Shown piece by piece: positions 1 through 37,472 of a stretch of 37,472 bases of DNA. This DNA is from Oscillospiraceae bacterium. GTDB taxonomy: Bacteria > Bacillota > Clostridia > Oscillospirales > CAG-272. Positions within the stretch are counted from its first letter, which is position 1. The number at the start of each line of letters is the position of its first letter. The stretch covers positions 1-37,472 of the forward strand of contig SVTA01000009.1 in NCBI GenBank assembly GCA_015064005.1, read 5' to 3'. The position numbers and the translations under genes are program-made. A model generated the notes under the pieces. The model did no database searches. It worked only from the letters and a program-made list of their open reading frames with translations, and was not told the origin of the DNA.

Positions 1-345
1 ACCTCCGTCACCATCGGGGATGGTGTGACTTCCATTGGCAACTATGCGTTCTACAATTGCACCGGTCTCACCTCCGTCACCATCGGGGATGGTGTGACTT
101 CCATTGGCGATTCTGCGTTCCGGGGGTGCCTTAGCCTCACATCCATCAACATTCCCGATGGTGTGACTTCCATTGGCAACTCTGCGTTCTACGGTTGCAC
201 TATCCTCACCTCCGTCACCATCGGGGATGGCGTGATTTCCATTGGCTATTCTGCGTTCCGCTTTTGCAGCAGTCTTACATCCATCAACATTCCAAATAGC
301 GTGACCAGTATTGCCAATTGGGCGTTTGATGATTCTGGAGTGGCC
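1..345 (+). repeat. Five consecutive 69-bp (23-aa) tandem repeat units encoding LRRs
   Basis: Unit starts at 1, 70, 139, 208 and 277. Units 1 and 2 share an identical first 39 nt (acctccgtcaccatcggggatggtgtgacttccattggc). Confidence 0.9.
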
Positions 346-561
346 GTTGTTTATTATACCGGTTCAGTAGAGGAGTGGCACAGCATTTCCATTCGTTCTG
401 AAAATTCGGATCTTTTCAAGGCTACCCGCTACTATTATAGCGAAACACTTCCCGTTGAGACGGGGAATTACTGGCACTGGGTAGATGGAAAGCCGGAAAT
501 TTGGTCGCAAACCATTGCGGAAAGAGAACCCGTCGATGATGTAGTAAGCGATCCCTTCTAA
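1..561 (+). CDS. BspA-like leucine-rich repeat (LRR_5) surface protein, 3' fragment (5' end outside window)
   Basis: Frame open from base 1 to TAA at 559-561. 23-aa repeats TSVTIGDGVTSIGNYAFYNCTGL / TSINIPDGVTSIGNSAFYGCTIL typical of BspA/LRR_5. C-terminal module ATRYYYSETLPVETGNYWHWVDGKPEIW. The ORF-track start at 25 is an internal GTG. Confidence 0.9.
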   Translation, partial: TSVTIGDGVTSIGNYAFYNCTGLTSVTIGDGVTSIGDSAFRGCLSLTSINIPDGVTSIGNSAFYGCTILTSVTIGDGVISIGYSAFRFCSSLTSINIPNSVTSIANWAFDDSGVAVVYYTGSVEEWHSISIRSENSDLFKATRYYYSETLPVETGNYWHWVDGKPEIWSQTIAEREPVDDVVSDPF

Positions 562-587
562 AGAGCCATTACCGTAATGGCATTTGC

Positions 588-621
588 AAAAGGGGGACGC
601 ACCGCAGGGTGCGTCCCTTTT
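588..621 (+). terminator. Intrinsic terminator after the first LRR gene
   Basis: GGGACGCACC (594-603) / GGTGCGTCCC (608-617), 4-nt loop, then TTTT. Confidence 0.85.
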
Positions 622-646
622 GGCTTTTCCATTTTGCCAAAAACTA

Positions 647-675
647 TTGACAAGATGCCGAAAAAGTGCTATACT
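647..675 (+). promoter_or_regulatory. Sigma-A type promoter
   Basis: TTGACA (647-652), 17-bp spacer, TATACT (670-675). Confidence 0.75.
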
Positions 676-681
676 GAAGCT

Positions 682-840
682 GCGACACAAGTGTATAAGC
701 CAAAAAGCGGTATGCGTTTTACTCGGATAAAATGCATGCCTTGTTCCGTATATCGCTTTTTGATGACAGATTGCCGAAGCACTGTGTTGCCGCAATGGGG
801 CTTTGCATGGTTTGGTGCGCAGCTCCGCTGCGCACTTTTT
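682..840 (+). ncRNA. Candidate structured leader RNA or small RNA ending in an intrinsic terminator
   Basis: Predicted start ~682. Stem 682-689+691-693 / 780-782+783-790; inner 15-bp stem AAAAAGCGGTATGCG (702-716) / CGTATATCGCTTTTT; terminator GTGCGCAGC (815-823) / GCTGCGCAC (827-835) + TTTTT (836-840). Class not recognised. Confidence 0.5.
815..840 (+). terminator. Intrinsic terminator immediately upstream of the second LRR gene's RBS
   Basis: 9-bp perfect stem GTGCGCAGC-tcc-GCTGCGCAC followed by TTTTT. Confidence 0.8.
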
Positions 841-860
841 CATAGGAAAGGATGAAGGAC

Positions 861-2048
861 ATGAAGAAACTGATCGTTGTACTGACCCTGCTGGCGTTGC
901 TTTTGCTTTGCGCCGGATGTCAGAAGCACACCCACACCTTTGGCGAATGGACGGTGGTCACCGCCGCCACCTGCACGACGGACGGAGAGCAAAAACGCAG
1001 CTGTGAATGCGGGGAGACCGAAACAGACGTGCTTGCCGCAGGACACGTTCCCGGCGATCCTGCCACCTGCACCGCAGCACAGATCTGCACTGTCTGCAAC
1101 GCGGAGCTGGCAGCTTCTTTCGGCCACGATTTTGTGGATTACGAGTGCACGCGCTGCGACGAAACGCAGTACAGCAAAGGTCTTGTCTTTGAGCTGAACC
1201 AGGACGGTGAAAGCTATGCCGTCAAGGGGATGGGCGACTGCACCGATACGCAGATCATTGTCCCCAGAACCCATGAAGGAAAGCCTGTGACGGCGATTGC
1301 GGGGGGTGCGTTTTGGTGTCAGAATACACTGCAGTCCGTTGTGATCTTGGACAGTGTTACGAGTGTTGGCAACATGGCATTTGCAGACTGCGAGGCGCTT
1401 ACCTCCGTTTCCTTACCCTCCGGACTTGAAAGCATCAGCGACAGTGTTTTTTCCGGTTGTACCAAGCTTCTTACCGTCAATATTCCGGACAGCGTTACCA
1501 CGATCGGCAGCGAAGCGTTCAACGGTTGCTCCCGCTTGAGATCCATCACGCTGCCGGATGGTGTAACCGGTATTGGCGCAAAGGCATTTGCAGGCTGCTC
1601 CGGTATTGGCTCCATCGCGATACCGGAAGGCGTTATTTGTATCAGTGACGGTGTGTTTAATAATTGCAGCAGCCTTGCCACCGTCACGCTTGGCAGCGCT
1701 GTCACCGACATTGGCGAGTTTGCCTTTTCCGGCTGCCATCGTCTGGTTTCGATCATGCTGCCGGAGAGTGTCAGTCGCATCGGCCCTTACGCCTTCTACG
1801 GCTGTAGCAGTCTGACCTCCCTGATGATCCCCAAGGGCGTTGCCAGCATTGGCTATTCGGCCGTTTCTTCCTGCAACGCCTTTGCAACCGTTTACTACGG
1901 TGGCACAGCGGAGCAGTGGACGGCGGTGCAGATCGGTATGGATAACAACCGCCTCAATTACGCTGCCCGCTATTACTACTCTGAAACCCGGCCCAGCGAG
2001 GCAGGGAACTACTGGCACTGGGTGGACAGCGTGCCCACAAAGTGGTGA
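861..2048 (+). CDS. Lipoprotein with Cys-rich N-terminal repeats and BspA-like LRR domain
   Basis: MKKLIVVLTLLALLLLCAGC lipobox; HTHTFGEWTVVTAATCTTDGEQKRSCECGE and similar Cys motifs; LRR_5 repeats; C-terminal RYYYSETRPSEAGNYWHWVDSVPTKW. Start 861 preferred over 852 because AGGAAAGGA is well spaced upstream. Confidence 0.88.
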   Translation: MKKLIVVLTLLALLLLCAGCQKHTHTFGEWTVVTAATCTTDGEQKRSCECGETETDVLAAGHVPGDPATCTAAQICTVCNAELAASFGHDFVDYECTRCDETQYSKGLVFELNQDGESYAVKGMGDCTDTQIIVPRTHEGKPVTAIAGGAFWCQNTLQSVVILDSVTSVGNMAFADCEALTSVSLPSGLESISDSVFSGCTKLLTVNIPDSVTTIGSEAFNGCSRLRSITLPDGVTGIGAKAFAGCSGIGSIAIPEGVICISDGVFNNCSSLATVTLGSAVTDIGEFAFSGCHRLVSIMLPESVSRIGPYAFYGCSSLTSLMIPKGVASIGYSAVSSCNAFATVYYGGTAEQWTAVQIGMDNNRLNYAARYYYSETRPSEAGNYWHWVDSVPTKW

Positions 2049-2080
2049 GAGCGCTTTGATGTAAAATATGATCATTCACA

Positions 2081-2116
2081 AAGCGAGGGCGCCTTGGGCG
2101 TCCTCGCTTCTTTTTG
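2081..2116 (+). terminator. Intrinsic terminator after the LRR lipoprotein gene
   Basis: GCGAGGGCGCC (2083-2093) / GGCGTCCTCGC (2097-2107), then TTCTTTTT. Confidence 0.8.
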
Positions 2117-2200
2117 GCATTTTTCGGCGGTGCTGACGGGGCATTCTCGGGCGCATAAAAATAATATTATAAATTTATTGATATTTTTGCATTTTTCCCC

Positions 2201-2229
2201 TTTACAAAATGGGGAAAATGGAGTACAAT
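2201..2229 (+). promoter_or_regulatory. Sigma-A type promoter for the pyrH operon
   Basis: TTTACA (2201-2206), 17-bp spacer, TACAAT (2224-2229), ~35 nt upstream of the pyrH start. Confidence 0.7.
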
Positions 2230-2263
2230 ATATAGGAATAGAATTTTATATTTCGAGGTGTTT

Positions 2264-2974
2264 ATGGCTACTCCAAGATATAAGCGAATTTTGTTGAAGC
2301 TATCCGGCGAGGCACTGACCGCTCCCGGCAAAGGAATCCTTGATTTTGATTTCATCGCCAAGGTGGCAGAGGTGCTGAAGCGCTGCTATGACGAGGGCGT
2401 TGAGATCGGCGTGATCGTTGGCGCGGGCAACATCTGGCGCGGCAGGCAGGGCGGCAAAATGGACCGCAAGCAGGCCGACCATATGGGCATGCTGGCCACT
2501 GCCATCAACGCGCTGGCGCTGCAGGATGCTTTTCTTGCCGCTGGGATGGACGCCGTGGTGATGAGCGCCGTGGAGATGCGCGCCTTTGCCGATACCTTTA
2601 CCGTCAACGACGCCAATGCGGCGCTGAAGGCAGGACGCGTTGTGATCTTTGCCTGTGGTCTTGGTCAGCCCTTCTTCTCCACCGATACCGCCGCCGTGCT
2701 GCGCGCAGCGGAGATCGACGCGGATGCCGTGCTGATGGCCAAAAACATTGACGGTATCTACACCGCTGACCCCAAGGTAGATTCCACCGCCACTCGCTAC
2801 GATGAGATCACCTATAAGGAGGTTCTTGAGAAGGAGCTGAAGGCTCTTGATCTTTCCGCCACCACCTTCTGCATGGAAAACGATATTCGCTGCTACGCCT
2901 TTGCCCTCAACGATCCCGACAACATCTACCGGGTCGTGATGGGTGAGCATATTGGAACCGAGTTGCACCGCTGA
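2264..2974 (+). CDS. pyrH: UMP kinase
   Basis: MATPRYKRILLKLSGEAL...GAGNIWRGRQG...DADAVLMAKNIDGIYTADPK; followed by frr. RBS cgaggtg; ATG at 2264. Confidence 0.96.
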   Translation: MATPRYKRILLKLSGEALTAPGKGILDFDFIAKVAEVLKRCYDEGVEIGVIVGAGNIWRGRQGGKMDRKQADHMGMLATAINALALQDAFLAAGMDAVVMSAVEMRAFADTFTVNDANAALKAGRVVIFACGLGQPFFSTDTAAVLRAAEIDADAVLMAKNIDGIYTADPKVDSTATRYDEITYKEVLEKELKALDLSATTFCMENDIRCYAFALNDPDNIYRVVMGEHIGTELHR

Positions 2975-3000
2975 AATACATATGAAAGTGAGAGTATATC

Positions 3001-3555
3001 ATGAAGCTGAACACCAAAGAGTTTGAAGAAAAAATGGGCAAGGCCATTTCCGTTCTTGAAAGCAATTTTGATACCATCCGTGTCGGCCAGGCCAACGCCG
3101 CCGTACTGAACCGCGTGAGCTTTGAGTATTACGGCTCTCCCACGCCCTTGACCTCCATGGCCGATATCCGTACTGCTGACGCGCGTACGCTGGTGATCAA
3201 GCCCTACGACGCCTCTACCCTTAAGGCAATGGAGAAGGCGATCCTTGCCTCCGACGTGGGCATTACTCCCAACAATGACGGCCAGGTGATCCGCCTCGCC
3301 TTCCCGCAGCTGACCGAGGAGCGCAGAAAGGATCTGTGCAAGCAGGTGCAGAAGATGGGCGAGGAGGCAAAGGTTGCCGTTCGTAATATTCGTCGCGATG
3401 CCAACGATCTTTGCAAGAAGATGGAGAAGGACGGCGATATGACCGAGGACGAGAGAAAGGCCTCTGAAAAGTCCGTGCAGGACCTCACCGATAAGTATAT
3501 CAAGCAGATCGATGCCTCCGTTGCCAAGAAGCAGCAGGACGTCATGGCCATCTGA
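3001..3555 (+). CDS. frr: Ribosome recycling factor
   Basis: 184 aa; FDTIRVGQANAAVLNRVSFEYYGSPTPL; IPN-like LAFPQLTEERRKDL. Confidence 0.97.
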   Translation: MKLNTKEFEEKMGKAISVLESNFDTIRVGQANAAVLNRVSFEYYGSPTPLTSMADIRTADARTLVIKPYDASTLKAMEKAILASDVGITPNNDGQVIRLAFPQLTEERRKDLCKQVQKMGEEAKVAVRNIRRDANDLCKKMEKDGDMTEDERKASEKSVQDLTDKYIKQIDASVAKKQQDVMAI

Positions 3556-3620
3556 CAACGTGGGCGGCGGGACCCGGCAAAGGCCCTCCGCCCCCTTTCT
3601 ATGAAGCTTGAGAGGTTTTT

Positions 3621-4328
3621 ATGTCTGAAAAAACGAACGAAACGGGAGCGACACCCGTTCTTCGCCATGTAGCCTTTATCATGGACGGCAACGGCCGCTG
3701 GGCCAAAAAGCGGGGGCTTCCCCGGGAACATGGCCATGCCTTCGGTGTCAAGGCCTTTCGCGCCATTGTAGACCATTGCGGCAGGCTGGGGCTTGAGGCG
3801 GCTACCTTTTACGCCTTTTCCACGGAAAATTGGAAGCGCCCGCCCCGCGAGGTCAATGCCATCATGAAGCTGATGGATACCTACCTTGGCGAATGTGAGA
3901 AAAAGCTGGATCAGTACGAATTCCGCATTTGCTTTTTGGGGGATAAATCGGCTTTTGATGACAAGAGAAGGGGAAGAATGGAGCGGCTGGAGGCATTGAC
4001 CCGCGACCGCACCCGTATACTCAATATTGCCCTGAATTACGGCGGGCGCAGCGAGCTTGTCACTGCCTGCAACCGTCTGCTTGCCGCAGGCAAGAAAAAT
4101 GTGACCGAGGCGGAGCTGAACGCGGCGCTGTACACGGCCGCAAGCCCCGACCCCGACTTGATCATCCGCACCGGCGGAGATCTGCGCATTTCCAACTTCC
4201 TGCTGTGGCAGGCCGCCTATGCGGAGCTGTATTTTACAGACGTGCTATGGCCGGATTTCGGCCCCGCGGAGTTGGATGCCGCCATTGCCGAATATTACAC
4301 GCGCAAGCGCCGTTTTGGCGGCGTTTGA
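3621..4328 (+). CDS. uppS: Isoprenyl (undecaprenyl) diphosphate synthase
   Basis: HVAFIMDGNGRWAKKRGLPREHGH...FYAFSTENWKRP...DPDLIIRTGGDLRISNFLLWQAAYAELYF. Confidence 0.97.
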   Translation: MSEKTNETGATPVLRHVAFIMDGNGRWAKKRGLPREHGHAFGVKAFRAIVDHCGRLGLEAATFYAFSTENWKRPPREVNAIMKLMDTYLGECEKKLDQYEFRICFLGDKSAFDDKRRGRMERLEALTRDRTRILNIALNYGGRSELVTACNRLLAAGKKNVTEAELNAALYTAASPDPDLIIRTGGDLRISNFLLWQAAYAELYFTDVLWPDFGPAELDAAIAEYYTRKRRFGGV

Positions 4329-4351
4329 GCCGATTTTGGAGGATTTTAACG

Positions 4352-5206
4352 ATGAAGACCCGGATCATCACAGCCGTGATCGCCGTTTTGGGTATTTTCC
4401 CATTTTTCTGGTTTTCCGCGCCTGTGGAGCCCACGAACATTTTGAATTATGCGTTTCCGTTGCTGATCTCTCTCATTTCTCTGTTTTCCGTGTGGGAGCT
4501 GCTCCACGGTCTTTCACTTGACAAGAATTATTTCGTCAGCGTGCCGTTTTATCTTGCGTCCTTCTGCTTTCCGATGCTGGCGCGCGTGATGAGACAGGAT
4601 CTCCACGCCTACCGACAGATCGCGATTTTTTCCGTGCTTGCCATTGCCATCTACCTTTTTGCCGTGATGGTCTTTCAATTTGGAAAGCTGGATACCGGCA
4701 AGATCGGCCTTGCCTTTATGACCTCTGCTTACATTGTGGGTGCCAACGCCGGCGTGATCGTGCTGCGTGACGTACCGCAGTTTGGCAGATACCTGTTCCT
4801 GATCCCCTTTGTATTTGCTTGGGTAACGGACAGCTGCGCTTACTTTGCCGGACGCCTGTTTGGCAAGCATAAGCTGATCCCGCGGGTCAGTCCTAAAAAG
4901 ACGGTGGAGGGTGCCGTGGGCGGCTTTGTCTGCTGTGCACTGACCACGCTGCTGTACGGCTTTGTGGTCGCGCGCTGCTTCCACGTGACCCCCAATTACC
5001 TGGTGCTGGGCATCAGCGGCCTTGTTATCGGTGTCGTATCGCAGATCGGTGATCTGATGATGTCCGCCATCAAGCGCCAGCAGGGTATCAAGGATTTTGG
5101 CTGGATGCTGCCGGGACACGGCGGTATGCTGGATCGCTTTGATTCCAGCATGGCCGTAACGGTGCTGGTGCTGATCGTTTCTACCTATTTCCCCTTTTTC
5201 TACTGA
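4352..5206 (+). CDS. cdsA: Phosphatidate cytidylyltransferase
   Basis: Multi-TM; FAWVTDSCAYFAGRLFGKHKLIPRVSPKKTVEGAVGG and SQIGDLMMSAIKRQQGIKDFGWMLPGHGGMLDRFDS. ATG 4352 with RBS ggagga; the track ORF from 4205 is over-extended. Confidence 0.95.
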   Translation: MKTRIITAVIAVLGIFPFFWFSAPVEPTNILNYAFPLLISLISLFSVWELLHGLSLDKNYFVSVPFYLASFCFPMLARVMRQDLHAYRQIAIFSVLAIAIYLFAVMVFQFGKLDTGKIGLAFMTSAYIVGANAGVIVLRDVPQFGRYLFLIPFVFAWVTDSCAYFAGRLFGKHKLIPRVSPKKTVEGAVGGFVCCALTTLLYGFVVARCFHVTPNYLVLGISGLVIGVVSQIGDLMMSAIKRQQGIKDFGWMLPGHGGMLDRFDSSMAVTVLVLIVSTYFPFFY

Positions 5207-5207
5207 T

Positions 5208-6362
5208 ATGAATGCTAATTTTCCAAGTACGATCATTTTGGGCTCCACCGGCTCCGTCGGTGAACAGGCGCTTGATGTTGCCCGTCAGCACGCCATACCG
5301 ATAAAGGCGCTTTCCGCCAACAAAAGCTGGCAGCGTGTGGCTGAGCAGGCAAGGGAATTCCGGCCGCAGGCCGTTGCCATGAGCGATGAGACCGCTGCCA
5401 CTTCGCTGCGCACAGCACTGGCGGATACCCCGATCCGCGTTTACGGCGGTGAGGCAGGGGTGCTTGAAATGATCGCCGATACCGAGGCAGAATTTGCCGT
5501 CAATGCCATTTTAGGCGAGGCGGGGCTTGCCCCCACCCTTGCTGTGCTGCGCTCCGGAAAGCACTTGGCGCTGGCCAACAAGGAGTCTCTGGTGGTGGCC
5601 GGCGATATCGTGATGGCGGAGGCAAGGGAACGCGGTCTGCGCATTACACCGGTAGACAGTGAGCACTGCGCCATTGACCAGTGCCTGCGTGCCGGCGCCC
5701 ACGGCGAGATCAAAAAGCTGATCCTGACCGCCTCCGGCGGCCCCTTTTTCGGCAAAAAAAGAGCCGATCTTACCGATATTACCGTCGATCAGACGCTGGC
5801 GCACCCCACCTGGCAAATGGGCGCCAAGATCACCGTGGATTCCGCTACCCTGATGAACAAGGGCTTTGAGGTGATCGAGGCGGCGCACCTGTTTGGGCTG
5901 GACGCCTCTAAAATCGACGTGGTGGTGCACCGCGAGAGCATAATCCACTCGATGGTCGAGTATATTGATAATAGCGTGATCGCCCAGATGTCGGTGCCGG
6001 ATATGCGTCTTTGCGTGCAGTACGCGCTGACCTCACCCCGCCGCACCGCTGCGGTAATCCCACCCCTCGATCTTGTCAAGGCGGGCAAGCTGACCTTTGC
6101 GGAGCCCGATGGCGAAACCTTTCCGCTTCTGCCGCTGGCAAAGCGGATGCTGGCGCTTGGCGGCGGCGCTCCCGCCGCGCTGAATGCGGCCAACGAGGTC
6201 GCCGTTGCGGCTTTTCTGCAGCACCGCATTTCGCTGCTGTCACTGTTTGACGTTGTGCTGCGCGTGACCGAGGATATGCCGCACGCGGCAAAAGCCGTGA
6301 GCCTGCAGGAGATCCTCGACGCAGACCGCGAGGCGAGAGAGCGCGCGCTTGCACTGATTTGA
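5208..6362 (+). CDS. dxr: 1-deoxy-D-xylulose 5-phosphate reductoisomerase
   Basis: ILGSTGSVGEQALDVAR; LANKESLVVAGD; PVDSEHCAIDQCL; ATLMNKGFEVIEAAHLF. Confidence 0.97.
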   Translation: MNANFPSTIILGSTGSVGEQALDVARQHAIPIKALSANKSWQRVAEQAREFRPQAVAMSDETAATSLRTALADTPIRVYGGEAGVLEMIADTEAEFAVNAILGEAGLAPTLAVLRSGKHLALANKESLVVAGDIVMAEARERGLRITPVDSEHCAIDQCLRAGAHGEIKKLILTASGGPFFGKKRADLTDITVDQTLAHPTWQMGAKITVDSATLMNKGFEVIEAAHLFGLDASKIDVVVHRESIIHSMVEYIDNSVIAQMSVPDMRLCVQYALTSPRRTAAVIPPLDLVKAGKLTFAEPDGETFPLLPLAKRMLALGGGAPAALNAANEVAVAAFLQHRISLLSLFDVVLRVTEDMPHAAKAVSLQEILDADREARERALALI

Positions 6363-6391
6363 ATTTCGTTTTGTTACAAGGAGATGTTACG

Positions 6392-7492
6392 TTGACCTTC
6401 CTTTATATTTTGCTGGCCATTTTTTCCTTCGGTGTGATGATCATGATCCACGAGCTTGGCCATTTTCTTGTCGCCCGCGCCTGCGGCGTCGGCATTCATG
6501 AATTTTCGCTGGGCATGGGCCCTCGCCTGATTTCCAAAAAGGGAAATCAGTGGCGCTTTTTCTTTACAAAGGTAACGGAGGCGGAGGAAGCCGAGATCCC
6601 TCCGCGCTCAGACGGTCTTCCCGTGACCGAATATTCGCTGCGCCTGCTCCCCATCGGCGGCTTCGTCAGTATGGTGGGCGAGGATGAGGAGACGAATGAT
6701 CCCCACGCGCTTTGCAACAAAAAAGCATGGCAGCGCATGCTGATTATGGGCGCCGGCGCCACAATGAACCTGCTGCTGGGGCTGATTTTGTCCATTGTGC
6801 TGGTCTGCATTTCTCCCCAGATTCCCTCAACCACCGTTGACAGCTTCCGCGAGGGCGCAACCAGCTCTGCCGCCGGTCTGCAGGCCGGTGACGTGATCAC
6901 CCACGTCAACGGTGTGCGCGTCTTTTCCGGCAACGAGCTGAACTACGAGATCATATATAACGGCTACAAGCCCGTTGATCTTACCGTGAAGCGTGACGGC
7001 GAGGTGAAGGTGCTGGAGGATGTGATCTTTCCCACGGAGGAGTCCGAGGGTGTGGTGTTTGGCGTGTTTGATTTTTACGTGCTGCCGGAGGCAAAGACCC
7101 CCGGAAACGTGATCAAGCAGAGCTTTACCAGAGCCGCCTCCATGGTGAAAATGGTATTCGACTCGCTGTTTGACCTGATTACCGGTAGATTTGGCCTTGA
7201 TGCCATGTCCGGCCCCGTCGGTGTGACGGAGGGAATGGTAACGGCAGCCAAGATCGGCCCGGAGAGCTTTTTGTATCTCGTGGCGGTGATCACCGTCAAT
7301 CTTGGCATTTTCAATCTGCTGCCGATTCCGGCGCTGGATGGCGGACGACTCTTTTTCCTGCTGATCGAGGCGATCATCCGTCGTCCCATCAACAAAAATG
7401 TGGAAGGATATATTCATTTTGCGGGGATCCTGCTGCTCTTTCTTTTGATGGCACTGATCCTCTGCAAGGATGTTGTCAAGCTGTTTATATGA
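6392..7492 (+). CDS. rseP: RIP/site-2 protease family zinc metalloprotease with PDZ domain
   Basis: HELGHFLVARACGVGIHEFSLGMGP; PDZ-like GLQAGDVITHVNG; NLLPIPALDGGRLFFLLIEAI. TTG start at 6392 preferred (RBS AAGGAG). Confidence 0.93.
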   Translation: MTFLYILLAIFSFGVMIMIHELGHFLVARACGVGIHEFSLGMGPRLISKKGNQWRFFFTKVTEAEEAEIPPRSDGLPVTEYSLRLLPIGGFVSMVGEDEETNDPHALCNKKAWQRMLIMGAGATMNLLLGLILSIVLVCISPQIPSTTVDSFREGATSSAAGLQAGDVITHVNGVRVFSGNELNYEIIYNGYKPVDLTVKRDGEVKVLEDVIFPTEESEGVVFGVFDFYVLPEAKTPGNVIKQSFTRAASMVKMVFDSLFDLITGRFGLDAMSGPVGVTEGMVTAAKIGPESFLYLVAVITVNLGIFNLLPIPALDGGRLFFLLIEAIIRRPINKNVEGYIHFAGILLLFLLMALILCKDVVKLFI

Positions 7493-8577
7493 TGAACTAT
7501 AACGAGATCCGAAGAAGCACGCGGAGCGTTAAAGTCGGCGGTATCACCGTCGGCGGCAGCGCTCCCGTTGCCATACAGTCCATGACCAATACCGACACGG
7601 CAGACGTCGCTGCTACTTTGGCGCAGATCAAGGCACTGTGCCTTGCCGGCTGCGAGATCGTGCGCGTAACCGTGCCGGACATGGCGGCGGCAAACGCCGT
7701 TTTTGAGATCAGAAACGCGCTGCCGGAGGTGCCTCTGGTAGCGGATATCCATTATGACTACCGCGTGGCTGTCCGTTGCGCGGAGATCGGCGTGGACAAA
7801 ATCCGCATCAATCCCGGCAATATCGGCGGAGAGGACCGGGTAAAGGCGGTTTGCACCGCTTGCCGCGCCGCCGGCATTCCCATCCGCATTGGGGTAAACA
7901 GCGGATCGCTTGAAAAGCATATTCTCGAAAAATACGGCGCCCCCACAGCCGAGGCTCTGGCTGCCAGCGCCTTTTATCACGTGGAGCTGCTTGAAAAATT
8001 TGATTTCACCGACACGGTCATTTCCATCAAGGCCTCCGACGTGCCCACCATGATCGCTGCCAATCGGTTGGTTGCCGCACGGTGCGATTACCCCATTCAC
8101 CTCGGCGTGACCGAGGCGGGAGGGCGGCTTGCAGGCAGTATCAAGAGCGCTATTGGCATTGGCACACTGCTGCTGGAGGGTATTGGCGATACCGTGCGCG
8201 TTTCGCTCACAGCAGATCCTGTAGAGGAGATCGCCGCTGCGCGCTCCATCCTTTCCGCCATCGGCATGGAAGGAAAAAGCGGCATGAATATCGTCAGCTG
8301 CCCCACCTGTGGCCGGACGAAGATTAATCTCATTTCGCTTGTAGAGCGATTTGAGCGTGCTGTGGATGCTGAAGGACTGCGGGAGGTACCGCTGCGCGTA
8401 GCGCTGATGGGCTGCCCCGTAAACGGCCCCGGTGAGGCGCGAGAGGCTGACATCGGTATTTGCGGCGGAGTGGGTGAAGCGCTCCTCATCGCCCGCGGCG
8501 AGGTGCTGCGTAAGATACCGGAGGAAGCGATCATTGACACGCTGATCGCAGAGATCAAGGCTCTTGCCAATAAATAA
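7489..8577 (+). CDS. ispG: 4-hydroxy-3-methylbut-2-enyl diphosphate synthase (flavodoxin)
   Basis: RSTRSVKVGGITVGGSAPVAIQSMTNTDTAD; NPGNIGGEDRV; SCPTCGRT; LMGCPVNGPGEAREADIGICGG. Overlaps rseP by 4 nt. Confidence 0.97.
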   Translation: MMNYNEIRRSTRSVKVGGITVGGSAPVAIQSMTNTDTADVAATLAQIKALCLAGCEIVRVTVPDMAAANAVFEIRNALPEVPLVADIHYDYRVAVRCAEIGVDKIRINPGNIGGEDRVKAVCTACRAAGIPIRIGVNSGSLEKHILEKYGAPTAEALAASAFYHVELLEKFDFTDTVISIKASDVPTMIAANRLVAARCDYPIHLGVTEAGGRLAGSIKSAIGIGTLLLEGIGDTVRVSLTADPVEEIAAARSILSAIGMEGKSGMNIVSCPTCGRTKINLISLVERFERAVDAEGLREVPLRVALMGCPVNGPGEAREADIGICGGVGEALLIARGEVLRKIPEEAIIDTLIAEIKALANK

Positions 8578-8611
8578 TAAAAGACAAAAGTAAAAAGGAA
8601 AGGAACCGCAC

Positions 8612-11600
8612 ATGGCACAAAAAACTCTGTTTGACATTCTTTCCAAATATACTCCCGACGAGATAACCGCCTCCTTTATGCGCCAGGCCACTAATATTGT
8701 GGTGCGTGCCGACAAGGAGCGCCGTATGCTGGAGATCGGCGCTGATTTTCCGGAGCTGATCTCCAAGAGCCGGCTTTACCGTGCGGAGAACGAGATCGCC
8801 AAGGCCTATGAGCTTGCCGGCGTGCGTATCCTGCCGCATTATCCCGCCGAGCGGTTCGGTGAGTCCTACATACCGGAAATTTTAGAGGAAACGCAGCGCA
8901 TTGGCATTGTGGCCCGTGGCTTTTTTCATGCCTATAAGGCTTATCTTGAGGGCAGCACCGTAATTATCGAAATGCCCTTCGTGGACAACAGCCTTCTGCT
9001 GATCCGCGAAGCGGATACGCCGGAGGTGATCTCCGGTATCATCCGCAGCGAGTTCGGGCTTTCCTATCAGGTAGAGATCCGCCATTCCGAGGAGCTGGCA
9101 TCCGGCTATCATTTCAGCGGCTCCGAGGAGCTGGCTACCTTGAAGGCGGATATGCAGCGGCGGCAGATCGCCCGGGAGAATGCGGCGCGGGATCAGGCAA
9201 ATGCCGCGGCAGCCGAGGCGCCCGAGGATAATCGCGACCGCAAAATGTCCCTGCAGGGAGAGGTCGGCGCGCCGGAGATCACCGATGGTGTGTGCCGTAT
9301 CGGCCGCCGCTCCTACGATATTTCCGCGCCGGATTTTGTGATCGGCGCACCCTTTCATATCCGTCCCACACCCATCGCCCATGTGGATCATCCCATGCGC
9401 GGTCTGGTGGTGCTGGGCGAGGTGTTTGGCTTTACATCGGAGCCGAACAGGGCAGGGGATAAATTCAATGTTTCCTTCAATCTCACTGACGGTAACTCCT
9501 CGCTTACCGTGAAAAAATTCGGTCTTGCCGAGGAGGATGCCAAGGCACTTTCCGGCGCCGTCAAGGACGGTATGGCCGTAGCCCTGCAGGGCTACGGTAA
9601 GCGGGACATGCATCGCGAGGTGATGGATGACGATATCACCTTCTATTACACCGATATCGCTGTTGTCAAGCGGCTGCGCCGAAAGGATGAGGCACCCGTG
9701 AAGCGCGTGGAGCTGCATCTGCATACCACCATGTCTGCCATGGATGCGATGATCCCACCCGCCGACGTGGTCAAGCTGGCAAACCAATGGGGGCACCCGG
9801 CGGTGGCGCTCACCGACCACGGCAATGTGCAGGCTTATCAGGACGCAATGCTGGTTAGTGAAAAGATCGGCCAAAAGGTCATTTACGGTATGGAGGCGTA
9901 TTTCGTCAACGATACCGCCAGCGCTCTTTACGGCACCTATGAGGGAAGCTTTGAGGATGAATTTGTGGTCTTTGATATTGAAACCACGGGTCTTTCCAAC
10001 AGCACCTGCGGCATTACCGAGATCGGCGCCGTGCTGGTGAAGAACGGGCAGGTGCTGGATCGCTACAACACCTTCGTTAACCCGGGAATGCCCATTCCGC
10101 AGGAGGTGGTGGAGCTGACCGGTATCACCGACGAGATGGTAAAGGATGCGCGCACCGTTGACGCGGTGCTGCCCGAGTTCCTTGCGTTTGTCGGCAATCG
10201 ACTGCTGATCGCCCACAACGCGGATTTTGATATCGGCTTTATCCGTGTGGCGGCAAAGCGTCTGGAGCTGCCCTTTGAGAATCCTTATCTCGATACGCTG
10301 GCACTCTCCCGGCACCTGAACAAGGAGCTGAAGAGTCACAAGCTGAATATTCTGGCCAAATATTTTGACCTTGGAGATTTCAACCATCACCGCGCCTCTG
10401 ACGACGCGGAAATGCTCGCAATGATCTATTTCAAGATGCAGGAAAAGATGCTGCAGCTGGATATCCGCAGCTTCAAGGACCTGCAAAGCGAAATGAGCGC
10501 CAATGCCAACCCCCTGCAGCTGCCCACCTATCATCAGATCATTCTGGTAAAAAACAAGGTAGGCTTAAAGAACCTTTATAAGCTGGTTTCCTATAGCTAT
10601 CTCGACTATTTCCGCAAGGTGCCGCGCGTGCCGAAAACCGTGCTGGAAAAGCACCGTGAGGGTCTGATTATCGGCTCCGCCTGTGAGGCGGGCGAGCTGA
10701 TCACGGCCATGCTGCAAAATAAGCCCGAGGGCGAGATTGAGGAGATCGCCAAATTCTACGATTATCTGGAGATCCAGCCCATCTGCAACAACAGCTTTAT
10801 GATCGACGACGACAGATTCTCCGTCAAGAGCGAGGAGGATCTCCGTGATCTCAATCGCCGCGTGGTAGCGCTGGGTGAGAAGCTGGGCATTCCCGTGGTT
10901 GCCACCTGTGACGCGCATTTCACCGACGACGAGGATGAGATCTACCGAAAGATCCTTGTCAGCGTCAAATTCAAAAATGAGGATCGGGACTCACACCTCT
11001 ATTTCCGCACCACGGAGGAGATGCTGGAGGAATTTGCCTACCTCGGTGAGGAAAAGGCCTATGAGGTGGTGGTGACCAACACCAACGCCATCAACGATCA
11101 GATTGATAGCGATATCCGCCCCTTCCCCAAGGGCACCTTTACGCCCAATATGGAGGGTGCGGAGGAGGATCTGCAGCGTATCTGCTACGAGCGTGCCAAA
11201 TCCATGTACGGCGACCCCTTACCGGAGATTGTGGAAAAGCGACTGGATAAGGAGCTGACCTCCATCATCAAGAACGGCTTTGCGGTGCTGTATATGATAG
11301 CCCAAAAGCTGGTGTGGTACAGCGAGAGTCAGGGCTATCTCGTAGGCTCCCGCGGCTCCGTGGGTTCCTCCGTGGTTGCCTCTATGGCAGGTATTTCAGA
11401 GGTCAACCCGCTGCCGCCTCATTATTGGTGTCCCAAATGTCAGCACAGCGAGTTCGATGTACCGGAGGGCATTGGCTCCGGCTTTGATCTGCCGGATAAA
11501 AACTGCCCCAAATGCGGCACCAAAATGAATAACGATGGCCACGATATCCCCTTCGAGACCTTCCTTGGCTTCTTTGGCGATAAATCGCCGGATATTGACC

Positions 11601-13015
11601 TGAACTTCTCCGGGGAGGTGCAGGGCAAGGTGCATAAATACACCGAGGAGCTGTTTGGCGCGGAGAACGTGTTCCGTGCCGGCACAATCGGCGGCATTGC
11701 GGAAAAGACTGCGTTCGGCTTTGTGCTGAAGTATCTTGAGGAGAAGAATATCTCTCTGCCACGCGCGGAAATGGAGCGCCTTGCCAAGCATTGTGAGGGT
11801 GTGAAGCGCTCTACCGGTCAGCATCCCGGTGGCATCGTGGTGGTACCGAAGGAGTATGAAATTTACGATTTCTGCCCTGTGCAACATCCGGCCGACGACC
11901 CCAACTCCGATATTGTTACCACTCACTTCACCTTCGAGTATCTTCACGACACACTTCTGAAGCTGGATGAGCTGGGGCACGATATTCCCACCAAGTACAA
12001 ATGGATCGAGCGCTTTTCCGGCACCAGCGTCATGGACGTGCCCATGAACGCCCGTGAGGTGTACGATCTCTTCCTTTCCACCAAGCCTCTCGGCATCTCG
12101 CCGGAGGATATCGACGCCCAGCTTGGCACCTACGGTCTGCCGGAGTTCGGCACACGCTTTGTGATGAAGATGGTGGAGGAGGCAAAGCCCCGCTCCTTTG
12201 CGGATCTGTTGCAGATCTCCGGCCTTTCCCACGGTACAGACGTGTGGACCGGCAACGCCCAGGATCTCATCAAGGAGGGCATCTGCGATATTTCTCACGT
12301 AATTGGCTGTCGTGACAACATCATGAACGACCTGATTCGCTACGGTCTTGAAAACGCCCACGCCTTTAAGATCATGGAGGCGGTGCGAAAGGGTAAGGGT
12401 CTGACGCCGGAATGGGAGGCCGAGATGCGGGAGCACAACGTGCCGGAGTGGTACATTGGCTCCTGTAAAAAGATCAAATATATGTTTCCAAAGGCGCACG
12501 CCGCCGCGTACGTCATGTCTGCCATCCGTCTCGGCTGGTATAAGGTGCATATGCCTCTTGCCTTCTATGCCGCTATGTTTACGGTGGCGCCCGGCGGCTT
12601 TGACGCAGCCATCGTCATGGGCGGCAAATCCCGCGTGGTGGCCACCATTAAGGATATTGATAAGCGCACCCGAGATCGCACCGCTTCTCCCAAGGAGCAG
12701 GCCTCTATGCCTACGCTGCAGCTTATCAACGAATGTATGGCACGCGGTATCCGCTTCCTTCCCATTGACCTTGAAAAGTCAGATGCGCGGGTATTCCTGC
12801 CTGAAAACGGCAGCATCCGCATGCCGTTCTCCGCGCTGGACGGTGTAGGCGAAAACGCGGCAGAGAGTATCATCAAGGCAAGAAATGAGGAGCCCTTCTT
12901 CTCTGTGGAGGATGTGCAGATCAGAGCCGGTCTCAACAAGAGCGTGATGGAAACGCTGCGTCAGGCAGGCGTTTTTGACGGCATCAACGAAACCGATCAG
13001 CTTTCCTTCTTCTGA
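8612..13015 (+). CDS. polC: DNA polymerase III alpha subunit, PolC type
   Basis: 1467 aa; PHP domain (VELHLHTTMSAMDAMIPP...ALTDHGNVQAY) split by a DEDD exonuclease (FVVFDIETTGLSN...); SRGSVGSSVVASMAGISEVNPLPPHYWCPKC; FSGEVQGKVHKYTEELFG. Confidence 0.98.
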   Translation: MAQKTLFDILSKYTPDEITASFMRQATNIVVRADKERRMLEIGADFPELISKSRLYRAENEIAKAYELAGVRILPHYPAERFGESYIPEILEETQRIGIVARGFFHAYKAYLEGSTVIIEMPFVDNSLLLIREADTPEVISGIIRSEFGLSYQVEIRHSEELASGYHFSGSEELATLKADMQRRQIARENAARDQANAAAAEAPEDNRDRKMSLQGEVGAPEITDGVCRIGRRSYDISAPDFVIGAPFHIRPTPIAHVDHPMRGLVVLGEVFGFTSEPNRAGDKFNVSFNLTDGNSSLTVKKFGLAEEDAKALSGAVKDGMAVALQGYGKRDMHREVMDDDITFYYTDIAVVKRLRRKDEAPVKRVELHLHTTMSAMDAMIPPADVVKLANQWGHPAVALTDHGNVQAYQDAMLVSEKIGQKVIYGMEAYFVNDTASALYGTYEGSFEDEFVVFDIETTGLSNSTCGITEIGAVLVKNGQVLDRYNTFVNPGMPIPQEVVELTGITDEMVKDARTVDAVLPEFLAFVGNRLLIAHNADFDIGFIRVAAKRLELPFENPYLDTLALSRHLNKELKSHKLNILAKYFDLGDFNHHRASDDAEMLAMIYFKMQEKMLQLDIRSFKDLQSEMSANANPLQLPTYHQIILVKNKVGLKNLYKLVSYSYLDYFRKVPRVPKTVLEKHREGLIIGSACEAGELITAMLQNKPEGEIEEIAKFYDYLEIQPICNNSFMIDDDRFSVKSEEDLRDLNRRVVALGEKLGIPVVATCDAHFTDDEDEIYRKILVSVKFKNEDRDSHLYFRTTEEMLEEFAYLGEEKAYEVVVTNTNAINDQIDSDIRPFPKGTFTPNMEGAEEDLQRICYERAKSMYGDPLPEIVEKRLDKELTSIIKNGFAVLYMIAQKLVWYSESQGYLVGSRGSVGSSVVASMAGISEVNPLPPHYWCPKCQHSEFDVPEGIGSGFDLPDKNCPKCGTKMNNDGHDIPFETFLGFFGDKSPDIDLNFSGEVQGKVHKYTEELFGAENVFRAGTIGGIAEKTAFGFVLKYLEEKNISLPRAEMERLAKHCEGVKRSTGQHPGGIVVVPKEYEIYDFCPVQHPADDPNSDIVTTHFTFEYLHDTLLKLDELGHDIPTKYKWIERFSGTSVMDVPMNAREVYDLFLSTKPLGISPEDIDAQLGTYGLPEFGTRFVMKMVEEAKPRSFADLLQISGLSHGTDVWTGNAQDLIKEGICDISHVIGCRDNIMNDLIRYGLENAHAFKIMEAVRKGKGLTPEWEAEMREHNVPEWYIGSCKKIKYMFPKAHAAAYVMSAIRLGWYKVHMPLAFYAAMFTVAPGGFDAAIVMGGKSRVVATIKDIDKRTRDRTASPKEQASMPTLQLINECMARGIRFLPIDLEKSDARVFLPENGSIRMPFSALDGVGENAAESIIKARNEEPFFSVEDVQIRAGLNKSVMETLRQAGVFDGINETDQLSFF

Positions 13016-13074
13016 TCGACACCAATATACAACCTCCGACATATTCTGTGAATAGTAAGGGAGAGTGTCAAGTG

Positions 13075-13110
13075 ACGGGTCGCACCCTTTGTGGGTGTGA
13101 CCCGTTTTCT
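13075..13110 (+). terminator. Intrinsic terminator after polC
   Basis: ACGGGTCGCACCC (13075-13087) / GGGTGTGACCCGT (13093-13105), one G-U pair, then TTTCTCT. Confidence 0.8.
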
Positions 13111-13160
13111 CTCCCCGAGGGGCAAGAGACTCTCTTGCCTGAAATGACAAGGGGAATGCA

Positions 13161-14054
13161 ATGAACAGAGATAAGGTTATTGCCGTTCTTGGCGGCGATC
13201 TGCGACAGGCGGCTGTGGCTGACCGTTTGCGCGCGGCGGGGCTAACGCCAAGGATATACGGCTTACCGCCGGATGCGGTACCGCCGGATATTCGTTATTT
13301 TGAGGATTGGCGTGCAGCGGTGACAGACGCATCGACAGTGGTGCTGCCTCTGCCGGCCGCCCACGACGGCACGCGAGTGGCTACGCCCCTGATGCAGGAG
13401 CTTCCGCCCCTCCTTTTGAAAACACTGTTTGCGGCGCTGCCGGAGGGAACGCTTCTGGCGGCGGGCAAGCTGGACGAGGTGGCAAGAGCGGAGGCAGAGC
13501 GGAGCGGGCTACAGGTGTTTGATTACTTTGAAAGCGAGGCGCTACAACAAAAAAATGCCCTGCCGACGGCGGAGGGCGCGGTGATGATCCTGATGCAGGA
13601 GCTGCCGCTGACGGTGGCAGGACTGCCGGTGGCGGTAACGGGCTTTGGCCGTGTGGCCAAGGCGCTGGTCATGCTTTTGTGTGCCATGGGTGCGAGAGTT
13701 ACGGTGGCGGCGCGGAAAAGTGCGGCGCTGGATGCGGCGCGGCGCCTTGGATGCGGCACGGTTTCGCTGTGTGAGCCTCAAGCTCTGCGGCGGCTGGCAC
13801 AGGGATATGCCGCGGTATTCAACACGGTGCCGAGTCGGTTGTTTGACGCCGAGGTGCTGGGATGGTTTGATCGGGAAACGCTACTGATCGATCTTGCCTC
13901 CGCACCCGGAGGGATCGATGCCGGTGCTGCCGCCAAATACGGTATTCGCTCCATTTTTGCGCTGTCGCTGCCCGGAAAATACGCGCCACGGAGCGCCGGC
14001 GTCATCATTGCCGATACGGTGCTGGAGAAAATGCGGGAGGAGGGAGTTATATGA
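13161..14054 (+). CDS. dpaA: Dipicolinate synthase subunit A
   Basis: VIAVLGGDLRQAAVADRLRAAG; Rossmann VAVTGFGRVAKALVMLLCAMGARVTVAARK; adjacent to dpaB with ATGA overlap. Confidence 0.9.
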   Translation: MNRDKVIAVLGGDLRQAAVADRLRAAGLTPRIYGLPPDAVPPDIRYFEDWRAAVTDASTVVLPLPAAHDGTRVATPLMQELPPLLLKTLFAALPEGTLLAAGKLDEVARAEAERSGLQVFDYFESEALQQKNALPTAEGAVMILMQELPLTVAGLPVAVTGFGRVAKALVMLLCAMGARVTVAARKSAALDAARRLGCGTVSLCEPQALRRLAQGYAAVFNTVPSRLFDAEVLGWFDRETLLIDLASAPGGIDAGAAAKYGIRSIFALSLPGKYAPRSAGVIIADTVLEKMREEGVI

Positions 14055-14611
14055 TCGGATTTGCGCTTTGTGGCTCCTTTTGTACCATCTCAAGGTCGCT
14101 GGAGGAGCTTTCTCACCTTGCGCGGGATTTTGCGGTGCAGGGAATTGTCAGTGAAACGGTTTATGCAACGGATACACGTTTTTCACCCGCGAGGGACGTG
14201 GTGGATCGTCTGGAGGAAGTTACGGGCAGGGAAGTGATCCACAGCATTGTTGAAGCGGAGCCGCTGGGGCCTAAGGTGCCGCTGGAGGCGCTGGTCATTT
14301 GCCCCTGCACGGGTAATACGCTGGCAAAAATGGCTGCCGGCATCACGGATACTGCCGTGACCATGGCCGCCAAGGCGCATTTGCGCAGCGACAGGCCATT
14401 GATCATCGCCCTTGCCTCCAATGATGCGCTTTCCGCTAACCTCAAAAACATCGGCACGCTGCTTTGCCGGAAAAACGTCTATTTCGTGCCCATGTCGCAG
14501 GATGATCCGGAGGGGAAGCCGCATTCGCTGGTGGCGGACTTTTCAAAGCTCCGCCCAACGCTGGAGGCAGCGCTTCTCGGCAAGCAATATCAGCGCATTT
14601 TTCAGGTATAA
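14051..14611 (+). CDS. dpaB: Dipicolinate synthase subunit B (flavoprotein-like)
   Basis: IGFALCGSFCTISRSLEEL; ALVICPCTGNTLAKMAAGITDTAVTMAAKAHLRSDRPLIIALASNDALSANLKNIG. Confidence 0.92.
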   Translation: MIGFALCGSFCTISRSLEELSHLARDFAVQGIVSETVYATDTRFSPARDVVDRLEEVTGREVIHSIVEAEPLGPKVPLEALVICPCTGNTLAKMAAGITDTAVTMAAKAHLRSDRPLIIALASNDALSANLKNIGTLLCRKNVYFVPMSQDDPEGKPHSLVADFSKLRPTLEAALLGKQYQRIFQV

Positions 14612-14646
14612 GAAAAGCCCGGGGCAGTACCTCGGGCTTCTTTTTT
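14611..14646 (+). terminator. Intrinsic terminator after dpaB
   Basis: AAGCCCGGGG (14615-14624) / CCTCGGGCTT (14630-14639), then CTTTTTT. Lies between convergent genes. Confidence 0.8.
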
Positions 14647-14648
14647 GG

Positions 14649-15332
14649 TTACGGCAGCTTTTTCTTGTGACTGCGGTAAAGAATCAAACTGACGGCAAGG
14701 GTCAGGGCGGTTGCAACGGCAAAGCCGATGGCAATCGAAAGGCTTTTGCTTTGTACGGCGGCGCCGCCAAGCACGGCCATGAGAATGGCAGGGAAGCGTC
14801 CGGCGGTGGAAAGCAGAAGAAAGGTGCCGAAGCGCATTTTGGTGAGTCCCAGCAGATACGCCAGCATATCCTTCGGCAGTCCGGGGATGAGAAAGGCGAT
14901 GAAGGTCAGGAGGTTCTGTCGCTCTTTCACACGCAGGAAGGCTGCTTTTTGCATTTTTTCCTCGGAATAAAAGGCAGCCACGGCGCGGGAGCCAAGCAGC
15001 CTTGAGAGCAGAAATGCAGCGGCAGAACCGAGCGCTGCGCCAAACAGCGTCAGAATTGTGCCCTCCACGGGGCCGAAGCAATAGCCGCCCACGATCTCAA
15101 AGGGATGGCCGGGAATAATAGCCAACACCACCTGCGCAGCCATCAGTCCCACAAAAATCAATCTGCCGCCGAGGCCGGCCTCGGCCATCAGCGCCTCGAA
15201 GGCCACGGGATCGCTGACCAGTGTCACAAGGCTATCCCAAAATATCAGCGTCAGTATCAGTACAGTCAGAAAAAAGCCGAAAAGCAACAGCCCGCAGCAG
15301 AGCCGCCGTTTGGTATCCGTGCGCAATCCCAT
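14649..15332 (-). CDS. TVP38/TMEM64-type (VTT domain) membrane protein
   Basis: Multi-TM; VLAIIPGHPFEIVGGYCFGPVEGTILTLFGAALGSAAAFLLSRLLGSR; FIAFLIPGLPKDMLAYLLGLTKM. ATG at 15332 (MGLRTDTKRR) with upstream GGGAGGG preferred. Confidence 0.85.
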   Translation of the reverse strand: MGLRTDTKRRLCCGLLLFGFFLTVLILTLIFWDSLVTLVSDPVAFEALMAEAGLGGRLIFVGLMAAQVVLAIIPGHPFEIVGGYCFGPVEGTILTLFGAALGSAAAFLLSRLLGSRAVAAFYSEEKMQKAAFLRVKERQNLLTFIAFLIPGLPKDMLAYLLGLTKMRFGTFLLLSTAGRFPAILMAVLGGAAVQSKSLSIAIGFAVATALTLAVSLILYRSHKKKLP

Positions 15333-15357
15333 CCCTCCCTTCGTTTTTGACCTTTTG

Positions 15358-15386
15358 ATTATAGCACATTTTACAAAATATTGCAA
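15358..15386 (-). promoter_or_regulatory. Sigma-A type promoter for the VTT-domain gene
   Basis: Minus strand: TTGCAA (15386-15381), 17 bp, TATAAT (15363-15358). Confidence 0.7.
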
Positions 15387-15411
15387 TCCCTTACTTTTTT
15401 TGTGAAAATAC

Positions 15412-15440
15412 TTTATTTTAGAGTGGCGGTGTGTTATAAT
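15412..15440 (+). promoter_or_regulatory. Possible promoter for pncB (weak -35)
   Basis: TTTATT (15412-15417), 17 bp, TATAAT (15435-15440). Confidence 0.4.
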
Positions 15441-15468
15441 AATGGTTAAAGTATGTCACTGGAGGTGC

Positions 15469-16938
15469 ATGATGAAAAAGCTTTCCCGTAATCTCACCAT
15501 GCTGTTTGATTATTATGAAATCACTATGGCCAACGGCTATTTTCGCCGTGGCATGAAGGATCAGATTGCCTATTTTGATGTGTTTTACCGCAGCAATCCC
15601 GACAAGGGCGGCTATGCCATAGCCGCAGGGCTTGAGCAGGTGGTAGAGTACATCAACGACCTGCATTTTGACGAGGAGGATATTGCCTACCTTGCCGGAA
15701 AGGGCTGCTTCCACGAGGATTTTCTCGATTATCTCCGGCATTTCAAGTTCACCGGTGACATCTGGGCTGTGCCGGAGGGCACTGTGATCTTCCCGGGTGA
15801 ACCGATCATGACGGTACGCGCCCCCACCATGGAGGCACAGTTCATCGAAACCTATCTGCTGATGATCCTGAACCATCAATCCATGATTGCCACCAAGGCC
15901 GCCCGCATTACGAGAGCAGCCAAGGGGCGTGCCGTCAGCGAGTTTGGCTCTCGCCGCGCCCAGGGCGCTGATGCCGCCATTCTCGGCGCGCGTGCCGCTT
16001 ATATCGGCGGCGTTTCCAGCACCGCCTGCGCCATTGCGGACGAGGTCTACGGCGTGCCGGCAACAGGCACTATGGCGCACTCCTGGGTGCAGATGTTTGA
16101 TACCGAGTACGAGGCCTTCCGCGCCTACTGCGAGATCTATCCGAACAACGCCACGCTGCTGGTGGACACCTACAACGTGCTGGAATCCGGCGTTCCCAAC
16201 GCCATCCGGGTATTCAAGGAGGTGCTGCTGCCGCAGGGCATTACCAAATGCGCCGTGCGCATCGATTCCGGCGATATTACCTATCTCTCCTGCAAGATCC
16301 GCGAGATGCTGGACGAGGCAGGGCTGACGGAATGCAGGATCGTTGCCTCCAACTCGCTGGATGAATACATCATCCGCGGCCTGCTGCATCAGGGTGCTAA
16401 GGTAGACGCCTTTGGCGTTGGTGAGCGCCTCATTACCTCCAAGAGTGATCCTGTGTTCGGCGGCGTTTATAAGCTCTGCGCTGTGGAGGACGAGGCAGGT
16501 AACATCAAGCCCAAGATCAAGCTGAGCGAGAATGTGGGTAAGATCACCACGCCCCATTTCAAAAGGGTATACCGCCTTTTTGGCAAGGATACCGGCAAGG
16601 CGGAGGCTGACCTTATCTGCGTATATGACGAAACCGTGGATGACACAAAACCCCTTGAGATCTTCGATCCCGAAAACACGTGGAAGACAAAGACGCTGAC
16701 AAATTTCCGTGCCGAAGAGCTGCTGGTGCCTGTTTTCAAGGCTGGAAAGCAGGTATATGAACTACCGGCCATCGAGGAGATCCGCGCCCATTGCAGAAGC
16801 TCACTTGACAGCATCTGGGAGGAGGTCAAGCGCTTTGAAAATCCCCACAATTACTATGTGGATCTTTCCCGTAAGCTGTGGGATATGAAGTACGCCATGA
16901 TCAAGGAGCAACGAAAGGGGAATCAGTCCAAAAACTGA
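15469..16938 (+). CDS. pncB: Nicotinate phosphoribosyltransferase
   Basis: LTMLFDYYEITMANGYF...FRSNP-like; SEFGSRRAQGADAAILGARAAYIGGVSSTACAIADEVYGVPATGTMAHSWVQMF; IDSGDITYLS. RBS GGAGG at 15461. Confidence 0.95.
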   Translation: MMKKLSRNLTMLFDYYEITMANGYFRRGMKDQIAYFDVFYRSNPDKGGYAIAAGLEQVVEYINDLHFDEEDIAYLAGKGCFHEDFLDYLRHFKFTGDIWAVPEGTVIFPGEPIMTVRAPTMEAQFIETYLLMILNHQSMIATKAARITRAAKGRAVSEFGSRRAQGADAAILGARAAYIGGVSSTACAIADEVYGVPATGTMAHSWVQMFDTEYEAFRAYCEIYPNNATLLVDTYNVLESGVPNAIRVFKEVLLPQGITKCAVRIDSGDITYLSCKIREMLDEAGLTECRIVASNSLDEYIIRGLLHQGAKVDAFGVGERLITSKSDPVFGGVYKLCAVEDEAGNIKPKIKLSENVGKITTPHFKRVYRLFGKDTGKAEADLICVYDETVDDTKPLEIFDPENTWKTKTLTNFRAEELLVPVFKAGKQVYELPAIEEIRAHCRSSLDSIWEEVKRFENPHNYYVDLSRKLWDMKYAMIKEQRKGNQSKN

Positions 16939-16983
16939 CTCTGCCGCCCCGCGTATTTTGGCGAAGAATATAGGTTTTTCCTC

Positions 16984-17012
16984 TTGACAAAATCGGTAAA
17001 AATAGTTATAAT
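16984..17012 (+). promoter_or_regulatory. Consensus sigma-A promoter for the pyr operon
   Basis: TTGACA (16984-16989), 17 bp, TATAAT (17007-17012). Confidence 0.85.
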
Positions 17013-17037
17013 AATAAAGATAAGTTGTATGATGCTA

Positions 17038-17063
17038 TCCCCGCGTGCCGCGGCGCGCGGGGA
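17038..17063 (+). promoter_or_regulatory. GC-rich hairpin in the pyr operon 5' leader
   Basis: TCCCCGCGTGC-CGCG-GCGCGCGGGGA: 11-bp stem with one G-U, 4-nt loop, between the predicted TSS (~17019) and the SD (17077-17083). Confidence 0.65.
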
Positions 17064-17088
17064 AGCCACCAAGTGAAAGGAGCAGGCT

Positions 17089-18297
17089 ATGACGAAGCGG
17101 AAGCAGTTGAATGTTGATTTTCTGACGACGGCCGGCATTTCTCCCTCTCTTTTTTCCGTCCCCGCTGAAATGGTTTCCGAGGCCCACAGCCCCGAATATG
17201 TTGCTTTCCCCGGTTTTTGTGATGTGCATGTGCATTTCAGAGAGCCGGGTTTTTTGTATAAAGAAACCATTGCAACAGGATCACGGTCGGCAGCAAGGGG
17301 CGGTTATACCGCCGTTTGCACCATGCCCAACCTTTCCCCCGTGCCGGACAGTCTGCCTCACCTGCGGGAGCAGCTGGATGTCATTGAGCGGGATGCGGTT
17401 ATCCACGTGACCCCCTACGGCTCCATTACCGTAGGTGAAAAGGGCGAGGTGCTGTCGGATATGGCTGCCATGGCGCCTTACGTTGCGGGATTTTCCGACG
17501 ACGGTGTGGACGTTCGCTCCGATAGTCTGATGCGCTCAGCAATGGAGCAGGCGAGGGCGCTGAACAAGATGATCGTGGCTCATTGCGAGATCAAATACGA
17601 GGGTATTGGATATATTCACGACGGCACCTACGCTAAAACCCACGGCCACCGGGGCATCAACTCAGAAAGCGAGTGGCTGCAGGTGAAGCGCGATATCGCG
17701 CTGGCAAAGGAAACCGACTGCGCCTATCACGTATGCCACATCTCCACCAAGGAAAGCGTGGCGCTGATCCGTGAGGCAAAGAAAAACGGCGTCAACATCA
17801 CCTGCGAGACCGGCCCGCACTATCTGGTGCTGGACGACAGCTTTCTGCAGGAGGACGGCCGCTTCAAAATGAATCCCCCCTTGCGGGATAAGGCCGACAG
17901 GGAAGCGCTGGTGGAGGGAATTGTGGACGGTACCATTGACATGATCGCCACAGACCACGCCCCCCATTCCGCCGAGGAAAAGAGTCGTGGTCTTATCGGC
18001 AGCCCCTTCGGCATTGTGGGACTGGAAACCGCCTTTCCGGTGATGTATACAAGGCTGGTGAAGCCCGGCGTGATCACGCTGGAAAAGCTGGTTGACCTGA
18101 TGGCAATGGCGCCCCGGCGTCGCTTTGGTCTGCCCCTTGGCAACGATTACACGGTGTGGGATCTTGCCGCAGAGGTCACGGTAGACCCGGAGGAATTCCT
18201 CTCCAAGGGTCGCGCCACCCCCTTTGCAGGGGACAGGCTCTTCGGTCGCAACCTTCTGACGGTCTGCGACGGCAAAATCGTTTATAATTACAAGTAA
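17089..18297 (+). CDS. pyrC: Dihydroorotase
   Basis: PGFCDVHVHFREPGF; MPNLSPVPDS; TCETGPHYLVLDD; IATDHAPHSAEEK; SPFGIVGLETAFP. Confidence 0.96.
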   Translation: MTKRKQLNVDFLTTAGISPSLFSVPAEMVSEAHSPEYVAFPGFCDVHVHFREPGFLYKETIATGSRSAARGGYTAVCTMPNLSPVPDSLPHLREQLDVIERDAVIHVTPYGSITVGEKGEVLSDMAAMAPYVAGFSDDGVDVRSDSLMRSAMEQARALNKMIVAHCEIKYEGIGYIHDGTYAKTHGHRGINSESEWLQVKRDIALAKETDCAYHVCHISTKESVALIREAKKNGVNITCETGPHYLVLDDSFLQEDGRFKMNPPLRDKADREALVEGIVDGTIDMIATDHAPHSAEEKSRGLIGSPFGIVGLETAFPVMYTRLVKPGVITLEKLVDLMAMAPRRRFGLPLGNDYTVWDLAAEVTVDPEEFLSKGRATPFAGDRLFGRNLLTVCDGKIVYNYK

Positions 18298-18314
18298 CGT
18301 AGGAGGATATTATT

Positions 18315-21300
18315 ATGGCAAAAAGAACAGACATCAAAAAAATTCTGATCATCGGCTCCGGCCCCATTGTGATTGGCCAGGCTGCGGAATTTGACTACGC
18401 GGGCACGCAGGCGTGCCTTGCCCTCAAGGAGGAGGGGTACGAGGTGGTGCTTGTCAATTCCAACCCCGCCACCATCATGACCGATACCACCATTGCGGAT
18501 AAGGTCTATATGGAGCCCCTTACGCTGGAATATATCGCCAAGATCCTCCGTTATGAGCGGCCCGACGCCATTCTCCCCGGTATCGGCGGTCAGACCGGCC
18601 TGAACCTTGCCATGCAGCTGGAGAAGAAGGGCGTTCTGAAGGAGTGCCGCGTAGAGCTTTTGGGCACCAGCAGTGAGAGTATTGAGCGCGCCGAGGACAG
18701 AGAGCTCTTCAAGGAGCTGTGTCAGTCCATCGGTGAGCCCACTATCCCCTCCGAGATCACCTACGATCTGGAGCAGGCCAAGGAGGCCGCCGCGCGCATC
18801 GGTTATCCCGTGGTGCTGCGTCCCGCCTTTACCCTTGGTGGTACCGGCGGCGGTTTTGCTTACAACGAAAAGGAGCTTGTGGAGATCGGTATCAACGCCT
18901 TTAAGCTCTCTCCCGTACATCAGGTGCTGATCGAGAAGAGCGTGAAGGGTTACAAAGAGATCGAGTTCGAGGTCATGCGTGACGGAAACGATCACGCTAT
19001 TACCATCTGCGGTATGGAGAACATGGATCCCGTTGGTGTTCACACCGGCGACTCCATCGTAGTTGCCCCCATCCTCTCCCTTAACGATCACGATCTGAAA
19101 ATGCTCAACGACAGCGCGCTGAAGATCATCCGTGAGCTGAAGATCGAGGGCGGCTGCAACGTGCAGTTCGCGCTGAATCCCGACAGCAGCGAGTACTACC
19201 TTATCGAGGTCAATCCCCGCGTGTCCCGTTCCTCCGCGCTGGCCTCCAAGGCCAGCGGCTACCCCATCGCCCGTGTGACGGCAAAGATCGCCGTGGGCAT
19301 GGCTCTGGAGGAGATTCCCGTGGCCGGCGGCACCGCTGCCATCGAGCCCAGACTTGACTACATTGTGGCCAAGTTCCCCCGTTTCCCCTTCGATAAATTC
19401 ACCAACGCCGCCAATGTCCTGGGCACCCAGATGAAGGCCACCGGTGAGGTGATGGGCATCGGCTCTACGCTGGACGAGTGTATGCTCAAGTCCGTGCGGT
19501 CTCTTGAGATCGGCGCTTATCACTTCCATCTGCCGAAATTTGACCCCATGACCACCGAGCAGCTGGTTGACTATATCCGCGAGTTCCGTGACGACAACGT
19601 ATTTGCCATTACCGAGCTGCTGCGCCGCGGTATGACGGTGGCAGAGCTTCATGAGAAAACGCAGATCACAGAGCTGTTCCTGGAATCTCTCGAGCGCATC
19701 GTCAAGATGGAAAGGTTGCTTGCCGAAAAGCCCGGCGACGAGAAGGTGCTGACCGCCGCTAAAGCCCTTGGCTTCTCTGACAGGTTCATCGCCAAGCTTT
19801 GGAAATGCACCGAGCTTGATATTTACAACAAGCGCCATGAGCTGAAGCTCACTCCCGCCTTCCGTATGGTGGATACGCTGCATACCGGCAAATATATCGC
19901 CTACCTCTACTCCTCCTATCAGGGTGAGAATCAGTCCCGCCTGACGGGCAAGAAGAAGATCGTGGTGCTGGGCGCAGGCCCCATCCGTATCGGCCAGGGC
20001 GTAGAGTTTGACTACTCCACCGTGCATGCCGTGCAGACCATCAAGCGCTCCGGCTACGAGGCCATTATCATCAATAACAACCCCGAAACCGTTTCCACCG
20101 ACTACACCACGGCAGACAAGCTCTATTTTGAGCCCCTCACCGTGGAGGATGTGATGAACATCATTGAGTTTGAGCAGCCCGAGGGTGTCATTGCCTCTCT
20201 CGGCGGCCAGACCGCCATCAACCTGGCACAGCCCCTCTTTGACCGTGGTGTCAAGCTGATCGGTACCGATTGTGCCGCCATTGACAGAGCAGAGGACAGA
20301 AACGCCTTTGAGCATCTGCTCAACGATCTGGATATCCCCCGCGCCAAGGGTCAGGCCGTCACCAAGATCGAGGACGGCATCAAGGCCGCCTCCGAGATCG
20401 GCTATCCCGTGCTGGTGCGCCCCTCCTTCGTGCTGGGCGGTCGTGCCATGCAGATCGTGGCCAATGAGGCACAGCTTCGCCACTACCTCAAGACCGCCGT
20501 TGAGATCGACGAGGACAAGCCCGTGCTGGTAGACAAGTATATTCAGGGCAAGGAGGTCGAGGTGGACGCCATCTGCGACGGCCGCGACGTGTTCGTGCCC
20601 GGCATTATGGAGCTGGTCGAGCGTACCGGTGTCCACAGCTGTGACTCCATCAGCGTGTATCCCACCTTCTCGATCTCCGATAAGGTGAAGGGAATCATCC
20701 TCCAGTACGCAAAGAAACTGGGTCTTGGCATCGGTATCGTGGGTCTGTTCAACATTCAGTTTATCGTGGATCCTCAGGATAATGTTTATATCATTGAGGT
20801 GAACCCCCGTTCCTCCCGTACCGTGCCGTTCCTGTCCAAGGCAACGGGCTACAGCCTTGCGGATATTGCCACCGAGGTCATTATGGGAAAGACCCTCAAG
20901 GAGCAGGGCATTTTCCACCTGTATCCCGAAGAAAAGACGCGTTGGTATGTTAAGGTTCCCGTATTCTCCTTCAACAAGATCCGCGGACTTGATGCTTACC
21001 TTTCTCCCGAAATGAAATCTACGGGCGAAGCCATCGGTTACGACAACAAGCTGAACCGCGCGCTTTACAAGGCTTTGCAGGCATCCGGCATGAAGCTGCA
21101 AAACTACGGCTCCGTGCTTGCCACCATCGCGGATTGCGATAAGGAGGAGGCGCTGCCGCTCATTCGCCGCTTCTATAATCTTGGCTTTAATATCGAGGCG
21201 ACCGCCGGTACGGCTAAATTCCTGAAGGAAAACGGCATCCGCACCCACGTGGTCAAGAAGATCAGCGACGACAGCGATGAGATCAAGGAAGAGATCAGAC

Positions 21301-21488
21301 AGGGCTATATCGCCTATATCATCAACACCAGCGACGTGGGCTCTCAGGGTCAGCAGAGCGACGGCTATGAGATCCGTAAGTGCGCTACCGAAAACAACGT
21401 CAATATCTTCACCTCTCTGGATACCGTCCGCGTGCTGTTAGATGTGCTGGAGGAAACCACGCTTTGCATTTCTACCATTGACGCGTGA
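18315..21488 (+). CDS. carB: Carbamoyl-phosphate synthase large subunit
   Basis: 1057 aa; duplicated ATP-grasp halves; KILIIGSGPIVIGQAAEFDYAGTQACLALKEEGYEVVLVNSNPATIMTD and KKIVVLGAGPIRIGQGVEFDYSTVHAVQTIK. Confidence 0.98.
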   Translation: MAKRTDIKKILIIGSGPIVIGQAAEFDYAGTQACLALKEEGYEVVLVNSNPATIMTDTTIADKVYMEPLTLEYIAKILRYERPDAILPGIGGQTGLNLAMQLEKKGVLKECRVELLGTSSESIERAEDRELFKELCQSIGEPTIPSEITYDLEQAKEAAARIGYPVVLRPAFTLGGTGGGFAYNEKELVEIGINAFKLSPVHQVLIEKSVKGYKEIEFEVMRDGNDHAITICGMENMDPVGVHTGDSIVVAPILSLNDHDLKMLNDSALKIIRELKIEGGCNVQFALNPDSSEYYLIEVNPRVSRSSALASKASGYPIARVTAKIAVGMALEEIPVAGGTAAIEPRLDYIVAKFPRFPFDKFTNAANVLGTQMKATGEVMGIGSTLDECMLKSVRSLEIGAYHFHLPKFDPMTTEQLVDYIREFRDDNVFAITELLRRGMTVAELHEKTQITELFLESLERIVKMERLLAEKPGDEKVLTAAKALGFSDRFIAKLWKCTELDIYNKRHELKLTPAFRMVDTLHTGKYIAYLYSSYQGENQSRLTGKKKIVVLGAGPIRIGQGVEFDYSTVHAVQTIKRSGYEAIIINNNPETVSTDYTTADKLYFEPLTVEDVMNIIEFEQPEGVIASLGGQTAINLAQPLFDRGVKLIGTDCAAIDRAEDRNAFEHLLNDLDIPRAKGQAVTKIEDGIKAASEIGYPVLVRPSFVLGGRAMQIVANEAQLRHYLKTAVEIDEDKPVLVDKYIQGKEVEVDAICDGRDVFVPGIMELVERTGVHSCDSISVYPTFSISDKVKGIILQYAKKLGLGIGIVGLFNIQFIVDPQDNVYIIEVNPRSSRTVPFLSKATGYSLADIATEVIMGKTLKEQGIFHLYPEEKTRWYVKVPVFSFNKIRGLDAYLSPEMKSTGEAIGYDNKLNRALYKALQASGMKLQNYGSVLATIADCDKEEALPLIRRFYNLGFNIEATAGTAKFLKENGIRTHVVKKISDDSDEIKEEIRQGYIAYIINTSDVGSQGQQSDGYEIRKCATENNVNIFTSLDTVRVLLDVLEETTLCISTIDA

Positions 21489-21493
21489 GGAAA

Positions 21494-22231
21494 ATGATGA
21501 AACAGGGAATTTTTAACATTATCGAAAACACCCCCGTAACCGATCAGGTGATGCGGATGGTGCTGGCCGGTGACTGCTCCGCCGTGAGCGGTCCCGGGCA
21601 GTTCGTGAATATCAAGCTGGACGGGCTTTTCCTGCGCCGGCCTATTTCGGTCTGCGATTGTGATTCGCACAAAATCACGATTTTGTATAAAGTTGTCGGA
21701 AAAGGAACCGAGCAGATGCGTACTATGCAGGGCGGGGAACTGGACGTTCTCACCGGACTTGGCAACGGCTACGATCTCTCCCTCTCCGGTGACGCGCCCC
21801 TCCTGATCGGCGGCGGCGTCGGTGTGCCGCCTCTTTACTGGCTGGCGAGAGAATTGATCGCACAGGGCAAAAAAGTTTCCGTCATTCTCGGCTTCAATAC
21901 CAAAAGCGAGATCTTTTACGAGGAGGAATTCCGCGCGCTGGGTGCTGACGTGACCGTCACCACCGTGGATGGCTCCTACGGCGTCAAGGGCTTTGTCACC
22001 GACGCCATGGCAGGAAAGCATTATTCTTACTTTTACACCTGCGGTCCCGAGCCCATGCTGAAGGCCATTTACCGCGCCTCGGTAACCAGCGGACAGTTCA
22101 GCTTTGAGGAGCGCATGGGTTGTGGCTTTGGCGCTTGCATGGGCTGCTCCTGCAAGACCGTTACCGGCAACAAGCGCATTTGCAAGGAAGGCCCCGTGCT
22201 TTTGAAGGAGGACATCATATGGGAAAAGTAA
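21494..22231 (+). CDS. pyrK: Dihydroorotate dehydrogenase B electron transfer subunit
   Basis: PGQFVNIKLDGLFLRRPISVCD; GGGVGVPPLYWLAREL; 2Fe-2S motif CGFGACMGCSCKTVTGNKRICKEGPV. Start near 21494/21497. Confidence 0.95.
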   Translation: MMKQGIFNIIENTPVTDQVMRMVLAGDCSAVSGPGQFVNIKLDGLFLRRPISVCDCDSHKITILYKVVGKGTEQMRTMQGGELDVLTGLGNGYDLSLSGDAPLLIGGGVGVPPLYWLARELIAQGKKVSVILGFNTKSEIFYEEEFRALGADVTVTTVDGSYGVKGFVTDAMAGKHYSYFYTCGPEPMLKAIYRASVTSGQFSFEERMGCGFGACMGCSCKTVTGNKRICKEGPVLLKEDIIWEK

Positions 22232-23136
22232 ATACCAAGGTCACCCTTTGCGGTATCGAGTTAGATAATCCCGTGGTGCCCGCCAGCGGAACCTTCGGTT
22301 ACGGTTATGAATTTGCTGAGCTTTATGATATCAACTGTCTTGGCACGTTTTCCTTTAAGGGAACCACCAAGGATCCCCGCTTCGGCAATCCCACGCCCCG
22401 CATCGCGGAGTGTACGGCAGGCATGATCAACGCCGTCGGTTTGCAGAATCCGGGCGTGGAAAGGGTCATTTCCGAAGAGCTGCCGAAGCTTGCCAAATGC
22501 TTTCATAAGCCCGTCATGGCCAATGTCAGCGGTTTTTCTGTGAAGGATTATGCCTACACCTGCGAAAAGCTTGATAAGGAAGCACAGGTCGGTTGGCTGG
22601 AGGTCAACGTCTCCTGCCCCAACGTGCACGGCGGCGGTATGAGCTTTGGCACCAGTCCCGAGGCAGCTGCCGAGGTGACGCGTGCCGTGAAAAAGGTAAC
22701 GACAAAGCCCGTGATTATCAAGCTCTCCCCCAATGTAACGGATATCGTATCTATCGCAAAGGCTTGCGAGGAGGCGGGTGCCGACGGCATCAGCCTCATC
22801 AATACCATGCTTGGTATGCGCATTGATCTGCGCACAAGAAAGCCTGTGATCGCCAATAAAATGGGCGGATTTTCCGGCTCTGCCATCTTCCCGGTGGCGG
22901 TGCGTATGGTCTATCAGGTTGCCCACGCCGTGAAGATCCCTGTGGTGGGTATGGGCGGTGTTTCCACCGCTGAGGACGTGATCGAAATGATGCTGGCGGG
23001 TGCCACCGCCGTCGAGGTGGGCGCTGCTAACCTCGTGAACCCCTACGCTTGTCGGGATATCGTGGCCGATCTTCCGCGCGTGATGGAAAAATACAGAATC
23101 GAATCCTTAAGTGACATTATCGGAGGTGTACAGTAA
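22219..23136 (+). CDS. pyrD: Dihydroorotate dehydrogenase B catalytic subunit
   Basis: [84 protein letters not shown]. Confidence 0.97.
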
Positions 23137-23840
23137 TGGGAAAAGACGTGATTATTGCGTGTGACTTTGATAGCGCGGAAAAGACATTTGCGTTCCTTGA
23201 CCGCTTTGAGGGGCTGGACCGTAAGCCCTTCGTGAAGATCGGTATGGAGCTTTATTATGCCGAGGGTCCTTCCATCGTGAAGGAGATCAAGCGCCGCGGA
23301 CACAAGATCTTTTTGGATCTGAAGCTCCACGACATCCCCAACACCGTGAAAAAGTCTATGGCGGTTCTTTCCCGCCTTGACGTAGATATGACCAACCTCC
23401 ACGCCGGTGGCACCATTCCTATGATGGAGGCGGCTCTTGAGGGTCTTACCCGCGAGGACGGTACCCGCCCCATCCTAATCGCCGTGACGCAGCTCACCTC
23501 CACCGATCAGGAGCACATGACCAAGGATCTGCTCATCGACCATCCCGTGGCCGACGTGGTGATGCATTACGCCTCCAATGCCAAGGCCGCAGGTCTTGAC
23601 GGCGTGGTCTGCTCGCCGCTGGAGGCAGGCAAGGTGCACGAGCGCTGTGGCGCGGGCTTTGTAACCGTGACTCCCGGCGTCCGCTTTGCCGACGGCGACA
23701 AGGGCGACCAAAAGCGCGTGATGACGCCCGCTGAGGCTAAAAAAATCGGCTCCGACTACATCGTGGTCGGCCGTCCCATCACCGCTGCGGAGGATCCGGT
23801 TGCCGCCTATAACCGTTGCGTGGCCGAGTTTGTAGACTGA
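23136..23840 (+). CDS. pyrF: Orotidine 5'-phosphate decarboxylase
   Basis: [69 protein letters not shown]. Confidence 0.97.
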
Positions 23841-23854
23841 AAGGAGATTTGAAC

Positions 23855-24511
23855 ATGGAAGCATATAAGAGAGAGTTTATTCAGTTTCTGGAGGGCGCCG
23901 GTGTTTTGAAGTTCGGTGATTTCACCGCCAAGTCCGGCCGCAAGATCCCTTACTTTGTGAACGCCGGCATGATCAAGACCGGTGATCAGATCACCAAAAT
24001 GGGCGAGTTTTATGCCAAGGCCTATTTCGATAAGCTGGGCAAGAAGAAGGCCGTGCTGTACGGCCCTGCCTACAAGGGCATTCCGCTTTCCATTTCCGCC
24101 GCTGTGGCGCTTTCCAAGAACGGCCTTGACGTGCCCTTCTTCTTCAATCGTAAGGAGGTCAAGGATCACGGCGAGGGCGGCACGTTCGTGGGCTACGTTC
24201 CCCAGGCAGGCGAGGAGATCGTCATCATCGAGGACGTGATCACCGCCGGAACCGCTATCCGCGAATCCATGGAGATTCTGAAGAATTTGGAGGGAACCCG
24301 CGTGGTTGCCACCTTCATTATGGTGGACCGCAAGGAGAAGGGACAGACCGAGAAGGGTGCTATGCAGGAGATCGAGGAGCAGTTCGGCTTCCCTGTATAC
24401 TCCGTGGTGGACGTTTACGATATCATCGAGTATCTGGAGAAGAATCCCGCCAACAAGGAGAACGTGGAGCGTATCAGAAATTACCTTGCCGTCAACGGCG
24501 CAAAGGCATAA
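23855..24511 (+). CDS. pyrE: Orotate phosphoribosyltransferase
   Basis: LKFGDFTAKSGRKIPYFVNAG; YGPAYKGIPLS; EEIVIIEDVITAGTAIRES. ATG 23855 with RBS AAGGAG. Confidence 0.96.
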   Translation: MEAYKREFIQFLEGAGVLKFGDFTAKSGRKIPYFVNAGMIKTGDQITKMGEFYAKAYFDKLGKKKAVLYGPAYKGIPLSISAAVALSKNGLDVPFFFNRKEVKDHGEGGTFVGYVPQAGEEIVIIEDVITAGTAIRESMEILKNLEGTRVVATFIMVDRKEKGQTEKGAMQEIEEQFGFPVYSVVDVYDIIEYLEKNPANKENVERIRNYLAVNGAKA

Positions 24512-24538
24512 TGTCCGCAGAGAAAGGAAGCATCAGAA

Positions 24539-25630
24539 ATGAAAAGTGTTGTTGATATTCTTGATCTCTCCGTTGCCGAGGTAGACGAGCTGCTGGCAAC
24601 TGCTGCAGATATCATTGAAAACCCCGCAAAATACGCCGAGGTCTGCCGCGGCAAAAAGCTGGCCACCCTCTTTTTTGAGCCCTCCACCCGCACGCGTCTG
24701 TCCTTTGAGGCGGCCATGTACGAGCTGGGCGGAAATGTCATCGGCTTTTCCTCTGCCAGCAGCACCTCCGCCTCCAAGGGCGAGAGCGTTGCCGATACCG
24801 CCAAGGTCATCAGCTGCTATGCTGATATCATCGCCATGCGCCATCCCAAGGAGGGCGCGCCTCTGGTTGCCTCGCTGAATGCCGGTATCCCCGTGATCAA
24901 CGCCGGTGACGGCGGTCATCACCATCCCACCCAGACGCTGGCCGACCTGCTTACCATCAAGCGCGAGAAGGGCAAATTTTCCGGTCTTACCGTGGGCTTT
25001 TGCGGTGACCTCAAGTTCGGCCGCACCGTGCATTCGCTGATCACCGCGCTTTGCCGCTACGAGAACATCAATTTCGTGATGATCTCTCCCGACGAGCTGA
25101 AGCTGCCGGGCTACGTAAAGAACGAGATCCCCAAGGATCGCGGCTTTACTTATACCGAAACCGCAGATCTTGAGGCCGTCATGCCCACGCTGGATATTCT
25201 CTATATGACCCGCGTGCAGCAGGAACGCTTTACGGATATTGATGAGTATCTGCGCCTGCGCGATGCCTACATCCTCAATACCGAAAAGCTGAAGGCTGCC
25301 AAGCCCGATATGATCGTGCTGCACCCCCTGCCTCGTGTCAACGAGATCAGCGTGGCCGTGGACGACGATCCCCGCGCCTGCTACTTCAAGCAGGTACAGA
25401 ACGGCAAGTATATGCGCATGGCTCTGATCCTGAAGCTACTGCGCGAGGCGGAAAAGGACAATGCCCCTGCAAAGAAGCTCTCAGAGGAGGGATACCTTTC
25501 CGGCATGAAATGCGATAACCCCCGCTGCATCACCACCACGGAGCAGGAGCTGAAGCAGCTGTTCCGCGTGGTCAGCCCCGAAAACCGCATCTGCCGCTGC
25601 ATTTACTGCGATACCAAGAAAATTTACTGA
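24539..25630 (+). CDS. pyrB: Aspartate carbamoyltransferase catalytic chain with C-terminal PyrI-like zinc-binding domain
   Basis: [42 protein letters not shown]-terminal extension [33 protein letters not shown] with spacing C-x4-C-x23-C-x2-C. Confidence 0.95.
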
Positions 25631-25638
25631 TCATTTGC

Positions 25639-25679
25639 GCCGCCCGGGAATTTCATCGCCAAAAAGGCTCTCGGGCGGT
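25639..25679 (+). other. Inverted repeat between pyrB and the DUF815 gene
   Basis: CCGCCCGGGA (25640-25649) / TCTCGGGCGG (25669-25678), one G-U, 19-nt loop, no T-tract. Confidence 0.6.
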
Positions 25680-25698
25680 CACCTTTATGTGAGAAAAT

Positions 25699-27009
25699 AT
25701 GGATAAAATCGTTTCAAAATTACTGATCTATGGCGATATGCCGAGCGACTCCATTCTGATGGAGCTTGCCGCCATCTGCCGCGACGCAAGGGAAGAGCGT
25801 GCCGACAAGGAAACGCTGACCTGTCGCGTTTACAAGCAGGTCAAGCGTCTGCTCATTTTGGCCACGGATTTCGGCTTTGACCGCAACCTTTGGCACAATT
25901 ACCTCACCTTCCTCCTGATGACCGATGAAAACCCCTTCAGCCTTACCTGCGAGAAAATGGGCGTGCGGGAGGGCAGCGTCAATCACTTTGCTAAAAGTGA
26001 TTTCAAGGCCTTCCGCCGGCTGTTCAATTATGATTTCACCTGGCTGGAGGAAAAGCTTTCCCTTGATTGCTTCAGCCTGCTTACCCACTATTGTGCCATT
26101 GAAAAGCCGGAGCTGATGTACAACAAGAGCGTCAGCGAAAAGGTACGGGAGCTATCGGATCGGCTGGAAAATGCAGCGGATGAGGAAGCATTCTTCACCC
26201 TTGTCACTGATTTTTACAAGGCTTTTGGCGTGGGGCAGTTCGGCCTCAACAAGGCCTTCCGCATCAAATCCGGCGAGCCGCTGGTATTTCAGCCCATCAA
26301 CAATATGGAAAAGGTGCTGCTCTCCGATCTCGTAGGCTACGAGATCCAGAAAAAGCAGCTTGTGGAAAACACCAAAGCCTTTGTGGAGGGCAAGCGCGCC
26401 AACAACGTGCTGCTTTACGGCGACAGCGGAACGGGCAAGTCCACCAGCATCAAGGCCATTGTCAACGAGTTCTATCCTGCGGGACTGCGGATGATCGAGA
26501 TCTACAAGCATCAGTTCAAGGATCTCTCCGAGGTAATCGCTCGCATCAAGAATCGCAATTACAAGTTCATCATTTATATGGATGATCTCTCCTTCGAGGA
26601 GTTTGAGATCGAATATAAGTTCCTCAAGGCCGTCATTGAGGGCGGCGTGGAGACCAAGCCCGATAACGTGCTGATCTATGCCACCTCCAATCGCCGTCAT
26701 TTGATCAGAGAGACGTGGGGGGATCGCAACGATATGCAATTAACCGAGCAGGACGTGCATCATTCCGACACGATGGAGGAAAAGCTCTCCCTCGCCACCC
26801 GCTTCGGCGTGGCCATCAATTATTCCAAGCCCTCTCGAGAGGAATATTTCAATATTGCAAGAGAGTTGCTGCAAAAGCAGGGAATCATGCTGGATGAGGA
26901 AGAACTGCGGCGTGAAGCCACTCGATGGGAAATGCATCACGGCGGTATTTCGGGCCGCACGGCACAGCAGTTTGTCAATCATGTCATTGGTAAGCATACC
27001 GTGGTATGA
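25699..27009 (+). CDS. DUF815-type AAA ATPase
   Basis: Walker A VLLYGDSGTGKSTSIKAIVNEF; Walker B-like FIIYMDDLSFEEFE; IYATSNRRHLIRETWGDR. Confidence 0.88.
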   Translation: MDKIVSKLLIYGDMPSDSILMELAAICRDAREERADKETLTCRVYKQVKRLLILATDFGFDRNLWHNYLTFLLMTDENPFSLTCEKMGVREGSVNHFAKSDFKAFRRLFNYDFTWLEEKLSLDCFSLLTHYCAIEKPELMYNKSVSEKVRELSDRLENAADEEAFFTLVTDFYKAFGVGQFGLNKAFRIKSGEPLVFQPINNMEKVLLSDLVGYEIQKKQLVENTKAFVEGKRANNVLLYGDSGTGKSTSIKAIVNEFYPAGLRMIEIYKHQFKDLSEVIARIKNRNYKFIIYMDDLSFEEFEIEYKFLKAVIEGGVETKPDNVLIYATSNRRHLIRETWGDRNDMQLTEQDVHHSDTMEEKLSLATRFGVAINYSKPSREEYFNIARELLQKQGIMLDEEELRREATRWEMHHGGISGRTAQQFVNHVIGKHTVV

Positions 27010-27023
27010 AAGGAGATCCTACA

Positions 27024-27737
27024 ATGAATACCCAAGTCAAGGAAATTTTTGAACGCGTCAAGGCAAGCGAGAAAACCGTACATATCAAGCTGCTGGGCGA
27101 TTCCATCACCCATGGCGTAGGCGGTACGGGCTTTGAACAAAACGGCGCGCATATCGTGGAAAATTTTTACCGCAGCCCTTATGGCTACTGCTGGGCAAAG
27201 CGGTTCAAGGAGCATATGGAGGCGCACTATAACTGCACCGTCACAAATAATGCCTGCACAGGCACGAAAATCGAGTTTGTGTTGGAGCATTTTGACGAGC
27301 TGGTAGACGAAAAGGACGACGTGGTGATCTGCACCATCGGCACCAATAACCGCCACCGCTACTTCAAGGATGGCCCGAAGCCTGAGCGTGAGGTGTTCGG
27401 CGAGGCATTCTATCAGAACGTGCTGAAGCTGCATCAGCGCTTCAAGGAAAGTGGCAAGGATTACGTATTGATCGCTAATATTCCCGCCAATGCCAAAAAT
27501 GAGGTCGACGGTGCTGATTTCTGGCGCGTGCTTCATATGGACGATATCGATGGCTTTTACAAGAAGGCGTCATCTGCCTGCGGCTTTGCCTTCGTCAGTA
27601 TGTATGACCTGTTTTCCACGTATTGCGCAGAGCACGACGTCGCGCTTGATAGCCTTCTTTGTGATGGCCTGCACCCCAATAACGATGGATACGATGTGAT
27701 GTTTTCTTTGCTGGCAAAGGAATTCGGCGTTGTCTAA
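27024..27737 (+). CDS. SGNH/GDSL hydrolase family protein
   Basis: IKLLGDSITHGVGGTG; VVICTIGTNNRHRY; CDGLHPNNDGYDVM. ATG 27024 with RBS AAGGAG. Confidence 0.85.
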   Translation: MNTQVKEIFERVKASEKTVHIKLLGDSITHGVGGTGFEQNGAHIVENFYRSPYGYCWAKRFKEHMEAHYNCTVTNNACTGTKIEFVLEHFDELVDEKDDVVICTIGTNNRHRYFKDGPKPEREVFGEAFYQNVLKLHQRFKESGKDYVLIANIPANAKNEVDGADFWRVLHMDDIDGFYKKASSACGFAFVSMYDLFSTYCAEHDVALDSLLCDGLHPNNDGYDVMFSLLAKEFGVV

Positions 27738-27773
27738 AAAAAGTGACTCTCCCACGGGAGAGTCACTTTTTTC
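27736..27773. terminator. Bidirectional intrinsic terminator between convergent genes
   Basis: AAAAGTGACTCTCC / GGAGAGTCACTTTT with A and T tracts on both sides. Confidence 0.88.
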
Positions 27774-28247
27774 TTATCCAAGAGTCTTTTGAATGACAGC
27801 GCGAGCCTCGGCCATTTCATCCTCTTCCATAATAAAATAATACGCATAGCCTCCGTTGGCGCTCACGTGCGCATTACGGTAGCAAGCAAGCCGCTCCTGC
27901 AGCTCCTCTGAAGGGTAGAGGGCGGCCATGGATTCCAGCGCCTCACGCTCCGTTTGGATATAAGCGCGCAGAATGCGCTGCGCCTCGTCGGCGGCGGTAT
28001 TCTTCAGCAGGAATACGCCAAATTCACAAATATCGTCGTCGTTGCCAAAATACACCGCACCATCCGCGTCAAGCGTCGGGAAATTACTTTCGATATAATC
28101 GGCATCGGCGGCAGTAAAGGGCTCCTCCTGCAGGGCGCGGGTGAGCCTTGCTGCAAGCTCCCGGGGGGTGATATCGGCCGCTCTTGCCTGCTGGCAGCCG
28201 ACCAGCGACAGCAACAGCAGCAGTAGCAGTACTAACGCTCGTTTCAT
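27774..28247 (-). CDS. DUF4358-like lipoprotein
   Basis: MKRALVLLLLLLLSLVGCQQ lipobox; LTRALQEEPFTAADADYIESNFPTLD...DDDICEFGVFLLKN. ATG at 28247 overlaps the stop of the upstream gene (ATGA). Confidence 0.75.
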   Translation of the reverse strand: MKRALVLLLLLLLSLVGCQQARAADITPRELAARLTRALQEEPFTAADADYIESNFPTLDADGAVYFGNDDDICEFGVFLLKNTAADEAQRILRAYIQTEREALESMAALYPSEELQERLACYRNAHVSANGGYAYYFIMEEDEMAEARAVIQKTLG

Positions 28248-28939
28248 ATTCGTTTCTCCTTGATCTCCTGCTCGTATCCAGCAAGATTTTTCAGTATGAC
28301 GTCGTAAGCCGCTGCCGTCAGATGAATGCCGTCGGTGCTGCTGCAATAAGCGGGCTTCAGATAGCCCTCCCGATCCTTCAGCACCGCATTCGCATCCACG
28401 TAAACAAAACCGCGCTCCTTTGCGATGGTGGCAATGACGCCGTTTGCGCGGTCGATCATATCGTTGGTGATCGACCGGCTTTCCCGCGCTACGGGAAAGA
28501 CGGATTGCAGCACAGGGACGGTTTCGGGTGAGGCGGCCGCAATGGCGTCCAGCAGCTTTTCGTAGTAAAATCGAAATTTTTCAAGATTACTGCGGTAATA
28601 GTAAACGCCATAATCAACGCCCAGCGTGATTACCAAGTAGGGCGGCCTTTTGCGACTCACGGCCTCGGCTACGGTCAGCTCCTCACCCGTTTCCGGCAGC
28701 AGAATTCTGGTATAGGTCACGCGGGAATCCAGATTATAGTACCGATTGCGCGTTGCCCAGACCTGTGTGGGCGCAACCTCTGCCCGCTGCTGCATATGGG
28801 CGGTAGTGGAGTCGCCGAGAAAAACCACCTCATCTAAAAATCCACCCGTAGCACCCGTTTTTGGCAATGCCGCGGCGCTGCAGCCTTCGAGGAGCAAAAA
28901 CGTACATAAAAGCAATAAAAAAATACGGTTGAAGCGCAT
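28244..28939 (-). CDS. SGNH/GDSL-type lipoprotein
   Basis: MRFNRIFLLLLCTFLLLEGC lipobox; VVFLGDSTTAHMQQRAEV; VITLGVDYGVYYY; SSTDGIHLTAAAYDVIL. RBS AAAGGAGG before ATG at 28939. Confidence 0.82.
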   Translation of the reverse strand: MRFNRIFLLLLCTFLLLEGCSAAALPKTGATGGFLDEVVFLGDSTTAHMQQRAEVAPTQVWATRNRYYNLDSRVTYTRILLPETGEELTVAEAVSRKRPPYLVITLGVDYGVYYYRSNLEKFRFYYEKLLDAIAAASPETVPVLQSVFPVARESRSITNDMIDRANGVIATIAKERGFVYVDANAVLKDREGYLKPAYCSSTDGIHLTAAAYDVILKNLAGYEQEIKEKRI

Positions 28940-28969
28940 CTGGAACCTCCTTTGCAAGCTTCAACCGTA
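28924..28969 (-). promoter_or_regulatory. Inverted repeat enclosing the SD and start codon of the SGNH lipoprotein; terminator-like on the minus strand
   Basis: TACGGTTGAAGC / GCTTCAACCGTA (12 bp perfect) flanking TTGCAAAGGAGGTTCCAGATGC; followed on the minus strand by TTTTTTT. Confidence 0.75.
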
Positions 28970-28973
28970 GTAT

Positions 28974-29414
28974 TTACTTTTCTTTTTTGCTGTATACGCT
29001 CACGTACTCGGATTCCTCTCGCGTCACGCGCTTGAAGCGGCTGCGGATTACAAGGATCACTGACATAATCACGATATACAGCACTGACAACGCCAGAAAG
29101 AGCAAAAAGGCGCCGGAAGCGGACTGACCTTCAGTCTTGTTTGGTAAATAGAGAAAAAGGAAAACGCCACCCATGGTCAGCGCGTAGTGCGCCAGAACGC
29201 GGAGCGCCAGGCTCTGCTTACCGTGGCGAAAATAGGCGTTGGCCGAGGCAAAAAAGAAAGAAAAGGGCAGAAACATAATAAGCGAAATCGGGTGCACGCC
29301 ACGGGAAAGATCGGTATTGATCAGAAAAAAGAGAAACAGAATAAAAAACGTAACAGCGGTATAATACACGCAGGTGGATAGCGCGATTTTTTTCAGATAA
29401 GGATGCTTTTCCAT
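28974..29414 (-). CDS. Small four-TM membrane protein (possibly DUF3021-like)
   Basis: MEKHPYLKKIALSTCVYYTAVTFFILFLFFLINTDLSRGVHPISLIMFLPFSFFFASANAYFRHG...; four hydrophobic stretches. Confidence 0.7.
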   Translation of the reverse strand: MEKHPYLKKIALSTCVYYTAVTFFILFLFFLINTDLSRGVHPISLIMFLPFSFFFASANAYFRHGKQSLALRVLAHYALTMGGVFLFLYLPNKTEGQSASGAFLLFLALSVLYIVIMSVILVIRSRFKRVTREESEYVSVYSKKEK

Positions 29415-29445
29415 AAAAGACCTCTCGTTCAAATGTACTTTATTT

Positions 29446-29474
29446 ATTTTATCACAATCAGTATAAAAAGGCAA
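29446..29474 (-). promoter_or_regulatory. Candidate sigma-A promoter for the minus-strand membrane protein gene
   Basis: Minus strand: TTGCCT (29474-29469), 17 bp, TAAAAT (29451-29446). Confidence 0.6.
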
Positions 29475-29513
29475 GTGCTTTCTCGAAAAATTAGGGCCGG
29501 GGGGCAAAATTCG

Positions 29514-29542
29514 TTGACAGACGCCCGAAAAAGTTGTATAAT
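29514..29542 (+). promoter_or_regulatory. Consensus sigma-A promoter for polA-malQ
   Basis: TTGACA (29514-29519), 17 bp, TATAAT (29537-29542). Confidence 0.85.
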
Positions 29543-29570
29543 AATAGCATCACAAAAAACGGAGGCTGTT

Positions 29571-32081
29571 ATGAAAAAATTACTGGCCGTGGACGGCAAC
29601 AGCATCGTGAATCGCGCCTTTTACGGCGTGCGCCCCCTCTCCAACAAGGAGGGGTTGCCCACCAACGCCTTGTTCGGTATGGTGAGCATACTGGAAAAGA
29701 ATCTGGAGGCCGTAAAGCCCGATTTTTGCGCCATTGCCTTTGATCTGAAGGCACCCACCTTCCGCCACAACATGTACGACGCCTACAAGGCCGGCCGCAA
29801 GCCGATGCCGGAGGATCTGGCAGCACAGATGCCGCTGGCAAAGGAAACGGCGGAAGCCCTTGGATTTACCTGTCTTGAGCTTGCAGGCTATGAGGCGGAC
29901 GATATCCTCGGCACCCTCGCCAAAATGGCCGAGGGGGAGGATGTGGAGGCCTATATTCTGACCGGCGACCGGGATGCGCTGCAGCTGATCTCCGACAAGG
30001 TGCATATCCTGCTTGCCACCAATACCGACACCGTTGATTTTGACAAGACGCGCTTTTTTGAAAAATACGGCGTGGACGCCACGCAGTTTGTGGATGTCAA
30101 GGCGCTGATGGGCGATAGCTCCGATAACATTCCGGGTGTCCCCGGCATCGGTGAAAAAACCGCCCTCAAGCTGATCGCGGAGCACGGCTCACTGGACGGC
30201 ATTTACGAGGCATTGCCGGAGGCACAGCTGACGCCCTCCGTGCGCCGTAAGCTGGAGGAGGGAAGAGATAGCGCTTATCTTTCCCAGCGGCTTGCCACCA
30301 TATATCGCGAGGTTCCGCTGGGGCGCACGCTTGCTACACTGCCCTACGAGGGACCGCGACGCGCCGAGCTGCTGCGCCTTTTTACCCGCTTTGAATTCAA
30401 TGCCCATATCAAGCGCTTGGGACTTGCCGAGGCGGTTCCGCAGGCGATTAGCGAGGAAAAAATGCCTCTGCGGGCGCTGGGAGTCAATGAGGTAAGCAGC
30501 ATTGCCTCTGCCTTCTCCTTTGGTCGCTGTGGCGAGCATTTTGCCGTTTGCGACGGAGAATCACTCTATGAGATTCCTGATCCCGTCACGCTGAAGGCGC
30601 TGCTGGAGCGGGAGGGGAATACTGTCATTTGTCACGACGCAAAATCGCTCTATAAGGTACTGGAGGCGCAGGGTATCCATTGGCGTGGCTGCGGATTTGA
30701 TACCATGCTGGCGGCTTACGTGCTGAATCCCGCCGAAAACGGCTTCGACCTTCCTCGGCTGGCGCTGGCCTATCTTGGCGAGGGCGTCGCCGAGGGCGGT
30801 GAGCTGCTCAGTGTTTTTAAGCTCCACGGAGCGCTGAAGGAGCGCCTTGCGGAAATTGACGGCGAGGGGCTGATGTATCAGATCGAAATGCCGCTTGCTG
30901 CTGTCTTGGCGGATATGGAGCTACAAGGCTTTTCCGTGGATAAAAACGGTCTCATCGCTTATGGCGAGCAGCTTTCCGCCGTGGCAAAGGATCTCTCCGA
31001 GCGCATTTATTACGCCGCAGGAGGCGAATTTAACATCAATTCTCCCAAGCAGCTGGGCGAGGTGCTCTTTGAGCGGCTGGGACTCCCCCATGGCAAAAAG
31101 ACCAAAACCGGCTACTCCACCAATGCAGAGGTGCTGGAAAAGCTGCGTCCCTATCACACCATCATTGAGGACATTCTCGATTACCGCCAGGTGACCAAGC
31201 TCAACAGCACCTATGCCGAGGGATTGGTGAAGGAGATCGGGGAGGATGGGCGCATCCGCACCAGCTTCAAGCAGACGGGCACCGCCACCGGCCGCCTTTC
31301 CTCCGCGGAGCCGAATTTGCAGAATATCCCCATCCGAACCGAGCTTGGTCGCGAGCTGCGCCGCTTTTTCGTGGCGAAGGATGCAGATCACGTGCTGATC
31401 GACGCGGACTATTCCCAGATCGAGCTGCGCCTGCTTGCTGCCCTGGCGGAGGACGAGGCCATGATCGAGGCCTTCCGCAGCGGGGAGGATATCCACGCCG
31501 CCACCGCCGCCAGCGTTTTTGGCGTGCCGCTGCCGCTGGTCACGCCCGATCTGCGCAAAAAAGCCAAGGCGGTCAACTTCGGCATTCTCTACGGCATGGG
31601 CGCCCATAGCCTTTCCGAGGATCTACACATTTCCATGGCCAAGGCCAAGGAATATATCGCCGGCTATTTTGACGCCTACCCCGGCATTGACCGCTACCTG
31701 AAAAACGTCATTACCGAGGCCTACGATAAGGGCTACGTGACCACACTTCTCGGCCGGCGGCGTTATATCCCGGAGCTGAAGATGCAAAACAAGAATATGC
31801 AGCATTTTGGCGAGCGTGTGGCAATGAACAGCCCCATTCAGGGTACCGCTGCCGATATCATCAAGATCGCCATGGTACGCGTGGACGAAAAGCTGAAGGC
31901 CTCCGGCCTTGACGCAAAGCTGATTTTGCAGGTGCACGACGAGCTGATCGTGGAGTGTCACCGACGCGATGCCGCCGCCGCAAAAGAGATCCTTGTACGT
32001 GAAATGGAAAGCGCGGCGGAGCTTGCGGTCGACTTGAAGGTGGGCGTTGCGGAAGGAGCAAGCTGGTATGACAGCCATTAA
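29571..32081 (+). CDS. polA: DNA polymerase I (degenerate 3'-5' exonuclease domain)
   Basis: 5' nuclease MKKLLAVDGNSIVNRAFYGVRPL...GDSSDNIPGVPGIGEKTA; polymerase DADYSQIELRLLAALAEDE, KAVNFGILYGMG, QVHDELIVEC; no DIET motif in the central domain. Start 29571, not 29403. Confidence 0.96.
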   Translation: MKKLLAVDGNSIVNRAFYGVRPLSNKEGLPTNALFGMVSILEKNLEAVKPDFCAIAFDLKAPTFRHNMYDAYKAGRKPMPEDLAAQMPLAKETAEALGFTCLELAGYEADDILGTLAKMAEGEDVEAYILTGDRDALQLISDKVHILLATNTDTVDFDKTRFFEKYGVDATQFVDVKALMGDSSDNIPGVPGIGEKTALKLIAEHGSLDGIYEALPEAQLTPSVRRKLEEGRDSAYLSQRLATIYREVPLGRTLATLPYEGPRRAELLRLFTRFEFNAHIKRLGLAEAVPQAISEEKMPLRALGVNEVSSIASAFSFGRCGEHFAVCDGESLYEIPDPVTLKALLEREGNTVICHDAKSLYKVLEAQGIHWRGCGFDTMLAAYVLNPAENGFDLPRLALAYLGEGVAEGGELLSVFKLHGALKERLAEIDGEGLMYQIEMPLAAVLADMELQGFSVDKNGLIAYGEQLSAVAKDLSERIYYAAGGEFNINSPKQLGEVLFERLGLPHGKKTKTGYSTNAEVLEKLRPYHTIIEDILDYRQVTKLNSTYAEGLVKEIGEDGRIRTSFKQTGTATGRLSSAEPNLQNIPIRTELGRELRRFFVAKDADHVLIDADYSQIELRLLAALAEDEAMIEAFRSGEDIHAATAASVFGVPLPLVTPDLRKKAKAVNFGILYGMGAHSLSEDLHISMAKAKEYIAGYFDAYPGIDRYLKNVITEAYDKGYVTTLLGRRRYIPELKMQNKNMQHFGERVAMNSPIQGTAADIIKIAMVRVDEKLKASGLDAKLILQVHDELIVECHRRDAAAAKEILVREMESAAELAVDLKVGVAEGASWYDSH

Positions 32082-33510
32082 ACGAAAAAGTGGCGTGCTG
32101 CTGCACGCCTCCTCCCTCCACGGAGAATATTCCATCGGCTCCTTCGGCAAGGTGGCCTTTGAGTTTGTGGATTTCCTTGCCGAAAGCGGCTTTTCCTTCT
32201 GGCAGGTGCTGCCGTTCTGCATTCCGGACGAGTGCGATTCCCCCTATAAATCCGAATCCGCCTTTGCGGGCAATCCCTGCTTTATCGATCTGCCTTTGCT
32301 TGCCGCGGAGGGACTGCTGACCGCCGAGGAGCTTGCCTCCGCCCGCCAAAAAACCCCCTATATTACCGAAAGCGAGCGCTTGCGGCGGGAACGCGAGGGA
32401 TTGCTGCGCCTTGCCGCAGCAAGGGCTCAAAATCGGAGCGAGATCCTTGATTTCATCAAACAGACCCCCCAGCTTGACACCGCCTGCCGCTTTTTGGCGC
32501 TGAAGCGGGTCAACGGTGGCCGTCCGTGGCAGGAATTTACCGTCACAAAGCCGCGCGACGAGGATTATTTCTATTTTGCCTTTACCCAATTCCACTTTAT
32601 GCGGCAATGGAAGGCAATAAAATCCTACGCCAACGCCAAGGGCATCAGCATCATTGGCGATCTGCCCATTTACGTGGCCGAGGACAGCGCCGACGTATAC
32701 GGCAATCGGGAGCAGTTTCTGCTGGATGAGGAGGGGCACCCCACTGCTGTGGCGGGTGTTCCGCCCGATTATTTCGCAGAGGACGGTCAATTGTGGGGCA
32801 ATCCGCTGTACGATTGGAAGCGGATGAAAAAAGGCGGCTTCGCTTGGTGGCGCGCCCGTATGGCGCATACGCTCACGCTGTTTGACGGTGTGCGCATTGA
32901 CCACTTCCGCGGCATTGAGGCTTATTGGAGCATTCCGGCCACCGCCACCACCGCCAAGGAAGGACGTTGGGTCAAGGGCCCCGGTATGGCCTTTGTCAAG
33001 GCAATGCGGGAGGTCGCGGGTGATCGGCTGATCATCGCGGAGGATCTCGGTGATATCACCCCCGAGGTGGCGCGACTGGTGGAGAAAAGCGGCTTTCCCG
33101 GTATGCGGGTATTTCAGTTTGCCTTTCTTGGTGATCCCGCCACGCCGCATTTGCCACACACCTACGAGAAAAATTGCGTGGCATACACCGGTACTCATGA
33201 CAATAACACGCTGCTTGGCTACGTATGGGAGCTGGACGACGGCACCCGCCGTCGGATGCTGGAATACTGCGGCTACACCGATGAGGACTGGGATCGTGGC
33301 TACGACGCCATCCTGCGTACGATGCTGCAAAGCCACGCGGGGCTGGTGATCTTCCCGATGCAGGATCTCCTCGGCTTTGGCTCCGACACCCGCATGAACA
33401 CGCCTGGCAAGTCCTCCGGCAACTGGGGCTACCGTATGACAAGAGAGCAGCTTTTGCAGCTTGACACCGCAAAATTCAAACATTTTAACGAGCTTTACGG
33501 CAGAATATGA
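32068..33510 (+). CDS. malQ: 4-alpha-glucanotransferase
   Basis: KRKSGVLLHASSLHGEYSIGSFG; FWQVLPFCIPDECDSPYKSESAFAGNPCFID; VRIDHFRGIEAYWSIPA; IAEDLGDITPEV; YTGTHDNNTLLGY. Starts inside the 3' end of polA. Confidence 0.95.
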   Translation: MTAIKRKSGVLLHASSLHGEYSIGSFGKVAFEFVDFLAESGFSFWQVLPFCIPDECDSPYKSESAFAGNPCFIDLPLLAAEGLLTAEELASARQKTPYITESERLRREREGLLRLAAARAQNRSEILDFIKQTPQLDTACRFLALKRVNGGRPWQEFTVTKPRDEDYFYFAFTQFHFMRQWKAIKSYANAKGISIIGDLPIYVAEDSADVYGNREQFLLDEEGHPTAVAGVPPDYFAEDGQLWGNPLYDWKRMKKGGFAWWRARMAHTLTLFDGVRIDHFRGIEAYWSIPATATTAKEGRWVKGPGMAFVKAMREVAGDRLIIAEDLGDITPEVARLVEKSGFPGMRVFQFAFLGDPATPHLPHTYEKNCVAYTGTHDNNTLLGYVWELDDGTRRRMLEYCGYTDEDWDRGYDAILRTMLQSHAGLVIFPMQDLLGFGSDTRMNTPGKSSGNWGYRMTREQLLQLDTAKFKHFNELYGRI

Positions 33511-33520
33511 GGAGGCTATC

Positions 33521-33700
33521 ATGGCTACTGAAAAAAGATTTCAAAAGATTTATTCGCAGGGAACGCTGGATGTGGTCGAGATCTGGGTGGATCAGGAGAC
33601 CGGCGTCAATTACATTTTTCGCCAGAGCGGCTATGCCGGCGGCATGACTCCACTCCTTGACCGGGAAGGGAAGCCCGTCGTTTCCCCCGTGACAAAGTAA
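33521..33700 (+). CDS. Small DUF6440-like protein
   Basis: 59 aa MATEKRFQKIYSQGTLDVVEIWVDQETGVNYIFRQSGYAGGMTPLLDREGKPVVSPVTK; RBS GGAGG. Confidence 0.8.
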   Translation: MATEKRFQKIYSQGTLDVVEIWVDQETGVNYIFRQSGYAGGMTPLLDREGKPVVSPVTK

Positions 33701-33733
33701 AAAAGGTGCCCTCCAAGGGAGGGCACCTTTTTT
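33700..33733. terminator. Bidirectional intrinsic terminator
   Basis: AAAAGGTGCCCTCC-aag-GGAGGGCACCTTTT (33701-33731) plus further T's; between convergent genes. Confidence 0.88.
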
Positions 33734-34928
33734 ATGGAACGATTTCCAGCGTTTTCATATCCAGGGTCACAGTTTCGCTGTGGTGATAATGTCGCTTTGC
33801 GTGCTCCAGAAGCCACGTGCAATAGGGATGCTTGCCAAAGCGCTCGTAGAGCCTTTCCACCGTTGTGGCGTCGGCCTTTTCCGTCTGTACGATGTCTAAG
33901 GGGTAAGCCCAAAGCACCACCTCGGGATCGATCCTTTCATGAAAGGGAATGCTGCCCACCGAGCCGTGGTGCGAGACCTGCAGCACGTCGCTCTTCAGCT
34001 CGTCACCGTACATGAGTGCCATTTGATCACACAGCGCAAACCATGCGTCCGTAGCAAAAAAAGCCGTTTTTCCGCCCTCAAAGCGCAAGCGAAGGCTGCA
34101 GGCCGTGGCGTTGACACCAAGCATCTCCTGCGGCCAATAGTCCTCCCATCCAAACATCACATCCACGTCGCAGCCGGGCAGGTGCAGCGTTTCGCCGCTG
34201 TGCATTTCCCATCGCTTTGAAAGAGGGAACAGCTCGCGGGTGATATCCCGCATCCGATTCTGCCAGCGAATGGTGCGTCCCTGCTGACCGACCTTTGTAA
34301 AGGTGACCATATCGTCTGAAAAATCAGGGAAATCGTAGCCAAACAGCTCAACCTCGACCCGATCGGCATAGAAAAGCAAAAACTCCTGACAAAGGTGGAT
34401 ATGATCGTTATGCGCGTGAGAAATCAGCCACGCGGCAATGCGGGGCTTTTCGTGATGCGCCGGCTTTTTCTCATACAAAAAGTCAAGCAGATACGCGCGA
34501 TCGACCTCGTTGTCCACACCGCCGTCGATCAGCAAAAAACTACCGTCAGCGAGCTGAATGATGTCGGATTGACCAATATCACTTAATTTGATCTGCGTCA
34601 AGGTGGGAGTTTGAATCGGCCGGGCGGTACAGGGCTCTGTCGGCGGCAAAAAGGAGCGTGAGCCGTGGGTGACGCGCATTTCACCAAGGGCGGGATAGAA
34701 TGCGAGATGCGCCTGAAAAAGCGGCGTCGTGTAGGTGGCAAATTGATTTTCAGCCAAGGTGCGCTTGAAATAGAGAGCAAAGCCCGCTGTCTCTAAAGCG
34801 GTACAGTATCGGGTAAAATCTTCCGTTGTTGTCTCCGCAAAGCGCAGCACCTCCCTCCCGTGATAGGGATTCGAGTGACGGTCGCAGGGCTTCAGCGGCG
34901 TGGCGGAAGAGGCAAAAAAGGGATGCAT
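33732..34928 (-). CDS. ComEC-like metallo-beta-lactamase fold protein (copy 1)
   Basis: 398 aa; AWLISHAHNDHIHL, FFATDAWFALCDQM, LQVSHHGSVGS; N-terminal ~110-aa extension. Confidence 0.85.
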   Translation of the reverse strand: MHPFFASSATPLKPCDRHSNPYHGREVLRFAETTTEDFTRYCTALETAGFALYFKRTLAENQFATYTTPLFQAHLAFYPALGEMRVTHGSRSFLPPTEPCTARPIQTPTLTQIKLSDIGQSDIIQLADGSFLLIDGGVDNEVDRAYLLDFLYEKKPAHHEKPRIAAWLISHAHNDHIHLCQEFLLFYADRVEVELFGYDFPDFSDDMVTFTKVGQQGRTIRWQNRMRDITRELFPLSKRWEMHSGETLHLPGCDVDVMFGWEDYWPQEMLGVNATACSLRLRFEGGKTAFFATDAWFALCDQMALMYGDELKSDVLQVSHHGSVGSIPFHERIDPEVVLWAYPLDIVQTEKADATTVERLYERFGKHPYCTWLLEHAKRHYHHSETVTLDMKTLEIVP

Positions 34929-34940
34929 GACGGTTCCTCC

Positions 34941-36137
34941 TTACGAAATCACTTCAAGGGTCTTCATATCCATCGTTACGGTCTCACCGTGATGGTAGTG
35001 CCGTTCCATGCGGTCCAGTAGCCAACAGTTGGGCGCGAACTGGCGGGCAACGGCAATGGGCTTTTCTCTGTCCGGCACAACGATGGGCTCGGGGGAGAAT
35101 ACCCGCTCCGGCGACTGCGGCCAAAAAACCACCTCGGGTCGCACCTTCTCATAGAAGGGAATGGAGCCGCCGGCAAGGCCGTGATGGATGGCCTGCAGCA
35201 CGTCACTCTTCAGCGTGTCACCGTAAACTGTTGCCATTTGGTCACAAAGCTGCGCCCACGCATCGGTGGGCAGCATCAGCTTTTTGCCGCCCTCGAAGCG
35301 CATATCAAGGCAAAATGAGGTCTGATTGACGGTTTTCATCGGCTGCGGCCAAAAGTCCTCCCAAGTCATCAGAACCGAAACCTCACAGCCCGGCAACAAC
35401 AGCCGTTGACCGCTGTGCATCAACCAGAGAGCAGTAGTGGGAAACTGCTCGTCCAGGATGCGCTTGATGCGCTTCTGTCTGTTTTTCTGCGCCACCTCGG
35501 TATCGCTTTGAATGATATCGCTTTCGAAATCGGGGAAATTATAGCCGAACGTCTGAAGCTCGATCTGCTTGCCGTGCGCCTGCAAAAAATCCATACAAAG
35601 GTTCATATGATCGTCGTGAGCGTGAGAAATGAGCCAAGCGGCAACACGGGGCTTCGGATGGTGAGAGGGCTTGTGCGCGTAAAGAAACGCCAGCAGATTG
35701 TCACGATCGGTGCTGTACATCTTACCACCGTCAATGATCAGATAGCTGCCGTCGGTGAGCTGTACCACGTTGGACTGCCCGCCGTTGCTGAGCTTCATCT
35801 GCGTATAGGTGGGCACGTCAATGACCGCCTCGGCCTCGGGCATCTCCAAAGGGGGCAGATAGCTGAGGCATCCGTGGCAGACGCGCATTTCACCAAGCAC
35901 GGGATAAAAGGCAAGGTGTGCCTCGTAGCACGGAGTGGTATAGGTGGCAAAACGGTTGCCTGCCACCTCTCTCTCGTAATAGGGCACAAAGCCCGCGGTC
36001 TTCAGCGCCTCACAGTAAGCGGAAAACGCCTCGCTTGTCACCTCAGAAAATCGCAACACTGTAGAGCCTTGCTTGGGGTTTTCATGGCAGTCGCAGGGCG
36101 TTAGCGGAGAGAGGGGGGAGATAAAAAAGGGATGCAT
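34941..36137 (-). CDS. ComEC-like metallo-beta-lactamase fold protein (copy 2, paralog)
   Basis: 398 aa; AWLISHAHDDHMNL, MLPTDAWAQLCDQM, LQAIHHGLAGGS; collinear with copy 1 over its length. Confidence 0.85.
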   Translation of the reverse strand: MHPFFISPLSPLTPCDCHENPKQGSTVLRFSEVTSEAFSAYCEALKTAGFVPYYEREVAGNRFATYTTPCYEAHLAFYPVLGEMRVCHGCLSYLPPLEMPEAEAVIDVPTYTQMKLSNGGQSNVVQLTDGSYLIIDGGKMYSTDRDNLLAFLYAHKPSHHPKPRVAAWLISHAHDDHMNLCMDFLQAHGKQIELQTFGYNFPDFESDIIQSDTEVAQKNRQKRIKRILDEQFPTTALWLMHSGQRLLLPGCEVSVLMTWEDFWPQPMKTVNQTSFCLDMRFEGGKKLMLPTDAWAQLCDQMATVYGDTLKSDVLQAIHHGLAGGSIPFYEKVRPEVVFWPQSPERVFSPEPIVVPDREKPIAVARQFAPNCWLLDRMERHYHHGETVTMDMKTLEVIS

Positions 36138-36161
36138 GACCGTTCCTCGGCTTTCTTCATA

Positions 36162-36185
36162 TATAGTATCATTTATAGTATCATT
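36162..36185. repeat. Perfect tandem duplication of a 12-mer (TATAGTATCATT x2)
   Basis: TATAGTATCATT at 36162-36173 and 36174-36185, upstream of MBL copy 2. Confidence 0.85.
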
Positions 36186-36257
36186 ATAAACGACGCAAGC
36201 CGTAAATTGATAGCATTATATTGCTCAAAAAACGCGCACTGTGTAAAATATTGCTTT

Positions 36258-37472
36258 TTATGCCTCCGGAGCCCGCTTTTCCTGCGGGGAAAGCAGGCGC
36301 AGGATCTCGAAAATGCTCTTGATGGGCAGCAGCTCAATGTTTGCCTTGATCTGTCGCTTTTCGAGATTTCTGTAGGGTACCACCGCGCGCTTGAAGCCAA
36401 GGCGCGCTGCCTCCTTTACCCGATACTCCAGCCCCGAAACGGCACGGCACTCGCCGGAAAGTCCCAGCTCACCGATGGCGATCACGTCGTCCGGCACGGC
36501 TCTGTCCGCAAGCGAGGAGATCAAGGCCATGGCCACCGCCAGATCCGATGCAGGCTCGTCCAAACGCAGACCGCCGATGACGTTGATATATACGTCGTTG
36601 GCGGAAAAGCGCATGCCAAGCCGCTTTTCCAGCACTGCCAGAATGAGGCAAAGCCGATTGTAATCAATGCCGTTGGAGGTGCGGCGCGGAGCAGGGAAGG
36701 CAGTGGCGGAAACCAGGGCCTGGATCTCCGCAATCAACGGGCGCGTGCCCTCCATGGTGCAAACAGCACAGTTGCCGGAGGTATTTTGCGGCCGGCCGGC
36801 CAGCAGCATTTCAGAGGGATTGACCACTTCAGCAAGCCCCTCGTCGGTCATTTCGAATACGCCGATCTCGTTGGTGGAGCCATAGCGATTCTTGATGGCG
36901 CGGATGATGCGGTAGGTCTGCTGACGCTCGCCCTCGAAATACAGCACCGCGTCCACCATATGCTCCAGGATCTTGGGGCCGGCAATAGAGCCCTCCTTAT
37001 TGACGTGGCCCACCAAAATGACCGAGATATTGTCGGTTTTGGCCTTGTTGATGAAGGCCAACGCCGTTTCTCTCACCTGCGTTACGGCGCCCGCCGTGGA
37101 GGCGATATTTTCGTTGTAGATGGTCTGGATCGAGTCCACGATCACCACATCCGGCTTTACCGCGTCAATCTCGCTTAAAATTTTACCGATGTTGGTTTCC
37201 GTGAGAATGGAAAGATTGTCGCCGGCAACACCCAAACGCTCCGCGCGGAGCTTCAGCTGGCCGCCGGATTCCTCGCCGGAAACGTACAGCACCCGTCGGT
37301 GGGCGCCGAGAATATCGGAGATCTGCATCAGCAGCGTGGACTTACCGATACCCGGCTCGCCGGAAAGCAGCACCACCGAGCCAAGCACCAGCCCGCCGCC
37401 AAGCACCCGATCCAGCTCGGAAAGACCGGTGGCTGTGCGGATATAGGAGGGCATCTCCAGCTCCTTATAGGG
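36258..37472 (-). CDS. radA: DNA repair protein RadA (5' end outside window)
   Basis: GGGLVLGSVVLLSGEPGIGKSTLLMQIS; VLYVSGEES; IKNRYGSTNEIGVFEM; YINVIGGLRLDEPASDLAVAMAL. Frame open to the right edge; N-terminal zinc finger not in window. Confidence 0.95.
   Translation of the reverse strand, partial: PYKELEMPSYIRTATGLSELDRVLGGGLVLGSVVLLSGEPGIGKSTLLMQISDILGAHRRVLYVSGEESGGQLKLRAERLGVAGDNLSILTETNIGKILSEIDAVKPDVVIVDSIQTIYNENIASTAGAVTQVRETALAFINKAKTDNISVILVGHVNKEGSIAGPKILEHMVDAVLYFEGERQQTYRIIRAIKNRYGSTNEIGVFEMTDEGLAEVVNPSEMLLAGRPQNTSGNCAVCTMEGTRPLIAEIQALVSATAFPAPRRTSNGIDYNRLCLILAVLEKRLGMRFSANDVYINVIGGLRLDEPASDLAVAMALISSLADRAVPDDVIAIGELGLSGECRAVSGLEYRVKEAARLGFKRAVVPYRNLEKRQIKANIELLPIKSIFEILRLLSPQEKRAPEA

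Follow-up and report, generated by a model that had tools for sequence, protein, structure and literature searches.

The window, by which we mean the whole stretch of DNA analysed, is 37,472 nt from an Oscillospiraceae bacterium (assembly GCA_015064005.1, contig SVTA01000009.1, positions 1 to 37,472, forward strand). At 647-843, a promoter close to the consensus leads into a rod-like RNA, whose intrinsic terminator lies 20 nt 5' of a gene for an LRR (BspA-type) lipoprotein. The parts are as follows.

647-675, forward strand: promoter, with the -35 box TTGACA (647-652), a 17-nt spacer, TG at 667-668 and the -10 box TATACT (670-675).
679-693, forward strand: 5' arm of the P1 stem, GCTGCGACACAAGTG, at or beside the predicted transcription start.
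702-722, forward strand: segment A, AAAAAGCGGTATGCGTTTTAC, the upper strand of P2 and the 5' strand of P3; candidate partners C (in the rod) or B (in a hairpin).
727-741, forward strand: segment B, ATAAAATGCATGCCT, the 3' strand of P3 with a conserved bulge; candidate partners A (putative ON state) or D (pseudoknot, putative OFF state).
746-761, forward strand: segment C, CCGTATATCGCTTTTT, the 3' strand of the rod; candidate partner A.
780-793, forward strand: 3' arm of P1, CACTGTGTTGCCGC, placed by P1 covariation.
795-808, forward strand: segment D, ATGGGGCTTTGCAT; candidate partners T5 (as antiterminator) or B (as anti-antiterminator).
814-826, forward strand: segment T5, GGTGCGCAGCTCC, the 5' arm of the terminator; alternative partner D.
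827-840, forward strand: segment T3, GCTGCGCAC, with the U-tract TTTTT, the 3' half of the terminator, placed by a terminator scan.
844-860, forward strand: ribosome-binding region, AGGAAAGGATGAAGGAC, assigned from its sequence.
861-2048, forward strand: BspA-type LRR lipoprotein gene, beginning MKKLIVVLTLLALLLLCAGC and carrying a lipobox; assigned from its translation and an LRR_5 match (E 1.2e-57).

A second BspA-type LRR gene lies upstream on the forward strand (1-561, its start beyond the contig), with a hairpin of its own at about 594-617. Elsewhere in the window, the reverse strand carries two adjacent paralogous genes of equal length (33732-34928 and 34941-36137; 398 aa, 57% identical). 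The first shows a weak match, short of the cut-off, to metallo-beta-lactamase; Pfam matches nothing in the second.

The promoter, rod and terminator had been picked out in a sequence-only reading of this DNA, and all three are present where it placed them. The promoter matches the consensus at 11 of 12 positions and is the best of six hits in the first 2400 bases, where shuffled sequence yields 2.3. The rod comprises an outer stem (679-693/780-793, its pairing imperfect in this copy) and a 15-bp inner stem (702-716/747-761), followed by the terminator stem at about 814-835 and five Us; the 164-nt RNA folds to -61 kcal/mol, whereas dinucleotide shuffles average -47.5 +/- 4.0 (z -3.35), with 1 in 200 reaching so low a value. 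Two details of that reading need amending. It put the start of transcription at about 682, exactly at the base of the stem; the first base of the P1 inverted repeat is in fact 679, which lies 4 nt past the -10 box, and a start at 682 would therefore leave the first three bases of P1 untranscribed. It also described an isolated transcription unit, whereas the terminator, the ribosome-binding site and the ATG (861) are contiguous with the gene, as they are in most relatives.

Within the window, the duplex energies of the segment pairs are -17.6 kcal/mol for A-B, -15.6 for A-C, -12.6 for B-D, -15.0 for D-T5 and -18.2 for T5-T3, which are the energies of a near-balanced switch. B-D and D-T5 are only moderately beyond chance in this single copy, with 1.25% and 2.4% of shuffled partners equally good.

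The element is far from confined to one gene. When the window's own genome was searched at the DNA level, three more copies came to light, 74-82% identical, and relatives yielded others. Our first covariance model, R1, was built on ten copies and spans P1 through P1'; it placed the element in 22 of 59 related genomes, drawn from 12 of the 39 genera in this sample of relatives. The window's genome accounts for six of its matches, one being a copy's echo on the reverse strand. An improved model, R2, added a sixth place in that genome (G000:C23:29-193, near a contig end), bringing the copies there to six, and found the element in 35 of 147 genomes sampled evenly across the class Clostridia (27 of 107 genera) and in none outside the class in a phylum-wide sample of 150. 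In one genus, 10 of 12 genomes carry it; G198, the one-contig genome of this element-rich genus, gave no R2 match. The count reaches 29 matches per genome, and a few of the matches in these maxima of about 20-29 may be the same palindrome read again from the other strand. Most of the genomes sampled are draft assemblies. A pattern scan of named genomes returned at least 120 matching stretches; among the 80 matches listed, all are Clostridia-type records, nearly all metagenome-assembled, labeled Oscillospiraceae, Ruminococcus, Monoglobus and others, and largely from the guts of ruminants, deer and rabbits. The same pattern had no match in 2.9 million viral contigs, which leaves a phage origin unsupported. 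Judged by these searches, the element is a large, uncatalogued family with hundreds of copies across the class Clostridia.

Its copies are mostly very diverged from one another. Divergent copies in other families, at L264, L208, L259 and L267 (near 793-946 and 1501-1605), have quite different B strands in place of the UGCAUGCUC core; B-D and A-B complementarity appears to be kept in them, and they possibly form a sub-class. About 900 bases downstream of the copy at L259 there is an Rfam match to RT-14 RNA (L259:1823-1999, forward strand; 59.5 bits, above the cut-off).

What the copies share is a near-invariant layout. Across 210 distinct copies the order is -10 box, P1 stem, rod, terminator and start codon: a -10-like box sits no more than 10 nt 5' of P1 in 209 of them, an intrinsic terminator was detected between promoter and start codon in 200 of the 205 with enough sequence, and the U-tract lies a median of 22 nt from the start codon (interquartile range 19-38). 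An ORF follows directly in 189 of 205 usable copies, and an RBS is present in 166. This arrangement bears on a further suggestion of the sequence-only reading, that of a small RNA, perhaps 6S-like. Possession of its own promoter and terminator, together with a rod broken by internal loops, would suit a free-standing transcript that happens to lie before genes. Such a transcript would hardly be expected to precede an ORF so consistently or to occur as many paralogues in one genome, and the conserved D-T5 antiterminator described below would have no role in it. At the window site, moreover, there is no match to 6S RNA (RF00013); the genome's best, itself below the Rfam cut-off, lies elsewhere, at G000:C52:467-689. 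We therefore discarded the 6S identity and regard a stand-alone RNA of any kind as very improbable.

Some copies are arranged in tandem, each with its own promoter and terminator (L076, L080, L111 and L190 are examples). At G355:C45:9578-10217 and G355:C29:1370-1776, both on the reverse strand, two or three elements follow one another in the same orientation over a span of a few hundred bases, which is unusual for attenuators.

Comparison of the copies brings out the helices clearly. In 101 aligned copies, 92.6% of the cells in the 29 pairs of P1, P2 and P3 hold standard pairs (76.4% when shuffled); double changes occur in 23 of the 29 pairs, and doubly changed cells number 450 against a shuffled mean of 131. 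Sliding the partner by one to three columns brings pairing down to 32-63%. This alignment was fitted to the model and contains four reverse-strand rows, and the margin far exceeds either effect. P1 is paired in 97.8% of its cells, with double changes in 9 of 11 pairs, and helix 3 in 93%, with double changes in 7 of 8. The arms of P1 can be seen to change together by eye: TGCGACACAA with TTGTGTCGCA, TGCCACACAA with TTGTGTGGCA, CGCTACACAA with TTGTGTAGCA and TGTCACACAA with TTGTGTGACA. The conservation and covariation on which the original lead had been staked are thus plainly there in the relatives, and the structured domain is, as in riboswitches, both conserved and coupled to an expression platform.

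The heart of the matter is what follows P1. Segment D (consensus GGAGCUAUGCG) comes first, separated from the terminator by UUUUU(CGG). Its sequence complements that of T5, with which it would form an antiterminator, and a search for just such a partner of the terminator's 5' arm had been proposed from the sequence; D is also complementary to B, the conserved strand inside the rod (AAAAAUGCAUGCUC). B is pairable in turn with the preceding strand, A, and A with C, on the opposite side of the rod. Joint changes in B and D are readily found, as in UGCACUCUC with GGAGUUGUGCG, CGCGUGCUUC with GAAGCUUCGCG and GUGUUUCCUU with AAGGAACAC.

We put these pairings to an alignment-free test, in which the duplex energy of each copy's own segments is set against that of partners dealt among copies, with 5000 shuffles and 170 non-redundant copies (162-165 for A-B and A-C). 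Each pairing proved stronger within copies than between them, and no shuffle in 5000 equaled any of the four: -7.55 against -5.98 kcal/mol for A-B (z -11.0), -9.48 against -5.16 for A-C (z -25.2), -10.73 against -8.71 for B-D (z -15.1) and -12.69 against -10.19 for D-T5 (z -14.0). P1a-P1b (z -36) and T5-T3 (z -28.0) behaved as expected, and T5 accordingly has two conserved and mutually exclusive partners, D and T3. Non-partner controls lay near zero (A-D 1.8, B-T5 0.2, C-D -2.3, B-C 1.9), and reversal of D still left z at -2.5 to -3.2 (-2.5 for B with reversed D). The shuffle takes no account of phylogeny, yet the non-partner controls from those very data hardly depart from zero; since kinship alone would move them too, it is an unlikely explanation of the four signals. 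Because the pattern that recovered about 80 of the 210 copies leaves little of B free to vary, the variation in B stems from the remaining copies; in 71 variant-core copies, B-D and D-T5 each give z -11.7. Weaker signals join P1a to T5 (z -5.6) and P1b to T3 (z -7.3), and in many copies the strands of P1 look like the arms of the terminator, possibly reflecting a further competing fold outside the model proposed here.

With pseudoknots approximated as duplexes, the mean energies are -16.5 kcal/mol for the terminator, -12.8 for the antiterminator and -10.8 for the B-D duplex. Of the terminator and antiterminator hairpins, the former is the more stable in 149 of 169 copies, but the latter is completed earlier in transcription and, in truncated folds, is able to form before T3 exists. 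These modeled energies suit a kinetic switch.

Among 128 downstream proteins, Pfam finds LRR_5 in 33, with a tail that takes in the Cu amine oxidase N-terminal domain, SLH, M23 peptidase, D-alanyl-D-alanine carboxypeptidase, MazE-like, HTH, AMP-binding and zinc ribbon domains. A simple hydrophobicity rule assigns a signal-like N terminus to 90 of the 111 downstream proteins that are 150 aa or longer. For the other ORFs in this DNA, a background with some spurious ORFs among them, the figure is 125 of 453. A lipobox is present in 25 of the 111 and 21 of the 453. The regulated genes would seem, then, to encode mainly secreted or lipid-anchored surface proteins. Of 29 pairs of copies that share at least 85% identity, 17 have unrelated proteins downstream even though element and terminator remain alike, and the element thus behaves as a portable module.

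A dispersed, multicopy palindrome, near-identical in front of unrelated genes with diverged flanks, might also bring to mind a MITE-like or other mobile element whose apparent structure is simply that of inverted repeats in DNA. The strand-specific order of promoter, rod, terminator and gene is fixed, however, and four competing pairings covary outside any terminal repeat; the copies are mostly very diverged, and the pattern is absent from the viral contigs. Of all the explanations we have considered, this is the one to which we give least credence.

We think it very probable that the element represents a new class of transcription attenuators that act in cis and are widespread in gut Clostridia, a class of orphan leaders that resemble riboswitches. 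Conservation, covariation and the covarying antiterminator and anti-antiterminator strongly support a cis-acting attenuator, much as the sequence-only reading had it when it offered a riboswitch or attenuator as one candidate. That observation is confirmed as correct; it understates what the leader contains, the competing pairings having been missed.

How might such a leader work? Its segments, A, B, C, D, T5 and T3, form a chain in which most have alternative complementary partners, and by their complementarity they fall into two mutually exclusive sets: A-C with B-D and T5-T3, or A-B with D-T5. From these we infer an OFF and an ON state, a choice made during transcription and a signal that shifts it. 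RNA polymerase would start at the foot of P1. In the OFF state, A would pair with C to complete the rod, freeing B to form a pseudoknot with D just past P1; D, held by B, would be unable to capture T5, and the T5-T3 terminator would form before the gene. In the ON state, A and B would stay together as a long hairpin, leaving D free to join T5 as the antiterminator, and polymerase would read into the gene. Because the antiterminator can form before T3, sequestration of D by B would favor termination. Some signal, be it a ligand, a protein, an RNA or the rate of elongation, would tip the balance between the two.

The nature of that signal separates two narrower forms of the attenuator reading. 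In one, a riboswitch in the strict sense, the P1-P2 junction and the core would make up a small-molecule aptamer that stabilizes one of the folds. Several residues are conserved beyond the needs of pairing (an A at 95% in the P1-P2 joining strand, CAA at 91-95% just 3' of P1 and a U-rich stretch at 91-95% U after B), and the many copies per genome, the tandem copies and the portability across unrelated genes would all fit. Against this, strictly conserved unpaired bases are few and, surface proteins apart, no single pathway is prominent downstream; we put such an aptamer at rather less than an even chance. The surface-protein regulon suggested c-di-GMP as a ligand. We set it aside: a GGDEF domain was not found in three element-bearing genomes, G000 (the window's genome), G017 (of the window's genus) or G352 (with 21 element matches), incomplete as these genomes are, which makes c-di-GMP unlikely, and c-di-GMP-I riboswitches occupy separate loci.

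In the other form, a protein or small RNA acting in trans would bind P1 (ACACAA/UUGUGU) or the loops and shift the A-B/A-C balance. ACACAA/UUGUGU is kept in nearly all copies of P1 while the other P1 positions covary freely, which is more than pairing needs, and the breadth of the regulon resembles that of a global regulator. P1 also begins at the predicted 5' end of the transcript, though, and its conservation could stem from the needs of initiation. We hold this form to be a shade less probable than the aptamer. A third idea was a leader peptide, for which D supplies an ATG in some copies; the lack of conservation of that ATG led us to drop it.

If the attenuator reading is right, the element would rank among the larger RNA leader classes that the RNA-family catalogue still lacks; its bearers, mostly uncultured, are common in the guts of ruminants, deer and rabbits. 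Surface LRR proteins and lipoproteins make up its regulon, and it is plausibly through these that the bacteria encounter host and diet. We would venture, tentatively, that this is a new riboswitch or other signal-responsive RNA class which, at up to some 20-30 copies per genome, coordinates a large part of the surface proteins of uncultured gut Clostridia to one signal. With two conserved folds, the switch is directly testable, and covariation that makes visible both alternative pairings of several segments offers a rare case for the study of co-transcriptional strand exchange.

How does the element compare with what is known? No riboswitch class had been recognized in it by inspection, and Rfam 15 agrees: at the gathering threshold, no family falls on the element in the window or in 20 divergent relatives, and at E up to 1 only chance hits do so at nine loci. 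Among the papers that were open to searching, we found none joining such an RNA to LRR/BspA genes or to these taxa. Fremin and Bhatt (2021; PMC8040213) give 3161 candidate RNAs from human microbiomes in their supplements, where the element may possibly already be listed under a number.

With 6S RNA the element shares a rod with internal bubbles; unlike 6S RNA, it is multicopy and tied to genes. The c-di-GMP-I and -II riboswitches of Clostridioides difficile control many scattered genes, including those for adhesins and other surface proteins (PMC11477304), a regulon much like the element's. In sequence and fold the two differ, and a covariance search with RF01051 gave no match in G000 and separate loci in some element-bearing genomes. 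T-box leaders (RF00230) are likewise Firmicute leader RNAs that choose between terminator and antiterminator, but the element's genes, as a group, are not related to amino acids, and no copy scanned matches RF00230, in a scan that was positive elsewhere in L263; a T-box identity is thus unsupported.

Closer in logic are the trp-type leader attenuators, in which segments 1-2-3-4 choose between antiterminator and terminator. The element, too, relies on mutually complementary segments for that choice, but its chain is longer, and in one of its steps a strand within the closed rod would form a pseudoknot with the segment that follows the rod. No conserved leader ORF or peptide was seen by eye among the copies, and the element's length varies freely. 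The fluoride and preQ1 riboswitches are transcriptional riboswitches that use a pseudoknot, and in the element, likewise, termination would depend on a pseudoknot formed with sequence close to the terminator; the element differs in having no known aptamer or Rfam match and in that each of its promoters abuts P1. The type of system, attenuator or transcriptional riboswitch, is a known one; the class, and its multi-way exchange of strands, appear to be new.
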